Of a stretch of 64,000 nucleotides of DNA, positions 1-64,000 are shown piece after piece. Location of the stretch: contig JANWWI010000008.1 in NCBI GenBank assembly GCA_025056355.1, positions 1-64,000 on the forward strand, in the 5' to 3' direction. How positions within the stretch are numbered: position 1 is the first letter of the stretch; each line of letters begins with the position of its first letter. Made by a program: the position numbers and the translations under genes. Origin of the DNA: Casimicrobiaceae bacterium. GTDB taxonomy: Bacteria > Pseudomonadota > Gammaproteobacteria > Burkholderiales > Casimicrobiaceae. The notes under the pieces were generated by a model, which ran no database searches, was not told the DNA's origin, and saw only the letters and a list, made by a program, of their open reading frames with translations.

Positions 1-1
1 T

Positions 2-22
2 CCCTCTCCCTCTGGGAGAGGG
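2..22. repeat. REP-like inverted repeat
   Basis: A perfect hairpin with 9-bp arms (CCCTCTCCC, three-base loop TCT, GGGAGAGGG), followed by a G-rich tail. Hairpins of this kind are dispersed between genes in many GC-rich proteobacteria. It lies downstream of the beta-propeller gene that ends at 136 on the minus strand, so it may also stabilise that transcript's 3' end or help terminate it. No T-tract is present. Only one copy is visible in this window. Confidence 0.6.
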
Positions 23-135
23 CGGGGGTGAGGGACAAGCAAGTGCAAGAGCACCTTCCAAGCGCTTCTGAATGTTCAAAACGACAGCGCCTGGACTGAG
101 CCCCCTGGGCTGCGGGCTGCGCCGCTGATCCCCGG

Positions 136-1098
136 CTAGCGATCTCGCGGCGCATGCGAGCGAAAGTAGATTCCGTGCGGGGAACGGCCCACCCGCACAT
201 ACTCAATCGGCTTTTGTCCGGTCAAATCGACCACCGCGACTTTGGCCTCCCAGCGCACCGTGACCCAGAGCTCCTTGCCGTCGGCCGAGATTTCCATGCA
301 ATCGGCCCCGGCACCGACGCGAATGGGTGCACCGACCACCTTCAAGTCGCGATAGTCGACCTTGGTGACTGTGCCATCGACCCGATTCGAGACCATCACG
401 TGCCGTCCATCGCCCATCGGGAAGATGTTGTGGGCGCCGCGCCCGGTGCGGATGCTCGCCACGATTTCGCGCTTCTGCGGATCAATCACATCGACACGAT
501 CTGCCCCCATCGCCCCCACGAACAAAAGCCCCTGCGGACTCATCCAGATACCCGCAGGGGTCTTGCCGACCGGCATCCGCCAGGCAAGCTGCTGGGTGGT
601 CAGATCGATCGCCACCACCTCGTTTGAGTCCTGCATCGTCACATAGGCCATCTTGGAGTCGCGCGAAATGGCCACGTGACTGGGTGTTTTAGCCACCGGG
701 ATGCGGGCCTTGAGTTCGTAGTTCGGCATCGCGTAGATATCCACACGATCAAGCCGTAGGCTCACCGAGACGAACCACTTGCCATCGGGCGAGTAGGCAA
801 GCTGATAGGGATCGATGATGCGCGGCAGGCGGCGCTTGACCTCGCCCGAAAGCGGATCGAGAAAGACCAGATCGTTCGAGGCAGCATTGGCCACCACAAG
901 CTCGGAGTCATCGAGCGTGGTGATCAAATGGTGTGGTTCCTTGCCGACCGGGACCGTGCGTTCGAGCTTGCGTGTGGCGCGGTCGATGATCGAGATCGTT
1001 CCCTCGCCCGAATTGAGCACAATGACTTTTTCACCCGGCTTCATGGCGAAGACCAGCGAGGCGGTCAAAAACGCGGCCGAAACGATGAGGGTGCGCAT
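136..1098 (-). CDS. YVTN-type beta-propeller protein
   Basis: A 320-residue protein with an N-terminal signal peptide (MRTLIVSAAFLTASLVFA) and the repeats typical of YVTN/YncE beta-propellers: blades carrying VGKEPHH, PVAKTPSH, PVGKTPAG, RTGRGAHN and VGRSPHG turns at regular spacing through the chain. It is probably a seven-bladed periplasmic or secreted scaffold. Such proteins often accompany c-type cytochromes or surface proteins, but no ligand can be named from sequence. It is divergent from the exosortase gene. The intervening 299 bp (1099-1397) shows no other gene. Confidence 0.8.
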   Translation of the reverse strand: MRTLIVSAAFLTASLVFAMKPGEKVIVLNSGEGTISIIDRATRKLERTVPVGKEPHHLITTLDDSELVVANAASNDLVFLDPLSGEVKRRLPRIIDPYQLAYSPDGKWFVSVSLRLDRVDIYAMPNYELKARIPVAKTPSHVAISRDSKMAYVTMQDSNEVVAIDLTTQQLAWRMPVGKTPAGIWMSPQGLLFVGAMGADRVDVIDPQKREIVASIRTGRGAHNIFPMGDGRHVMVSNRVDGTVTKVDYRDLKVVGAPIRVGAGADCMEISADGKELWVTVRWEAKVAVVDLTGQKPIEYVRVGRSPHGIYFRSHAPRDR

Positions 1099-1397
1099 GG
1101 GGAAAAACCCGGACGAAGGGGCTAGTGGCCATCATTGTAGGAACGCCCTGCGCGCCGCGAGGTTGACTCGCCGGGACGAAGTGCGAACGCATTGCACGCC
1201 GGATTGGGTGCCAGGAGCCGCCTCAGCAGGCAAGCAGACCGACCCAAACATGAGGGTGTGGCGAGCGGGTCGGCGGGCGCTGGTCGCCCACGCCAGGCTC
1301 AAGGCCTGGGATGTCCCACGCGGGTCGTTGCGTTACGATTGATGAATCTGCTCTGAGGCGGTTCCCTTCACGACGCGTTGCTGCCGCGCTTGATGCG

Positions 1398-1949
1398 ATG
1401 ACACGCTTCCTGGTCCTTTTTTTGCTCATCATGAGCGTGCTCTTTGGCCTACAGCTCACCCCCTGGGGCCAGGAGTATTTCGTCATCCCCTGGACCAACG
1501 GGCTTGCGCATTTTTGCGCCCAGCTTGTGGCCTTTTTCGACGGCGACGCGCAGGCCGTGGGCAAAGTGCTACGAAGCACCAAAAACGGGTTTGCCGTTTC
1601 GATCGAGGCAGGCTGCAATGGTCTGGAGGCCACCTACGTGCTGCTTGCGGCCGTGCTCGCCTTTCCGTCGACGTGGAAGCAGAAACTCTGGGGACTCTTC
1701 TGGGGCTTTCTTGCGATCCAAGGGCTCAATGTGGTGCGGATCGTGAGCTTGTTCTATCTGGGGCAGTGGAACATGACGCTTTTTGAGTGGGCGCACCTCT
1801 ATCTCTGGCAAGCGCTCATCATGATCGATGCGCTCGTGGTGTTTCTGATCTGGTTGCGCTGGGTCGTCCGGCAGGAGACCAGACGCGCCGACCCCCCCGG
1901 AGCGGGCGGGGCGCCGGCTGCACCCGAGCGCGCGGCGGTCTCGGCCTGA
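1398..1949 (+). CDS. xrtH: Exosortase H (XrtH)
   Basis: A 183-residue multi-pass membrane cysteine protease of the exosortase family. The three catalytic positions of the family are visible: Cys in EAGCNGLEA, Arg in NVVRI, His in WAHLYLW. The short length and the membrane partner immediately downstream fit XrtH, the exosortase linked to IPTLxxWG-CTERM sorting signals. The ATG at 1398 is chosen because it opens directly into the first membrane helix (MTRFLVLFLL). No IPTLxxWG substrate is encoded in this window. The gene overlaps the next one through TGATG, so the two are probably translationally coupled. Confidence 0.82.
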   Translation: MTRFLVLFLLIMSVLFGLQLTPWGQEYFVIPWTNGLAHFCAQLVAFFDGDAQAVGKVLRSTKNGFAVSIEAGCNGLEATYVLLAAVLAFPSTWKQKLWGLFWGFLAIQGLNVVRIVSLFYLGQWNMTLFEWAHLYLWQALIMIDALVVFLIWLRWVVRQETRRADPPGAGGAPAAPERAAVSA

Positions 1950-2632
1950 TGCGCCTCCTGTTTGCGCCGGCCGAGGACGTGCGGCAGCTTTTTGGTCGGG
2001 CGCTGCTGTGGCTTGTGCTCACGGTTGTGTGCTGGTATCTGCTCGTGCCCTTGCTGCACTGGCCGATCCGGTGGTTCCTTTCGGGCATGGCCCTGCTCGG
2101 TGTGCCGGAGTTCGTAAGCGGCGTCACGCAAACGCCCACGGGCTTTGAATTCGAAACGCGCCTGGCTCCTGGCGCCGAATCCGGACTCGCGTTTCGACCC
2201 GGCGGGCAGATCGCAGTGACCGTCGATGCGCGGCTCTACACCTACGGTGCGGCGCTTTTTGCTGCACTGACACTTGCGGTCTGGGATGCGCGCCGCTGGA
2301 GGTATCTGGCCATCGGCTGGCTCGTGCTATTGCCGTTTCAAATGCTGGCCGTCTATGCCGCCGGCATGAAACAGATCGTCATCGACGGCGGTCCGGCCGT
2401 GGCAGCCCAGATTGACTGGGCACGCTGGCAGATCGAGGCGGTTGCCTACCTCTACCAGTTTTCGACGCTCATCATGCCGCCCGTCACAGCGGTGGTCGTG
2501 TGGCTCGTGCTGCATCGACGCTTTGTCGAGCGCTTTGTCGGGGCCGACGTGCTGGCGCTTCTTCGCACAAGCGCTCGGAGCGCGCGCGAGCGCGAAACGC
2601 GGCAGCCCAGTTCGGCCGGCACGCCAGGCTGA
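1949..2632 (+). CDS. Exosortase H-associated membrane protein
   Basis: A 227-residue protein with an N-terminal helix (LLWLVLTVVCWYLLVPLL), a soluble stretch around residues 45-100, and further helices (AALFAALTLAVW, YLAIGWLVLLPFQMLAVYAAG, LIMPPVTAVVVWLVLH). Its position one base after XrtH, overlapping its stop codon, and its topology match the conserved membrane partner always found beside XrtH. Its role in sorting is not established. The C-terminal tail is basic. Confidence 0.75.
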   Translation: MRLLFAPAEDVRQLFGRALLWLVLTVVCWYLLVPLLHWPIRWFLSGMALLGVPEFVSGVTQTPTGFEFETRLAPGAESGLAFRPGGQIAVTVDARLYTYGAALFAALTLAVWDARRWRYLAIGWLVLLPFQMLAVYAAGMKQIVIDGGPAVAAQIDWARWQIEAVAYLYQFSTLIMPPVTAVVVWLVLHRRFVERFVGADVLALLRTSARSARERETRQPSSAGTPG

Positions 2633-2684
2633 GGCTCCGGCTCTCGAGCCAGAGGCCTCGTGCGAACTGTCACAATGTGCGCCG

Positions 2685-3785
2685 ATGCAGGCACTTGCGA
2701 TTTACGCAGGGCCCGCGGCGCGGCGGCACCTGGAGAACTACGGGCTCTCGCCCTCGGACGTTCGGGTCATTCCCGCCGCGGCCGGCGGCCCCAAAGGCTT
2801 GATCCTGCTGCCGCTCGACCGGTTTCTTTTCGGCCGCTGGCTGAGTGCTGCCTCAACCCGGGTCGATTTGGTGGGCGCCTCAATCGGCGCATGGAGGCTT
2901 GCGGCAGCCTGTTTCGATAACCCTGCCCAGGCGCTGCGCGACCTCGAGCGGCGCTATATCCAGCAGCGCTACGAGGTCCCACCCGGCCGAAAACGGCCCA
3001 CGCCCGAGCACGTCAGCGAACGCTTCGCCGAGGCGCTTGCGCTCATGTTCGGCCCGTACCTCGGAAAGGTTGTGGCACACCCGCGCTATCGCCTGCACAT
3101 CGTGACCACGCGGGGGCGTGGGCTGCTCGCGCGCGAGGCGCGCTTGCGCACACGCCTGGGCTACGCGGCGGCCGCGCTATCGAACGCGCTGTCCCGTCAT
3201 GCGCTCGATCATTGGCTTGAGCGGGTCGTTTTTTCAAGCGAGGCAAGTGCGCTTCCGTTTGCCGCCGACGGTTTTCGCACGCGTCGCTACCCGCTCACTG
3301 AGGTGAACCTGCTATCCGTGCTGCAAGCCTCCTGCGCGATTCCCTTCGTGCTGACCGCGGTGCGAGAAATTCCGGGCGCAAAGCCTGGCGCGTACTGGGA
3401 CGGCGGGCTCACGGACTACCACCTCCACCTCGACTACCGCCCCGCCTGCGCCCCGCGTGCTGAGGGCGAGCGCGGCGGTGTGGTGCTCTATCCGCACTTT
3501 CAGCGCGCGGTGGTCCCCGGCTGGCTCGACAAGCCTTGGCGCTGGCGGCATCGTGCCACTGCCTTTCTCGACACGACCCTTCTTCTTGCGCCGCGACCGG
3601 AGTGGGTGGCAACGCTGCCGCACGGCAAGTTGCCCGACCGCAGCGACTTTCTGCGCTATGGTCAAGACACCGCGGCACGGGTGGCCGCCTGGACGCACGC
3701 GGTGCGTGCCGCAGAGCAGCTCGCCGATGAATTTGCCGAGTGGCTTGAACGTGGTACCCCGCTCGATCAGGTGGCAACACTCTAA
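2685..3785 (+). CDS. Patatin-like phospholipase family protein
   Basis: A 366-residue protein beginning MQALAIYAGPAARRHL. It carries the patatin Ser-Asp dyad: a nucleophile elbow GASIGAW near residue 66 and a DGGLTDYH motif near residue 238. The oxyanion-type glycine run (AAAGGPKG) precedes the elbow, as in patatins. The family hydrolyses acyl esters of lipids, but the substrate here is unknown. It follows the exosortase pair by 52 bp on the same strand and may share its transcript. The start is the ATG preceding the conserved N-terminus; upstream in-frame sequence looks non-coding. Confidence 0.75.
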   Translation: MQALAIYAGPAARRHLENYGLSPSDVRVIPAAAGGPKGLILLPLDRFLFGRWLSAASTRVDLVGASIGAWRLAAACFDNPAQALRDLERRYIQQRYEVPPGRKRPTPEHVSERFAEALALMFGPYLGKVVAHPRYRLHIVTTRGRGLLAREARLRTRLGYAAAALSNALSRHALDHWLERVVFSSEASALPFAADGFRTRRYPLTEVNLLSVLQASCAIPFVLTAVREIPGAKPGAYWDGGLTDYHLHLDYRPACAPRAEGERGGVVLYPHFQRAVVPGWLDKPWRWRHRATAFLDTTLLLAPRPEWVATLPHGKLPDRSDFLRYGQDTAARVAAWTHAVRAAEQLADEFAEWLERGTPLDQVATL

Positions 3786-4309
3786 GCGTCGATTCGATGG
3801 CCTTCATCGCACAGCGCCGCGCTTGCAGCCTGTCGGGGGGTGATGCACCGCGGCATTCGCATCGAGCGGGTCGTTTTTTATTGCCTTCGATCAAGAAGGC
3901 TGACACCCTGGCTTCGACTCATACGGTCATTCCGAACGAGGAAAGCGCGCACCAACCGATCCCGCCGCGGCCGTTCGCTCCGAGGCGACCCTTCGGTTCT
4001 GGCGGCAGCGTGAAGGACTGGCGATCAACCTCGGGGTTCCTGCCGCGCTGCCCCCGGGCGATGAAAACCTTGCAGCGGTCGATCGTCGATTCCAGGCCCC
4101 CGGGAACACCGCCGCTTTCGATCCTTTCGATACCGCCTGAGGCGGCGTTTCTTGCGGGCCAGGCGTTACTTTCGCATCGCCGCCGCCGGGGCTCAAAACC
4201 CGCGTGCGGCCCGGCCTTTTGATCGCTCAGCATGCCCAGGTGACCGGTCTTCCCGGACTCACCCGTGACGAGGAAGGCAACCGCAGCGACTTTCCACGCC
4301 TGCGTTCGA
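3786..4309. other. Intergenic region without a supported gene
   Basis: This 524-bp stretch lies between the convergent patatin-like and acyl-CoA ligase genes. Open frames exist on both strands but none has a ribosome site, a recognisable domain or convincing codon use. A T-run (GTTTTTTATT, about 3873-3882) follows a weakly paired segment and could end plus-strand transcripts. No tRNA or insertion sequence is visible. Confidence 0.5.
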
Positions 4310-5977
4310 TCACGCCGAAGTCGAGCCCGCCTGCTCGCGCTGTCGGAGCACGCGGCGTTGAATTTTGCCGGTCGTGGTCATCGGCAGGCTCTCGACAAAG
4401 GCGAACGCTTTCGGATAGGCGTAGGGCGCGAGTTTTCCGCGCACATGGGCGGCAAGCTCCGCCTCGAGCGCGGGCGAGGGCGTGTAGCCCGGGGCAAGCA
4501 CACAGTAGGCCTTGACGATTTGGCCGCGCTCGGGGTCGGGGATACCGATGACGGCCGCGAGGGCGATGGCCGGATGGGTGAGCAGGCAGTTTTCGACCTC
4601 TGCTGGGCCGATTCGGTAGCCGGCGCTTTTGATGATGTCGTCGCTTCGGCCTTCGTACCAGAGATCGCCATCGTGATCGAGACGCGCCAGGTCGCCGGTG
4701 CGCATCCAGTCGCCCGAAAACTTTGCGCGGGTGGCCTCTTCGTTGCCGAGGTAGCCTAGGAAGATGACTGGGTCCGGATCGCCATAGAGGTCGAAGCGGT
4801 GCACCGCGATTTCGCCGGTTGAACCTGGAGGCAGTTCGCGGCCTTCCTCATCGAGGATCGTCACCCGATGACCTGGATACGGCCGTCCCATGCTGCCGGG
4901 CTTTGCCGGCCACAGGGCGGCCGAGTTGCCGACGATGTAGTTCGCCTCGGTTTGCCCGAACATTTCGTTGGGTGTGATGCCGAGTGCCTCTTCGCACCAG
5001 CGAAACACGGCCTCACCGACTGCCTCGCCCGCGCTCATGATCGAACGCAGCTTGAGCGCGTAGCGCTCGCGCGGCCGAGGCACCGCCTTCATCATCTGCT
5101 TGAGCGCGGTTGGGAACAAAAAGGTCGCAGTCACCGCATGCCGCGCCATCAGCTCGAAGGCACGTTCGGGATCGAAGCGGCCGCGATAGCCCACGAGCGT
5201 GGCGCCGTGGTAGAGCGTCGGCAACAAGGCATCCCACAGCCCGCCGGTCCACGCCCAATCGGCCGGCGACCAGAACACGTCTTCTCCTTGCGGGAAGAGG
5301 CCCTGCGCGGTCGCGTGCGAGTAGCGAAAGCCGGGCAGATTGCCAAGGAGCGCTCGCTGCGGGATGAGCGCGCCCTTCGGCGGACCGGTGGTGCCGGAGG
5401 TGTAGAGGATGAGGGCAGGGTCCTCGGGACTGGTTGCAATCGGCAAGGGCGCCGGCGACTCGGAGGCAAGTTGCGCTTCCCAGTCGAGCGTGTCCGGGGC
5501 CTGCGCACCCGCGCAGGTCAGCACCGCTTTGAGCCGCGGGCAGCGTGCGCGGACCGAAAGCACCTTCGCACACGAGGCCGGATCGACCAGTGCGACTTCG
5601 CAGTCAGCATCGTTCAAGCGGTATTCAAGCGCTTCGGCCCCGAAGAGGATGGTCAGTGGGACCGCCACTGCACCGAGTTCGTAGCAGGCCAGATGAGCCA
5701 CCGCCGTTTCGATCCGCTGCGGCAAGCAGATCGCGACCCGCGTGCCGCGCCCCACGCCAAGCCGTGCGAGCGCCCGGGCGGCGCGGTGGACTTGCGCCGA
5801 GAGTTCGGCGTAGCTGATCGCGACGGTGGCGCCCATCTCATCCTCCCAGCGAATCGCGGTGCGGTTTGCCACTGCCGGGTCTTGCGCCCAGCGATGCGCA
5901 CAGCGTTCGGCGATGTTGAACGCCGCGGGGACCTGCCAGCGCCATGCGCGGTAGTGGGTGGTGTAGGGGTCGGGCAT
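4310..5977 (-). CDS. Acyl-CoA synthetase (AMP-forming, acetyl-CoA synthetase-like)
   Basis: A 555-residue ANL-superfamily ligase. Motifs in order: the P-loop-like LYTSGTTGPPKG (about residue 190), the GQTE motif (MFGQTEANY), the hinge/adenylate motif TGDLARLDHDGDLWYEGRSDD, and the C-terminal catalytic lysine in PMTTTGKIQRR. It activates a carboxylic acid to its acyl-CoA with ATP. The EMFGQTEANY and SPADWAWTGGLW signatures resemble short- or medium-chain acyl-CoA ligases, but the substrate cannot be fixed. It is the last gene of the minus-strand run, 27 bp after the GH99-like gene. Confidence 0.85.
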   Translation of the reverse strand: MPDPYTTHYRAWRWQVPAAFNIAERCAHRWAQDPAVANRTAIRWEDEMGATVAISYAELSAQVHRAARALARLGVGRGTRVAICLPQRIETAVAHLACYELGAVAVPLTILFGAEALEYRLNDADCEVALVDPASCAKVLSVRARCPRLKAVLTCAGAQAPDTLDWEAQLASESPAPLPIATSPEDPALILYTSGTTGPPKGALIPQRALLGNLPGFRYSHATAQGLFPQGEDVFWSPADWAWTGGLWDALLPTLYHGATLVGYRGRFDPERAFELMARHAVTATFLFPTALKQMMKAVPRPRERYALKLRSIMSAGEAVGEAVFRWCEEALGITPNEMFGQTEANYIVGNSAALWPAKPGSMGRPYPGHRVTILDEEGRELPPGSTGEIAVHRFDLYGDPDPVIFLGYLGNEEATRAKFSGDWMRTGDLARLDHDGDLWYEGRSDDIIKSAGYRIGPAEVENCLLTHPAIALAAVIGIPDPERGQIVKAYCVLAPGYTPSPALEAELAAHVRGKLAPYAYPKAFAFVESLPMTTTGKIQRRVLRQREQAGSTSA

Positions 5978-6004
5978 GGCGTCACCTTTGCAGATCGCAA
6001 CGAG

Positions 6005-7225
6005 TCACAAGGCTAGCGCGACCTGCTGCACGTGGCGTGTCTTACTCGCTGACACCGAAGCAAGGGCGTCGCGTACAGCCTCGATGTAGGCATACCCGTA
6101 GCGTTCATCGGGTTCGAGGTAGGTGCTTTCGGCCCACTCGTTCCAAGCGTTGATCCAGATGATGTTTTCCGGCTCCGGACGGAAGGCTACCCGCTCGACG
6201 AGGCGTCCAAACCAATAGCGGAAACGCTCGGGCGAGGCGCCGAGAAACAACCGCGCGCGTTTGCCGTAACGGGCCGTGTTGTCCCAGTCGATGAAGGCGC
6301 CTGGCATCGACGGGCGATCCAATTCACGGGTCGGCCGCGTGATGAGGTGCGCCCAAAGCGATTCATAGTCGTACTCCGTGCGCTGCGGGTAGAGGGTGTC
6401 TTTCCAGCGCCGCAGGCGGCGTTGCCAAGCTTCGGGAAGACGACGAAGCGGCTGCAGCCACCGTTCTTGTTCGAGGCCCTTCGGACCGCGGTAGGTCGGC
6501 GAATACATCGCCTCGAACGGAGCGAATTGCATGATGGCATCGAAATGCCGAATCAGCTCCGGGCGCGGGAATTCATACTGTTTGATCGCGACAAGGTACA
6601 GACCCTTGAGCCCGCGCCGTATGGCTTCGTTGCGCCAAAGATCGAACATTTCTTCCAAATCGGGGATGTAGTGCGGCCGGTAAATCATGAACACCGGTCG
6701 GCCCTCGATCGTGATCGCACGCGGATCGCTCCAAAACCGGAACAGGTACTCGAAATGCCGCATCCACATCGCCGGATCGCGGCGATGTGTCTGCTGAATC
6801 AGGATCAGGTGATCTTGCCCGTCCCACCGCCTCGACCACGTCTCGTTGGCCCAAGCAAGCGCGATCGGAAAGTCGAGCGACCGATCGGCAAGAACCATAT
6901 CGGTGGGAGTGTTGAGCAGTTGTTTGCCCTCAAACCAGTAGTGGTAGTGGCAGAAACCCGACAAACCATGCCGTTTGGCCAAATCGATTTGCCAAGCAAG
7001 CGTTTCGCGGCGGGATTGGTCGTAGTAGTTGCCACCGAGCGGCACGCGCGGCTGATAGTGGCCGGGGAAGAGCGGCTTGGCGCGGCGCACGTTGTGCCAG
7101 TCGGTAAAGCCGGGTCCCCACCAGGCATCATTTTCCGGAATCGCGTGGAATTGGGGGAAATAAAGGGCATAGGCGCGAACAGCAGGGCGCGCCGCAGGCG
7201 GTTCAGCTCGCAAGGGCTTCTCCAT
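6005..7225 (-). CDS. WbsX-like / GH99-like glycan protein
   Basis: A 406-residue protein of the WbsX family (glycosyltransferase WbsX / GH99-like domain). It has the typical opening RAYALYFPQFHAIPENDAWW, then GFTDWHNVRRAKPLFPGHYQP, HYHYWFEGKQLL, and a C-terminal WNEWAESTYLEPD. These proteins occur in O-antigen and capsule clusters and are thought to build or trim surface glycans. The ATG at 7225 is favoured because it lies just before the conserved domain. It overlaps the 3' end of the upstream glycosyltransferase-methyltransferase gene by 23 bp, indicating coupled expression. Confidence 0.8.
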   Translation of the reverse strand: MEKPLRAEPPAARPAVRAYALYFPQFHAIPENDAWWGPGFTDWHNVRRAKPLFPGHYQPRVPLGGNYYDQSRRETLAWQIDLAKRHGLSGFCHYHYWFEGKQLLNTPTDMVLADRSLDFPIALAWANETWSRRWDGQDHLILIQQTHRRDPAMWMRHFEYLFRFWSDPRAITIEGRPVFMIYRPHYIPDLEEMFDLWRNEAIRRGLKGLYLVAIKQYEFPRPELIRHFDAIMQFAPFEAMYSPTYRGPKGLEQERWLQPLRRLPEAWQRRLRRWKDTLYPQRTEYDYESLWAHLITRPTRELDRPSMPGAFIDWDNTARYGKRARLFLGASPERFRYWFGRLVERVAFRPEPENIIWINAWNEWAESTYLEPDERYGYAYIEAVRDALASVSASKTRHVQQVALAL

Positions 7226-9908
7226 ACTCTCGGTGCACGGGCAAAGGCTCTCCCGAATCGTGGTATTGCTGCAGCACACGGTCTCCGAGGGCGACGAACA
7301 AGGCTTGCGCGTCGGCGTCTCGACACCGTTCAATGAAGGTTCTGACCTCCGGTTCAAGCTGCGCTCCGACCACGAGCACGCCTAACCCGTAGCAGTGCAA
7401 AAACTCGCAGTGCAGTCGCCCCGTTTTGACTTCGTCAAAAAGACGCCGTACGCCAAAAAATCGTGCCGAGGGGCCACAGTTTTCCTCATTGACGTGGATG
7501 TCGTGGAATAACACGATGCCACGCTCGCTCATCTTAGGCAGCCAGGTCTCGAAGTCGTTTTTGACGGCCTCGTAGGTGTGCGTGCCGTCGATGTGGAGCA
7601 GGTCGATCGAGCGGTCGGGAAAATCATTGACGGCGTCATTGAAGTTTTTTCGGATCAGCCGCGCGTGCTTGGGGTAGCGCCGCTCGACGAACGCCCGAAG
7701 TTCCTCGTACAAGGACTCGTCGAAGCGCCCCATGTGAATGTCGCCTTCCCAAAGGTCCACCCCAAAGCACACCCCATCGATCTGCCCAGCTTCTAAGGCT
7801 TGACAGAACGCGGCAAAGGAGGAGCCGCTGTAGGTACCCAGTTCGACGATGCTCTTGGGTCGCTGGCGTGCGATGAGCTCAAACGCGAAGGGAATATGTC
7901 CGATCCACCACGGGCTTTTGAGACGCTCGGGGATGAGCGTGCAAGCCACTGGGAATTCTGCACGGAGCTTGGGGTCGGCCAGAGGAGAAGGTGGTACGGG
8001 ATCACGAATTTCCTCGTTTCGGCACGCGAGGGCAGGGGCCTGCGGATCGGTGATCGCGCCGAACGGCGGGGCCATGTCGGCCTCATCGACGGTCGCAGTC
8101 GTTTTGGCCGCCTCCTGAGCGGGCGGAGCAAGCATCGCAAGCCCGGCGCGGAGGCCGCGAGCACGCGCCTCGTCCCACGCTTGGCGAGCGAGTCGTGGGT
8201 CGTTTGCTGCGCAACGCGTCCAGTGATAGCCAAAGCGCGCAAGCAGCATGAGCCCCCGTGCCGGTCGCGTCCAACGCCAAGAGCGAGAGAGAACAATGCG
8301 CATGAGTTCCGCGTGAACGCGGTCGAGCTCGCTTGCCACGCGTTGGGTCTCTCGTCGAAGCGCGTCGTACTGAGCACGGAGGTTTTCGAGTTCCCGCGTT
8401 CGTTCGTTGAACGCTTCGCGCATGCGTTCAAACATCGCTTGCGTATGTTGAAGAGCCGCCTGTGTCTGTTCGCGGGCTTCTTCGCTCAAGCGTCGCGCGT
8501 GTTCGCTTGCATTGAGCGCGATTTGTAGCTGTTCGCGGTGGCGGTCGACGGCCTCGAAGGCACCGCGTCCCACCAGATGCGTTTCGTTTGGATCGATGGC
8601 CATGAGTTGTTTTTCAATCACATCGGCCGAGGCCGAATGTCCGGCATAGCGACCCAGGCGATACAGGTTGATGAGCGAGTGATGCGGCGGCTGTGCCGCC
8701 GGGGGGCAGCCGCGAAGCAACTGCAGAAGCGCTTCGGCGCGCGGGGGGTCATCGGCAGCCTGGCCGACTGCGAGGTAGCGCTCTGGATAGTACGGCGAGG
8801 TCGCACGCTCGGCGGAGTCGATCCGGGCAACGCGCTCCAAGGAAGCGGCACGGTCGCCCGCAAGGGCTTTCAGCCACATTTCAACGCTTGCCCCATGCGG
8901 CAGAAGCTGCGCTTGTGGGTAGGAGGCGAGTCGCTGCCTGTGGCTACCGAGGTCACTGGCCACAATCGGCGCGCCGGTGGCTATCGCCGCCGAGAGCGCG
9001 TAATTCCACGTCTCGGGCACCTGCGCCGGAAACCAGTACACATCCGCGCGTTCAAGCGCCAGCAAGCGTGGCAGATCCTCTTCGGCGTAGCTGCCCGTGG
9101 CGGTAATCGACGGCGGAAGCGGCCGGGTCGCATGGCCGATGACACGAAAGGCAAGCGGCAGCCCGCGCGCGCGAGCTTCGGCTTCAACCGCCAGCAGGAC
9201 GCTAAAGCCTTTGACCTCCGAGAGGCCGCCAATCAGCGCGACTTTGATGAGCGAGGGCAAGCGAATCGGCGCCTCAGGGTGCGGCCAGATGAGCGGCTCA
9301 AGCTCGGGGACCAGCTCGCGATAGCGGCGAGCCACATCCTCGCTTGGCGCAATCACCCGCGCGGCGCGCTTGAGCAGCGCCTCCCCGCGCTCACGCCAGG
9401 CGCGGGCCTGATCATCCTCCTCGGGCGGCAGACCGACATAGCGACCCTGCGCATCTTCGAGGTGGTAGCGCGGAGAGATGAGCGCGTAGTCATGAAGCGT
9501 GATGTCGATCGGCAGGCCGAGCCGCTCGATGAGGGTGTGCACCTCGCTTGGCCAGCCGTGCAGGTGATGAACATGAACTCGAGCGCAGCCAAGCGCCCGA
9601 AGCGCCTCGACCCAGGCATCGAGCGTCTCGGCTGAAAAGCCGCCCACCTGCAGGCTTGCATCCTCGGCCGTCTCGCGGCCATAGAACGCAAGCTCGAGGC
9701 TTCCCTCGCGCAAGCCGCGCAACACAAGCACATCGCGATGCGGGCGGAGCAGATGCAGCAGATCGCGCACATGACGCTCAACCCCTCCGCCCCAGCCGTG
9801 GGTGATGAAGACGAGCCGCGCGCGCTGCGAGCGGGCCAACGCCGCGCAGAGCGTCTCGATGGCCTCTGTGGTGCGTTGAGCTTCGGCCGGGGTTACCCAT
9901 TCACTCAT
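7203..9908 (-). CDS. Glycosyltransferase-methyltransferase fusion
   Basis: A 901-residue multidomain protein. Residues about 1-400 form a GT4-type (group 1) glycosyltransferase, with HGWGGGVERHVRDLL near the start and a GT-B C-terminal lobe (ALIGGLSEVKGF, GAPIVASDLGSHR). Residues about 430-560 contain a Glu/Arg/Gln-rich coiled coil. Residues about 650-900 form a class I SAM methyltransferase of the Methyltransf_24 type (IVELGTYSGSSFAAFC, IDLLHIDGTHTYEAVKNDF). It probably glycosylates and methylates a growing surface polysaccharide. The ATG at 9908 gives an ATGA overlap with the upstream gene. Confidence 0.82.
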   Translation of the reverse strand: MSEWVTPAEAQRTTEAIETLCAALARSQRARLVFITHGWGGGVERHVRDLLHLLRPHRDVLVLRGLREGSLELAFYGRETAEDASLQVGGFSAETLDAWVEALRALGCARVHVHHLHGWPSEVHTLIERLGLPIDITLHDYALISPRYHLEDAQGRYVGLPPEEDDQARAWRERGEALLKRAARVIAPSEDVARRYRELVPELEPLIWPHPEAPIRLPSLIKVALIGGLSEVKGFSVLLAVEAEARARGLPLAFRVIGHATRPLPPSITATGSYAEEDLPRLLALERADVYWFPAQVPETWNYALSAAIATGAPIVASDLGSHRQRLASYPQAQLLPHGASVEMWLKALAGDRAASLERVARIDSAERATSPYYPERYLAVGQAADDPPRAEALLQLLRGCPPAAQPPHHSLINLYRLGRYAGHSASADVIEKQLMAIDPNETHLVGRGAFEAVDRHREQLQIALNASEHARRLSEEAREQTQAALQHTQAMFERMREAFNERTRELENLRAQYDALRRETQRVASELDRVHAELMRIVLSRSWRWTRPARGLMLLARFGYHWTRCAANDPRLARQAWDEARARGLRAGLAMLAPPAQEAAKTTATVDEADMAPPFGAITDPQAPALACRNEEIRDPVPPSPLADPKLRAEFPVACTLIPERLKSPWWIGHIPFAFELIARQRPKSIVELGTYSGSSFAAFCQALEAGQIDGVCFGVDLWEGDIHMGRFDESLYEELRAFVERRYPKHARLIRKNFNDAVNDFPDRSIDLLHIDGTHTYEAVKNDFETWLPKMSERGIVLFHDIHVNEENCGPSARFFGVRRLFDEVKTGRLHCEFLHCYGLGVLVVGAQLEPEVRTFIERCRDADAQALFVALGDRVLQQYHDSGEPLPVHREYGEALAS

Positions 9909-10822
9909 CGCGACGCTCCGGGATGAGCCCTCTGGCACAGCCGGCGTGCCAGCCGCACAAGCCAAGGTTCAGCGGGGTGAGGGGCAGTCGGCGGCAAAGC
10001 CGATCCGAGAGCGGCGCCCGAGAGCCGTTCGAGCTCGGCGCGCAGCCGCGCGATTTCCTCGCGCGCCGCGGCGTTTTCTCGATAAGTGCGCGACCATTCG
10101 GCATAGACCGACTGCTCGCGATCGGTCACCAGGGTCACCATCGCATCGAGGGCGGTCAGCGCGGCCTCCTCGCGTGCGGCGACCACGACGAAGTACATCG
10201 GCTCCGGCCAGGCGGATCCGCCATCGACCGCAAGCGCTTGCACGGCCGTGGCAGGCCGCTCAAGCGGCCAAAGCAGGCTATGAAAGGCGGCTCGCTGGGC
10301 AAACCAGCGCTGAGCCGGAAACTGCGGCGTAAGCAAGGCAGCCAGCTCGGCGCGGTCGAGCTCGCGCGCATGGAACTCGTTGCGGTAGCCGGTTTTTTCG
10401 CTGTACTCGGGCCGGTTGGGCGAGGAGATCACCAGCCGGCCGCCCGGGGCGAGCAGCCGCGCGATTTCAGCGAGGAAGCTCTCTTGCTCGGTGATGTGTT
10501 CGATCGTCTCAAAGGAGACGACCAGATCGAAGCTCGCATCGGGCCGTGGAATCCGTGTACAGGGCGCCTCGATGAAGGACAAGTTAGAGCGGCGGTAGCG
10601 CGCGCGGGCATGCGCGACGGCCTCGGCAGACAGATCCACGCCGGTGACCTCCCGGGCCACTTCGGCAAGCAGGGCGGCGCCATAGCCTTCGCCCGAGGCC
10701 ACATCGAGCACACGCTGGTTGGCGGCCAAGCGCGCGGCGAACAGGTAGCGGTGCCAGTGCTCGTAGACCATTTCGCCCTGGCATTCCGGGTGAAAGCGCT
10801 CGCCGGTGAAGGTAAGGCTCAT
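9905..10822 (-). CDS. Class I SAM-dependent methyltransferase
   Basis: A 305-residue protein with SAM-binding motif I (VLDVASGEGYGAALLA), an acidic motif II (VTGVDLSAEAV) and a Methyltransf_11 signature (FDLVVSFETIEHI). A C-terminal region after about residue 200 is rich in Arg and Glu and probably coiled. Methyltransferases with this opening (FTGERFHPE) are common in polysaccharide clusters, where they cap or modify sugars. It overlaps by ATGA both the Hsp15-like gene upstream and the glycosyltransferase fusion downstream. Confidence 0.8.
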   Translation of the reverse strand: MSLTFTGERFHPECQGEMVYEHWHRYLFAARLAANQRVLDVASGEGYGAALLAEVAREVTGVDLSAEAVAHARARYRRSNLSFIEAPCTRIPRPDASFDLVVSFETIEHITEQESFLAEIARLLAPGGRLVISSPNRPEYSEKTGYRNEFHARELDRAELAALLTPQFPAQRWFAQRAAFHSLLWPLERPATAVQALAVDGGSAWPEPMYFVVVAAREEAALTALDAMVTLVTDREQSVYAEWSRTYRENAAAREEIARLRAELERLSGAALGSALPPTAPHPAEPWLVRLARRLCQRAHPGASR

Positions 10823-11280
10823 GCAGCATCCTCCGGGTGGCCGCGGTAGTGTCGCGCGAAGAATTCCGCGAGACGGCGCCGGTCCTGTTTGGTGGGCCGG
10901 CCCGAAAAGCGCGGCATGGCCGCTGCTGCGGCCGCTCGGGCCAGGCGTTCAGCCTCACGCGCGGCCACACTCTCGGCCGTCTCCGTGTAGAGGGTTGCAG
11001 CGGCCTGCGCCGGGCCACGCCGATCGGTCAATGCAAGCACATCGATCGTGCGTTGCTCGTGGCCACGCTGAATGATCAGACGCATGCCGACCCGAACCGC
11101 CAGCGAGGGCTTGACCCGCTCGGGCGGTGCGTCGGGATCGGTGACTCGGCGCACATGTCCGGCCTCGATGGCTTCCACGGCCAGGGCGCGGGTTTTGAAA
11201 AACCGCGCCGCCCAGAGCCACTTGTCGAGCCGAATCGGCTCGGGCTCAGCAGGCCTTTGCGGGCTGCGCGAACGGCTCAT
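10819..11280 (-). CDS. hslR: Hsp15-like S4-domain RNA-binding protein
   Basis: A 153-residue protein with an N-terminal S4 RNA-binding fold (IRLDKWLWAARFFKTRALAVEAIEAGHV) and a basic C-terminal tail, the layout of heat-shock protein 15. In E. coli Hsp15 rescues stalled 50S subunits carrying nascent chains. The KWLWAARFFKTR core is diagnostic. As in E. coli, hslR sits next to hslO (Hsp33), here overlapping it by ATGA at 11277-11280. It also overlaps a polysaccharide methyltransferase downstream, which is unusual. Confidence 0.88.
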   Translation of the reverse strand: MSRSRSPQRPAEPEPIRLDKWLWAARFFKTRALAVEAIEAGHVRRVTDPDAPPERVKPSLAVRVGMRLIIQRGHEQRTIDVLALTDRRGPAQAAATLYTETAESVAAREAERLARAAAAAAMPRFSGRPTKQDRRRLAEFFARHYRGHPEDAA

Positions 11281-12203
11281 TGCAGCGTGCGGGTGCTCGG
11301 GGGATGAAGGCCGTCGAGTTGATCGCGGCGAAAGAATGCGCGCAAGGCCTCTAACTCAATGCGGTAGTGCTGCCCGCAGAATTCACAGCGCACATCGATG
11401 CCTCCGTCACGTTCCGCGATCGGGGCGAGCTCTTCATGGCCGATCAGCCGCAGCGCCCCGAACGCGCGCTCTTGTGAGCAGGAGCAGGAAAAGCTGACCT
11501 CCCGGGCGGCAGCGCTGCGCACCGTTTCGCCGGGAAACACCATGGCCAACCACTCCTCGTAAGGAAACGGCATGAACGGCTGGTTGAAGGCTTGCTCAAG
11601 CCGCGCCTCCACTTCGCGCCAGCGGGCTTGCTCCGACTCTGCCTCGCGCTCGTTCGTCGCGGGCAGGCGTTCGAGCAGTGCGGCTTCGAGCGTTTCGCCA
11701 TCTTCGCGAAGCCAGAGTCGCGTGTCGGTTTGCTGGGAGTTGCTGAGATAGCGCTCAAGCAGCGCGGCCACCGAGGCGTGTTCAAGCGCCACGATGCCTT
11801 GATACATCGGTCCCTGCTCGGGATGGATCGTAAACACCAAGCGGCCTTGACCGGCACCCGCGACCCAGTCGCTCAAGTCGTGCGGCGAGGGCGTGGGGCT
11901 GGGGTGACGGATTTGCGCGTAGGCGCGACAGGTCAGTCGATGCGTCGCTTCCACGCACAATAGCGGTGCTGGGCCGTCGCCTTGAGCTTGGATCACGATC
12001 GAGGAGGGTTGCTTCAAGTTACTCGCAAGTAGCAGCGCAGCCCCAGCAAGTTGTCGCAGGAGCGCCTTGATCGCGTGCGGATAATCGTGTCGCGCCACGG
12101 CTTCGGCCAGGCAGCGCTGGAGGCGCGCCACCACGCCACGCGCGGGTGCGCTCTCGAGCCAAAAGCGCGCGAGCTGATCGATGCCGAGAGCGCTGCGATC
12201 CAC
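11277..12203 (-). CDS. hslO: Hsp33 redox-regulated chaperone
   Basis: A 308-residue holdase chaperone activated by oxidation. The four zinc-binding cysteines of the redox switch are present near the C-terminus as CSC and CEFC (in SFSCSCSQERA and DVRCEFCGQHY). In this family zinc is released when the cysteines form disulfides. A GTG at 12203 is chosen as start because it follows the stop of the proteasome-like gene by 13 bp and begins the conserved domain (DRSALGIDQLARFWLES). Extension further upstream would overlap that gene. Confidence 0.88.
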   Translation of the reverse strand: MDRSALGIDQLARFWLESAPARGVVARLQRCLAEAVARHDYPHAIKALLRQLAGAALLLASNLKQPSSIVIQAQGDGPAPLLCVEATHRLTCRAYAQIRHPSPTPSPHDLSDWVAGAGQGRLVFTIHPEQGPMYQGIVALEHASVAALLERYLSNSQQTDTRLWLREDGETLEAALLERLPATNEREAESEQARWREVEARLEQAFNQPFMPFPYEEWLAMVFPGETVRSAAAREVSFSCSCSQERAFGALRLIGHEELAPIAERDGGIDVRCEFCGQHYRIELEALRAFFRRDQLDGLHPPSTRTLQ

Positions 12204-12216
12204 GTTCGACGCGACC

Positions 12217-12801
12217 CTACACGCTGCTGGTGAGCGGTTGTAGCCGTACGGTGACGATTTGAGCGGGTAGGGCCGAATTCTTGTCGAATAAGCATCCGGC
12301 TTCGACCCCGGCGCGGGCAATTGCTTCAGCCGTTTCGAGACGATCGTAGAGCGCGTGCATGGCGCCAAGTGCGAACTCACGCCCGGAGCCAGCCGCCCAG
12401 AAGCGTTTGAAGGCAAAGACTTCGCGCATCGAGTAGACCCCGTAGATCCCCGTGGGATTGGCGAGAAGGGCCGTGATGTGCGTGCTCTCGTAGGCCTCTT
12501 CTTCCTCTTCCTTCGGGTTCAGATAGTGCTGCTCCTTGAGCGTGGCGTGGAGTTTGCGAAACGTCTCGTAAATCTCAGCCTTGGAATTGAAGTTGAGTGA
12601 CTTGGCCGTCGAGAAGAGGTTTTCGTAGACGAGCTGATGCGCGGCACTGCCGCAAAAACCGATGGCTGTATCGCCGACACGGAGGATTTTTTCGGGCGAG
12701 GCGTCGAAGGCTTCGGATAGCCGCATGTCGCCGAACGTCGTCAGCGAATCCGCGGCAATGGCCGCCATCTCGCCCTTACGGACGACGACGAGAGTGGTCA
12801 T
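12217..12801 (-). CDS. Proteasome-beta/HslV-like Ntn-hydrolase, probable BPH
   Basis: A 194-residue N-terminal-nucleophile hydrolase. Removal of Met1 would expose Thr (MTTLVVVRKG), followed by an Asp in AIAADS and a Lys in SPEKIL, matching the Thr-Asp-Lys triad of proteasome beta subunits. A GSG loop (AAGSGREFALGAM) is present. It differs from HslV: the second strand lacks the GDGQ motif, there is an acidic EEEEEAYEST insert, and no hslU lies beside it. The best fit is the betaproteobacterial proteasome homologue BPH, which forms self-compartmentalised double rings. The identity as BPH rather than a divergent HslV is an inference. Confidence 0.68.
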   Translation of the reverse strand: MTTLVVVRKGEMAAIAADSLTTFGDMRLSEAFDASPEKILRVGDTAIGFCGSAAHQLVYENLFSTAKSLNFNSKAEIYETFRKLHATLKEQHYLNPKEEEEEAYESTHITALLANPTGIYGVYSMREVFAFKRFWAAGSGREFALGAMHALYDRLETAEAIARAGVEAGCLFDKNSALPAQIVTVRLQPLTSSV

Positions 12802-12867
12802 ACGGTAACTCTGCGTTGAACAAAACCCGTCATTCTAGGTTTCTGAAGGCGCTTGCTCGGGAGCCGC

Positions 12868-13902
12868 TCACTGCGCTTGCCGGGCGTCGGGCGTCGGAGC
12901 GCTTGGGTGCGGCGCATGATCACGATCCGGCCGACGCCAGGGGTCGATGTGGACCATGAGTTCGACCACGCGGTGGCGTTCCAGGACCCGGCGCCGCGCT
13001 TCGACCGCGATGTCGTGGCCTGCCTCCACGCTCAGATCGGCATCGACTTCGAGGTGTACGTCAGCTTCGAGCAGATCGCCGGTCTTGCGCGTGCGCAAGT
13101 CATGCACGGCGCGTACGCCCGGCGTGGCTTCGAGCGTTGCGCGAATCGCGGCGATTTCGCTGGCATCGGCCGCGCGATCCATGAGATCGGCCAGTGCGTT
13201 CCAGGCCAGGCGCCCACCGATGCGAACGATAAGCAGACTTACGACCAGGGCTGCGATCGGGTCGAGGATTGGATAGCCCGCCATCGATCCCGCGACGCCG
13301 AATGCGACCACCAAGCTGGAAGCCGCATCCGATCGCGCGTGCCAAGCTGTCGCGATGAGCAAATTCGAACGCGTTCGCCTGCCGACCGAGAGGACGTAGC
13401 GAAACAGCGCCTCCTTGCTCACCAGCGTGGCCACCGCCATCGCCACGGCGGCCGGCGCAACCGGCGCCACCTCATTCGGGGCGAGTATCTTGTCGAGCGC
13501 GCTCAGAAGCAGGCCCAAAGCGACCGCGACGAGGAGCACGCCAAGGCCAAGCGTGGCCGCGGTTTCGAAGCGGCGGTGGCCGTAGGGATGTTCGGCATCA
13601 GCTTCAGCACGCGCTAGACGGGACGCCACCAGCGCCACCCCGTCACCAAGCACATCCGAAAGGGTGTGCAGCGCATCGGCCACCAGCGCCTGAGACCGCG
13701 CAGCCAGACCAACGGCGAGTTGCGCAAGCACGAGCAGGGCGTTGACGGCCAGGCACAAACGCAGCGTTCGATCGATGCGTCGCGCGCGCACTGGGTCACG
13801 CGGGTCGTGCGGATCCTCGTGTGCGTTCGGCCCGAAGGCGGTCAAGCGCTCGCGCTGCGTGCGCCACATGCGCCTCATTCTAGGGTGGAGGTCCGGCTCC
13901 AC
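12868..13902 (-). CDS. Cation diffusion facilitator (CDF) metal exporter
   Basis: A 344-residue inner-membrane transporter. The two HxxxD-type metal sites of the family are visible in helices II and V: DALHTLSDV and WHARSDAA. Six hydrophobic helices span about residues 48-235, followed by a cytoplasmic ferredoxin-like domain with VHLEVDADLSVEAGHDI. These proteins export Zn, Fe, Co or related divalent ions in exchange for protons. The metal cannot be assigned. Later in-frame ATGs (residues 9 and 12) are possible starts. Confidence 0.87.
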   Translation of the reverse strand: MEPDLHPRMRRMWRTQRERLTAFGPNAHEDPHDPRDPVRARRIDRTLRLCLAVNALLVLAQLAVGLAARSQALVADALHTLSDVLGDGVALVASRLARAEADAEHPYGHRRFETAATLGLGVLLVAVALGLLLSALDKILAPNEVAPVAPAAVAMAVATLVSKEALFRYVLSVGRRTRSNLLIATAWHARSDAASSLVVAFGVAGSMAGYPILDPIAALVVSLLIVRIGGRLAWNALADLMDRAADASEIAAIRATLEATPGVRAVHDLRTRKTGDLLEADVHLEVDADLSVEAGHDIAVEARRRVLERHRVVELMVHIDPWRRPDRDHAPHPSAPTPDARQAQ

Positions 13903-14039
13903 GCGCTGGTGGCCCTTGCGCGCAGGGCGTTGAGGCGCGAGCCCGAAAACCGATACAGCCGGGCCTTATACGATGCGCCGGTGTCCGTTCCGATGGCCCA
14001 CCGGCGGCGACGGATCCTCGCGTCGCGATTGCGTCGGCC

Positions 14040-14435
14040 CTAGCGGATCGCAAGCGAGCCGCTGTTACCCGCGTGCAGCCGCTCGCGCAGCGGCCCCTGG
14101 TTTTTCTGCAGCATGAAGGCCGTGACCGCCCATTTTTCCTCGTCGTTCATCTTGGCGGGGTTGTCGAACGGCATGAGCATCTGGAGGTATTCGAACAAAC
14201 CCTTGGCGTTGGCAAATTTGGCCAGGTCATGGCCTTTGCCCCAGATCGGACGCGGGAAGCCGGCGCCGCGTTGACCATCGTCGCCATGGCACATCGCGCA
14301 GTGTTCTTTGTAGAGCCGCTCGCCGGCGCTCAGTTGCGCGGCAAGCTGCGGATCGCTTGCGCGCACCGGTGTGTGCGCCGCCGCTGCGAGGAACGAGACG
14401 AAAACGCAGATGAGGAAAGAGGCACGAGTGGACAT
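14040..14435 (-). CDS. sorB: Mono-haem cytochrome c, probable SorB subunit
   Basis: A 131-residue periplasmic class I cytochrome c. It has a signal peptide (FLICVFVSFLAAAAHTPVRA), one haem site CAMCH, and a distal Met candidate in QMLMPFDNPAKM. It lies downstream of the sulfite dehydrogenase gene on the same strand, as the electron-accepting SorB lies beside SorA. It would take electrons from the molybdenum subunit and pass them to the respiratory chain. Assignment as SorB rests on family and position. A 121-bp gap with a hairpin separates the two genes. Confidence 0.72.
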   Translation of the reverse strand: MSTRASFLICVFVSFLAAAAHTPVRASDPQLAAQLSAGERLYKEHCAMCHGDDGQRGAGFPRPIWGKGHDLAKFANAKGLFEYLQMLMPFDNPAKMNDEEKWAVTAFMLQKNQGPLRERLHAGNSGSLAIR

Positions 14436-14531
14436 GGCGCGAGACAGGGTCGAAACAATGCATCAACGAAGATGCGGCGTTCGCTGTCGACCGCCAGGGT
14501 CTCGAACGAACACCGCGACAGCTTACCCAAA

Positions 14532-14550
14532 GGCGGGCGATGCGCCCGCC
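14532..14550 (-). terminator. Hairpin between sorA and sorB
   Basis: Read on the minus strand, GGCGGGC and GCCCGCC form a perfect 7-bp stem with a five-base loop, starting 7 bases after the sorA stop. It is followed by TTTGGGT, a poor T-tract. It could be a leaky terminator or a processing hairpin that lowers sorB expression relative to sorA. Confidence 0.45.
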
Positions 14551-14556
14551 CGCTGA

Positions 14557-15927
14557 TCAGGCCACGACCCGAATCTTGAACTTCGGAATCGAGTTGTTGG
14601 CCACGCCGAGGATGTTGAGCGGTACCGTCTCCGGCTGCGTGTTGCCGCGCAGGTCGGTGGTGCGGGTTTCGATCACATGGTCGCCGACGGTGGCATCCCA
14701 CGGGAACTGGAAGCGCACCCAGGTGTAGCGGCCGAGGTTCGGCCCGTAGATTTGCGCGCGCTGCCATGGGCCGCCGTCGATGCGGTAATCCACATGCGCG
14801 ACCCCGAACTGCGGCGCCCAGGCATAGCCCTGCATCATCTGTCGGCCGGCCTTGAGGATGGGCCACTCGCCGCGCTTGAGCGGATAGTTGGCCGGAATGT
14901 TGGGCGACTTCTCAAGCACCAGCGGGACGGTCAGGGTCGACTTGACCGGCATCCAGGTGACCATCGGGCCCTTGATGTCGGCCGGCGTCACACCGTGGAA
15001 GAAGAAATCGTCGGGCTTGAACGCGGGCGGCTGGTAGGTGGGGCCAATGTAGGCCTCGCCGCGGGTGTTCAAGCGCACCCAGTGATTACGGTCGTCGATG
15101 CGGATCTCCGTGAGCCACTTGATCGAGGCGGTGCCGCCCCAGCCCGGAACGACCAGCCGCACCGGCGCCCCGTGGTCGGGCGTGAGATCGTTGCCATTGA
15201 GCTTGAAGCACAGCCCGATGTCTTCGCCGCGCTCGAGCAACTCGGAGACCGGCATCGGCCGCGACATGTCGTTGCCGTCGACATTCGAGATCATGAGCGC
15301 GGAGACCGCATTGCGCTTGACCCCCGCGCGCTCAAGGATGCGGCTGATCGGCACGATCTGCCACTCGCCGTTGCCGATCGCCCCCATCGTCCAGTTGCCG
15401 CCGGTGACCTCTTTGACCAGATCCTGCTGCTCCCAGAACAGGGTGCGGCAGTTGCCGTGGCACTCCATCGTGGCGATGATCGTGCGCGAGGGCATCCCCA
15501 GCAACTGCTCGTAGGTGATTTCAAACGGCCGCTCGATCGCGTTGCCGGTGACCTTGAGCTTCCAGTTTTTCTTGTCCAGTTCGGGCTTGGTCTCGGCGGT
15601 CGGGGTCGGATAGTGGTTGCGGATGTAGAACTCCTCGACCGGGGTGATCCAGGTCGAGAAGTTCCAGTATTGGCCACTGCGCACGGTGGCGCCCATGTTG
15701 AGCAGTCGCGAGTCGTCCTTGACAAACACGCGCCGGGGAGGTGCTGCGGGCGCCGCTGTTGCGGGGGCTGTCGTAGAGGCCTGGGAAGCAGCCGTCCCAG
15801 AGAGGCCTGCAGCGGTGCCGAAGGCCGCGAGGTTGACCAGAAAGTGCCGCCGGTTTTGAGGCGCAAGATCGTGAAGTATCCTATCGAGCAGTTGCTTGTC
15901 TTCCTCGAGATGACGCGCGTGACTCAT
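14557..15927 (-). CDS. sorA: Sulfite dehydrogenase, molybdenum subunit (SorA type)
   Basis: A 456-residue sulfite oxidase-family protein. A twin-arginine-like leader (NRRHFLVNLAAFGTAAGLSG) implies export in folded form. The molybdenum-ligating Cys lies in ATMECHGNCR, where the family has xxCxGNxR. The C-terminal dimerisation domain (YRIDGGPWQRAQ, YTWVRFQFPWDA) is complete. It oxidises sulfite to sulfate in the periplasm, with cytochrome c as acceptor. An AAGGAGG ribosome site precedes the ATG, and a sigma-54 promoter lies upstream. SoxC is an alternative name within the superfamily, but no sox genes are near. Confidence 0.78.
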   Translation of the reverse strand: MSHARHLEEDKQLLDRILHDLAPQNRRHFLVNLAAFGTAAGLSGTAASQASTTAPATAAPAAPPRRVFVKDDSRLLNMGATVRSGQYWNFSTWITPVEEFYIRNHYPTPTAETKPELDKKNWKLKVTGNAIERPFEITYEQLLGMPSRTIIATMECHGNCRTLFWEQQDLVKEVTGGNWTMGAIGNGEWQIVPISRILERAGVKRNAVSALMISNVDGNDMSRPMPVSELLERGEDIGLCFKLNGNDLTPDHGAPVRLVVPGWGGTASIKWLTEIRIDDRNHWVRLNTRGEAYIGPTYQPPAFKPDDFFFHGVTPADIKGPMVTWMPVKSTLTVPLVLEKSPNIPANYPLKRGEWPILKAGRQMMQGYAWAPQFGVAHVDYRIDGGPWQRAQIYGPNLGRYTWVRFQFPWDATVGDHVIETRTTDLRGNTQPETVPLNILGVANNSIPKFKIRVVA

Positions 15928-15970
15928 GACTTCCTCCTTGTCAAAGGGCTTCGAGTTGGCGCTTCACACA

Positions 15971-15986
15971 AGCATGTGGCGTGCCG
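15971..15986 (-). promoter_or_regulatory. Sigma-54 promoter for sorA
   Basis: On the minus strand the sequence CGGCACGCCACATGCT matches the -24/-12 consensus TGGCACG-N4-TTGCW with two mismatches. It keeps the invariant GG and GC and their exact 10-bp spacing. It would start transcription near 15960, about 33 bases before the sorA ATG. A sigma-54-dependent response regulator is encoded by the divergent operon. Confidence 0.62.
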
Positions 15987-16096
15987 CAGCCAGTGCCGGG
16001 CGAGTAAAGCGCGCACCGCTGCCGGGAAAATTCAGAAAGACTCGGCAAATCAAAACGTTGAGCGCAGCTCTCGGGGACGCTTCCGGCAGGCGCGTG

Positions 16097-16112
16097 GTTA
16101 CGCTTCCGTAAC
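16097..16112. promoter_or_regulatory. Inverted repeat, possible enhancer site
   Basis: GTTACG and CGTAAC form a perfect inverted repeat with a four-base spacer. Two more GTTACC half-sites follow at 16139-16144 and 16150-16155. The repeat lies about 140 bp upstream of the predicted sorA start point, a typical distance for a sigma-54 activator site, and directly ahead of the regulator operon. Binding by the neighbouring response regulator is an inference. Confidence 0.42.
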
Positions 16113-16145
16113 ACGGCGATTTTTCCAGCGCCGATGAGGTTACCG

Positions 16146-17072
16146 ATGAGTTACCGAAAGCGGCGCGAGGTCATCGCGGGTGCTCTTGCCGCATTCGCGG
16201 GCGGATTAGCCTTGGCGCGTGCGATGTCGGGACCGGCGCAGACGGGCAGCGATGTGCGTGCAGGGGCGCCGCGGGGCGGGGCGACGGAGACGATCCGCTT
16301 TGGTACGACGCCGGTCTTTCTCGACGAACAAGTCGGCGTTCTTGAACGTTGGCAGCGACTGCTCGGGCGGCAGCTTGGCCGCCGCGTGGTGTTTATTTCC
16401 CGCGCACGCTATCGCGAGATGGTCGATGCGCTGCTTGCTGATGAAATTGAGCTTGCCTGGCTGTGTGGTTACCCGCTCGTGCGCTACGCCGAGCGGCTCA
16501 AGCCCGTGCTTGCGCCGCGTTACGACGGCGCGCCGCGCTACCGCTCGCTGCTCATTCAACGTGATGATCGGGCGCCGGTCCGTCATGTCTCGGAGCTTCA
16601 AGGCAGCGTGTTTGCCTATAGCGATCCGCTTTCAAACAGTGGATACCTGGTGCCGCGCGTGGAGTTGATCATGCGCGGGCACGACCCGGAGCGCTTTTTT
16701 CGTCGGACGTTCTTTACCTACGGCCACCGCAAGGTCATTGAGGCTGTGCGCGAGGGACTCGCCGAGGCGGGCGCGGTCGATGGCTACGTTTGGGACACCC
16801 TGGCTGCGCAACAGCCTCGCGCCGTCAAGGGCACGCGGGTGGTCTGGCGATCGCGGCCCTTCGTGTTTCCCCCGATCGTCGTGCGGCGCAGCCTGGATTC
16901 GGCCACCGAACGTGCGCTTGTGGCGGCGCTCCGATCGATGGGGGAGAGCGCCGAAGGAGGCGCGATCCTCGCCGCACTGAACCTCGAAGGCTTTTCAAGC
17001 GTGGCACTGTCTGACTTTGCCGACATCGCTTCGATGGCGCAGTTGCATGCGCGCCGGCGCCAGGGTGCTTGA
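16146..17072 (+). CDS. PhnD-family periplasmic binding protein, sensory
   Basis: A 308-residue substrate-binding protein of the phosphate/phosphite/phosphonate (PhnD, PF12974-type) family. It has a basic, Tat-like leader (RKRREVIAGALAAFAGG). Binding-domain landmarks are RFGTTPVFLDEQ, the AWLCGYPLV loop and FAYSDPLSNSGYLVPR. Its only cysteine is residue 107, in the WLCGYP loop. No ABC permease or ATPase is nearby. Instead a histidine kinase gene overlaps its stop codon, the layout of AioX-AioS-AioR. It is therefore probably a ligand sensor rather than a transporter part. The ATG at 16146 has a GAGG six bases upstream; 16134 is an alternative. Confidence 0.75.
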   Translation: MSYRKRREVIAGALAAFAGGLALARAMSGPAQTGSDVRAGAPRGGATETIRFGTTPVFLDEQVGVLERWQRLLGRQLGRRVVFISRARYREMVDALLADEIELAWLCGYPLVRYAERLKPVLAPRYDGAPRYRSLLIQRDDRAPVRHVSELQGSVFAYSDPLSNSGYLVPRVELIMRGHDPERFFRRTFFTYGHRKVIEAVREGLAEAGAVDGYVWDTLAAQQPRAVKGTRVVWRSRPFVFPPIVVRRSLDSATERALVAALRSMGESAEGGAILAALNLEGFSSVALSDFADIASMAQLHARRRQGA

Positions 17073-18580
17073 TGCGCTCGCTGGATCGGCTCTCCTACCG
17101 CTGGAAGCTACCGCTTGCGCTCGTTGTCGCGATTCTCGCGACCGAAGTCGTGGTCGCGTTTTTGCTCATCACGCGAGCGCGCTCAGACGGCGAGCGCGAT
17201 GTCGAAGCCTACAGCGCCAATTTGCTTCGCGTGTTGGCCTACTCGCTGGCCGAGCCGCTTCAGCGAGACGAGGTTTGGCAGGCCTTTGAATTGGTGCGCA
17301 CCCCGCTGGCTGCGGCCACGGTGGACAATCCGGTGCATGCGATCGTCGTGCTCGACCGCGAGGGGCAGGTGTTTGCTTCCACGCAGCCGCGTCGCTGGTC
17401 GATTGGTGCTTCCGCGAGCGTGTTGCCCGACCCGTTGCGCGGCGCAGCGCTCGAGGCGATTGCCCAACCCAGCACCGAGTACGCTTTCACGCGCGACCGC
17501 GCAGCGCGCGAATTCGTCGGTCGGCTCGGCGTGGTCGCCGAGGACGGGAGCCTTCTCGGGCATGTGCTCGTCTCGATCGATGCCGGGCGCATCGAGCGTC
17601 GCCAGGTCGAGAGTCTCATCAATCTGGCTTGGATCAGCGTGCCCGGTGTGGTTGGCTTGCTGCTTGCGGCGATTCTCTGGGGGCATCGCATCGCCACGCC
17701 GCTCGTGGAACTGGCGGCCGCGGTCGAGCGCATCACCCCGAATCAAGAACGGTCCGAGCCGCGGCCCTCTCAAGCGGCGGGCGATGAGATCGTGCGGCTC
17801 AGGGCGAGCATCGAGGGGATGGCCCGGGGCCTTGCGCGCCTGCGTGAACTGGAGGCGCAGATGCTGGCGGCTGAGCGGCTGGCCGTGATCGGGCGGGTCA
17901 GCGCCGGCGTGGCGCACGAGATCAACAACCCGCTCGGCGGACTGCTCAACACGGTGGATACGCTGCGCCGACATGGGCCCCTCGATGAGCGCGTGGAACG
18001 CGGGCTCGGGCTGATCGAACGGGGTCTCCGACACATCCAGGTGGTGGTCTCGGCACTACTGACAGAGTACAAGCGCGCCTCGCCGATCACTGAGGAGGAG
18101 GACTGGGAGGATTTGCGCGCGCTGATCGCGCCGCACGCCGAGCGCGAGGGCGTACGGCTCGACTGGCGCGTATCGGCGGCTTGCCGCATGCGCGGTGCCG
18201 TAGCCGTGCCCTCTCAGCCGCTGCGCCAGATCGTCCTCAATCTGCTACTCAACGCCGTGCGTGCGGCGCGCCGAGGCGGCGAGGTGAGCCTCGAAGCCGA
18301 GCTTGCGTCCGATGGTCTGCTCGTACGGATCGCCAACACGGGGTTGGCGCCCGAGCCGGAACTGCTCGAACGCCTGAATACGCCGGGCAGCGCCGAGTTG
18401 CCTCCCGAGGAAACGCTCTCGCGCGGGCTCGGTCTCTGGGTGACGCGCCAAATCGTCGGCTCGCTCGGTGGCGGAATGCAGGTCACCCACGACGGCGTGC
18501 GCACCGTCTTCGAAGTTACGCTACCCTTGGCAAGGGCGAGGCCAAACGAAACGAGCCGTCGAGCGGTTGAGGGAGCATGA
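17072..18580 (+). CDS. Sensor histidine kinase
   Basis: A 502-residue membrane kinase. One helix near residues 13-34 and a second near 187-209 (VPGVVGLLLAAILWG) flank a periplasmic domain of about 150 residues. A HAMP-like linker follows. The phosphorylated His is residue 282 in GVAHEINNPLGG, and the ATPase domain has the N box (IVLNLLLNAVRAARRG) and G box (RGLGLWVTRQIV). The sequence class resembles NtrB/DctB-type kinases that pair with sigma-54 regulators. It overlaps the binding-protein gene by TGATG and the response regulator by ATGA. A TTG three bases earlier could also start it. Confidence 0.85.
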   Translation: MRSLDRLSYRWKLPLALVVAILATEVVVAFLLITRARSDGERDVEAYSANLLRVLAYSLAEPLQRDEVWQAFELVRTPLAAATVDNPVHAIVVLDREGQVFASTQPRRWSIGASASVLPDPLRGAALEAIAQPSTEYAFTRDRAAREFVGRLGVVAEDGSLLGHVLVSIDAGRIERRQVESLINLAWISVPGVVGLLLAAILWGHRIATPLVELAAAVERITPNQERSEPRPSQAAGDEIVRLRASIEGMARGLARLRELEAQMLAAERLAVIGRVSAGVAHEINNPLGGLLNTVDTLRRHGPLDERVERGLGLIERGLRHIQVVVSALLTEYKRASPITEEEDWEDLRALIAPHAEREGVRLDWRVSAACRMRGAVAVPSQPLRQIVLNLLLNAVRAARRGGEVSLEAELASDGLLVRIANTGLAPEPELLERLNTPGSAELPPEETLSRGLGLWVTRQIVGSLGGGMQVTHDGVRTVFEVTLPLARARPNETSRRAVEGA

Positions 18581-19914
18581 ATCCCAGTGTCTGGCTGATC
18601 GAGGACGATCCCTACATGGGCGAATCGCTCGTCGAGCGCTTTCGTCTCGAGGGCTTCGAGGTCGCGTGGGACCAGACTCTAGCGGAGGCTGCACGTCGTC
18701 AGGAGGTCTCTGCCTTCGATTTGATCGTGAGCGATTACTTGTTGCCCGATGGCAACATCGAACGTTGGCTGGACGAGGTACATCGCAAAAGCGCACCGTT
18801 GCCGCCCATCGTGGTGATCACGGGCCATGCGACCGTTGAGCGCGCGGTTCGTTTGATGCACGCCGGAATTGCGGACTATCTGGTCAAGCCGTTTGACCTG
18901 GCCGCACTCATCGAACGCGCGCGGACGCTGGCGGGCAGTCGTGCGCTTGCGCTTGGGACGACGCTTGGTGTTTCCTCGGCAATGCAGGAGATCGAGCGCG
19001 TGCTCTGCACCATTGCGAGGCGGCGACCGACCGTGCTCATCACGGGCGAAAGTGGCAGCGGCAAGGAAGTGGTCGCTCGGCGCTTGCATGCGCTGACCGC
19101 TGCAGGCGAGCAGCGACCGTTTGTGGCCGTCAATTGTGCGGCAATCGCCGAGTCGCTGGCAGAGTCGCTTTTCTTCGGGCATGAACGCGGCGCATTTACG
19201 GGTGCGGATCGGTTGCACCGAGGCTATTTCGAACAGGCGAGCGGAGGAACGCTCTTTCTCGATGAGATCGCCGAGCTGCCTCTGGCCATGCAAGCCAAAC
19301 TCCTGCGGGTGCTCGAGGAGCGTCGTCTGTACCGCATCGGCGGCGAACGTCCGGTCGCGATTGAAGCCCAGCTTGTCTTTGCGACCCACCAGCCGCTCGA
19401 GGAATGGGTGCGAGGCGGGCGCTTCCGCGAAGATCTGTTCCACCGCATCAATCTCGTTCGCTTACACGTACCGCCGCTTCGCGAGCGACGCGACGACATC
19501 CTCTGGCTGGCCGAAGGGTTTCTGCGTGAACAGCCCGCCCCGGGCGGGGGGACGTGGCGGCTCACCCCCGATGCGCGTGTGGCGCTTCTGAGTTACGACT
19601 GGCCGGGGAACGTGCGCGAACTGCGCAACCGGATCACGCGCGCGTGCCTGATGGCGCGCTCACCGGTGCTCACACGGGCGGCGCTCTTTGCCGACGCGGT
19701 GGCCACGCGGCCTCAGGCCTTCAGCGAGGCCTTACCGACTCTGGGGACGCTCGTGGAGGCCACCGAACGCGACTACATCCGCTTCATGCTCGAACGGCAC
19801 CACGGACGGATCGGCGAGGCGGCCCGGGCGCTCGGCATTTCGCGCAAGACGCTCTGGGAGCGTTGTCGACGGTGGAATTTGCATGCCGTCGACAGTGTGG
19901 ATGCGACGGGATGA
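18577..19914 (+). CDS. Sigma-54-dependent response regulator (NtrC family)
   Basis: A 445-residue regulator with three domains. The receiver has the phosphorylated Asp53 in LIVSDYLLPDG. The AAA+ domain has Walker A GESGSGKE, the sigma-54 contact loop GAFTGA, and Walker B TLFLDEIAELP. The C-terminal Fis-type helix-turn-helix is GRIGEAARALGISRKTLWERC. When phosphorylated it should activate a sigma-54 promoter; the obvious nearby candidate is in front of sorA. It is the last gene of the three-gene sensory operon. Confidence 0.88.
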   Translation: MNPSVWLIEDDPYMGESLVERFRLEGFEVAWDQTLAEAARRQEVSAFDLIVSDYLLPDGNIERWLDEVHRKSAPLPPIVVITGHATVERAVRLMHAGIADYLVKPFDLAALIERARTLAGSRALALGTTLGVSSAMQEIERVLCTIARRRPTVLITGESGSGKEVVARRLHALTAAGEQRPFVAVNCAAIAESLAESLFFGHERGAFTGADRLHRGYFEQASGGTLFLDEIAELPLAMQAKLLRVLEERRLYRIGGERPVAIEAQLVFATHQPLEEWVRGGRFREDLFHRINLVRLHVPPLRERRDDILWLAEGFLREQPAPGGGTWRLTPDARVALLSYDWPGNVRELRNRITRACLMARSPVLTRAALFADAVATRPQAFSEALPTLGTLVEATERDYIRFMLERHHGRIGEAARALGISRKTLWERCRRWNLHAVDSVDATG

Positions 19915-19994
19915 GGTCAAACGCCCGGCTTGAGTCTCATCCGGAACGTCGCCGCGCGCCGCGAAAGACCGAAACGGCCCTATCCCGCGCGGCC

Positions 19995-20021
19995 AAAAAA
20001 CAGGGGGTTGTGAACCCCCTG
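19995..20021 (-). terminator. Intrinsic terminator of the amtB operon
   Basis: CAGGGGGTT and AACCCCCTG form a perfect 9-bp stem with a three-base loop. On the minus strand it is followed directly by six T residues. It lies 63 bp beyond the amtB stop. On the plus strand the T-tract is missing, so it mainly serves amtB. Confidence 0.85.
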
Positions 20022-20084
20022 CATTAGCCCGTTTAGGCAGGCCGGGCTGCGTTCGGCCTGCCACCGCTACCCGTTGTTTTGCCC

Positions 20085-21572
20085 TCAGCGGTTATAGGCT
20101 GCCTCGCCGTGCGAGACGATGTCCAGTCCCTCGCGCTGCTCATCATCGCTCACCCGCAGGCCGACGATCAGATCGGCGATCTTGTACGCGATGAAAGCGG
20201 CAACCGCGGACCAGAGGATCGTAATGACCACCCCTTCGGCCTGAACGAGCAGCTGCGAGCCGATCGAGAAGTCCGGTTTCCCCGTCCCGCCGAGCGAAGG
20301 TGCGGCAAACACGCCCGTGAGCAGCGCGCCGACGATGCCGCCCACGCCGTGCACGCCGAAGACATCGAGCGCATCATCGGCCCCGAGCATTTTCTTGAGG
20401 CCATTCACCCCCCACAAGCAGACCCAGCCGGCAACCAGGCCGATCACGATGGCCCCCATGGGCCCGACCGAGCCACAGGCCGGGGTGATTGCCACAAGCC
20501 CGGCGATGGCCCCCGAGGCCGCACCGAGCATCGAGGCCTTGCCTTTGAAGAAGGCTTCGCCGACGCACCACGCAAGCACGGCTGCGGCCGTGGCAAGCAG
20601 CGTATTCAAGAACGCGAGCGCCGCGCCCGAGGTCGCTTCGAGGTTCGAGCCGGCATTGAACCCGAACCAACCGACCCAGAGGAGCGACGCGCCCACCATC
20701 GTCAGGGGCAGCGAGTGCGGCAGGATTGCCTCTTTACCGTAGCCCAGGCGCTTGCCCACGAGGTAGGCGCCAACAAGCCCCGCCACGCCGGCATTGATAT
20801 GCACAACGGTGCCGCCGGCGAAATCAAGCGCACCCTTGCCGAGCAGATAGCCGCCCGGACCCCAGACCATGTGCGCAATCGGGATATAGCAGAGCGTGAA
20901 CCAAATGGCGGAGAAGATCAGCACGGCCGAGAACTTGATGCGCTCGGCGAACGCACCCACGATCAGCGCGCAGGTGATGCCGGCAAAGGTAGCCTGGAAG
21001 GCGATGAAGACATACTCCGGCAGCTTGCTCTCCGGGGTAAAGGTGTCAGCGAGCGACTCGCCGGTCACGCCCGAGAGAAACAGTTTGGACAAGTTGCCGA
21101 TGATCTTGCCTTCGCCGCCGAAAGTGAGCGTGTAGCCGTAGAAGGCCCACAGCACGATCACGAGCGAGAAGACCACCATCACCTGCATGAGCACCGACAA
21201 GACGTTTTTTGCCCGCACGAGCCCGCCGTAGAAAAGCGCAAGGCCGGGCAGCACCATGAGCAGCACGAGCAGGGTGGAGGTGAGCATCCAGGCCACATCG
21301 CCTTTGTTGACGCTCGGTTTGGGCGGCTCGGGCTTCGCAGCCTCTGCGGGCTTCGTGGCTTCGGCGCCGGCTGCGGTCGCTGGCGCGGAAGCCGCGGGCG
21401 CGGCCTCGGGCGACTTTGCCTCCGTGGCTGGAGACGTTGTGCTGGCTGCCGGTGCGGCTGTGGCCGGCGGTGCAGCCGTGGGGCTTTGCGCCGTGGCTGG
21501 TGCGCTCAGGAGGGTGCTCGCCAGCGCGAACGCGCACAGCGTCGCGCCGATCATGAAAGCTTTGCGATTCAT
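20085..21572 (-). CDS. amtB: Ammonium transporter AmtB
   Basis: A 495-residue Amt/Rh channel. A signal peptide (residues 1-29) is followed by an Ala/Pro/Glu-rich, low-complexity segment to about residue 88, then eleven membrane helices starting at DVAWMLTSTLLVLLMVLPG. Family landmarks include GLVRAKNVLSV, IPIAHMVWGPGGYL with a pore His, DFAGGTVVHINAG and GVHGVGGIVG with the second pore His. It carries ammonium into the cytoplasm and is gated by GlnK. The ATG at 21572 has an AGGAG site. Extended N-terminal linkers like this are uncommon in E. coli-type AmtB. Confidence 0.93.
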   Translation of the reverse strand: MNRKAFMIGATLCAFALASTLLSAPATAQSPTAAPPATAAPAASTTSPATEAKSPEAAPAASAPATAAGAEATKPAEAAKPEPPKPSVNKGDVAWMLTSTLLVLLMVLPGLALFYGGLVRAKNVLSVLMQVMVVFSLVIVLWAFYGYTLTFGGEGKIIGNLSKLFLSGVTGESLADTFTPESKLPEYVFIAFQATFAGITCALIVGAFAERIKFSAVLIFSAIWFTLCYIPIAHMVWGPGGYLLGKGALDFAGGTVVHINAGVAGLVGAYLVGKRLGYGKEAILPHSLPLTMVGASLLWVGWFGFNAGSNLEATSGAALAFLNTLLATAAAVLAWCVGEAFFKGKASMLGAASGAIAGLVAITPACGSVGPMGAIVIGLVAGWVCLWGVNGLKKMLGADDALDVFGVHGVGGIVGALLTGVFAAPSLGGTGKPDFSIGSQLLVQAEGVVITILWSAVAAFIAYKIADLIVGLRVSDDEQREGLDIVSHGEAAYNR

Positions 21573-21590
21573 GCCTGCTCTCCTCAAGGA

Positions 21591-21947
<357 letters not shown>

Positions 21948-22691
21948 TTAGAAGGAATGCGTGTACTTCACGAGCGCGTACGGCGTGGTTTTGCCCACGA
22001 ACTTTTTGCCAAGCGGTGTGTAGAAGCTCTTGTCGGCGTCGGTGAATGTGACGCCCCCTTCGGCGGTCAGGCCGTTGCCGAAGTCGTAGCCGAGCGCGAT
22101 CTTGCCGTCGCTGTAGGTCGCATCCGCGCCCGCGGGGCCTTTGATCTTTTGCCGTCCCGCGTGCAAGGTCAGCGAGACCTTATCCATCACTGGAATCGTG
22201 GCCGTGGCGTCGAGGTACCACGAGTTTTTCGAGTTCGGATTGCCGAAGGTGTTGCTGATCGCGTGGGAATACTTCACGGTCAGCACATTCCAGGTGCCGG
22301 CAACGTAGAGCTCGGTCGTATCCGGATTGGTCGCACCGCTTGCGGTTGACCCCGTGTACTCGTAGCGCAGGACACCCACGTCGTAGCTAAACGCACCGAC
22401 CGTGTTTTTGAAGCCTGCGTAGAGATCGATTTCCGCGCGGCCAGAAGAGACGCCGAAATCCTTGAGCCAGCGCACATTCGAGGCCCATACCCCCGCGTAG
22501 AGACCGCTCGTATGGCTCCAGTCGGCGCCCACTTGCAGCGCGGGCTTGTAGTCGGTTTGGTTGAGTCCGCGGAAGATGTAGGAGGTGGCGACCCCGGCGT
22601 TGACTGAGAACTGCGCGTGCGCGGCAGCCGAGCCCACGAGCGTGGCGAGGCTGATGAGGACGCAGCGAGGAAGATTTCTTTGAGAGTGCAT
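21948..22691 (-). CDS. TorF-family putative porin
   Basis: A 247-residue outer-membrane protein. A signal peptide ends at AAAHAQ, and the mature chain opens FSVNAGVATSYIFRGLNQTD, the signature of the TorF / Gcw_chp porin family. Alternating hydrophobic strands run to a C-terminal KYTHSF ending in Phe, as outer-membrane barrels do. In several betaproteobacteria such a gene precedes glnK-amtB, and it may let ammonium or amines cross the outer membrane. The ATG at 22691 is preferred; the longer open frame upstream is antisense to aroB. Confidence 0.8.
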   Translation of the reverse strand: MHSQRNLPRCVLISLATLVGSAAAHAQFSVNAGVATSYIFRGLNQTDYKPALQVGADWSHTSGLYAGVWASNVRWLKDFGVSSGRAEIDLYAGFKNTVGAFSYDVGVLRYEYTGSTASGATNPDTTELYVAGTWNVLTVKYSHAISNTFGNPNSKNSWYLDATATIPVMDKVSLTLHAGRQKIKGPAGADATYSDGKIALGYDFGNGLTAEGGVTFTDADKSFYTPLGKKFVGKTTPYALVKYTHSF

Positions 22692-22732
22692 CGCGATTCC
22701 CCTGGTTGAACAAAGAGTGCGCTCTTCAAAAC

Positions 22733-22747
22733 GCAAATGTCGTGCCA
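22733..22747 (-). promoter_or_regulatory. Sigma-54 promoter of porin-glnK-amtB
   Basis: The minus strand reads TGGCACGACATTTGC, an exact match to the sigma-54 core TGGCACG-N4-TTGC. Transcription would begin near 22721, leaving a leader of about 30 bases before the porin ATG. This predicts nitrogen control by NtrC. Confidence 0.88.
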
Positions 22748-22789
22748 TGGCGACTCGATGCCGAGCAGGGAACGATGACGGGCCACGAC

Positions 22790-22804
22790 GCACAAAACGG
22801 GTGC
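22790..22804. promoter_or_regulatory. NtrC-like binding site (proximal)
   Basis: GCACAAAACGGGTGC matches the GCAC-N7-GTGC dyad recognised by NtrC. It is flanked by further matching bases (ACGCAC and GTGCGT). It is centred about 76 bp upstream of the predicted sigma-54 start point. Confidence 0.6.
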
Positions 22805-22839
22805 GTGTCACGGCGGTCGGCAGATGCATTGCAGGCGCA

Positions 22840-22856
22840 TGCATTCTTATGGTGCA
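22840..22856. promoter_or_regulatory. NtrC-like binding site (distal)
   Basis: TGCATTCTTATGGTGCA has one perfect NtrC half-site (TGGTGCA) and a degenerate partner. Its centre is 51 bp from the centre of the proximal site, about five helical turns. This suits cooperative binding on one face of the DNA. Confidence 0.58.
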
Positions 22857-22896
22857 AAGCGGCGCCGCTTTGGGGTCCTTTGCTAGACTGCTTCGC

Positions 22897-23145
22897 ATGA
22901 CGCTTGATGACTTGGTCAACCAGTTGCGTGAGGTTTTTGCGAGTGATCCCGGGGCGGACTTGCAAAAAAACCTGCGTGCGGTGCTCGAGGCGGGGCTTGC
23001 GCGCATGGACCTTGTGACGCGGCAGGAATTTGAGCTGCAGCGAGCGCTACTTGAGGCGCTACGCGAGCAGGTGGATGCGTTGACGCGGCAGGTGGCTGAG
23101 CTTGAACGCGCACGTGCGCTCGGGCAGGGTACAACCAAGCCGTGA
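22897..23145 (+). CDS. ubiK: Ubiquinone biosynthesis accessory factor UbiK
   Basis: An 82-residue protein of the UbiK (YqiC) family. The conserved core LARMDLVTRQEFELQ is followed by a C-terminal coiled coil (ALREQVDALTRQVAELERAR). UbiK works with UbiJ in the ubiquinone-building complex and binds lipids through amphipathic segments. The ATG at 22897 gives the normal family length. It overlaps aroB by four bases (GTGA). Confidence 0.85.
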   Translation: MTLDDLVNQLREVFASDPGADLQKNLRAVLEAGLARMDLVTRQEFELQRALLEALREQVDALTRQVAELERARALGQGTTKP

Positions 23146-24266
23146 GCGCTTTGCCTGACCGAGCGACGACGCTGACCGTCTCGCTGTTCGACCGCAGCTA
23201 CCCGATCGCGATCGGCCCAGGGCTCATCGGCGAGCCTGCCTGTTACGCGCGGGCAACGCAGGGCACGTGGGCACTTGTGACCAACACCACGGTCGCCCCG
23301 CTCTACGCCGAGGCGGTGCGCTCGGTGGCGCGCCGCTTGGGTCGAGTGCTGGTTGAAGTCATCCTGCCCGATGGGGAGGCGTACAAAAACGCCGAGAGCC
23401 TCGATCGCATCTACAGTGCGCTGCTTGAAGCGCGCTGCGATCGAAAGACCACGATCATCGCCCTGGGTGGGGGCGTGATCGGCGATCTGGCCGGCTTTGC
23501 CGCCGCAACGTACCAGCGCGGCATCCCCTTCATTCAGGTGCCGACGACCCTTCTTGCGCAGGTCGACTCCTCGGTGGGCGGCAAGACCGGAATCAACCAC
23601 CGGCTCGGCAAAAACATGATTGGCGCCTTTCACCAGCCGGTCGCCGTCATCTCCGACACCGCGGCGCTTCAGACGCTGCCGCCGCGCGAGTACGCCGCGG
23701 GCCTTGCGGAGGTGGTCAAGCACGCCCTCATCTTCGATGCCGAGCATTTCGCCGAACTGGAAGCCGAAGCCGAGGCGCTTGAAGCGCGGGACGCGCTCGT
23801 GCTGGCTCGTGTCATCCGGCGCTCCTGCGAGCTCAAATCGGCGGTGGTGGCACAGGATGAGCGTGAGACGCTTGGGCTTCGGGCACTGCTCAACCTCGGC
23901 CACACCTTCGGCCATGCGATCGAGACCGAAACCGGTTACGGCACCTGGCTGCACGGGGAAGCGGTGGCCGTCGGGCTTGTGCTTGCCGCGCGCTTTTCCG
24001 CCGAGCGCGGCATGATTGCTGCGGGCGAGGTGGTGCGAATCGAGCGCCTGCTTGCGCGGTTTGGCCTTCCGACCCGCCTGCCGCCGCTCGATCCGGAGCG
24101 CCTCGTTGAGCACATCAGTCGCGACAAGAAGAACGAGAACGGCCAGGTGACCCTGATCTTGCTCGAGCGCCTCGGGCGGGCGATGGTTCAAAAAGGCGTT
24201 CCCGCTGCCGAAATCCTCGCCTTTCTCCGGCGGGCGCGCTCCGAGGGCTCAGAGGGCTCGCCTTGA
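23142..24266 (+). CDS. aroB: 3-Dehydroquinate synthase
   Basis: A 374-residue enzyme that converts DAHP to 3-dehydroquinate, the second step of the shikimate pathway. Visible landmarks are the NAD-binding ALGGGVIGDLAGFAA, the DSSVGGKTGINH substrate loop, the metal ligands in LNLGHTFGHAIE and LHGEAVAVGL, and DKKNENGQVTLILL. It starts with a GTG inside the ubiK stop. The gene is biosynthetic. AroQ and AroE-like enzymes occur 4-5 kb further on, but within a catabolic cluster. Confidence 0.95.
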   Translation: MSALPDRATTLTVSLFDRSYPIAIGPGLIGEPACYARATQGTWALVTNTTVAPLYAEAVRSVARRLGRVLVEVILPDGEAYKNAESLDRIYSALLEARCDRKTTIIALGGGVIGDLAGFAAATYQRGIPFIQVPTTLLAQVDSSVGGKTGINHRLGKNMIGAFHQPVAVISDTAALQTLPPREYAAGLAEVVKHALIFDAEHFAELEAEAEALEARDALVLARVIRRSCELKSAVVAQDERETLGLRALLNLGHTFGHAIETETGYGTWLHGEAVAVGLVLAARFSAERGMIAAGEVVRIERLLARFGLPTRLPPLDPERLVEHISRDKKNENGQVTLILLERLGRAMVQKGVPAAEILAFLRRARSEGSEGSP

Positions 24267-24321
24267 GACTCGGGCAGCGTGCCACCATCTAAAGACAGGG
24301 GGTCAGGATGGTTGGCGTCCC

Positions 24322-24771
24322 ATGATGAGTTCAACGCTTCAAATCCTGTGTCCGCACTGTGGCGCAATCAACCGCGTTCCTGCGGCGCGACTTGAAGAAC
24401 ACCCGCATTGTGGACACTGCCACGAGGCCCTTTTTTCGGGCCATCCGATTGAACTGAGCGAGTCGGCCTTCGAGCGTCACCTGCGTAAGAGCCAAATCCC
24501 GTTGCTGGTGGATTTTTGGGCCTCCTGGTGTGGACCCTGCCGCATGATGGCGCCGCAGTTTGAGGCGGCAGCCGCGCGGCTTGAGCCCCACATGCGGCTT
24601 GCCAAAGTCAACACCGAAGAGGCGACGAGCCTGGCCCTGCGCTACGGCATCCGTAGTGTTCCGACGCTTGTGCTCTTTGCCGACGGTCGCGAGATCGCTC
24701 GCACGAGCGGCGCCATGCATGCGCACGACATCGTGGCGTGGGCCAACACCCATCGGCCGAGCGCGATCTGA
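24322..24771 (+). CDS. trxC: Thioredoxin TrxC (thioredoxin 2)
   Basis: A 149-residue thioredoxin with the extra N-terminal zinc ribbon of Trx2 (CPHC and CGHC within the first 40 residues). The redox-active WCGPC lies in DFWASWCGPCRMMAP, and the cis-Pro loop is RSVPTLVLF. It reduces cytoplasmic disulfides, and in known Trx2 proteins the zinc ribbon responds to oxidative stress. Two ATG codons are adjacent at 24322 and 24325. Confidence 0.92.
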   Translation: MMSSTLQILCPHCGAINRVPAARLEEHPHCGHCHEALFSGHPIELSESAFERHLRKSQIPLLVDFWASWCGPCRMMAPQFEAAAARLEPHMRLAKVNTEEATSLALRYGIRSVPTLVLFADGREIARTSGAMHAHDIVAWANTHRPSAI

Positions 24772-24814
24772 GGCGAGCGTTTCAGCCGGCCCGGCCGCTG
24801 CGGGATGCGGCAGA

Positions 24815-25618
24815 ATGAACGGATCGGTACAAAAACACTCCTTACCAGCGCAGATGGCGGAGCAAGCGGAATCCTCACGGCAGGAGGCGCGAAGGCGAAG
24901 GCAAACGCCCACCCGCGCGCACGATGAGCGCGCGAGCTGGCTTGCTCAGGCGCCGGGGCGGACCAATGACCCGGAGCGTACACGTTCGAACATCCTCGAA
25001 GTGGCGCTTGCCGAATTCGCGGAACGTGGCTTCGATGGCGCGCGTATCGACGAGATCGCGGCGGCCACGGCCACGAGCAAGCGGATGATCTATTACTACT
25101 TTGGCAGCAAAGAGGGCCTCTACCAGGCCGTGCTCGAAGAGGCCTACCGCGAGATGCGCGCTAGTGAGGCTGCCCTCGACCTCGACCGCTATGAGCCGGT
25201 GGAGGCGCTGCGTCGGCTGGTCGGCTTTACTTTCGACCATCACCACGAACACGAGCCCTACATCCGCCTGGTGATGAACGAAAACATCCAGCGCGGACGC
25301 CACCTGGCCCGCTCGGAGCGCATCCGCGGCATGAACGTGCCGGCGATCGAGGCCGTCGAGCGGCTCTACCGGCGAGGGGTCGAGGCTGGGGTGTTTCGGC
25401 CGGGGCTCGAGCCCATCGACCTGCACGCCTCGATCTCGGCGCTTTGCTTTTTCAACACCTCCAACCGGCACACGTTCGGACAGATTTTCGGCTACGACTT
25501 CTTCTCGCCACCGGTGTATGCGCGCCGTCGCGCCGCCGTGATCGAGCTGATCGAACGTTACGTGCGCGCGCTGACGCCCTCGGAGTCGGCCGCCGCAAGC
25601 CCGAACCCAGGGGCTTGA
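24815..25618 (+). CDS. TetR-family regulator of the TRAP/shikimate cluster
   Basis: A 267-residue regulator from this start (254 from an alternative ATG at 24854). A charged, probably disordered N-terminal tail of 45-60 residues precedes the TetR helix-turn-helix (ILEVALAEFAERGFDGARIDEIAAATATSKRMIYYYFGSKE is the region, about residues 58-100). The C-terminal ligand domain follows. It immediately precedes the transporter operon, and its stop codon lies within the -35 box of that operon's promoter, whose spacer contains a palindrome. It probably represses the operon until an aromatic pathway compound binds. Confidence 0.82.
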   Translation: MNGSVQKHSLPAQMAEQAESSRQEARRRRQTPTRAHDERASWLAQAPGRTNDPERTRSNILEVALAEFAERGFDGARIDEIAAATATSKRMIYYYFGSKEGLYQAVLEEAYREMRASEAALDLDRYEPVEALRRLVGFTFDHHHEHEPYIRLVMNENIQRGRHLARSERIRGMNVPAIEAVERLYRRGVEAGVFRPGLEPIDLHASISALCFFNTSNRHTFGQIFGYDFFSPPVYARRRAAVIELIERYVRALTPSESAAASPNPGA

Positions 25619-25643
25619 CGTAAAACTAACTAGTTCGTACATT
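25615..25643 (+). promoter_or_regulatory. Promoter with embedded TetR-type operator
   Basis: TTGACG, a spacer of exactly 17 bp, and TACATT form a good sigma-70 promoter. The spacer holds the palindrome AACTAGTT (25628-25635) with matching outer bases AC and GT (25625-25638). A repressor bound here would cover both hexamers. The -35 box overlaps the regulator's stop codon. Confidence 0.7.
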
Positions 25644-25752
25644 TTCGCCGGCATGCGGTTCGTCGTGTTCGCGACGGCATGGCGGCCCATCGCCAAGAAG
25701 ACCCAAACGACGCCTCGGTTGGGCGCGAGACGAGCAAGGAGGACAACGGGCC

Positions 25753-26253
25753 GTGTTCAACGTCTTGACTCACGCGCTTGAGCGCTACTGTCGCTTTGTC
25801 GGCGCGCTGTGCGTAGCGGCACTGGCTTTGATGGTGGTGCTCGTCTTCGGCAATGTGTTTTTGCGCTACGCCTTCAATTCCGGGATCACGACCTCGGAAG
25901 AGGTCTCGCGCTGGCTCTTCGTCTGGATGAGCTTCCTCGGAGCGGTGATCGCCCTACATGAGGGAGCGCACCTCGGCACCGATCTGCTGATCCGCCGCTT
26001 TCCGCCCCGCCTCACGCGGGTCGTGCAGGCGGTGGTGCTCCTCGCGATGCTCGGGATCGTGCTTTTACTTGCTTGGGGTAGCTGGCAGCAAACGCGCATC
26101 AATTGGACTTCGACGAGCGCGGTCACGCAGGCCCCCATTGCGCTTCTGTATGGGGCGGGGGTGGTGTTTGCGCTCTCGGCGATTCCCATCCTCGTGCGCG
26201 ACCTCTTGCGGCTTGCGCATCCAGGCACGGAGGCGGAGCGCGTCCGATCATGA
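25753..26253 (+). CDS. TRAP transporter small permease (DctQ type)
   Basis: A 166-residue inner-membrane protein with four helices and the DctQ signature around VFGNVFLRYAFNSGITTSEEVSRWLFVW. It pairs with the large permease to import organic acids driven by a sodium gradient. A GTG at 25753 is the start, supported by AAGGAGG about ten bases upstream. Its stop overlaps the large permease start by ATGA. Confidence 0.88.
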   Translation: MFNVLTHALERYCRFVGALCVAALALMVVLVFGNVFLRYAFNSGITTSEEVSRWLFVWMSFLGAVIALHEGAHLGTDLLIRRFPPRLTRVVQAVVLLAMLGIVLLLAWGSWQQTRINWTSTSAVTQAPIALLYGAGVVFALSAIPILVRDLLRLAHPGTEAERVRS

Positions 26254-27530
26254 CGCTTGCGCTTTTCATCGGCGTCTTGCTCGGGACGATCGCGCTCGGC
26301 TTTCCGATCGCCTTTGCGCTGCTTGCCTGCGGGGTCGCGCTCATGGCCCAGCTCGGGATTTTCGACGCGCAAATCCTCGCGCAGAACCTGCTCGAGGGCG
26401 CCAACAGTTTTCCGCTGCTCGCGGTGCCTTTTTTCATGCTGGCCGGCGAGCTCATGAACGCGGGCGGACTGTCGCGACGCATCGTCGAGCTTGCGCTCGT
26501 TTTCGTCGGCCATGTGCGTGGCGGGCTCGGCTATGTGGTGATCGTGGCCGCGGTGATCATGGCGGCGCTCTCCGGTTCGGCGGTGGCCGATGCCGCAGCG
26601 CTAGCCTCGCTGCTCGTGCCGATGATGGTGGCTGCGGGCTACGACCGCGCACGCTCGGGCGGCTTGATTGCAGCCTCGGCGGTGATCGCGCCGGTCATTC
26701 CGCCCTCGATCGGGCTTGTGCTCTTTGGGGTGGCGGGCAATGTCTCGATCGCCAAACTGTTCCTCGCCGGCATCGTGCCTGGTTTGCTGCTCGCGCTTGC
26801 ACTTTGGCTTGTCTGGGGCGCGCAACTGCGCACGCAGGCAGCCCCCGTGCGGCCGCGCGCTTCCGCGCGCGAACGCTGGCGAGCGCTGCGCGAGGCGGTG
26901 TGGGCGCTCGGCCTGCCGCTGATCGTCATCGTCGGGCTCAAGTTCGGGGTGTTCACGCCGACCGAGGCCGCGGTGGTGGCGGCGGTCTACGCGCTCGCGG
27001 TCTCCACGCTCGTCTATCGCGAGCTTACCTGGGGGCGGCTCTACGAAGTTTTCCTCGCGGCCGCCAAGACGACCGCGGTCATCATGTTTCTGGTCGCGGC
27101 GGCGATGGTGTCGGCGTGGTTGATCAACGTTGCGCAGCTGCCGCAGCAGGTGCTCGGCCTCGTCGAGCCGCTCATCGATTCGCCGCGGCTCCTCGTCGCG
27201 GTCATCATGCTGCTCGTGATTGCGATCGGCATGGCCATGGATATGACCCCGACCATCCTCATTCTGACGCCGGTGCTCATGCCGGTGATCAAGGCTGCGG
27301 GCGTCGATCCGGTCTATTTCGGCGTGCTCTTTGTGATCAATTGCTCAATCGGACTGATCACGCCGCCGGTGGGCACGGTGCTCAACACGGTGGCCGGGGT
27401 TGGGCGCATCCCGCTCGAAGCGCTCGCGCGCGGGGCGTTGCCCTTTGTCGTGGCACAGCTCGCGGTGCTCTTTCTGCTTGTGGCTTTTCCCCCGATCGTC
27501 ACCGTGCCGCTTGCCTGGCTCACGTCCTAA
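26250..27530 (+). CDS. TRAP transporter large permease (DctM type)
   Basis: A 426-residue protein with about twelve helices. DctM landmarks are ANSFPLLAVPFFMLAGELMN, SGSAVADAAALASLLVPMM, VIAPVIPPSIGLVLFG and the C-terminal GLITPPVGTVLN. It forms the translocation path of a TRAP importer. The surrounding enzymes suggest a shikimate-, quinate- or dehydroshikimate-like substrate. Substrate choice by context is an inference. Confidence 0.92.
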   Translation: MTLALFIGVLLGTIALGFPIAFALLACGVALMAQLGIFDAQILAQNLLEGANSFPLLAVPFFMLAGELMNAGGLSRRIVELALVFVGHVRGGLGYVVIVAAVIMAALSGSAVADAAALASLLVPMMVAAGYDRARSGGLIAASAVIAPVIPPSIGLVLFGVAGNVSIAKLFLAGIVPGLLLALALWLVWGAQLRTQAAPVRPRASARERWRALREAVWALGLPLIVIVGLKFGVFTPTEAAVVAAVYALAVSTLVYRELTWGRLYEVFLAAAKTTAVIMFLVAAAMVSAWLINVAQLPQQVLGLVEPLIDSPRLLVAVIMLLVIAIGMAMDMTPTILILTPVLMPVIKAAGVDPVYFGVLFVINCSIGLITPPVGTVLNTVAGVGRIPLEALARGALPFVVAQLAVLFLLVAFPPIVTVPLAWLTS

Positions 27531-27568
27531 TCCCGATTCGTTTTCCGTTGACAAGGAGGAACCGACCG

Positions 27569-28573
27569 ATGAAACGTCTCTTGCGTCACCTGACCCAACT
27601 TACGGCGCTCGCGTGCGTGGCCTTCACCACAGCCGCTTTCGCACAGGAGCGAACGATCAAGTTCGCCACCCAAAACCCCAAAGGCCACCCGATCGTGATG
27701 GGCATGGAGCGCTTCGCCGAGCTCGTGCAGCAACGCTCGGGCGGTCGCATCAAGGTCAATCTGTTCCCGGGCGGAACGCTTGGCAGCGACCAGGCCAACG
27801 TCTCGGCGTTGCAAGGCGGGACGCTCGAAATGGCCTCGATGAACTCGGGCATTCTGGCCAGCCAGGTCAAAGAGTTCGCCATCTTCGACTTTCCCTTCAT
27901 GTTTGCCAACACGCGCGAAGCCGATGCGGTGCTCGACGGGCCCTTCGGTCAGAAAATGCACGCGCGCTTGGAGGAAAAAGGACTGGTCGGTCTGGCCTAT
28001 TTCGAGCTTGGCTTTCGCAACATCACCAACAGCCGTCGGCCGCTCAACCGTGTCGAAGACATCGCGGGGCTCAAACTGCGTGTGATTCCGAACGCGATCA
28101 ACGTCGACTGGGTCAAGGCGCTCGATGCCAATCCTACGCCGCTACCCTTCCCGGAGGTCTACGCCGCGCTCGAACAGAAGGCGATCGATGGCCAGGAGAA
28201 CCCACTCACGGTGATCAATGCGAACAAGTTCTACGAGGTGCAGAAGTTTCTTGCGATCACCAACCACCAATACAACCCACAGTCGGTGTTGGTGAGCAAG
28301 AAGTTCTGGGACACGCTCACGCCGGCCGAACAACGTCTGCTGCGCGAGGCAGCCCAGGAAGCGGCCAAATATCAGCGTGAACAGGCGCGTGCGCAGGTCG
28401 CCCAAGCACTCGACAATTTGAAAAAGCATGGCATGCAGGTGACCGAGTTCCCGCCGGCTGAAATCCTCAAGTTTGCGGAACGCATGCGCCCAGTCATTCA
28501 GAAGCACGCCGCAAGCGTCGGCGAAGCCACAGTCAATGAGCTTGTGGCCGAACTGACGAAGCTGCGGCGCTGA
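27569..28573 (+). CDS. TRAP transporter substrate-binding protein (DctP type)
   Basis: A 334-residue periplasmic binding protein. A signal peptide ends at TTAAFAQ. The DctP carboxylate-binding region includes LKLRVIPNAINVDWVKAL with the key Arg, and PLPFPEVYAALEQKAIDGQENP. It captures the substrate and delivers it to the permeases encoded just upstream. An AAGGAGG site lies eight bases before the ATG. A strong hairpin follows the stop codon. Confidence 0.92.
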   Translation: MKRLLRHLTQLTALACVAFTTAAFAQERTIKFATQNPKGHPIVMGMERFAELVQQRSGGRIKVNLFPGGTLGSDQANVSALQGGTLEMASMNSGILASQVKEFAIFDFPFMFANTREADAVLDGPFGQKMHARLEEKGLVGLAYFELGFRNITNSRRPLNRVEDIAGLKLRVIPNAINVDWVKALDANPTPLPFPEVYAALEQKAIDGQENPLTVINANKFYEVQKFLAITNHQYNPQSVLVSKKFWDTLTPAEQRLLREAAQEAAKYQREQARAQVAQALDNLKKHGMQVTEFPPAEILKFAERMRPVIQKHAASVGEATVNELVAELTKLRR

Positions 28574-28584
28574 TCGATCGGCGG

Positions 28585-28613
28585 GGCAGGCGTGCGGCGG
28601 CCGCATGCCTGCC
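28585..28613. promoter_or_regulatory. Strong intercistronic hairpin between dctP and aroQ
   Basis: GGCAGGCGTGCGG and CCGCATGCCTGCC form a 13-bp stem (one G-U pair in RNA) closed by a three-base loop. No T-tract follows, so it is more likely an mRNA-stabilising hairpin that raises binding-protein levels than a terminator. It would bury the ATG at 28605, favouring the GTG at 28638 as aroQ start. Confidence 0.6.
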
Positions 28614-28637
28614 TCCTCAACCAACGGAGCGTTCACG

Positions 28638-29078
28638 GTGCGTATCCTCGTCCTTCACGGTGTCAATCTGAACATGTTCGGCCAGCGCGACCCGAAACAC
28701 TACGGCACGGCCACGCTGGCCGACATCGACCGTGCGCTCGGCGAACTGGCTGCCGAGCTGGGTGTAACAGTCGAATGCTTCCAGACCAACCACGAAGGCG
28801 AGATGGTCGAGCGCATCCACGCCGCGCACCGCGAGCGCGTCGATGCCGTGCTCATCAATCCCGGCGCCTGGACGCACTACAGCTATGCCATCCGCGACGC
28901 GCTCGAGATCCTGCGCTGCCCGGTCGTCGAGGTGCACATGTCAAACATCCATGCCCGTGAGCCTTTCCGCCACCACTCGGTGGTGAGCGCCATCGCGAAG
29001 GGCGTGATCTGCGGCTTCGGCGTGGAGTCGTATCGCTTGGCCTTGCGTGCCGCGGTGGCGCTCGGAGGCCAGCCTTGA
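28638..29078 (+). CDS. aroQ: Type II 3-dehydroquinate dehydratase
   Basis: A 146-residue type II dehydroquinase. Motifs: LVLHGVNLNMFGQRDPKHYG with the catalytic Arg and Tyr, FQTNHEGEMVERI, LINPGAWTHYSYAIRDAL, and the catalytic His in VEVHMSNIHAREPFRHHS. It interconverts 3-dehydroquinate and 3-dehydroshikimate. In this cluster it probably works in the catabolic direction, feeding dehydroshikimate dehydratase. The GTG at 28638 is preferred to the ATG at 28605, which falls in a hairpin. Confidence 0.92.
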   Translation: MRILVLHGVNLNMFGQRDPKHYGTATLADIDRALGELAAELGVTVECFQTNHEGEMVERIHAAHRERVDAVLINPGAWTHYSYAIRDALEILRCPVVEVHMSNIHAREPFRHHSVVSAIAKGVICGFGVESYRLALRAAVALGGQP

Positions 29079-30028
29079 CTGCAGCCACCCTGTCGCCCCC
29101 GATCGTGCGCGATACGACCACACGCCTCGTCGACGACCGCCGTGTTTTGCTCGGGCTCATCGGACGGGGTATCGGGGCGAGCCTCACCCCGGCGCTGCAT
29201 GAGGAGGAAGGTCGCCGACAGGGGTTGATCGTGCACTATCAGTTGGTGGACTTCGACCGCTCGGGCGCGGGCGATGAGGCGCTCAAATCCTTGGTGTTGC
29301 TCCTGGGCACGATCGGGTTTGCCGGTGTGAACGTGACTTACCCGTTCAAGCAAGCGGTCATCGCGCTGCTCGACCGCCTTTCCCCGGAAGCGGAGGCGAT
29401 CGGCGCCGTCAACACCGTGGTTGTCGAACGCGGCGGGCTGGTCGGACACAACACCGATGCGAGCGGTTGGCGCTACGGCCTCGAGCATGGCCTGCCAGGG
29501 GCGGATTTGTCGCGGGTCGTGCTCGTGGGCGCGGGAGGAGCCGGGGCTGCGGTCGCCTATGCGCTCGGGACGCTGGGCGCCGAATCGGTGGTGATCCTCG
29601 ACCGTGCCCCGGAACGCGCTGAAGAGCTTGCCAGGCGCGCTGCGCGGACGCATCCGAAGACGCACTACAGCACCGCACCGATCAGCAAGCTGGCGTTTTC
29701 AGCTGCCACCGGGGTGGTTCAGGCCACCCCCGTCGGCATGCACAAGCTGCCCGGTATGCCGTTTGATCCGGAATGGCTGCCCGAGCGAGCGTGGGTCAAC
29801 GACATCGTCTACTTTCCGATCGAGACGGCGCTTTTGGCTGCTGCGCGGGCGCGCGCTCTGCGGGTGCTCGACGGCGGCGCCATGGCGGTCGGGCAGGCTG
29901 CGGCGGCCTTTGAGCACTTCACGGGCCGGCCTGCCAACGTCGAACGCATGCGCCAACACTTCATGCAGCTGCTGCGTGAGCGCAAGGAGCCCGACGCGGC
30001 GCAGGCACAAACGGGCACGCCCGGATAG
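29075..30028 (+). CDS. Shikimate/quinate dehydrogenase (AroE family)
   Basis: A 317-residue oxidoreductase. The substrate-binding Lys lies in NVTYPFKQ and the Asp in HNTDASGW. The NAD(P) Rossmann motif is VGAGGAGAAVAYAL and a VQATPVGM stretch follows, all standard for the AroE family. The context (transporter, dehydroshikimate dehydratase, enol-lactonase) suggests oxidation of shikimate or quinate rather than biosynthesis. Following LDRAP at the cofactor loop, NAD use is plausible but unproven. The start appears to be TTG at 29075, overlapping the aroQ stop. Confidence 0.85.
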   Translation: MTAATLSPPIVRDTTTRLVDDRRVLLGLIGRGIGASLTPALHEEEGRRQGLIVHYQLVDFDRSGAGDEALKSLVLLLGTIGFAGVNVTYPFKQAVIALLDRLSPEAEAIGAVNTVVVERGGLVGHNTDASGWRYGLEHGLPGADLSRVVLVGAGGAGAAVAYALGTLGAESVVILDRAPERAEELARRAARTHPKTHYSTAPISKLAFSAATGVVQATPVGMHKLPGMPFDPEWLPERAWVNDIVYFPIETALLAAARARALRVLDGGAMAVGQAAAAFEHFTGRPANVERMRQHFMQLLRERKEPDAAQAQTGTPG

Positions 30029-30059
30029 CGCAGGCAGGCTGCATTCGTGGGAGACTCGA

Positions 30060-30926
30060 ATGCACGGCAGCGAACGCGAGGGGATTCCCGAGACACCCAA
30101 TCCGCTCGGCCTTGAAGGCATCGAGTTCATCGAGTTTTCGACCAACCGCCCGCAGTCGCTCGCCCTTGCGCTCGAGCGGCTCGGTTTTCGCGCCATTGCG
30201 CACCATCGCTCGCGCGAGGCGACGCTCTTTCGCCAGGCGCAAATGAATCTGGTGATCCAAGCCGATCCGGAAGCGCTCGGCGATGCGCCGCGCTACGAGA
30301 TCACCGCGGTTGCCTTTCGCGTAGAGGATGCCGCCCAGGCGCTTGCACGCTGCGAACGGCTCGGAGGCTGGGCGCTCACCTCCCGGGCTCAGGCCATGGA
30401 GCTTGTGATTCCATCGATTCGCGGCCCGGCGGGGGCTCGCTTTTTCTTCGTCGATCGTGGGCGAGAGTTCTCGGTATTCGACATCGACTTTCGGCCGATT
30501 CCCGGGACGGACCCAACGGTGCCTGCCGTCGCAGGAACACGCTTTTTCGGGGTCGTGCAATACATTGCCGCGGGACGCTACGCCGATTGGATTCACTTCT
30601 ATGAGCGGCTGTTCGGCTGGAAGCCCATTCCCGATGAGCTTCGCTTCGGCGTTTTGCCGCGCGGAAAGATCCTGGCGAGTCCGGGCGGCCAGTTCTTCTG
30701 GCAACTGATCGCCCCGGAGGGACGCTCAAGCGAGTATCCCGTCTCCGAAGCCTTGCACCGTGTTGCCTTCGCCTCATCGGATGTGCTGGCCAGTGTTGCG
30801 GCACTCAGAGCGCGTGGGGTGCAGTTTGTCGAAACGCCGAGTTTTCCGCTCCATGAGCGCGGGGCGCTCACCCATGCCTTGGTGGGCGATCTTGCGTTCG
30901 AACTGGTTCATGAGCCGCAAGGATGA
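30060..30926 (+). CDS. HPPD-like (VOC-fold) protein, split QuiC partner
   Basis: A 288-residue protein with two vicinal-oxygen-chelate modules resembling 4-hydroxyphenylpyruvate dioxygenase. The first begins at GIEFIEFSTNRPQSLALALERLGF. The second includes YADWIHFYERLFGWKP, ALHRVAFASSD and LAFELVHEPQ. Compared with HPPD, the His and Glu of the metal triad can be placed in ALHRVAF and FELVHE. The first His appears replaced, by my alignment, with Gly in RFFGVVQY. In pseudomonad QuiC1 such a domain is fused behind the dehydratase barrel; here it is a separate gene placed first, overlapping the barrel gene by ATGA. It is probably not an HPPD. Confidence 0.68.
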   Translation: MHGSEREGIPETPNPLGLEGIEFIEFSTNRPQSLALALERLGFRAIAHHRSREATLFRQAQMNLVIQADPEALGDAPRYEITAVAFRVEDAAQALARCERLGGWALTSRAQAMELVIPSIRGPAGARFFFVDRGREFSVFDIDFRPIPGTDPTVPAVAGTRFFGVVQYIAAGRYADWIHFYERLFGWKPIPDELRFGVLPRGKILASPGGQFFWQLIAPEGRSSEYPVSEALHRVAFASSDVLASVAALRARGVQFVETPSFPLHERGALTHALVGDLAFELVHEPQG

Positions 30927-31804
30927 GACGCGATTGGCCGCCCGTCGAGCGCTTCGGCATGGATACGATCTCGCTGGCCGGGACGCTCGAGGTCAAGCTG
31001 GAAGCGATGGCACGTGCGGGCTTTCGGCATGTCATGCTCTCTGCGCGCGATGTGGTCGGCCATCCAGCGGGGGTTTCGGGGGCAGCGCGGGCGGTGGCGG
31101 GTAGCGGCCTCACGGTCACGGGCTTTCAGGTGCTGCGCGACTTCGAGGGGCTGGATGATCAGCTGCACGCGTACAAACTCGACATTGCCAAAGCGATGAT
31201 CGAGATGGCAGCAGCGGTCGGCGCGCCCTTGCTACTCACTTGTTCCTCGGTGTCGCGACATGCCACGGGTGCGCACGAGCGACTCGCCGAGGACTTGCAC
31301 AAGCTCGCGATGCTGGCCCTGCCGTTTGGGATTCGGGTCGCATACGAGGCGCTGTCGTGGGGGCTGCATGTGAGCGACTATCGCGATGCCTGGGCCATCG
31401 TTCGTCGCGTCGATTGTCCGACCTTGACCCTTGCGCTCGATTCGTTTCACATGCTGGCCACTGCGAGTCCGTTTGAGGAGCTAAGCGAGATTGATCCGGA
31501 GCGCATCAGCCTGGTGCAGCTGTCGGACTTCATGTGGCAAGAGGTACGCACGGCCGAGGAGCGGCTCACCACGGCGCGAACGTTCCGTGTCTTTCCGTAC
31601 GAGGGCGTCCACAGCAGCCAACTGCTTGCGCTCATCCAGGCGCTCGAAGCGATGGGGTATACGGGCCCATACAGCTTCGAGGTCTTCAACGACGATTACA
31701 CCCAGCTTCCGCCGCGGGTCGTGGCGGAGCGAGCGCGTACGAGCGCGCGACGCCTTGCCGAGACGGTCCTGGCCCATCGAGAGCCGCCGGTCGCAAGCGC
31801 CTGA
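30923..31804 (+). CDS. 3-Dehydroshikimate dehydratase-like TIM barrel
   Basis: A 293-residue sugar-phosphate isomerase/epimerase-type (AP endonuclease 2) barrel. Metal ligands of the family can be seen: Glu in AYEALSWG, Asp in LALDSFH, Gln in LVQLSDF and Glu in SFEVFNDD. The last motif matches dehydroshikimate dehydratases that make protocatechuate. It lies directly after the HPPD-like gene and before PcaD-type genes, which supports this role. A generic isomerase cannot be excluded. Confidence 0.75.
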   Translation: MRRDWPPVERFGMDTISLAGTLEVKLEAMARAGFRHVMLSARDVVGHPAGVSGAARAVAGSGLTVTGFQVLRDFEGLDDQLHAYKLDIAKAMIEMAAAVGAPLLLTCSSVSRHATGAHERLAEDLHKLAMLALPFGIRVAYEALSWGLHVSDYRDAWAIVRRVDCPTLTLALDSFHMLATASPFEELSEIDPERISLVQLSDFMWQEVRTAEERLTTARTFRVFPYEGVHSSQLLALIQALEAMGYTGPYSFEVFNDDYTQLPPRVVAERARTSARRLAETVLAHREPPVASA

Positions 31805-31892
31805 GGGATTGGGACCGCGGCGCACTCAGGCGCTGCGGGGAAGCCTGGTGAACGATAATCCCGGCGGTGTCAGCAAGCAAAGGCCGCTGTCA

Positions 31893-32690
31893 ATGGTTGA
31901 GTGTTACCGCGAACGCTTGAGTACGGGGGTTCACCCCACGGCGCCGATCCTCGTGTGCGCCCACGCGCTCGGGGCGAATCTTGGCATGTGGCGTCCGCTT
32001 GCTCGAGAACTCGCCGGGCGCATCAGTGTGCTTGCCTACGATCATCGCGGGCAAGGGCGCTCAAGCGATCTCGGGCAGCCTTACACGATGGCCGATCTGG
32101 TTGAAGATGCCGCGGCGATTGTGCGCGCCGAACGAGAGCGTGCCGCAGGCGTGCCGATCGTTTTTTGCGGTCTCTCGATGGGCGGGATGGTGGCGCAGGG
32201 TTTGGCGGCGGCGCATCCGGGGCTCGTCGATGCGATCGTGGTGGCCAACAGCGCCATGTTCTTCGACGAGATGGCGCGGCAAGCCTGGCGTGCACGCATC
32301 GCAACCGTCGAGCGCGAGGGGCTTCAAGCCATCGTGCCCACGATCCTCGAGCGATGGTTCACGCCGGGCTTTCGCGCGCAAGCGCCCGAGACCGTGGAGG
32401 CGATCCGGCGCGATCTGCTCGCCAACGATCCGGCCGCCTACGTGCGCGCCTGTCAGGCGATCATGGCGATCGACTTCCGGCAGTCGAATCGCACGATCGG
32501 CTGCCCGACGCTTGTGATGGCGGGCGAGCATGACGGCTCCACACCGCCCGCGCTCTCCGAAGCCATCGCGGCTTCGATCCCCGGTGCGCGGCTTGCGCGG
32601 CTGGCCACCGCCCATCTGAGCGCCGTGGAAGCGCCGCAGGCCTTTGCCTCACTGGTCGAGTCGTTCTGCGAAGAGCTGCCGCGCCGGTGA
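31893..32690 (+). CDS. pcaD: 3-Oxoadipate enol-lactonase
   Basis: A 265-residue alpha/beta hydrolase of the length usual for PcaD. The nucleophile Ser is in CGLSMGGMVAQ, the acid Asp in AGEHDGSTPP and the His in TAHLSAVEAP. The DHRGQGRS motif and the HLSxVE ending are typical of enol-lactonases, which open 3-oxoadipate enol-lactone in protocatechuate and catechol breakdown. A GTG at 31848 is an alternative start. It is followed by pcaF in the same direction. Confidence 0.78.
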   Translation: MVECYRERLSTGVHPTAPILVCAHALGANLGMWRPLARELAGRISVLAYDHRGQGRSSDLGQPYTMADLVEDAAAIVRAERERAAGVPIVFCGLSMGGMVAQGLAAAHPGLVDAIVVANSAMFFDEMARQAWRARIATVEREGLQAIVPTILERWFTPGFRAQAPETVEAIRRDLLANDPAAYVRACQAIMAIDFRQSNRTIGCPTLVMAGEHDGSTPPALSEAIAASIPGARLARLATAHLSAVEAPQAFASLVESFCEELPRR

Positions 32691-32795
32691 AAGCGCAAAG
32701 GCTCCGGCCTCGGGCGGTACGGCCGTCGGGACGATCGAGAAAGCCCTGGGCTGGCCTATCATCCAAAGCGAAAAGCATCGACGGGGATCCGACAC

Positions 32796-33999
<1,204 letters not shown>

Positions 34000-34010
<11 letters not shown>

Positions 34011-34058
34011 GGCGCAAGCGGCCCACGCGTTCCGAATATTCGAGAAAACAGCGTGGGC
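34000..34058. repeat. Three-armed inverted repeat after pcaF
   Basis: GCGTGGGC (34000-34007), GCCCACGC (34021-34028) and GCGTGGGC (34051-34058) can form either of two alternative 8-bp hairpins. The loop of the second contains the palindrome CGAATATTCG (34033-34042). The first arm overlaps the pcaF stop codon. No T-tract follows, so termination would have to be Rho-dependent or weak. The rest of the gap to 34227 shows no gene. Confidence 0.5.
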
Positions 34059-34227
34059 TACGCTGCAATCGGCATGTGACGAAGACTCGCTAGCATCGTC
34101 GGCATCGACCGAGGAGCACTGCGGACGGAGTTCGGCCCTCAATGCCGTCTTCGCCGGCTTGGTGCTTGATTCCACGTTGGTGTTGTGGCCCGGGACGGAA
34201 GCCGGGCTTGGTGTGTGGCTTGTTCAG

Positions 34228-34743
34228 ATGAAAGCGATCGAACACTTTCTCGAATCCTTCATGTTCAACGCGCGCTGGTTACTTGCGCCGTTTTACTTGG
34301 GGCTGGTGCTGGCGCTGGCCCTTCTGATGGTGAAGTTCATCAAGGAGTTTGTGGCCTTTGCGCCGCTTGTCTTCACCGGCCGCCCCGAGGATGTGGTGCT
34401 TGGGGTGCTCGCGCTGATCGACATCGTGATGATCGGTAATCTGATCCTGATCATCGTCTTTGCCGGCTACGAAAACTTCGTCTCCAAGATCGGCTCGGAC
34501 AACCATGAGGACCGTCCGGACTGGATGGGACATGTCGGCTTTGCCGACCTCAAGATGAAGCTGATCGGCTCGATCGTGGCCATTTCGGGCATCGAGCTGC
34601 TCAAAGCCTTCATGCACACGAGCGCCTATTCGCGGGAGGAGCTTGCCTGGAAGGTCGGTTTGCACATGACCTTTGTCATCTCGGGCGTGCTCTTTGCCGT
34701 GATGGATCGTCTGAGCGCCGGCAAAAACGACAAGGGCCATTGA
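34228..34743 (+). CDS. UPF0114 / YqhA-family membrane protein
   Basis: A 171-residue membrane protein with four helices. It matches the UPF0114 (TIGR00645, YqhA) family at FMFNARWLLAPFYLGL, LIDIVMIGNLILIIVFAGYENFVS and WMGHVGFADLKMKLIGSIVAIS. The function of the family is unknown. The ATG at 34228 starts the conserved sequence; no operon partner is obvious. Confidence 0.88.
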   Translation: MKAIEHFLESFMFNARWLLAPFYLGLVLALALLMVKFIKEFVAFAPLVFTGRPEDVVLGVLALIDIVMIGNLILIIVFAGYENFVSKIGSDNHEDRPDWMGHVGFADLKMKLIGSIVAISGIELLKAFMHTSAYSREELAWKVGLHMTFVISGVLFAVMDRLSAGKNDKGH

Positions 34744-34897
34744 GGGGCGGCGCGGTCGGGGCAAACGGGGGCTCTGAAACAATACGCGCACGGAGTCCTC
34801 ACGACTGCGTGACGGTCGTGAGCCGGCGGCTGCCGGTACGCGGCGTGGGTCAATCCTGCAGCCGCCAGTGACCGGAGCGACCCTCACTGAGCCCATC

Positions 34898-36001
34898 ATG
34901 ATCCCGATCTCCCGCCCTTTCATCGGCCCTGAGGAACGCGCCCTCGTCGAGGCCGTACTGGATTCGGGGCATCTCGTGCAAGGTCCGCGGGTGGCGGAGC
35001 TCGAGACGCTCTTTCGAGAAAAAACCGGCGCCAAACATGCCATTGCCGTCTGTAATGGCACCGCGGCGCTTCACACCGCACTGCTTGCGCACGGCATTGG
35101 GCCGGGCGATGAGGTCATCACCACGCCATTTACCTTCATGGCCTCGGTGCATGCAATCCTCTTTGTCGGGGCCACACCGCGCTTTGTCGATATCCTGCCT
35201 TGCTGCTTCAACCTTGACCCGCGGCAGCTCGAAGCGGCGATCACCCCGCGGACCAAAGCGATTCTGCCGGTCCATCTCTACGGCTTTCCGGCCGATCTGC
35301 CGGCCATTCAGGCGGTGGCAGACCGGCATGGGCTTGCAGTCATTCAGGATGCCGCGCAGGCCGTGGGGGCAACCGTGGCGGGTGAGCCGCTTGGACGCTT
35401 CGGCACGGCCTGCTACAGCCTCTACGCGACCAAAAACGTACACAGCGCCGAAGGCGGCATGGTGACCACGAATGATGATCAATTGGCCGAGCGCTGTCGG
35501 CTCATCCGGGCGCACGGCTCACCGCGGCGCTACTACCACGACACGCTCGGCTACAACTTTCGCCTCTCCGATTTGCATGCGGCGCTTGCCATCCCGCAGA
35601 TGCGCCGGCTCGAAGCCATCATCGCCCAGCGGCGCGCAAATGCCGAATGGCTCAACGCCCACATCGTCAACCCGCGTGTGATCACCCCGCGGCTTGCCGG
35701 ATGCTGCGCGCGGTCAAGCCTTGCTTGCCAAGCTCTCGGTCATGTGTGGCACCAGTACGTGGTGCGCATTCCCGAAGGCCGCGACGAAGCGGTCGAGAAA
35801 CTCACGGCGCTTGGCATCGGCACGGCCGTTTTCTACCCGGTGCCCGCGCATCGGCAAAAACATATCCTTGAGCGCGGCCTGGGCGAGGTGCAGCTTCCAA
35901 TGGCCGAGCAAGCGGCGCGCGAAGTGCTCGCGCTTCCGGTGCATACGGGGCTCACCGAGGCCGAGCTCGAAACGATCGCCCGCGCGGTCAACGCCTTGTG
36001 A
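34898..36001 (+). CDS. DegT/DnrJ/EryC1-family aminotransferase
   Basis: A 367-residue PLP enzyme. The active-site Lys is in YSLYATKNVHSAEGG, and the cofactor region VIQDAAQAVGATVAG and substrate region GYNFRLSDLHAAL are complete. The family aminates keto-sugars attached to nucleotides. The oxidoreductase gene eight bases downstream suggests a WbpB/WbpE-like pair making a 3-amino sugar for a surface glycan. No acetyltransferase is nearby. The ATG at 34898 precedes the conserved IPISRPFIGPEE; a GTG 30 bases earlier is possible. Confidence 0.85.
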   Translation: MIPISRPFIGPEERALVEAVLDSGHLVQGPRVAELETLFREKTGAKHAIAVCNGTAALHTALLAHGIGPGDEVITTPFTFMASVHAILFVGATPRFVDILPCCFNLDPRQLEAAITPRTKAILPVHLYGFPADLPAIQAVADRHGLAVIQDAAQAVGATVAGEPLGRFGTACYSLYATKNVHSAEGGMVTTNDDQLAERCRLIRAHGSPRRYYHDTLGYNFRLSDLHAALAIPQMRRLEAIIAQRRANAEWLNAHIVNPRVITPRLAGCCARSSLACQALGHVWHQYVVRIPEGRDEAVEKLTALGIGTAVFYPVPAHRQKHILERGLGEVQLPMAEQAAREVLALPVHTGLTEAELETIARAVNAL

Positions 36002-36009
36002 GGCGAAGC

Positions 36010-37020
36010 ATGTCGGCTCCGCTCAATGTCTGCGTGATCGGCTGCGGCGCCATGGGGCGAAACCATGTGCGCGTGCTTTCGGATCTTCCAAGCGTTGAGC
36101 TGTGCGCGCTTGTGGATCCAAACCCGCATGCCTGCGCGGCGCTGTCGCACCGCTACCGCGTCCCGGCTTATCCGAGCGCGGAGGCGATGCTCGAAGCGGT
36201 GCAGCCGGCTGCCGCGGTCGTGGCGGTGCCCACGGTTGCGCATCGCAGCGTCGCCGGTCAACTGATCGAGCGCGGCATCCATGTTTTCGTCGAAAAGCCC
36301 ATCGCCAGTAGCGTGGCCGAGGCCGAAGCCCTCATCGCGCAAGCGCGCGCCGCGGGCGTGGGGCTCTTCGTCGGACATATCGAACGCTTCAACCCGGCCG
36401 TGCTCGAACTCCGGCAGCGACTGTCGGCCGGTGAACTCGGGCGCGTGCTGCACGTTGAGGCAAGGCGCCAGGGACCGTTCCCGGTGCGAATTCAGGACGT
36501 CGGCGTGGTCATCGATCTGGCCGTTCACGACATCGACCTCGTGCGCTTTGTCACTGGCAGCGAGGTGGAGCGCGTCTACGCCGAGACCACTCAGCGCTTG
36601 CATGAGGCGCATGAGGATTTGCTTCGCGCCACCATGCGCCTCAACGATGGCGTGGTCGCTTCACTGGCCGTGGACTGGCTCACGCCGACGAAGGTGCGCT
36701 CGCTCACGGTGACCGGCGAGCGTGGCATGTTCCAAGTCGATCTGCTCACGCAAGACCTGTTCTGGTATGAAAACGCCGCTGCGGCTGAGGAACGTGAGGA
36801 CGACATCGCGCTGCTGCGCGGTGTGCGCGAAGGGCGCATGATTCGGCATGTGGTGCGCAAGCGCGAACCGCTCGTCGCCGAGCTCGAGGCGTTCGTACGC
36901 TTCGTGCGCGAGCCGGGCTCGGTCGAGGTGGTCTCCGGCGAGGATGGCACCGCCGCGATTCACGTTGCGCAGGCGATGCTTGCCTCCGCCCGCAGCGGCC
37001 AGGTGGTGCGGCTCGTCTGA
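36010..37020 (+). CDS. Gfo/Idh/MocA-family oxidoreductase
   Basis: A 336-residue NAD(P)-dependent dehydrogenase. The Rossmann motif is VCVIGCGAMGRNHVRVL, the catalytic EKP is in VFVEKPIASSVAEAEAL, and DVGVVIDLAVHDIDLV holds the family Asp-His pair. It is expected to oxidise a sugar nucleotide whose keto product is aminated by the enzyme encoded just upstream. A GTG at 35998 overlapping the aminotransferase stop is an alternative start. Confidence 0.84.
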   Translation: MSAPLNVCVIGCGAMGRNHVRVLSDLPSVELCALVDPNPHACAALSHRYRVPAYPSAEAMLEAVQPAAAVVAVPTVAHRSVAGQLIERGIHVFVEKPIASSVAEAEALIAQARAAGVGLFVGHIERFNPAVLELRQRLSAGELGRVLHVEARRQGPFPVRIQDVGVVIDLAVHDIDLVRFVTGSEVERVYAETTQRLHEAHEDLLRATMRLNDGVVASLAVDWLTPTKVRSLTVTGERGMFQVDLLTQDLFWYENAAAAEEREDDIALLRGVREGRMIRHVVRKREPLVAELEAFVRFVREPGSVEVVSGEDGTAAIHVAQAMLASARSGQVVRLV

Positions 37021-37031
37021 CGCGGGCGCAG

Positions 37032-38381
37032 TTATTCGACGGCTTGAATGACCGCGCGAAGCGTGTCGACGCACTGCGCGATGTGCGCCTCCTCGACGAT
37101 GAGCGGCGGCGACAGGGCGATCGTGTCGCCTGTGGCGCGGACCATGAGCCCGCGTCGGTAGCACTCGACAAACACATCGAAGGCGCGTCGGCCGGGCACA
37201 CCGGGACGGGGTTCTAGCTCGACCGCGGCAACGAGCCCGTCGTTGCGAATGTCGATGACGCGCGGCGTGCCGCGCAAGCTGTGCACTGCCTCTTCAAAGA
37301 CCGGCGCCATCGCACGCGCCCGCTCGAAGAGTCCCTCGCGGGCGTAGAGCTCAAGGGTCGCCTGGGCCGCCGCGCACGCAAGCGGATGCGCCGAGTAGGT
37401 GTAGCCATGCGGCAGCTCGGGCAAGTGTTCTGGGCCCTGCATGAACGCTTCGTAGATCTCGCGCGTCACAAGTACGGCGCCCATCGGCACCGAGGCATTC
37501 GTCAAGCCCTTGGCGCAGGTGATCATGTCGGGCGCAACGCCGTACTTTTGCGCGGCAAAGGCCGCTCCAGTGCGTCCGAAGCCGGTGATGACCTCATCGA
37601 AGATGAGCAAGATGCCGTGCTTCGTGCAAATCTCGCGCAGCCGTTCGAGGTAGCCTTTGGGCGGGATGAGCACGCCGGTCGAACCGGCGATCGGCTCGAC
37701 GATCACCGCCGCGATGGTGGAGGCATCGTGCAGGGCGACGAGTTTTTCGAGCTCATCGGCCAGGTGTGCGCCGTGTTCGGGCTGTCCGCGCGAGAAGGCA
37801 TTGAGTTCGGGCAGATGGGTCGAAGGCAGATGATCGACCCCTGCCACCAGCGCGCCGAAAAACTTGCGGTTGTAGACGATGCCGCCGACCGCTGTGCCGC
37901 CCAGATTGACACCATGGTAGCCACGCACGCGTCCGATCAAGCGCGTGCGCGTGCCTTGGCCGCGTTGGCGCTGGTAGGCAAGCGCGATTTTCAAGGCGGT
38001 ATCGACCGACTCGGAGCCTGAGTTCGTAAACATCACATGCCTGAGCGGCTCCGGAGCGATCGCTACGAGCCGGTTGGCCACCTCGAAGGCGAGCGGATGC
38101 CCCATGTTGAACGGCGGGGCGAAATCCATCGTTGCGGCCTGGCGCTGAATGGCCTCCACAATGGGCCGCCGGTTGTGGCCGGCGTTGACGCACCACAGAC
38201 CCGCCGCCATGTCGAGCACTTTGCGCCCATCGTGGCTCGTGTAGTACATGCCCTCAGCCGCCACGAGCAGGCGCGGCGCGCTTTTGAACTGACGGTTGGC
38301 GGTAAACGGCATCCAGTGCGCCGCCATCGCCTCGCGGTCAAGTTCGCTGTGCAGGTGCTCAAGTTCGGTGATCGCGTTCAT
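37032..38381 (-). CDS. Omega-amino acid:pyruvate aminotransferase
   Basis: A 449-residue class III PLP transaminase, the length of beta-alanine:pyruvate transaminases. It has the HWMPFTANRQFK opening of that subgroup, GSESVDTALKIA for phosphate binding, IFDEVITGFGRTG with the PLP Asp, and the Schiff-base Lys in CAKGLTNASVPMGAV. It moves an amino group from beta-alanine or a similar amine to pyruvate. It converges with the oxidoreductase gene and is divergent from the aspartoacylase-like gene. Confidence 0.86.
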   Translation of the reverse strand: MNAITELEHLHSELDREAMAAHWMPFTANRQFKSAPRLLVAAEGMYYTSHDGRKVLDMAAGLWCVNAGHNRRPIVEAIQRQAATMDFAPPFNMGHPLAFEVANRLVAIAPEPLRHVMFTNSGSESVDTALKIALAYQRQRGQGTRTRLIGRVRGYHGVNLGGTAVGGIVYNRKFFGALVAGVDHLPSTHLPELNAFSRGQPEHGAHLADELEKLVALHDASTIAAVIVEPIAGSTGVLIPPKGYLERLREICTKHGILLIFDEVITGFGRTGAAFAAQKYGVAPDMITCAKGLTNASVPMGAVLVTREIYEAFMQGPEHLPELPHGYTYSAHPLACAAAQATLELYAREGLFERARAMAPVFEEAVHSLRGTPRVIDIRNDGLVAAVELEPRPGVPGRRAFDVFVECYRRGLMVRATGDTIALSPPLIVEEAHIAQCVDTLRAVIQAVE

Positions 38382-38471
38382 GATGCGCTGCCTCGGTGGG
38401 GACCGGCGCGCGACCCAAGCGGCCGCGCACTCTGGAAAGCTTCGATTTTCTCGCTTCGCCATAATTTGTCC

Positions 38472-39455
38472 ATGCCGAATATGCATTTCGTGCACTGGGT
38501 GTTGACGGCACCTCGGCCTGGGCCGCGTCTAATCGTGCTCGGGGCTGTGCATGGCAATGAACGCGCCGGCACGTTGGCGCTCAAACGCCTCGCGGCGGAG
38601 TTCGAAAGTGGCCAGCGTGTGCTCAAGCGCGGGCGGCTGACGCTCGTGCCGATCACCAACCCAAAGGCCTACGCGCAAAACACCCGCAACGGCGACCGCA
38701 ACCTCAATCGGCGCTTGCGTCCGACGGCGCTGCCGCTTGAGTTCGAGGATCACGTGGCCAACTGGCTCTGTGCGCTGCTTGCCGAACATGATGGTTTGCT
38801 TGATTTGCACTCTTTCATGGCGCCGGGCGAGCCGTTTGCACTGGTGGGGTCCGAGACCGAACTTGACGGGGTGACTCCTTTTCGGCATGCCGAGCGCGAG
38901 GTCGCGCTCGCGCAGCGGCTCGGGGTGAGGCGCTGTGTGGATGGGTGGCTTTCGACCTACGAGCGCGGTGTGGCACGCCGCCGCGCGCGGCCGTTGCCGG
39001 GGGCGCCTGCGGCCACGCTCGATGCCGAGTACGCGATCGGCACCACCGAGTACATGCGTGCGCTCGGCGGCTGGGCGATCACGCTCGAATGCGGCCAGCA
39101 TGAGGATCCGCGTGCGCCCGAAGTGGGCTACCAGGCGCTGCTCAACCTCCTGGCCGAACTGGAGATGATCGAGGCGCCCAAGCCCGTGCCGCAGCCGCTC
39201 GAAGGCGTGCGGCTGGTCGACGTGATCGACCGGCACGACCCGCAAGATGTCTTCGTGCGCGAGTGGAAGAGCTTTGATCCGCTGCGCGCGGGCGAGCCCA
39301 TCGCACGGCGCGCAAGCGGTGAACTGCTGACCGCGCCGGCGGATGGCTGGATCGTGTTTCCGGCCAAGGCGGCCCAACCCGGGTCGGAGTGGTATTACCT
39401 TGCTGAGCGGACCGAGCGCTTTGCGGTTTGCCCAGGTCGGGGTCGCGTTGACTGA
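38472..39455 (+). CDS. Succinylglutamate desuccinylase/aspartoacylase-family hydrolase
   Basis: A 327-residue M14-like zinc amidohydrolase. Zinc ligands are the His and Glu in GAVHGNERAG and the His in LLDLHSFMAPGE; the substrate Arg-Asn region is RNGDRNLNRR. The general base Glu is probably in TLECGQHED. It removes an acyl group from an N-acylated amino acid. Which amide it cleaves is unknown. It lies 90 bp from the divergent transaminase start, which may point to a shared amino-acid route. An ATG at 38481 is a possible start. Confidence 0.78.
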   Translation: MPNMHFVHWVLTAPRPGPRLIVLGAVHGNERAGTLALKRLAAEFESGQRVLKRGRLTLVPITNPKAYAQNTRNGDRNLNRRLRPTALPLEFEDHVANWLCALLAEHDGLLDLHSFMAPGEPFALVGSETELDGVTPFRHAEREVALAQRLGVRRCVDGWLSTYERGVARRRARPLPGAPAATLDAEYAIGTTEYMRALGGWAITLECGQHEDPRAPEVGYQALLNLLAELEMIEAPKPVPQPLEGVRLVDVIDRHDPQDVFVREWKSFDPLRAGEPIARRASGELLTAPADGWIVFPAKAAQPGSEWYYLAERTERFAVCPGRGRVD

Positions 39456-39547
39456 GTACGAGGACCGCCTGCTACTCCCTTTCCTTCAGCACTCTACGCT
39501 CGTACCCTCAACGCCAAACACGCAACCCCTCTGGAGGTGACTCCCTC

Positions 39548-39754
39548 ATGGAGCTTTCTTCGGTTCTGACTTCCGCTCTGGAGGGCGGGTACGTCGCGCT
39601 CCATCCCGAAACGGGTACGACGACACAGGGCAAAACCGTCGAAGAAGCGCTCGACAGCCTGCGCGAAGCCACCGCGCTCTACCTCGAAGAATTTCCACTT
39701 CCAACCGTTGGTCGATCGTTACTGACGACGATCGAGGTGGCCCTGCATGCCTAG
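39548..39754 (+). CDS. HicB-like antitoxin
   Basis: A 68-residue protein with the HicB fold signature: GGYVALHPETGTTTQGKTVEEALDSLREATALYLEE. HicB proteins neutralise the mRNA-cutting HicA toxin. A GGAGGTGA site lies seven bases before the ATG. The C-terminal DNA-binding region found in longer HicB proteins is absent. It overlaps the hicA start by eight bases, but that hicA is frameshifted. Confidence 0.8.
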   Translation: MELSSVLTSALEGGYVALHPETGTTTQGKTVEEALDSLREATALYLEEFPLPTVGRSLLTTIEVALHA

Positions 39755-39971
39755 ACTGCCCATCGTGTCAGGCGCGGAGGCGATCTCTGCGCTTGAGCGG
39801 CTGGGTTTCATCGTCGTTCGGCAGCGTGGCAGTCATGTCGTGCTCCGCCGCGGAGCGTCCGGGGGGGGGTGGTGCCCAACCATCGCGAACTCACGTCGGC
39901 AACCCTGACCGGTTGTGCTCAAGCAGGCCGGGGGTGACCCTGAGGCATTCATCGAGGCACGGAAGTCCTGA
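39747..39971 (+). pseudogene. HicA toxin gene with two frameshifts
   Basis: Translation begins MPRLPIVSGAEAISALERLG and continues GFIVVRQRGSHVVLRR, a clear HicA double-stranded RNA-binding-like fold with the catalytic His in RGSHVVL. A run of nine G (39861-39869) then shifts the frame. The expected VVPNHRELTSATLTG is read in another frame, and an extra base near 39913 returns to the first frame for VLKQAGGDPEAFIEARKS. As written, translation stops at 39904-39906. The toxin is dead unless the sequence has errors at these two places. Confidence 0.72.
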
Positions 39972-40170
39972 TGCGCGGCCACGAGCGAACCAAGCATCGC
40001 TCGCCGTGCGGCTACTGTGACACCGGCATGTCGAAGTCCGCGGCTTTGGGCGCGGCCGCGTCGCCGTGGTGGTGTCGCGCCCCGGCCCGGGCTCGATTTG
40101 TGTTGAGTGCCGGGCGGTCCACCTGTGCCAGCTCGACGGCGGACAAACCGCAAGCCATCGAATTGACAGA

Positions 40171-40198
40171 TTGATTTTCACATCGCGGGCGATATCAT
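40171..40198 (+). promoter_or_regulatory. Possible promoter of the PIN toxin-antitoxin pair
   Basis: TTGATT (40171-40176), a 16-bp spacer and TATCAT (40193-40198) form a plausible sigma-70 promoter. The start point would fall at about 40205, the GTG start codon itself, so the transcript may be nearly leaderless. The rest of the gap 39972-40170 shows no gene. Confidence 0.4.
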
Positions 40199-40204
40199 TT
40201 TGCG

Positions 40205-40630
40205 GTGATTGTCGTGCTCGACACGGATGTCGTTGTGGCCGCGATGCGTAGTCCGCGGGGCGCGAGTGCCGGTTTACTTCGCCTCTTGCGTCAAGGCCGA
40301 CTGCGGGTGGCCGTGAGCGTGCCGCTTTTCGCTGAGTACGAGGCAGTTTGCCAGCGACCGCACCACCGACAGGCCGCAGGCTTGACGGAGGCTCAAGTCA
40401 GTGCCTTCCTCGATGGTTTGGCGAGCTTGGTGACGCCGGTGGAGATCCACTACAACTGGCGCCCACAATTGCGCGACGTGGCCGATGAGATGGTTCTCGA
40501 GGCGGCGGTCAACGCGGGCGCAGATGCGCTGGTGAGTTTCAATCATCGAGACTTCGCAGCGGCTGCGGCCCGCTTTGGGCTGCGGCTTCGGCTGCCCGGA
40601 GAAGTACTGAGGAGTCTCCCCCATGAGTGA
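40205..40630 (+). CDS. PIN-domain toxin (TIGR00305-like)
   Basis: A 141-residue PIN-domain nuclease. Acidic active-site residues are seen in VVLDTDVVVAAM, in the Glu of LFAEYEAVCQRP and in the VADEMVLEAAVNAGADALVS region. The pattern matches the PIN family of putative toxins that cut RNA. A GTG start at 40205 is used. It overlaps a small antitoxin gene by eight bases. Confidence 0.78.
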   Translation: MIVVLDTDVVVAAMRSPRGASAGLLRLLRQGRLRVAVSVPLFAEYEAVCQRPHHRQAAGLTEAQVSAFLDGLASLVTPVEIHYNWRPQLRDVADEMVLEAAVNAGADALVSFNHRDFAAAAARFGLRLRLPGEVLRSLPHE

Positions 40631-40868
40631 TGTCAGCATCTATCCCCTGCGCCTACCGCGCTCCTTGCGCGCGGGCGTCGAGCGCATGAGTGCACAAGAC
40701 GGCGTGAGCATCAATCAATTTGTGGCCATCGCCGTGGCCGAGAAGCTCGCCACCATGCAGGCGGAAGCCTTCTTCGCCGAGCGTCGCGCGCGCGCCGACC
40801 TGGACGCATTCGATCGCATTTTGAACCGCGAAGGGGGCGAGCCACCGGGTCCGAAAGACCAGCCCTGA
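40623..40868 (+). CDS. Antitoxin of the PIN toxin, ribbon-helix-helix-like
   Basis: An 81-residue protein. Residues 1-40 (YPLRLPRSLRAGVERMSAQDGVSINQFVAIAVAEK) have the strand-helix-helix pattern of ribbon-helix-helix antitoxins. The C-terminal part is charged and would wrap the toxin. Its place eight bases inside the 3' end of the PIN gene is the usual toxin-first order for this family. Confidence 0.72.
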   Translation: MSDVSIYPLRLPRSLRAGVERMSAQDGVSINQFVAIAVAEKLATMQAEAFFAERRARADLDAFDRILNREGGEPPGPKDQP

Positions 40869-41556
40869 ACGGAAGTTTTCGCGCACCCAGCCCTCGAACC
40901 GCTTCCACCGTCACCGCGAAATCCATCGCCCCCCGGTAGGGGCGCCCTGGGGCGAAGATCTCCTCGCGGCTGAGGCGCATGTGCGTGTGACGCAATCGAG
41001 GATCGTGCCGCCGAGCCAGAGGCCGCTCTTGGGGTCCGGCACGCGCAAGTCGAAGGCATCGACCACGAGTTGTGCTCTGGCCTGGGCGCTATTTCCTCGA
41101 TGTCGCTTGTGATGCGCGCGAGCGCGTTGCGGATGAGGATCGAGCCGGTGTTGATCGATGCCGCGGGCGAGCCCGTGGCCAACCCGGAGCGCCCGCGCGC
41201 GCTCGGCAAGCGCGGGCAGATCATCTAGATGCGCGAGAGGGGCGCGCAGGCGCGGCCGCTGGCCGGGTCGAAACCTTCGCCATGGCGATCGCAAAGGCCG
41301 CGGGCACAGCAACCATGGCTCAAATGCGGGAGGAAGTCCGCCAAAGTGGGCAGGCTCAGGCAACGGGTTCGACTGGCAAGGCGGCGGGCCATCGATCGGC
41401 AGGGTGGCGCGGGAGGGCATGCGCTGCTTTGTGGATGTCGAAGATGAGCGGCCGGCTCCGTCACGCCGACAGGGATCGCGTTCAAAATGCCGAGTTGAGC
41501 GATGATCGACACCGTCCATAAAATTTCGGAAGCGTTTTCCGACCAACGGAATAGCC
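40869..41556. other. Gap with probably decayed coding sequence
   Basis: No intact gene can be supported. On the minus strand, protein-like pieces lie in three successive frames: SINTGSILIRNALARITSD near 41150-41090, VVDAFDLRVPDPKSGLWLGG near 41070-41010, and MRLSREEIFAPGRPYRGAMD near 40980-40920. This suggests an older gene broken by frameshifts. The family was not recognised. A possible plus-strand promoter for maeB lies at its right end. Confidence 0.35.
41495..41524 (+). promoter_or_regulatory. Possible maeB promoter
   Basis: TTGAGC (41495-41500) and TAAAAT (41519-41524) are separated by 18 bp. An inverted repeat TCGGAA/TTCCGA follows immediately downstream, before the ATG at 41557, and might be an operator. 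Evidence is by motif only. Confidence 0.42.
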
Positions 41557-43875
41557 ATGCCTGACCGCGAAAAGGAGCAACTGCGCGACGCAGCCCTCGA
41601 ATACCACCGCCGACCGCGGCCCGGCAAGCTCGAAGTGAGCGCGACCAAGACGCTCACCAACCAGCGCGATCTGGCGCTCGCTTACTCGCCGGGCGTGGCC
41701 TTCGCCTGCGAGGAGATCGTGCGCGACCCGGCGCAGAGCTTTTCGCTGACCTCGCGCGGCAACTTGGTGGCTGTGGTCACCAACGGCACCGCCGTGCTGG
41801 GCCTTGGCCCGATCGGGCCGCTTGCTGCGAAGCCAGTCATGGAAGGCAAGGCGGTGCTGTTCAAGAAGTTTGCGGGCATCGACTGCTTCGACATCGAGAT
41901 CAACGAGCGCGATCCGGACAGGCTGATCGAAATCATTGCGGCGCTCGAGCCGACCTTCGGCGGCATCAACCTCGAAGACATCAAGGCGCCCGAATGCTTC
42001 TACATCGAGCGCAAATTGCGCGAGCGGATGAAGATCCCGGTTTTTCACGACGATCAGCACGGCACAGCGATCATCGTGGCCGCGGGGATCCTCAATGGCC
42101 TGCGGGTGGTCGGCAAAAAGCCGGAAGAGGTCAAGCTGGTCTGCTCAGGCGCCGGGGCGGCGGCACTGGCCTGCCTCGACATGCTCGTGGCGATTGGCAT
42201 CCGCCGCGAAAACATCTGGGTGGCCGACATCAAGGGTGTGCTCTACAAGGGCCGCACCGAGGAGATGGATGAACACAAGGCCCGATACGCGCAAGCAACC
42301 GAGCTTCGCACGCTTGAGTCGTTGCTCGACGGGGCCGATATCTTCCTCGGGCTTTCGGCTGCGCGTGTGCTCAAGCCCGAGTGGCTGGCCAAGATGGCGC
42401 CTTCGCCGCTGATCTTTGCCCTGGCCAATCCCGAGCCGGAGATCATGCCCGATGTGGCCAAGGCTGCGCGTCCCGATGCGGTGATCGCCACAGGACGCAG
42501 CGACTATCCAAACCAGATCAACAACGTGCTGTGCTTCCCCTTCATCTTCCGCGGAGCGCTTGATGTGGGCGCAACCACGGTCAACGAGGCGATGAAGCTT
42601 GCAGCGATGCATGCGATCGCGGATCTGGCCATGGCCGAGCAAAACGATCAGGTCGCGGCGGCCTATGGCGAGGCGGGCACGCTCAGCTTTGGCCCGGAAT
42701 ACTTGATCCCGAAGCCGTTTGATCCGCGGCTGATTACCCGTATTGCGCCGGCGGTGGCCAAGGCCGCGATGGATTCCGGCGTGGCCACACGGCCGATTGC
42801 TGACTTCGACGCGTACCGCGAGCGGCTCACGGAATTTGTCTACCACTCCGGGGCGGCCATGAAGCCGATCTTCTCCGCGGCCAAGAAGGCTCCGCGCCGG
42901 GTGGTCTTTGCCGAAGGGGAAGATGAGCGGGTGCTGCGTGCGGTGCAAGTGGTGATCGACGAGGGGCTCGCCCGGCCGATCGTGATCGCACGGCCGGCGG
43001 TGTTCGAGCGGCGTGTCGAGCGCTACGGGCTCAGGATCAAAGCCGGCGTGGATGTGGAGCTCGTCAACCCGGAAAACGACCCGCGCTACCGCGACTACTG
43101 GCAGGAATACCACCGACTGACCAAACGCAAGGGGGTCTCCGAGGCGTACGCGAAGCTTGAGATGCGCCGTCGGCATACGCTGATCGGCGCCATGATGGTG
43201 CGCAAGGGTGATGCCGATGCCCTCATTTGCGGCACCTACGGCACCCATGCGCTGCACTTGCGCTACATCGATCAGGTGCTGGGGCTCGAACCCGGCGCGC
43301 ATGTCTATGCCGCGATGAATGGGATCCTCTTGCCGGGGCGGCTCGTCTTTCTGGTCGACACCCACGTCAACTACGACCCAACGGCGCAGGAATTGGCCGA
43401 GATCACGCGGATGGCCGCTGCGGAGCTCACGCGCTTTGGCATCGAACCGAAGGTGGCGCTTCTGTCGCACTCGAACTTCGGCACCTCGGACAAGCCCTCG
43501 GCGGTCAAGATGCGCGAGACCCTTGCGCTTTTGCGCGAGCAGGCGCCCGATCTGGCCGTCGATGGTGAGATGCACGGCGACAGCGCACTCGATGAGAGCC
43601 TGCGCGCGGGCTATGACGTGGCCTGGTCCGGTTCGGCGAACTTGCTTGTCTGTCCGAACCTCGATGCCGCCAACATCGCCTACAACCTGCTCAAAACCGG
43701 CGCCGGGCAGGGCATTGCCATCGGGCCGATCCTGCTCGGTTGCGCCAAGCCCGTGCACATCCTCACCCCCTCGGCCACGGTACGACGCATCGTCAACATG
43801 ACCGCGCTTGCGGTGGTCGATGCCAACGCCCAGCCGCCGAGCCTGTTCGATCTGAGCCATGGCGCACGGCGATGA
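41557..43875 (+). CDS. maeB: NADP-dependent malic enzyme with PTA-like domain
   Basis: A 772-residue MaeB-type malic enzyme. Residues about 1-430 hold the malic enzyme: [50 protein letters not shown], and the cofactor motif [16 protein letters not shown]. Residues about 445-772 are a phosphotransacetylase-like domain ([16 protein letters not shown], VPGx-type region [18 protein letters not shown]). It oxidatively decarboxylates malate to pyruvate. In this family the PTA-like part is regulatory, sensing acetyl-CoA, rather than catalytic. Confidence 0.94.
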
Positions 43876-44371
43876 AGCCCCGGCCGCGTGGTTTGTGCGC
43901 CACGCAGCGCTTGTGGCCGCGGGTGCGCGGCTTCTCGATGTGGCCGCTGGGCGCGGCCGTCATGCACGCTTTTTTGCCGCGCGCGGGGTGGAGGTGGTGG
44001 CCGTCGATCGCGATGCCGAGGCGCTTTCGAGCCTGAGCGGGGTACCCCGGGTGCGCATCGAAGTGCACGATCTGGAGGCGGGCGCGTGGCCCTATCCGGC
44101 GGCAAGCTTCGATGCGGTGCTTGTGTCGAACTATCTCTGGCGGCCGAGCTTTGAGGCCCTTCTTGCCACGGTGCGCCCGGGTGGGGTGCTCCTGTATGAG
44201 ACCTTCATGGTCGGGCATGAACGCTATGGGCGTCCCTCACGACCGGAGTTTTTGCTGCGCGTGAACGAACTGCTTGAGCGGTTGCTGCCGCGTTTTGAAG
44301 TGATGGCCTTCGAGCAGGGCGACGACGGCCAGGCGGTCAAGCAGCGCGTGGCGGCGCGACGCTTGGGGTGA
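43859..44371 (+). CDS. Small class I SAM-dependent methyltransferase
   Basis: A 170-residue methyltransferase with motif I LLDVAAGRGRHARFFAARG, acidic VVAVDRDAEAL and motif IV FDAVLVSNYLW. It resembles the TehB/Methyltransf-like proteins of unknown substrate. It starts 17 bases inside maeB and converges with the metallo-beta-lactamase gene, overlapping its 3' end by 35 bp. Confidence 0.78.
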   Translation: MAHGDEAPAAWFVRHAALVAAGARLLDVAAGRGRHARFFAARGVEVVAVDRDAEALSSLSGVPRVRIEVHDLEAGAWPYPAASFDAVLVSNYLWRPSFEALLATVRPGGVLLYETFMVGHERYGRPSRPEFLLRVNELLERLLPRFEVMAFEQGDDGQAVKQRVAARRLG

Positions 44372-45326
44372 GGCTCACGAGGGTGTCGCCCTCGATGGTT
44401 GCGCGCCCGGTGGTGCAGGCTTGTTCGATGAGCCAGTGCGCGTAGGCCTCATCCGAGTAGCGAAAACACTGCGCGTTCAAGTCACGGTGGATGCCCACAC
44501 GGCGCACATAGGCGGGCAGCTCCGCAAGCGGCAGACGCTTGCGCCACAGAAGCGCAAAGACAAACATGCCCCGTGCCACGCTGCGCGCCAGGCGCCCATC
44601 ATCGGCCGCAAAGGCCTCTAGCCGCGCTTGTGCACGGGCCAGTGCTCCGCGCACATCGCGAAACGCTGGCCCGTGCCCGGGTAAGACGAGCTCGATCGAC
44701 AGCTCGTTGAGCCGCTGGAGGGTTGCCCGCTGCTCGGCCAAGGGCGCGGGGTCGATCGCCTGGGGCAGCACGAAGCCAAAACCGTTTTCCCAGAGGGCAT
44801 CGGCCGAAATAAGGCAACGCCACCTCGGGCAATAGAGCACGATCGAGCCCATGTCATGGCCGGGGCTTGCCACGACCTCCCAGAGGGTTCCGCCGAGGGG
44901 CAGGCATTCTCCGGGTTCAAGCGTCCGATGCCACGCGAAAGGATCGGCTTGCTGATCGGCGTAAGAGAGCATCTGCGCTGGGCTGTCCCAGCGCTCAAGG
45001 GCCGGCACTTCGCCTTCGGGCACGAGGATTTCAAGCCCCGGGTAGCGCCGAGCAAGCGTGGCGTTGCCGCCGATGTGGTCGCTGTGGATGTGGGTGTTGA
45101 TGAGCCGCTCGAGCGGCCGTGGGCCGAGGGCTTGCGCGAGCCGATCGAGCGTCTCCGGCGTTGAGCTCAAGTAGCCCGAATCGATGAGCGTGGCCGGCTC
45201 ATCGGGCCGTGCAAAAAGAATGTGGTTTGCGCAGAGCCAATCGCGTTCGATGAAGTGCACGCCCGGCGGCAGATCGGCGGTCGGGGCAGCCGCGGGCGCT
45301 TGGGTTTCCTCAGGAGGCAGAGGCAT
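44337..45326 (-). CDS. Metallo-beta-lactamase-fold hydrolase
   Basis: A 329-residue MBL-fold protein. The dinuclear metal site is THIHSDHIGG, followed by PGHDMGSIVLY, the bridging Asp in LISADALWENG and the final His in VLPGHGPAF. A C-terminal helical domain of about 100 residues is typical of the glyoxalase-II-like/LACTB2 type. The substrate is unknown, possibly a thioester or phosphodiester. It starts 17 bases before the end of the threonine ammonia-lyase gene. Confidence 0.82.
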   Translation of the reverse strand: MPLPPEETQAPAAAPTADLPPGVHFIERDWLCANHILFARPDEPATLIDSGYLSSTPETLDRLAQALGPRPLERLINTHIHSDHIGGNATLARRYPGLEILVPEGEVPALERWDSPAQMLSYADQQADPFAWHRTLEPGECLPLGGTLWEVVASPGHDMGSIVLYCPRWRCLISADALWENGFGFVLPQAIDPAPLAEQRATLQRLNELSIELVLPGHGPAFRDVRGALARAQARLEAFAADDGRLARSVARGMFVFALLWRKRLPLAELPAYVRRVGIHRDLNAQCFRYSDEAYAHWLIEQACTTGRATIEGDTLVSLTPSVAPPRAA

Positions 45327-46542
45327 GGCTCAGAAGCTCTGCAGCAAAGCCTGCCTGCGCGAGCGCCTCAAGCAGGACCGCCACATGCGCGCGGTCGCGG
45401 GTCTCCACGGTCAACTCGATTTCGGTCGACTTGACGCTAAAGACCCCGAACATCCGCTGATGCTCCACATCGAGGATGTTGCCGCCGGCATCGCCCACGA
45501 CCTTGGCCAGCCGCGCAAGCGAGCCGGCCACATCGGGCACCCGCGCCCGGAGGCGGATGAGTCGCCCTTCGCGCACGAGGTTACGCATCAGGATGGTGGC
45601 CAAAATGCGGCTGTCGATGTTGCCGCCGCAGAGCACCACGCCGACTTCCCGACCGGCAAAGCGCTCGGGATGCTGAAGCAAGGCCGCAATGCCCGTGGCG
45701 CCGGCGCCTTCGGTCACGGTCTTTTCGATTTCGATGAGCAGCGCGATGGCCTGCTCGATCGTGGCCTCTTCCACAAGGAGCATCTGATCGACCAGCGCCC
45801 GCGCAATGGCAAGCGGAAGTGCGCCGATATCCCGCACCGCCAGGCCTTCGGCCAGCGTCTCCGTGCCCACCTGCACAGGCTTGCCCGCAAGCAGTTGGGC
45901 CATGGCTGGATAGGTCGAGGACTCCACGCCGATCACCTCGATCCCGGGGCGGATGCTTTTAGCCGCCACGGCACAGCCGGCGATGAGCCCGCCGCCGCCG
46001 ACCGGCACCACGAGCACCTCAAGCGCGGGGTTGGCTTCGAGCATCTCAAGCGCGACCGTTCCCTGCCCGGCGATCACCAGCGCATCGTCATAGGGATGGA
46101 CGAACACATAGCCGTGTTCTTCGGCCAGGCGTTTTGCATGCGCTGAGGCCTCGGCAAGCGTCTGGCCGGCAAGTACGACACGGGCTCCGAGCGCTTCGGT
46201 GTTTCGCACTTTGACAAAGGGCGTGAAGGCCGGCATCACGATGGTGGCCGGGATGCCCAAACGCCCCGCGTGGTAGGCCACCCCTTGCGCATGGTTGCCC
46301 GCGCTCATCGCAATCACGCCGCGCCGGCGCTCTTCGTCGCTGAGCGAGAGCAGTTTGTTGAGCGCGCCGCGCTCTTTGAAGCTCGCGGTGAACTGAAGGT
46401 TTTCGAACTTGAGCCACACCGTGCAGCCGAACAGGCGCGACAAGGTGCGCGAGTGCAAGCAGGGGGTGCGCTCGATTGCGCCGCGAAGGGCTTCGCGCGC
46501 CGCTTGCACATCGTCAATGCCGACGGGAAGTCTCGCTTGCAT
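45310..46542 (-). CDS. Threonine ammonia-lyase with ACT-like C-terminus
   Basis: A 410-residue PLP enzyme. The Schiff-base Lys56 is in FTASFKERGALNKL, the PLP phosphate loop is PVGGGGLIAG, and the AMSAGNHAQGVAYHA loop holds the substrate. A single ACT-like domain follows from about residue 325 (RLRARVPDVAGSLARLAKVV). It deaminates threonine (and serine) to 2-oxobutyrate. The length and single ACT domain resemble the catabolic/biosynthetic type of about 400 residues (IlvA/TdcB group), not the 514-residue E. coli IlvA. Confidence 0.87.
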   Translation of the reverse strand: MQARLPVGIDDVQAAREALRGAIERTPCLHSRTLSRLFGCTVWLKFENLQFTASFKERGALNKLLSLSDEERRRGVIAMSAGNHAQGVAYHAGRLGIPATIVMPAFTPFVKVRNTEALGARVVLAGQTLAEASAHAKRLAEEHGYVFVHPYDDALVIAGQGTVALEMLEANPALEVLVVPVGGGGLIAGCAVAAKSIRPGIEVIGVESSTYPAMAQLLAGKPVQVGTETLAEGLAVRDIGALPLAIARALVDQMLLVEEATIEQAIALLIEIEKTVTEGAGATGIAALLQHPERFAGREVGVVLCGGNIDSRILATILMRNLVREGRLIRLRARVPDVAGSLARLAKVVGDAGGNILDVEHQRMFGVFSVKSTEIELTVETRDRAHVAVLLEALAQAGFAAELLSHASAS

Positions 46543-46663
46543 GAGCCATTCTATGAACAACGCTTGGCTTCGGACTTCGGCAGCGCAGCCGAAGCGTTTC
46601 CAAAAAACCTCGTGCAGTCACTGCGGTAGACTGCCGGCATCTCACGAATGTGCGTGGACGAAT

Positions 46664-48955
46664 TTGCGCGGCGTTGCAAGCTCTCAGAGCATCGTCGGGT
46701 GGACGGCCGCCGCGGTTTTCGCAGGCGCCTTCCTGTCGCGCTGGCTGGCGCTGGAGCAGCCGCTGAACCTCCTCTGGATCCCCGCGGGGGTTTCTTTTGC
46801 CGCGACCTGGAAGTATGGGCCCGTGGCACTGCTCGGGGTGGCCCTTGGCATCGCGTTGTGGGCGCTGCTCAGCTACGGGGCGCACCCGATTCTTGTTCCG
46901 GGCGCGATTGCGATCGAGGTGACGGTCACATGGCTTATCGTGTGGACCCTGAGGTTGCTGCTTCGCCGCTTCGGTCAAGCTGCAGGCGAGACATCCGGGC
47001 CGGTCAAACGCCTGCGTTGGCTTCTCTGTTTTTATGCTGCTTCGGTTTTCGTCGGTGCACCGCTTGCGGCGGTGGGCGGCAGCGCGGTCTTCGCGGCGGC
47101 TCAGCTGCACGCCGAGCTTGGGGCAGTTCGTGCGGCGCTTGCCTATTGGATTTCGGAAGCGCTTGCGCTTCTGCTCGTGGCACCGACGCTTCTGAGCTGG
47201 CTGCCGCGCGAGCCGAGCGATCGCAATTTCATCCCCTACGGTCTGTCAAGACTTGTTCGCGATCCGCGCTACCTGGCTGTCGATCGGGCCGTGATCCTTT
47301 TGGTGGCACTGATCACGTTGGGGGTGCTGGCGCTTCGTGCTTGGGGCCTTCATGCCTTCGAGGCAGCGCTGTTGCTTGCTTATCTCCTGGCGATGGCTTT
47401 TTGCGCCTTGCGGCACGGGGCGCGCACCACCTACACCACCTTACTGTTGTCGGCACTCTTGTTGAGCACAGCCCTGACGGCCGAGCCCGATCGCGGGTTC
47501 GTGGGCGGGTTGAAGCCGCACGAGGTTTCGCCAGCGATCTTCGAGATCGTGGCCTTGCTGTTTGTGGCCACGGCGCTCACCCAAATCCTTCAGGCCGTCT
47601 CGAGCGACCGCGCCGAGGGGCTGCGGCGCCTTGAGGAGCAGTCGACACGGGATGCCACCACGGGCTTACTCAACGAGTTCGGTTTTGAGCAGTGGCTCGA
47701 ACAAGCGCCTAAGGCGGAATCCCTGCTCGTGGTCAGTGCGTTTTTCGGTCGCCGGGCCCGCATTGAGGCCATCACGCGACAGATCCCGCTCAGTGAGCTT
47801 CGGCGCGCAATCGGTACGCAGCTGCAGGAGCTCGGCGCAGCCGCTGCCGTGCGACTCGAAGGCGAGCACTATGCCCTCGTATTTCGCGAAGCGGAGGGTT
47901 CCTCCGGTATCGCGCAGCGAATGGCTCGGGCGCTCAGCAGTCTGAGAGTGACAGGCGCCGACGGTCAACGCGTGACGCTGCATCCAGCCCTTGCAGCACT
48001 TCGCCTGCCGCCCGGCGTTCGCCCGACCACCGCGCAGCTGCTGACAAGTTTGAGCAGCATCGAGGTTCCCAGCGGCGACATGCGCAGTGCGCAACTCAAG
48101 GTGCGTGAGTTTTCTCCCGAAATCGAAACCGCTCTTCGCGAGCGCAGCGAACTCCTCGCCGCGGTCGAGAGCGGGGTTCGACGGGGTCGAATCGTGCTGT
48201 TTGCGCAGCCGATCCAGCGTTGTGACGGCCGCGACGGGGAGATGGTGTCGATCGAGGTGCTGTCTCGCATGCCGGACGCGCGCGGCAACTTGATCCTGCC
48301 CTCCGAGTTCCTGCCGGCGGTGGCCCAGCTGGGGCTTTTGCGAGTGTTCGACCGACAGGTGATCGAACGCGTCTTCTCATGGTATGCGCACCACCGGACG
48401 GCCTACGAGCGCACCCGTCAGTGTGCAATCAACCTGAGCGCGTCCTCGGTCGAGGACGTCTCTTTGCCCGACTTTATCGCCGAGCGCCTCGCCCATTACC
48501 GCTTGGGCGCTGAACGGTTTTGTTTTGAGATCGTGGAGTCGACCGCCGTTGCGGACCTGGACCGAGCGCAGTCGGTTCTCATGGAGTTACGCCAGCTTGG
48601 CCTGCGCATCGCGGTGGATGACTTCGGAACAGGCTTTGCCACGTTCAGTTACTTGAAGCGCTTTCCCGTTGACGAGCTCAAGATCGATGGCAGTTTCATC
48701 GAGACCGTTGCACAGGATCCGGTGAGCGAAGAAGTCGTTCGCTCCACCGTGGCTGTGGCGAAGCGCCTGGGGCTGCGTACGATCGCTGAATGCGTGAGTC
48801 ATCCCGGGCTCGGGGAGATCGTGGCTGAGCTCGGTGTCGACTATGTGCAGGGCAATGCGGTTGCATTTGCCGAACCGATCGAACGCCTCTATGGCTTGCC
48901 CGAGTCGGCCTTGGAGTTCTTCGACGGGTCGGAGTCGCCCCAAACCTGCGGCTGA
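46664..48955 (+). CDS. MASE1-EAL cyclic-di-GMP phosphodiesterase
   Basis: A protein of about 763 residues. An N-terminal MASE1-type domain has eight or so helices, starting at IVGWTAAAVFAGAFLSRWL. A degenerate GGDEF domain follows (TRDATTGLLNEFGFEQWL), with EGEHY where GGDEF should be. The C-terminal EAL domain keeps the catalytic set: EVL in SIEVLSRMP, Asn in INLSAS, Glu in FEIVEST, DDFGTGF, the Lys in ELKIDGSF and YVQGNAVA. It should hydrolyse c-di-GMP in response to a membrane signal. No ATG is near the domain start; the TTG at 46664 is a guess. Confidence 0.8.
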   Translation: MRGVASSQSIVGWTAAAVFAGAFLSRWLALEQPLNLLWIPAGVSFAATWKYGPVALLGVALGIALWALLSYGAHPILVPGAIAIEVTVTWLIVWTLRLLLRRFGQAAGETSGPVKRLRWLLCFYAASVFVGAPLAAVGGSAVFAAAQLHAELGAVRAALAYWISEALALLLVAPTLLSWLPREPSDRNFIPYGLSRLVRDPRYLAVDRAVILLVALITLGVLALRAWGLHAFEAALLLAYLLAMAFCALRHGARTTYTTLLLSALLLSTALTAEPDRGFVGGLKPHEVSPAIFEIVALLFVATALTQILQAVSSDRAEGLRRLEEQSTRDATTGLLNEFGFEQWLEQAPKAESLLVVSAFFGRRARIEAITRQIPLSELRRAIGTQLQELGAAAAVRLEGEHYALVFREAEGSSGIAQRMARALSSLRVTGADGQRVTLHPALAALRLPPGVRPTTAQLLTSLSSIEVPSGDMRSAQLKVREFSPEIETALRERSELLAAVESGVRRGRIVLFAQPIQRCDGRDGEMVSIEVLSRMPDARGNLILPSEFLPAVAQLGLLRVFDRQVIERVFSWYAHHRTAYERTRQCAINLSASSVEDVSLPDFIAERLAHYRLGAERFCFEIVESTAVADLDRAQSVLMELRQLGLRIAVDDFGTGFATFSYLKRFPVDELKIDGSFIETVAQDPVSEEVVRSTVAVAKRLGLRTIAECVSHPGLGEIVAELGVDYVQGNAVAFAEPIERLYGLPESALEFFDGSESPQTCG

Positions 48956-49314
48956 GTGCGCAGCCACGCGCGGCCGTAAGCGAGGAGGTTGATCGCAACA
49001 ACGGTTGCGGCCATCAGGTGTTGAACCTCGGGGGTCAACGCATCCGGGTAGATGATCGGGAGTAAGTAGCGCGCCACAAACCCCCCTTCATATGTGGCTT
49101 CGCCCGCACGAGCCAGCAAAGCGTTTTCAAGTGGGGTGAGGGGGCAGGTCCAGCCGAAGACCGAGATCGCCACCGCCCATGCGACGGCTGCCAAATGCAG
49201 CCAACGGAGCCGTCGCCGCTCGGCGAGGAAAAAACCGCCGACGAGCACGAAAACGATGAAGGCTAGGTGCACGATCAGCACGAGATCGGCAGCAAGCGAA
49301 AAGGCGGTGCGCAT
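48889..49314 (-). CDS. DUF2784 membrane protein
   Basis: A 141-residue protein with four hydrophobic segments. Family landmarks are ADLVLIVHLAFIVFVLVGGF, VFGWTCPLTPLENALLARAG and YLLPIIYPDALTPEVQ. The function is unknown. A GAGGGG site precedes the ATG at 49314. It follows mfd by 10 bp on the same strand, and its 3' end overlaps the convergent EAL gene by 67 bp. Confidence 0.82.
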   Translation of the reverse strand: MRTAFSLAADLVLIVHLAFIVFVLVGGFFLAERRRLRWLHLAAVAWAVAISVFGWTCPLTPLENALLARAGEATYEGGFVARYLLPIIYPDALTPEVQHLMAATVVAINLLAYGRAWLRTQPQVWGDSDPSKNSKADSGKP

Positions 49315-49324
49315 GAAATGCCCC

Positions 49325-52300
49325 TCAGGCGAGCATTCGGAGGAAGTCGGCAATCAAGCGCTGACGCTCGGCGAGCGTTGCCGTGGAGCGTTCGATGCGA
49401 ATGCGATCCTGACCCGCAAAGCGCATCCGCGCGTCGCGCTGCACCAGCGCGATGAGCCGTGCGGTGTCGAAAGGCGGATGCGGCCCGAAGGTAATGACGC
49501 TGCGCTCAGGTGCGGCATCGATCTTTTTGACCCCGGCACGCCGGCCGAGGATGCGCAGCTCATGCGCGGCCAGCAGCGTCTCGGCCTCGGGCGGCAGCGG
49601 CCCGAAGCGGTCGATCAGCTCTTCTTTGAGTGCTTCAAGCTGTTCAAGCTGCGTGCAGTTGGCCAGGCGCTTGTAAAGCACGAGCCGTTCGTGGATGCCG
49701 GGGCAATAGGCCTCAGGAAGCCGCGCCGGGGTGTGCAGGTTGACTTCGGTGATGACGCCGAGCGGCTCATCGAGATCGGGCTCGCGGCCCGCTTTGAGCG
49801 AGGCGACGGCCTGCTCCAGCATGGCGCTGAACAGCGAGAAGCCGACCTCCTGGATTTCGCCCGATTGCCGCTCGCCGAGCAGCTCGCCCGCGCCGCGGAT
49901 CTCCAGGTCGTGCATGGCCAGGAAAAACCCCGAGCCGAGTTCTTCGAGCTGGGTGATCGCCTCGAGGCGCTTTTTGGCATCGGCTGTGATGGCCTCTTCG
50001 TTCGGGATCAGTAAATAGGCGTAGGCCTGATGGTGGCTGCGCCCGACGCGACCACGCAGCTGATGCAGCTGCGCGAGACCGAAGCGGTCGGCGCGGTGGA
50101 TGAGGATCGTGTTGGCGCTGGGCACATCGATGCCCGTTTCGATGATGGTTGAGCAGAGAAGCACCTGGATGCGCTGCTGGTAGAACTCCCGCATCACGCG
50201 CTCAAGGGCAAGCGCCCCCATCTGCCCATGCGCGACTTCGATGCGCGCTTCGGGCACAAGGGACTCAAGCCGCACGCGTTGCCGCTCGATCGAATCGATG
50301 TCGTTGTGGACGAAATAGACCTGCCCGCCGCGCTTGAGCTCGCGCAGGATCGCCTCGCGAATGAGGCCGTCGCTTTCCTTGGCGACAAAGGTTTTGATGG
50401 CCAGGCGTTTCGAGGGGGCTGTGGCGATCACGCTCAAATCACGGATGCCTTCGAGGCTCATCGCCAGGGTCCGCGGAATCGGGGTCGCCGTCAGCGTAAG
50501 CAAGTCGACCTCGGCGCGCAGCTGCCGCAGGCGCTCCTTTTGCCGTACGCCGAAGCGGTGCTCTTCGTCGATGATGACCAGACCCAAAGCGCGAAACCGA
50601 ACGTCCGGCTCAAGAAGCCGATGCGTGCCGATCACGATGTCGATCGAGCCTTCGGCGAGCTGGGCAAGCGTGGAGGCCACATCCTTTTTTGAGCGAAAAC
50701 GCGACAGCTCGGCAATCCGCACCGGCCACTTGGCGAAGCGATCGCGGAAGGTGTTGAAGTGCTGTTCGGCAAGCAAGGTGGTCGGGGTCAGCACGGCGAC
50801 TTGCCTGCCGTCCATGACGGCCACGAACGCCGCGCGCAAGGCCACCTCCGTTTTGCCGAAGCCGACATCGCCGCAGACGAGACGGTCCATCGGCCGGTGC
50901 GAGACCATGTCTTGAAGCACCGCCTGAATCGCAGCGGCCTGATCGGGCGTGGCCTCAAAGCCGAAACCCGCGGCAAATTCGGCGTAATCGTTCCAGTCGA
51001 TACGGAAACGGTGGCCTTGCCGCGCAGCGCGCTGTGCGTAGAGGTTGAGCAGTTCGGCTGCCGTGTCGCGCGCTTGCTGAGCGGCGCGCCGACGCGCGCG
51101 TTCCCATTGTCCCGAGCCGAGCGTGTGTAGCGGCGCCTGCTCGGGTGAGGCGCCGCTGTAGCGGCTCACCAGGTGCAGGTTGGCCACCGGCACGTAGAGC
51201 CGTGCCTCGTGTGCATACTCGAGCTCAAGAAATTCGGTGGGGCCATCGCCCAGATCGAGCGTTGCGAGCCCGCGGTAGCGGCCGATGCCGTGCTCTTCGT
51301 GTACGACGGGATCGCCGACCTTGAGCTCGGCCAGATCGCGCAGGATCGCGTCGAGGTCACTCGGGCGGCTGCGCCGACGCTCGCGGTTGCGTGGCAGGCT
51401 CGGATAGAGCTCGCTTTCGGTCACGAAGGCCAGATCGTGGCCCGGAATTCGCCCGCCGCGCGCAAGTGGCCCCGTGATGATGGCAAAGCGCGCCGAGCTT
51501 GCCAGGGCGGCGCCTAAGTCAGGCAGCGGCTCGCAGGGAAGGCCATGACGCGCGAACAGCTCGCGCAGTGTTTCGGCGCGGCCAGGCGACTCGGCCACGC
51601 AGAGGATGCGTTCGCGGCTCTGCCGGAGGTAGTGGGTCAGTGCAGCAAGCGGCTCGGCACGGCTGCGGTCGACGGCAAGCGGCGGCAGGGCTTCTTCGGG
51701 GGCAAAGTCCGGCAACGGTTGGCCTTCGGCGGAGGGAAAGAGGTAGCGTGGATAGCGCTTGAGCTCGTGCAAGAGGGCATCGCGCGGCAGGTAGAGGGCG
51801 TCTGGCGCAAGCAGCGGGCGCTGCTCATCGGCGCGCAAGAGCCGGTAGCGTTCGCGCGTTTCGTGTTCGAAGACCCCAAGGGATGCGTGCAGATCCCCCA
51901 CCGTGGCGACAACGGCGCTCTCGGGCAGGTAGTCGAACAGCGTCTCCAGCGCATCGAAAAACAGTGGCAAATAGCACTCGATGCCGCCCGGAAAGAGTCC
52001 GTTGGAGACGTCACGGTAAATCGCCGAGCGCGACGGATCGCCCTCGAAATGCTCGCGCCAACGTTCGCGGAAGCGGCGCCGGCCGACCTCATCAGTGGGA
52101 AATTCGCGCGCCGGCAAGAGCTCGAGGGCTTCCACCGGATAGAGCGTGCGCTGCGTGTCCGGGTCGAAGTGTCGGATCGATTCGATTCGGTCGTCGTCGA
52201 ACTCAAGCCGGGCGGGAACGGTCGCCCCGAGGGGGAAAAAATCGAAGATGCCGCCGCGCAGCGCAAACTCGCCGTGCGCCACCACCTGCGTGACGGCGGT

Positions 52301-52786
52301 GTAGCCTGCAGCGAGCAGTTGCGCGCGCAGCTGCTCGCGTTCGATCCGCTGGCCGCATCGGAGCGCGAAGCTGCGCCCGCCCACGAAGGAGCGCGGACAG
52401 AGGCGTTGCACCGCCGTGGCAGCGGTCACCACGAGCACGTCGCAGCGCCGCTGAAGGAGCGCGTAGAGCGCCTTGAGCCGCTCGCTCACCAAGTCCGGAT
52501 GCGGCGAGAAATGGTCGTAAGGCAGCGTCTCCCAGTCGGGCAGCTCGAGCACGGTGAGCGAGGGCGCAAACCAGGCGAGCTCTGCCGCAAGCGTGGCTGC
52601 TTCGTGGGCGTGCGCAGTCAGCAGCACGAGCATCCGTCCCTCCCGCGCAAGCGCCTCGGCGCGTCCGGCCAGGCTCAAAGCGCGCGCTGCGCCGAGCAGC
52701 GTTTGTTCGCACACCTGGCCCGCTTTCGGGGGCGGCGGCAGCAGGCCAACGAAGCGCTCAAGCGGGTCGCTCGAAAGATCGTTCAT
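49325..52786 (-). CDS. mfd: Transcription-repair coupling factor Mfd
   Basis: A 1153-residue protein of the usual Mfd length. The N-terminal UvrB-like domains contain TVLELPDWETLPYDHFSPH. The RNA polymerase-interaction region is FLELEYAHEARLYVPV. The translocase has Walker A GDVGFGKTEVALRAAF, the DEEH box IIDEEHRFGVRQKE, and RGRVGRSHHQAYAYLL. A C-terminal UvrA-binding domain follows. It pushes stalled RNA polymerase off damaged DNA and recruits UvrA. Confidence 0.96.
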   Translation of the reverse strand: MNDLSSDPLERFVGLLPPPPKAGQVCEQTLLGAARALSLAGRAEALAREGRMLVLLTAHAHEAATLAAELAWFAPSLTVLELPDWETLPYDHFSPHPDLVSERLKALYALLQRRCDVLVVTAATAVQRLCPRSFVGGRSFALRCGQRIEREQLRAQLLAAGYTAVTQVVAHGEFALRGGIFDFFPLGATVPARLEFDDDRIESIRHFDPDTQRTLYPVEALELLPAREFPTDEVGRRRFRERWREHFEGDPSRSAIYRDVSNGLFPGGIECYLPLFFDALETLFDYLPESAVVATVGDLHASLGVFEHETRERYRLLRADEQRPLLAPDALYLPRDALLHELKRYPRYLFPSAEGQPLPDFAPEEALPPLAVDRSRAEPLAALTHYLRQSRERILCVAESPGRAETLRELFARHGLPCEPLPDLGAALASSARFAIITGPLARGGRIPGHDLAFVTESELYPSLPRNRERRRSRPSDLDAILRDLAELKVGDPVVHEEHGIGRYRGLATLDLGDGPTEFLELEYAHEARLYVPVANLHLVSRYSGASPEQAPLHTLGSGQWERARRRAAQQARDTAAELLNLYAQRAARQGHRFRIDWNDYAEFAAGFGFEATPDQAAAIQAVLQDMVSHRPMDRLVCGDVGFGKTEVALRAAFVAVMDGRQVAVLTPTTLLAEQHFNTFRDRFAKWPVRIAELSRFRSKKDVASTLAQLAEGSIDIVIGTHRLLEPDVRFRALGLVIIDEEHRFGVRQKERLRQLRAEVDLLTLTATPIPRTLAMSLEGIRDLSVIATAPSKRLAIKTFVAKESDGLIREAILRELKRGGQVYFVHNDIDSIERQRVRLESLVPEARIEVAHGQMGALALERVMREFYQQRIQVLLCSTIIETGIDVPSANTILIHRADRFGLAQLHQLRGRVGRSHHQAYAYLLIPNEEAITADAKKRLEAITQLEELGSGFFLAMHDLEIRGAGELLGERQSGEIQEVGFSLFSAMLEQAVASLKAGREPDLDEPLGVITEVNLHTPARLPEAYCPGIHERLVLYKRLANCTQLEQLEALKEELIDRFGPLPPEAETLLAAHELRILGRRAGVKKIDAAPERSVITFGPHPPFDTARLIALVQRDARMRFAGQDRIRIERSTATLAERQRLIADFLRMLA

Positions 52787-52901
52787 GCGCTTGGATCGGT
52801 CGATCGGGCTGATGCGCCTTGCGGCGCTCTTGCGGTTGCAAAGGGAGCCGGGATTCTAGGGAGGACGACGCAACAAGCGCCGCGCGGGCGCCCTTGAGCG
52901 C

Positions 52902-53237
52902 TCACAAGAGGGCATGGGTGCGCAGTGCTTCAAGCCGCAGCGCGAGACGCTGCTCAAGCGCGGCAAGTTCGGCCTCCAGGCGCGTGCGTTGGCTTGCTTC
53001 CCGGGCGCTTGCGAGGGCCGCGCGCAGGCGCGCTCGCTCGTGAAACAGCGCGACCTCCGGCGGGACGAAACCGCCGTCCTTGAGCAGTTTGAAGGCCATG
53101 CGTAGCTCGGGCGGGGCTTCGTCCCAGCCCTCGGGCAGGGCAAGCGGCCGGCCGTAACTGGGTGCGGCGCGAAGCTCGGCCGCGGCCTGCTCGAGCGCGC
53201 GGCCGATTTCCTCCTCAAGCGTTGCGAGCCGATTCAT
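52902..53237 (-). CDS. DUF1992 / DnaJ-homologue subfamily C28-like protein
   Basis: A 111-residue protein. It matches DUF1992 at YGRPLALPEGWDEAPPELRMAFKLLKDGGFVPPEV (about residues 28-63), with a C-terminal coiled region rich in Arg, Leu and Ala. The domain also occurs in the human DnaJ homologue DNAJC28, but no J domain is present here. The function is unknown. It is divergent from glcD. Confidence 0.75.
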   Translation of the reverse strand: MNRLATLEEEIGRALEQAAAELRAAPSYGRPLALPEGWDEAPPELRMAFKLLKDGGFVPPEVALFHERARLRAALASAREASQRTRLEAELAALEQRLALRLEALRTHALL

Positions 53238-53261
53238 GCGGGGGGATGCGACTTGAGAAGC

Positions 53262-53280
53262 CTACCCTGCAAGAGGGTAG
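53262..53280. promoter_or_regulatory. Inverted repeat upstream of glcD
   Basis: CTACCCT and AGGGTAG form a perfect 7-bp inverted repeat with a five-base spacer. It lies between the divergent DUF1992 and glcD genes. It may be an operator for the glycolate operon or a hairpin in its leader; no regulator gene is adjacent. Confidence 0.4.
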
Positions 53281-53345
53281 CATCTTGCGCGGTCCCCGTC
53301 ACATCGAGCCGTTGGTGTTGCTTGCCGACTGCTTCCGCTTCGCCG

Positions 53346-54803
53346 ATGAAAGCACCCGACTTGTTTGAAGCTCTCGCTGCGATCCTTCCCGCGGAAGGGC
53401 TCAAGATCACCGAGGAAGCGATGCGCCCGTACGAATGCGACGGGCTTTCGATGTACCGTGCACTGCCGAAGTGTGTGGCCCTTCCCGAAACGGAAGAGCA
53501 GGTGGTGAGGGTGCTCAAAGCCTGCCATGCCGCCCGCGTGCCGGTCATCGCGCGCGGGGCCGGCACGGGGCTCTCCGGTGGGGCCACACCAAGCCCCGAG
53601 GCGGTGCTTGTCTCGACCGCGCGGCTCATGAAGATCATCGAGATCGACCCGGAGGCTTGCCTTGCGCGCGTGCAGCCGGGCGTGCGCAATCTCGCCATCA
53701 GCGAGGCGGCGGCGCGCTACGGGCTCTACTACGCGCCCGATCCGTCCTCGCAGATCGCCTGCACGATCGGCGGCAACGTGGCCGAGAACTCTGGCGGCGT
53801 GCACTGCCTGAAGTATGGGCTCACGGTACACAACGTGCGAGCGCTGCGCATGGTGCTGATCGACGGCACGGTGGTGACCCTCGGCGGCAGCGGACTCGAT
53901 GCCCCGGGCTACGACCTGCTGGCCCTTCTACACGGCAGCGAGGGCCTGCTCGGTGTGGTCACTGAGGTCACGGTCAAGCTCACCCCGAAACCGAAGCTCG
54001 CGCAAGTGGCGATGGCCTCCTTCGCAAGCGTCGAGGCGGCCGGCGCGGCCGTGGGCGAGATCATCGCCGCGGGCATCATCCCGGCGGGGCTGGAGATGAT
54101 GGACCGCATGGCCACCCGAGCGGTCGAAGATTTTGTGCATGCGGGTTACGACACCGAAGCAGCGGCCATCCTGCTTGTGGAAAGCGATGGCACGCCCGAA
54201 GAGGTGGCCGATGAGATGGCGCGCATCCGCGAGGTGCTTGAGCGCTCGGGGGCAACGAGCGTGCGCGTTTCGCAGAACGAAGCCGAGCGGCTTCGCTTCT
54301 GGAGCGGGCGCAAGAATGCTTTTCCGGCCATGGGGCGCCTCGCGCCCGATTACTACTGCATGGACGGCACGATCCCGCGCAAAGCGCTGCCGCAGGTGCT
54401 CACAGCGATCGCCGAGATGAGCAAGCGCTACGGGCTTGCCTGCGCGAACGTCTTTCATGCGGGCGATGGCAATTTGCACCCGCTCATCCTGTTCGATGCG
54501 AACCAGCCAGGCGAACTTGAACGGGCCGAAGCCTTCGGTGCGGAGATCCTCGAGCTTTGCGTGGCGGTGGGCGGCACAATCACCGGCGAGCACGGGGTCG
54601 GTATTGAAAAAATCAATCAGATGTGCGTGCAGTTTCCGCCCAAGACGCTGCGGCGCATGCATGAAATCAAGATGGCTTTCGATGAGCATGGTCTTTTGAA
54701 CCCCGGCAAGGCGGTGCCCACGCTGCACCGCTGCGCCGAGTTCGGCCGCATGCGCGTCTCGCGCGGAAAGCCGCTGCCCTTTGCCGAGCTTGAGCGCTTT
54801 TGA
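53346..54803 (+). CDS. glcD: Glycolate oxidase subunit GlcD
   Basis: A 485-residue FAD-linked oxidase. FAD-binding (PCMH-type) landmarks are VIARGAGTGLSGGATPS and CTIGGNVAENSGGVHCLKYG. The C-terminal catalytic part has NVFHAGDGNLHPLILFD and ITGEHGVGIEK. It oxidises glycolate to glyoxylate together with GlcE and the iron-sulfur subunit GlcF, encoded downstream. The ATG at 53346 starts the conserved sequence. Confidence 0.92.
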   Translation: MKAPDLFEALAAILPAEGLKITEEAMRPYECDGLSMYRALPKCVALPETEEQVVRVLKACHAARVPVIARGAGTGLSGGATPSPEAVLVSTARLMKIIEIDPEACLARVQPGVRNLAISEAAARYGLYYAPDPSSQIACTIGGNVAENSGGVHCLKYGLTVHNVRALRMVLIDGTVVTLGGSGLDAPGYDLLALLHGSEGLLGVVTEVTVKLTPKPKLAQVAMASFASVEAAGAAVGEIIAAGIIPAGLEMMDRMATRAVEDFVHAGYDTEAAAILLVESDGTPEEVADEMARIREVLERSGATSVRVSQNEAERLRFWSGRKNAFPAMGRLAPDYYCMDGTIPRKALPQVLTAIAEMSKRYGLACANVFHAGDGNLHPLILFDANQPGELERAEAFGAEILELCVAVGGTITGEHGVGIEKINQMCVQFPPKTLRRMHEIKMAFDEHGLLNPGKAVPTLHRCAEFGRMRVSRGKPLPFAELERF

Positions 54804-54819
54804 GTGGGGCTTGCCTGTG

Positions 54820-56259
54820 ATGACCGAGCAACTGACCCGCCCAAGCGCTCCGGTGCTCTCCCGTGCCGTCTCCGAGCTGCGGGGTGTGCTGGGCCCCGAG
54901 CGTGTGGTCATCTCCGAGGCGGTGCGTGCACAGCACGCCCACGGCGAGGGCTTGCGCGATGCGGCGCTGCCGGATGTGGTTGTCTATCCCGAAAGCAACG
55001 ACGAGGTGGCCGCGATTTTGCGGCTTGCCAACGCGGCACGCATCCCGGTCATTCCGTTTGGTACAGGCACGTCCCTTGAAGGGCATCTGCAAGCGCTCTA
55101 CGGCGGCATCTCGCTTGATCTGTCGCGGATGAATCGGGTGCTTGAGATCCATGCCGCCGACCTCGACTGCCGGGTAGAGGCTTGCGTGACCCGTGAGCAG
55201 CTCAACGCGGAGCTTCGCGCCAGTGGGCTGTTCTTTCCGATCGATCCGGGGGCAAATGCGTCGCTCGGTGGCATGGCCGCGACGCGGGCGAGCGGCACGA
55301 ATGCGGTGCGCTACGGCACCATGCGCGACAACGTTCTCGGCCTGACCGTGGTGACCGCCGACGGGCGCATCATCAAGACCGGCACCCGCGCCCGAAAGTC
55401 AAGCGCGGGCTATGACCTCACGCGCCTTTTCGTCGGCAGCGAAGGCACCCTGGGGGTCATTACCGAGGTGCAGTTGAGGCTCTACGGCCTGCCGGAGCGG
55501 GTGAGCGCCGCGGTGTGCCAGTTCGACACGCTCGCCGGGGCGGTCGAAAGTGTGATCGTGGCGATGCAGTTGGGCATTCCCTTGGCCCGCATCGAGCTTT
55601 TGGATGAGTGGGCGATGCGCGCCTCGATCCGCTACAGCAAGCTCTCCGGTTTTGCGGAAAAGCCCACGCTTTTTTTCGAATTCCACGGCACCGAGCGTGC
55701 GGTCGAAGAGCAGATCGAACAGCTGCGCGCGATCACCGCCGAACACGGCGGCAGCGACTATGCCTTTGCCGATCGGCCCGAGGAGCGCTCGCGCCTGTGG
55801 AAGGCGAGGCACGATGCCTACTGGGCGGGGCTCACCTACGTGCCCGGCAAGCACGCTTTCTCGACCGACGCCTGTGTGCCGATTTCACGGCTGGCCGAAT
55901 GCGTGCTCGAGGCCCGGGCGCTCGCCGAGGCGAGTGGCCTGCGCTGCTTCATCGTCGGGCATGTGGGCGATGGCAACTTCCATGTGCTCGTGACCTTCAA
56001 CCCCACGAGCCGGGAAGAGCGCGCACGGGCTGACCGGCTTGCCGAGGACGTCGCGCGGCTCGCGCTCTCGATGGGCGGCACCTGCACCGGCGAGCATGGC
56101 ATCGGTCTTCACAAGCTTGCGCTGCTTGAAGAGGAGCACGGGCCGGCGGTGGAACTGATGCGGGCGATCAAACGCGCGCTCGATCCGAACGGCATCATGA
56201 ATCCGGGCAAGACCGTGCCGATGGCCGTGGCGACGGAGGCTCAGCGTGTCGGGCTTTGA
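54820..56259 (+). CDS. GlcD-like FAD oxidase (D-lactate dehydrogenase type)
   Basis: A 479-residue FAD-linked oxidase related to, but distinct from, GlcD. It has PFGTGTSLEGHLQALYGG for FAD pyrophosphate, LGGMAATRASGTNAVRYG, and the C-terminal VGHVGDGNFHVLVTF and CTGEHGIGLHK. The YVPGKHAFSTDACVPISRL stretch and EGHL motif resemble cytochrome-linked D-lactate dehydrogenases. Sitting between glcD and glcE, it could oxidise D-lactate or another 2-hydroxy acid using the same GlcF. Confidence 0.82.
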   Translation: MTEQLTRPSAPVLSRAVSELRGVLGPERVVISEAVRAQHAHGEGLRDAALPDVVVYPESNDEVAAILRLANAARIPVIPFGTGTSLEGHLQALYGGISLDLSRMNRVLEIHAADLDCRVEACVTREQLNAELRASGLFFPIDPGANASLGGMAATRASGTNAVRYGTMRDNVLGLTVVTADGRIIKTGTRARKSSAGYDLTRLFVGSEGTLGVITEVQLRLYGLPERVSAAVCQFDTLAGAVESVIVAMQLGIPLARIELLDEWAMRASIRYSKLSGFAEKPTLFFEFHGTERAVEEQIEQLRAITAEHGGSDYAFADRPEERSRLWKARHDAYWAGLTYVPGKHAFSTDACVPISRLAECVLEARALAEASGLRCFIVGHVGDGNFHVLVTFNPTSREERARADRLAEDVARLALSMGGTCTGEHGIGLHKLALLEEEHGPAVELMRAIKRALDPNGIMNPGKTVPMAVATEAQRVGL

Positions 56260-57316
56260 ACGCTCGGCCACCGAGGCTGAAGCGGCGCTTGCCGAGGCGA
56301 TCAAATCCGCGGCGGCGCGCGGCGAGCGGCTTCGCATCGTCGGCGGCGGCAGCAAGCCGTGGTTGAGTGGCCTTCAGGCCCGTGAGCGGGCGCTTTCCAC
56401 AGCGACGCTGCGCGGGATCGTCGACTACGAACCGCGAGAACTGGTCATCCTGGTGCGCGGCGGAACGCCGGTGGCCGACATCGAACGCACGATGGCCGAG
56501 GCCGGGCAGATGCTTGCCTTTGAGCCGCCCCAGGCAGGCGGACGCGCCACGATTGGCGGGGTGTTGGCCGCGGCGCTTTCGGGCCCGCGTCGGCCCTACG
56601 CCGGGGCGGCGCGCGATTTCGTGCTTGGCCTGCGCCTGATCGACGGCAAGGGGGATTTGCTGAGCTTCGGCGGCCGCGTGATGAAAAACGTGGCCGGCTT
56701 CGATGTGGCGCGGCTTGTCTGCGGTTCGGCCGGCACGCTTGGCGTGATTGCCGAAGTCGCGCTCAAGTGCCTACCCCTTCCCAAAGCAAGTGAAACGCGT
56801 GTTTTTGAGCTTGCGCCGGAGGTAGCTGTCAAAGCGATGAATCGCTGGTATGCCGAGGCCGATCCGATCTCGGCCACCACCTGGGTCGATGGCAGGCTCT
56901 ATGTGCGCTTTTGCGGCGCCGAGCCGGCCGTGCGTGCGGCGGCGGCCCGGCGTGGGGGCGAGATCCTGCCCGAGGCCGAGGCCTGGTGGCGGCGCTGGCG
57001 CGAGCAAGAGCATCCGTTTTTTGCGCTGCCCGGGGAGGTCATGCGCATGAGTTGCCGCTCGACGCTCGAGCCGCTTGAGGGCTTCACGCAGGCGATCGAA
57101 TGGGGCGGGGCGCTACGCTGGCTGCATGCTGCGCGTGAAGAAGACCGCGCGCGGGTGCGCTATTGGGCGCATCGCGCAAAGGGCTACGCCCAGCGTTGGC
57201 ATGCGTCCTTGGCCGAAAGCCTCACCGAGCTTTCGCCGGCTGTACGCACGATCACCGCGCGGCTCAAGGCAAGCTTCGATCCCTACGGCGTCTTTCCGGC
57301 GGTTGAGACTTCCTGA
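56246..57316 (+). CDS. glcE: Glycolate oxidase subunit GlcE
   Basis: A 356-residue FAD-binding subunit. The FAD domain includes LRIVGGGSKPWLSG, ATIGGVLAAALSGPRRPYAGAA, GRVMKNVAGFDVARL and GSAGTLGVIAEVALK. This is the normal length for GlcE and shorter than GlcD. It uses a GTG start at 56246 with CGGAGG seven bases upstream, inside the 3' end of the preceding oxidase gene. Confidence 0.92.
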   Translation: MSGFERSATEAEAALAEAIKSAAARGERLRIVGGGSKPWLSGLQARERALSTATLRGIVDYEPRELVILVRGGTPVADIERTMAEAGQMLAFEPPQAGGRATIGGVLAAALSGPRRPYAGAARDFVLGLRLIDGKGDLLSFGGRVMKNVAGFDVARLVCGSAGTLGVIAEVALKCLPLPKASETRVFELAPEVAVKAMNRWYAEADPISATTWVDGRLYVRFCGAEPAVRAAAARRGGEILPEAEAWWRRWREQEHPFFALPGEVMRMSCRSTLEPLEGFTQAIEWGGALRWLHAAREEDRARVRYWAHRAKGYAQRWHASLAESLTELSPAVRTITARLKASFDPYGVFPAVETS

Positions 57317-57325
57317 GCAGAACAC

Positions 57326-58555
57326 ATGCAAACCCATCTTGCCGAAGCATTCCGCGACACGCCGGAGGGCCAGGAGGCTGAGGCGATTCTGCGCGCCTGC
57401 GTGCATTGCGGCTTTTGCACCGCGACCTGCCCGACCTACCAGATCCTCGGCGATGAGCTCGACGGCCCGCGCGGGCGCATCTACCTCATCAAGCAAGTGC
57501 TCGAAGGCGCCACCCCGACGCGCGAGACGCAGACGCACCTCGACCGCTGCCTGACCTGCCGCGCCTGCGAGACGACCTGCCCCAGCGGCGTGCAGTACGG
57601 GCGCCTCGTCGATATCGGCCGCGCGGTGGTGGAAGAGGCCGTGGGGCGCGATCCAGCCTCGCGGCTCGCGCGCGCGCTGGTGCATCGCGGGCTTTTGGCC
57701 AAGCCGCTCTTCGACACCGCACTGCGCATCGGTCGCGCGCTCCGGCCGGTGCTTCCGGCAAGCCTCAAGGCCAAGGTGCCGCCGCTTCGCGATCCGGGGG
57801 CGTGGCCGGAGCCGCGCCACACGCGGCGCGTGTTGCTGCTCGATTCCTGCGTGCAGACCTCGCTTGCCCCGGTGATCGATGCGGCCGCGGCGAGGGTGCT
57901 CGACCGGATCGGCCTCTCGCTTGTCTGGGTGCCGGCTGGGGGCTGCTGCGGGGCGCTTTCGCACCACATGAACGAACATGAACGGGCCAGCGCGATCGTC
58001 AAAGCCAACATCGATGCCTGGTGGCCCGAGATCGAACGCGGCGCCGAGGCCGTAGTTTCCTCGGCCTCCGGTTGCTCGGTCATGCTCAAGGACTACGGCC
58101 ACTTCCTGCGCCACGATCCGGACTATCGCGAGCGCGCCGAGCGAATTGCCGCACTCGCCCGCGATCTCTCCGAGCTAGTCTTTGACGAGTGGCCGCGCCT
58201 CGCGCCGCTTTTGCCTTCCGAGCCCGAAGAGCCGGAAGAAATCGCCTACCACCCACCCTGCACCCTGCAGCATGGCATGAAGCGGCGCGGGCAGGTCGAG
58301 CAGATGCTTGCGCAGGCGGGTTTCAAGCTCCTGCCCGTGGCGGATGCGCATCTGTGCTGCGGCTCGGCGGGGACCTATTCGATCTTTCAGCCGGGGCTTT
58401 CGGCCGAGCTCAAGCGGCGCAAATTGGCCGCGCTCGAAGCCGAGGGGCCGCGCCGCATCGTCACCGCAAACATCGGCTGCCTCACTCACCTCGCAAGCGG
58501 CACCCGCCGCCCGGTTCAGCACTGGATCGAGCTCCTCGATGAACGACTCGCGTGA
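57326..58555 (+). CDS. glcF: Glycolate oxidase iron-sulfur subunit GlcF
   Basis: A 409-residue subunit. Two ferredoxin-type clusters are seen near the N-terminus: CVHCGFCTATCP and CLTCRACETTCP. Two cysteine-rich CCG domains follow, including GGCCGALSHH and HLCCGSAGTYSIFQP. It carries electrons from the FAD subunits to the quinone pool. It is nine bases after glcE and overlaps the thioesterase gene by 17 bp. Confidence 0.94.
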   Translation: MQTHLAEAFRDTPEGQEAEAILRACVHCGFCTATCPTYQILGDELDGPRGRIYLIKQVLEGATPTRETQTHLDRCLTCRACETTCPSGVQYGRLVDIGRAVVEEAVGRDPASRLARALVHRGLLAKPLFDTALRIGRALRPVLPASLKAKVPPLRDPGAWPEPRHTRRVLLLDSCVQTSLAPVIDAAAARVLDRIGLSLVWVPAGGCCGALSHHMNEHERASAIVKANIDAWWPEIERGAEAVVSSASGCSVMLKDYGHFLRHDPDYRERAERIAALARDLSELVFDEWPRLAPLLPSEPEEPEEIAYHPPCTLQHGMKRRGQVEQMLAQAGFKLLPVADAHLCCGSAGTYSIFQPGLSAELKRRKLAALEAEGPRRIVTANIGCLTHLASGTRRPVQHWIELLDERLA

Positions 58556-58970
58556 GTCTTTCCTGCACTGGCTCGTCATTCCCACCCGCTGGGCGGACAA
58601 CGACATCTACGGCCACGTCAACAATGTCGTCTACTACGCATGGTTCGACACCGTCATCAACCGCTACCTGATCGAGGCAGGGGGCTTGGACATTCACGGC
58701 TCCCCGGTGGTGGGTTACTGCGTCGAATCCGGCTGCACCTATCGGCGCAGCTTCGCCTTCCCGGAGCCGGTCGAGGCGGGCCTGCGGGTGGCCCATCTCG
58801 GGCGCTCCTCGGTGCGCTACGAGGTTGGCCTCTTCGGCGCGGGCGAGCCGACCGCCCGTGCGATCGGGTACTTCGTCCACGTCTTCGTCGATCGCGCCGC
58901 CAACCGGAGCGTGCCGATTCCCGAGGCGATCCGGCGGGCGCTTGAACGCGTGCGTGTCGGTACGCCCTGA
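58539..58970 (+). CDS. Acyl-CoA thioesterase (4HBT family)
   Basis: A 143-residue hotdog-fold thioesterase. The family motif is [29 protein letters not shown], with the catalytic Asp in WADND and HVNN. It hydrolyses an acyl-CoA. The substrate is not evident. It is the last gene of the glycolate run and is probably co-transcribed. The remaining 136 bp to the next gene shows nothing. Confidence 0.86.
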
Positions 58971-59106
58971 GCGTGGTCGACTGTACCGATCCGCGTCCGC
59001 CTCGTCGTGAACGGCGTGCGACCCCTCATGGATGTGTTTCACGCTGCGCGCGGCACGCGTCCGGGTGAGGAGGTGAGGGGACCACGCGAGAGCACGCGTC
59101 GGTACG

Positions 59107-59532
59107 TCAACCCGCGGCTTCGGGTGGCTCAACCAGCCAATTGACGATCTCGAGCGCTGGCACGCGGCGAAATTCGTTGTCGTTCGCGGTGACAAGGACG
59201 CAGTCCGCCGCGCGCGCGTGCGCCGCGACCAGCAGATCGTTCGGGCCGATAGGGGTACCGAGCCGTTCGAGGGCGAGGCGAATCGCGGCGTAGTGTGCGT
59301 CGGCCGGCGGCTCAAAAGGCAAGACGTCTATTGCGTCAAGTACGCGCTCAACGTTTTCACGCAGCCCCTCGTGGCCGCGCTTCGCGGCGCCGAAGCGAAG
59401 TTCGGCCGCCACGACGATCGAGGTGCACACCCGCTCCTCCCCAACGTGGCGAATGTGCTCGGCGATTCTGCCTTGCGGCTGCCGGATGAGATGCGAGAGG
59501 ATATTGGTGTCAAGCAGATAGCGCTTTGCCAT
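59107..59532 (-). CDS. vapC: VapC-type PIN toxin
   Basis: A 141-residue PIN nuclease of the VapC family. Active-site acids are in YLLDTNILSHLIRQP, VVAAELRFGAAKRG and GPNDLLVAAHARAADCVLVTANDNEF. VapC toxins cut tRNA or rRNA. The antitoxin gene lies 12 bp upstream on the same strand. Confidence 0.9.
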   Translation of the reverse strand: MAKRYLLDTNILSHLIRQPQGRIAEHIRHVGEERVCTSIVVAAELRFGAAKRGHEGLRENVERVLDAIDVLPFEPPADAHYAAIRLALERLGTPIGPNDLLVAAHARAADCVLVTANDNEFRRVPALEIVNWLVEPPEAAG

Positions 59533-59544
59533 GCGGGCCGCGCG

Positions 59545-59871
59545 TCAGATCGGAACATCGTCGAGCGCGGGTAGCCCCTGGTCGACGTCGGGGAATTCCA
59601 CCTCAACGGCGGGCAGCTCCGCGAGTGTGGCGAGGAGTCCCTTCTTCGCAAGCGGTTCGAGGACGAGCCGCTTGCCCTCGCGACGGATCAACACCTCGCG
59701 GCACGAGAGCTCAAAATCGCGCGGGATGCGCACCGCCTGATTGCGCCCGTTGCGAAAGACGCGCGCGATGCGCTCGCTTACGCCCTCGTCGCTGGCTTGG
59801 GCGCCCGCCTCGGCGCGCGGCTCCGACCGCTCAGTCGCGCTTGCTTTGGAGAGGAAATGGGTCTTTAGCAT
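59545..59871 (-). CDS. vapB: VapB-type antitoxin
   Basis: A 108-residue antitoxin from this start. The AbrB-like core is RIARVFRNGRNQAVRIPRDFELSC is the span (about residues 36-58), followed by a tail that should thread through VapC. It begins with a long N-terminal extension for the family. Two direct repeats of CATATGCTA, 12 bases apart (59866-59874 and 59878-59886), each carry an in-frame ATG, at 59871 and 59883. They may also be the operator. Confidence 0.82.
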   Translation of the reverse strand: MLKTHFLSKASATERSEPRAEAGAQASDEGVSERIARVFRNGRNQAVRIPRDFELSCREVLIRREGKRLVLEPLAKKGLLATLAELPAVEVEFPDVDQGLPALDDVPI

Positions 59872-59922
59872 ATGCCGTAGCATATGAAGCCGACGGTCGG
59901 CCGTCAAGCGGCAGATCGCACC

Positions 59923-62436
59923 TCAAGCGCGTTCGCAGCCCTCGATCTCCTCGATCAACCTCGCCGCGCGTGCAGCGAGGTCTTCGTTGGAGAGGGTTTC
60001 GCGTAGCCGCTCAGCCATGAGCGGGAAGGAAAAGGGTGTAGGCCGTTCGATCGAGCGGATGAGCGGGCGACTATGGCGCAGACGGGCGAGGGCTGCCGCG
60101 AGGCGCGAGGCCTCGAGCTGCCGTTCGAGCACTTCGCGCACGGCCTGGGCGAGTAGGAGGTTCTCCGGGTCGTAGTTTCGAAAGACGTCATAGATGAGCC
60201 CCGCGCTCATCTGAAGCTGCTTGGCCGACTTGTGCTCGCCCGGATAGCCCTGGTCGATGAGACCGGCCACCCGGGCGATCTCTCGAAACTGCCGCTTGGC
60301 GAGCTCGGCTGCGTTCAAGCCGGCGAGCAGATCGGACTCAAGCTGCTCGGAGGCGAGCAGCTCGGGCAGGCGATCGGCGCTGAAGCCATGGGCCTCGGCC
60401 GCTAGCAGCTCAAAGCCGTAGTCGTTCATCGCGATCGAGAAGGTGTTGGCGCGCTCACGTGCAAGCCGCCACGCCCAGAGCGTGGCAAGGCCCAGGTGCA
60501 CGAGCCGCCCCTCGAAGGGATAGACAAAAAGGTGCCACCCCTCGCGGCTTTCGAGCTGTTCGATCAGCCATTCGTCGCGGCCCGGCAGGGCGGACAGCCG
60601 CGCTTGCAGCGCAAAAAGCGGCGCGCAGAGCGCAAGCTCGGGGCTTTTGAGCCGACCTTCGCGGGCCTCGGCGATGAGTTCGCGCGTGGCATCGGCGAGT
60701 TGGGTGGTCAGTGGCATCTTGCCCCCGGCCCAGCGCGGAACGAGATTGCGTTTTTGCCGTGCCACACGCACGTGCGCGACCATCTCGCGCAGGCGGATGA
60801 ATTCGAGCATCCGGCCCGCGAAGATGAAGGCGTCGCCGGGCTTGAGTCGCGCGATGAAATCTTCTTCGACCTGGCCGAGCCGCTGGCCGTTTTGCAGTTG
60901 GACGATGACTGAGGCCTCGGCCACGATGGTGCCGATGTTCATGCGGTGCCGCTGCGCGATGCGGCGGTCGGGCACGTGGTAGCGCCCGCTTTCGGGATCG
61001 ATGTGCACGCGATGAAAGTCCGGGTAGGCCGCAAGCGAGCTGCCGCCGCGGGTGACGAAGTCAAGGCACCATTGCCACTCTCGATCGGTGAGTGCGGCGT
61101 AGCTTGCGCTCGACTCGACCTCGCGGCGCAGTTGGTCGGGCAGAAAGCCTCCGCCGAGCGCGCAGGTGACCAAGTGCTGCGCCAGCACATCGAGCGCGCG
61201 GTAGCCGAAGGCTGGACTGCTCCCGGGCGGTCGTCGGGCCTCGATGCGTCCAGCGCTGGCGGCCTGGCGGGCCGCAGCCGCCTCGACGAGTTCGAGGGCG
61301 TGGGTGGGTACCACGGTGACCCGTGAGGTCGCGCCCGGTGCATGGCCGCTTCGGCCTGCGCGTTGCAGGAGCCGTGCGATGCCTTTCGGCGAGCCAATCT
61401 GCAAGACCTGTTCGACCGGGCGAAAGTCCACCCCGAGGTCGAGCGAGCTGGTGCAGACCACCGCGAGCAGCGCGCCGCTTCGCAAGCCCTCCTCGACCCA
61501 CGCGCGGGTGGCCTGATCGAGCGAGCCATGGTGCAGCGCGATGCGTCCGGCAAGCTCCGGCGCATGGTCGAGCAAAGCCTGATACCAAAGCTCCGCCTGC
61601 GCGCGGGTGTTGGTAAACACGAGCGTGCTCTTGGCCGCGAGAATGCGCTCCACCACGGGCGCGACCATGCGGGTGCCCAAGTGGCCCACCCAGGGGAAGC
61701 GCTCCACGCTCTCCGGCAAAAGCGCATCGATTACGATGTGTTTTTCGAGGGCCGCCTCGATGAGTTCGGCGCTTTGCCCGAGCGTGGCTTCGGGCCCCAC
61801 AAGCACATGCATCGCTTCGCTCAGGTTCGAAAGGGTGGCGCTCATGCCCCAGGTGATGAGCGGCCGAGCGCCGGGGCGCCTCTGCGCGCGGCGCTTCCCA
61901 AGCCCGCGCAGGCGCGAGAGGGTGAGCTCAAGCAGAAGGCCGCGCTTGGAGGCGATCAGCTCATGCCATTCATCGACGATGACCGCCTCGAGTGTGCCAA
62001 GCCGCTCCTCCCAATCGGCCCGGGCGATCAAGAGCGCAAGCGACTCCGGCGTGGTCACCAGCACGCTCGGCAGGCGTCGATCCTGGCGCGCGCGCTCGCT
62101 CGCTGCCGTGTCGCCGGTGCGAAGCCCCGCGCTCCAGCCCGGTGCGAGCGCCTGCGTGGCCTCCCCGAGAGCGAGGACGGTGTCGGCCGCAAGCGCCTTG
62201 AGCGGCGTGACCCAGAGGATGGTGAGCGGCTGCGGCTCGGTCGGATCGCGCGCAGCCTGGGCGCTTCGAACAAGAAGCCCGCAAAAGGCCGCGTAGGTTT
62301 TGCCGGTGCCGGTCGGCGCGTGGATCAAGCCCGAGCGATCGCGAAGCTGCGCACGCCAGGCGGCGCGTTGGTAGGCGAAGGCACTCCAACCCTTGCTTGC
62401 GAACCAGGTCTCGATCCGTTCGAGCGGGTCGCTCAC
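59923..62436 (-). CDS. Ligase-associated DEXH-box helicase (Lhr-like)
   Basis: An 837-residue superfamily 2 helicase. Motifs: Walker [34 protein letters not shown], the box [32 protein letters not shown] and [14 protein letters not shown]. The C-terminal half has the Lhr-core extension. Length and motifs fit the helicase usually encoded with an ATP-dependent DNA ligase and an MBL-fold exonuclease for DNA repair, but those genes are not in this window. A GTG at 62436 overlaps the thyA stop (GTGA), making it translationally coupled to thyA. An ATG at 62469 is an alternative. Confidence 0.82.
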
Positions 62437-63257
62437 ACCGCAACCGGTGCTTTGATCGCGGGATGGCACTGGTAGCCGATCAGTTCGAAGTCCTCAAACT
62501 CGTAGTCGAAAACGCTCCGCGGCCGGCGCTTGATGGCAAGCCGCGGCGAAGGGTAGGGCGTGCGCGAGAGCTGGAGATCGACCTGTTCGAGGTGGTTCGA
62601 GTAGATATGACAGTCGCCGCCGGTCCAGATGAATTCGCTCACGGCCAGATCGCACTGCTCGGCAAGCATGTGGGTGAGGAGGGCGTAGCTCGCGATATTG
62701 AACGGCACGCCCAAGAACAAATCAGCGCTTCGCTGGTAGAGCTGGCAGGAGAGCCGCCCCTCGGCCACGTAGAACTGAAAGAACGCATGGCACGGGGCGA
62801 GCGCCATCTTGGGCAGATCGGCCACGTTCCAGGCCGAGACGATAATGCGCCGCGAGTCGGGGTCCTCGCGCAATTGGCGCACCACCTCCGAGATCTGGTC
62901 GATGTGGCCCCCTTCCGGCTTCGGCCATCGCCGCCATTGATAGCCGTAGATCGGACCGAGCTCACCGGTCGCGGGGTCGGCCCATTCGTCCCAGATCGTG
63001 ACACCGCGCTCCTGGAGCCAGCGCGCGTTGGTCTCGCCGCGCAGAAACCAGAGCAGCTCGTAGACGATCGCCTTCCAGAACACCCGCTTCGTGGTCACGA
63101 GCGGAAAGCCGCGCGAGAGGTCGAAGCGGAGCTGCGCGCCGAAGATCGAGCGGGTTCCGGTGCCGGTGCGGTCGGATTTTTTGACGCCTTCGTCACGTAC
63201 CCGTCGCAGCAGGTCGAGATAGGGCTGTTCGAGGGCGGGGGGAGCGAAGTCGGACAC
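62433..63257 (-). CDS. thyA: Thymidylate synthase
   Basis: A 274-residue ThyA. Substrate and folate motifs: [29 protein letters not shown], the catalytic Cys in [29 protein letters not shown] and HIYSNHLEQ. It methylates dUMP to dTMP with methylene-tetrahydrofolate. The folA gene often found beside thyA is not downstream; a helicase gene is. Confidence 0.96.
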
Positions 63258-63754
63258 GTTGTCGGGGTTGGGTTCGCAGGCAGATCGGTCTTTTACTCGA
63301 CTTGAGGCGAAGCGGCGAGGCGGCCAACTGGCTTCGATTATTGCGATTCGGGCTCAATCAGCCGGACGCGCTCGTCACTGCCGGGGACAGGTCCGACCCG
63401 ATCCTCGACTTGCACGCGAGCGCGTGCGCGCGGCAGGCCTACCGCTTTTGCGGGATTTCGGCGATGAGGAGCGATGGGTCTAAGCGGGTGCGCAGAGACG
63501 CTCCCCGACTGCAGGGCCTCAGTCGGAATCGGAACGCTTGATCCTGAGCCGGCGCGCAACGGGCCCGTGAAAGCTCTCAGCCGGTTCCGATCTCACCCCG
63601 ACCTTCGCGTTGAGCGGCACTACCTGGATCGGAGCAGACCGAGCAAAGAAAGTCGATGTTTTCGAGCATTGACGCTCTGGTCTCGGCCGTTAGCGGCGCG
63701 TCGGTCCGAAACTCGCCCGTGCGCCCGGCGCTGGCTTTTTGGCGGGTCTGCGGA
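63258..63754. other. Intergenic region without a supported gene
   Basis: A 497-bp gap between the divergent thyA gene and the leader at the right end. Short open frames exist on both strands, but none has a ribosome site or a recognised domain. No tRNA, repeat or insertion sequence is visible. It must contain the thyA promoter on the minus strand, but no clear -35/-10 pair stands out. Confidence 0.45.
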
Positions 63755-63760
63755 TATACT
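63755..63760 (+). promoter_or_regulatory. Candidate -10 box for the leader RNA
   Basis: TATACT is a strong -10 hexamer. A weak -35 candidate (TGGCTT, 63732-63737) lies 17 bp upstream. Transcription would begin near 63767, giving a leader of about 184 bases before the ATG at 63951. Confidence 0.4.
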
Positions 63761-63766
63761 TCGCAA

Positions 63767-63950
63767 GCTTCACGATGAGGCGCCGAGACAAGGAGGAGAA
63801 TAACGCACATTTTTGGTGCGTCCCATCTCGCAGGCACTAACAATCGCCGGAACACCTGCGTTTCTTGAGTGTCTCACGCGACGGTATGTCGGGCAGGGGC
63901 CCGGGAGAAAGGCTCCGCCGACGGATGTATCGCCTCGAAGGATCGTTCTC
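63767..63950 (+). ncRNA. Structured 5' leader RNA, unidentified
   Basis: The stretch can fold into several stems. The clearest is nested: outer arms CGAGA (63784-63788) and TCTCG (63826-63830), inner arms ACGCAC (63803-63808) and GTGCGT (63816-63821), separated by a purine-rich internal loop. Further short pairings (CAGG/CCTG; GTCGG/CCGAC) follow. It has no open frame and runs up to a coding start. It could be a riboswitch or another cis-regulatory RNA. I could not match it to a known class. Confidence 0.42.
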
Positions 63951-64000
63951 ATGGCTAAGAAGTCGACGCCCGTACTGTCGCGGGCTAATCTGTGGTCGCT
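63951..64000 (+). CDS. Partial gene at the window edge
   Basis: An ATG with a GAAGGA site eight bases upstream opens a frame reading MAKKSTPVLSRANLWS before the window ends. Only 16 residues are visible, so no family can be named. Its long structured leader suggests post-transcriptional control. Confidence 0.5.
   Translation, partial: MAKKSTPVLSRANLWS

Follow-up and report, generated by a model that had tools for sequence, protein, structure and literature searches.

A BPH-family proteasome homologue encoded upstream of hslO and hslR in a Casimicrobiaceae bacterium

A small gene directly upstream of the gene for the redox chaperone Hsp33 raises two questions: which family of proteasome-like proteins does its product belong to, and does Hsp33 supply it with substrates? 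The window, i.e., the whole 64,000-nucleotide stretch of DNA that was analysed, had been described in a preliminary manner as encoding a candidate BPH, a family originally named Betaproteobacteria proteasome homologue. The same description proposed that Hsp33 hands oxidatively unfolded proteins over to it for degradation. We find the open reading frame exactly at 12217-12801 on the minus strand, and the features that matter for the argument are:

9905..10822, minus strand, methyltransferase gene, overlapping the hslR stop (ATGA); PF08241, E 1.3e-25
10819..11280, minus strand, hslR, Hsp15 (S4 domain), its ATG overlapping the hslO stop (ATGA)
11277..12203, minus strand, hslO, redox chaperone Hsp33, with a GTG start at 12203, 13 nt past the BPH stop; PF01430, E 3.9e-59
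12217..12801, minus strand, 194-residue BPH, a proteasome-like peptidase subunit in which Thr1 directly follows Met (no propeptide)
12484..12519, minus strand, acidic pore loop NPKEEEEEAYES, residues 94-105 in Thr1 numbering, an insertion in the alignment
12796..12798, minus strand, codon of Thr1, which removal of Met would expose as the predicted catalytic nucleophile; solved BPH chains start at the aligned Thr
12868..13902, minus strand, cation diffusion facilitator gene, ending 66 nt upstream of BPH; TIGR01297, 233 bits

The assignment to BPH rather than HslV is upheld by several comparisons. The match of the product to Pfam PF00227 is a weak pass (23.3 bits, cut-off 22.4). BPH structures have been solved (PMC5777263), and the top phmmer matches of the window BPH among solved structures are the two solved BPHs, both nearly full length: that of Cupriavidus metallidurans (5ovu; E 8e-58 over residues 2-192, 50% identity) and that of T. 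denitrificans (5ovs; E 1.4e-37). No HslV was matched below E 0.02 in this search. An AlphaFold2 single-chain model, built from 32 BPH sequences and with a mean pLDDT of 86.6, was compared with known structures by Foldseek; the six best matches were chains of the same two BPHs (TM by query 0.84-0.88, 40-50% identity), and HslV came next at about 20% identity. Two NCBIfam HslV models gave 26.3 bits (cut-off 137) and 24 bits (cut-off 157.75) on the window BPH, compared with 298 and 278.4 bits on the real HslV of the same genome. The phylogeny of HslV, Anbu and BPH sequences suggested earlier was computed with a quick method from 15 of the 30 HslV rows and five of the six Anbu loci (L138 had failed a motif filter), the PDB chains not being rows. 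BPH and HslV fall on separate branches (SH-aLRT 81 and 98, respectively), and the window BPH stands outside both the HslV and the Anbu clades. The three families are joined by very long branches (3.75-7.3 changes per column), too long for this tree to settle their order of divergence. An HslV identity was rejected on the scores far below cut-off and the position outside the HslV clade, and an Anbu identity on the separate clades. Judged by its sequence, the window gene is an ordinary member of a described family in an already known gene context.

The Thr-Asp-Lys elements noted in the preliminary description are present in the window BPH as Thr1, Asp17 and Lys37. Conservation was assessed over 72 BPH loci, the order contributing 58 (from 57 genomes) and named contigs the other 14; L042 and L051 are one sequence. 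Asp17 and Lys37 are each kept in 72/72, as are both glycines of the Gly-x-Gly motif at 137-139, and position 1 holds Thr (69 loci) or Ser (three). The Ser-1 forms lie inside the order, at L084:4445-5017, L085 (G118:C85) and L088:7820-8401; G118 has a Thr-1 BPH (L091) besides its Ser-1 copy, and L161, from another order, has Ser-1 too. Ser-1 has been described for BPHs outside Betaproteobacteria (PMC5777263). The pore-loop insertion, between helix H2 and the next strand, occurs in all 72 BPHs and in 0/30 HslV (gap counts, all 30 rows). It is mostly strongly acidic, with the lowest content in L085 and L106 (three acidic residues each, L085 also having four basic ones); residues 97-106 of the model, the pore loop region, form a low-confidence segment. 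The C. metallidurans BPH shares Thr1, the acidic pore loop and the common fold with the window BPH. HslV has the Ntn-hydrolase fold, Thr1 and Asp17 in common with it, but differs in the pore loop, in its low identity and in its clade. Anbu resembles BPH as a proteasome-like family (PMC5777263, PMC8665760) and forms a clade of its own.

The lack of an HslU partner, also put forward earlier, holds at the BPH locus only. No unfoldase gene stands beside BPH among the ten neighbour proteins scanned and the nearest genes of the window, whereas the genome has both hslV (G000:C115:76511-77026, L001; NCBIfam PRK05456, 298 bits, cut-off 137) and hslU (G000:C66:13057-14373; 651.9 bits, cut-off 362.45), on contigs other than that of BPH and unlinked to each other. 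The description had named a position inside HslV together with an hslU elsewhere as the case against a BPH; hslU elsewhere was found, the position inside HslV was not. HslV and HslU are both encoded in 53/57 genomes with BPH, and neither in G024, G046, G068 and G126 (the last 78% complete). The share of genomes encoding HslU is higher among those with BPH (53/57) than among the others (63/93; Fisher p 0.0002, with no correction for kinship), so a shared unfoldase is possible on these data. Fuchs et al. report no correlation of BPH with HslV, no HslU in the pull-down and no ATPase partner, and state that the residues of the HslU-binding interface are not kept in BPH (PMC5777263). As an observation in its own right, hslV and hslU are not neighbours in nine of these 53 BPH genomes (G000, G038, G125, G083, G004, G054, G099, G139 and G043). 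In G038 they lie on one contig about 400 kb apart. The hslU match of G004, a genome with BPH and HslV, falls into two overlapping pieces at G004:C1:1110920-1112235, as after a frameshift or a sequencing error.

The adjacency to Hsp33 was borne out: on the minus strand the order is cation diffusion facilitator, 66 nt, BPH, 13 nt, hslO, ATGA overlap, hslR, ATGA overlap and methyltransferase, an operon-like row with hslO directly downstream of BPH. The window Hsp33 reaches 200.8 bits with Pfam (cut-off 21.4) but 193.8 bits with NCBIfam, below the cut-off of 244, and it contains the CxC and CxxC cysteines, which we take to be the Hsp33 cysteine pattern. Similarly, hslR matches PRK10348 at E 2.5e-31, yet its 108.5 bits are below the NCBIfam cut-off of 148, and its name rests on phmmer matches to Hsp15 structures (best E 9.5e-29). 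The outer genes appear less relevant. The cation diffusion facilitator gene is found upstream of BPH in only 2/72 loci and is probably irrelevant to it; the methyltransferase gene is probably on the same transcript as hslR, and no tie to BPH was seen. Beyond hslR, the stretch 7203-10822 holds this methyltransferase gene (cluster 7) and a long glycosyltransferase/methyltransferase gene, and clusters 7 and 13, to which the genes of this stretch belong, recur downstream in many of the closest relatives of the window.

Promoter scans were of little help in defining the transcript. A scan of 10700-14100 for sigma-70 promoters and terminators gave no site of either kind. A scan of upstream regions with a sigma32-like consensus found no clear heat-shock promoter before the window BPH, where the best score of 9/14 is reached by 68% of shuffles. 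With spacers of 12-15, 6/34 hsp33-linked loci vs 0/38 others score more than 2 above their shuffles (Fisher p 0.009, with a post hoc threshold and related loci), or 5/33 when one of L042/L051 is dropped (p 0.018); in the positive control only 3/14 hslO loci pass. We do not rely on this signal, given the post hoc threshold, the relatedness of the loci, the result in the window and the control. Weak, post hoc sites with a 13-base spacer were seen 55-68 nt upstream of BPH at the hsp33-linked loci L074, L078, L082, L041 and L042/L051.

The Hsp33 context itself is not new. It is one of three BPH operon contexts listed by Fuchs et al., the others being argG and pyruvate dehydrogenase, and an oxidative-stress role for BPH was proposed in the same paper; both the adjacency and the oxidative-stress idea are thus already in print (PMC5777263). 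The BPH of Laribacter hongkongensis is in one operon with Hsp33, as in the window, whereas that of C. metallidurans sits with pyruvate dehydrogenase genes (PMC5777263). To these we add a survey of 150 genomes of the order, in which BPH was found in 57 and Hsp33 in 120. BPH is directly upstream of hslO in 21/57 BPH genomes from 7/23 family codes, including all 18 sampled genomes of six codes and three of four in the window's own code. Using a 1500-base limit, the contexts of the 72 BPH loci are hsp33 (34), argG/yajQ (20), pyruvate dehydrogenase genes (5), hslR alone (4) and other (9). Neighbour genes were called with a home-made ORF and BLAST procedure that missed some genes, and two loci, L084 and L086, stop close to the edge of a contig. 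In the 34 hsp33 loci (one a duplicate) BPH is on the same strand as hslO with gaps of at most 577 bases, 32 of them at most 130; at L036 the downstream Hsp33 match overlaps the end of the BPH open reading frame. A BPH search of 398 genomes of the phylum gave matches in 49, of which 12 were strong (>190 bits), ten in the order and two elsewhere in the class; we take the 37 weak ones (29-41 bits) to be HslV or other relatives. Hsp33 was found near 0/9 strong matches in the flanks read (about 1.5 kb; the other three, G000, G013 and G024, belong to the order survey), and these flanks contained argG/yajQ or aceF/lpd in seven cases and none of the genes sought in the two outside the order.

A carefully built tree limited to the 72 BPHs indicates that the Hsp33 context is old. 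The hsp33-neighbour label needs two changes (bootstrap range 2-2), and the hsp33-linked BPHs, with mutual identity down to 47%, form two parts. The first has 18 loci from six family codes with no hslR within 5 kb, and the second comprises the window BPH and its closest relatives, 16 loci of at least 75% identity, all followed by hslO and then hslR. An AU test (p 0.131) does not reject placing every hsp33-linked BPH in a single clade, so the conserved adjacency may stem from one or two old events.

The most informative loci are those that keep BPH but have no hslO beside it. At L054 (G016), L062 (G022), L065 (G113) and L066 (G069), of family codes f17 and f23, hslR follows 3-58 bases after BPH with no hslO between, and a tblastn search for an hslO remnant gave none nearby, its best hit (E 0.10) lying elsewhere in the locus. 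The four form one clade, so the absence may be one event. Searching the whole genomes gave an Hsp33 match away from BPH in G113 and G069 and none in G016 or G022. G083, a 98% complete genome of the window's family, likewise has BPH and no Hsp33 match in the genome; its BPH stands after a gluQ-like gene, as in relatives. BPH is present and hslO missing at L052, L054 and L062. At hslO loci away from BPH, hslR is downstream of hslO within about 0.7 kb in 8/26 (4/14 and 4/12; about 0.7 kb at L197), hence this pairing is independent of BPH, and a BPH-hslO-hslR row that lost its hslO is the simplest history; the opposite, hslO having entered between BPH and hslR, is possible instead. If hslO was lost, the function of BPH cannot strictly need Hsp33. 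Among open-licence papers we found none on hslO loss beside BPH or on hslR in a BPH context.

These observations lead us to favour, with a probability of roughly 0.55, a BPH ring that cuts without an unfoldase, is co-produced with Hsp33 and Hsp15, and acts parallel to them in stress quality control on substrates that do not need Hsp33. By homology, 14 copies of the window BPH would assemble into a double ring that encloses Thr1; this assembly, the Thr-dependent chemistry and the absence of an ATPase are carried over from published relatives. The ring would work without an AAA+ unfoldase and would cut polypeptides or peptides that enter unaided, selected by the acidic pore loop. A paper that places BPH among many proteasome homologues recalls a proposal of roles like those of uncapped proteasomes (PMC8665760). 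The place of BPH at the head of the tight BPH-hslO-hslR row makes joint production with Hsp33 and Hsp15 most likely, and the 13-nt gap and the long-kept context suggest selection for co-expression. Under heat or oxidative stress BPH would then act alongside the two in protein quality control, with no delivery by Hsp33 needed. We infer co-expression, stress role and substrates from gene order and its conservation, and consider co-regulation of BPH and Hsp33 likelier than obligate handover. What the hsp33, argG and pyruvate dehydrogenase contexts share need not be stress.

It is possible, though we hold it only tentatively, that BPH is instead a peptidase specialised on a small number of peptides or tails in the cell, with hslO, argG and pyruvate dehydrogenase being only sites of insertion and co-expression. 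This fits the near-restriction of three unrelated contexts to separate parts of the tree and the reported inertness of two BPHs on peptides and casein (PMC5777263), while the spacing and conservation of the hsp33 context, suggestive of selected co-expression, argue against it. In that study pull-downs also gave no partner and carbonylation patterns were unchanged, so even the protease activity of BPH is unproven (PMC5777263). The BPHs used came from the argG and pyruvate dehydrogenase contexts, not from that of hsp33 (PMC5777263).

The direct transfer of oxidised, unfolded clients from Hsp33 to BPH, as first proposed for this locus, has been weakened and now appears unlikely. The proposal drew on adjacency alone, which recurs in 34/72 loci; the intact CxC and CxxC cysteines of the window Hsp33 are also in its favour, as is the oxidative-stress role argued from the same context (PMC5777263). 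Against it, 38/72 BPH loci are away from hsp33, and nine of the 57 BPH genomes have no Hsp33, three of them (G083, G016 and G022) among the nearer kin of the window BPH. Hsp33 occurs in 48/57 genomes with BPH vs 72/93 without, i.e., with no association (p 0.40, no correction for kinship), and the pull-down, casein and carbonylation tests cited above were negative, albeit for BPHs of other contexts. A narrower version confined to BPH-hslO-hslR lineages, in which a heat-shock operon lets Hsp33 hold oxidised clients and pass the unrefoldable ones to BPH without ATP, the hslO-less cases being later losses of the feeder, is quite unlikely. That BPH is now a non-catalytic ring or binding protein would agree with the absence of activity in published assays (PMC5777263) and is very improbable given Thr or Ser at position 1, Asp17, Lys37 and both glycines in 72/72 loci and the covalent binding of epoxomicin (PMC5777263).

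Our preferred reading, a ring acting in parallel with Hsp33 and Hsp15, bears on how the family may be studied. BPH is a structurally solved protease-like ring, and its substrate is what remains to be found. Its Hsp33 context, which is old, may go back to one or two events and extends over seven family codes, is accompanied by relatives that keep BPH without Hsp33, some of them still before hslR. These hslO-less relatives are natural cases for testing handover by strain comparison, and they point the search towards substrates that are independent of Hsp33, preferably in hslO-linked species.
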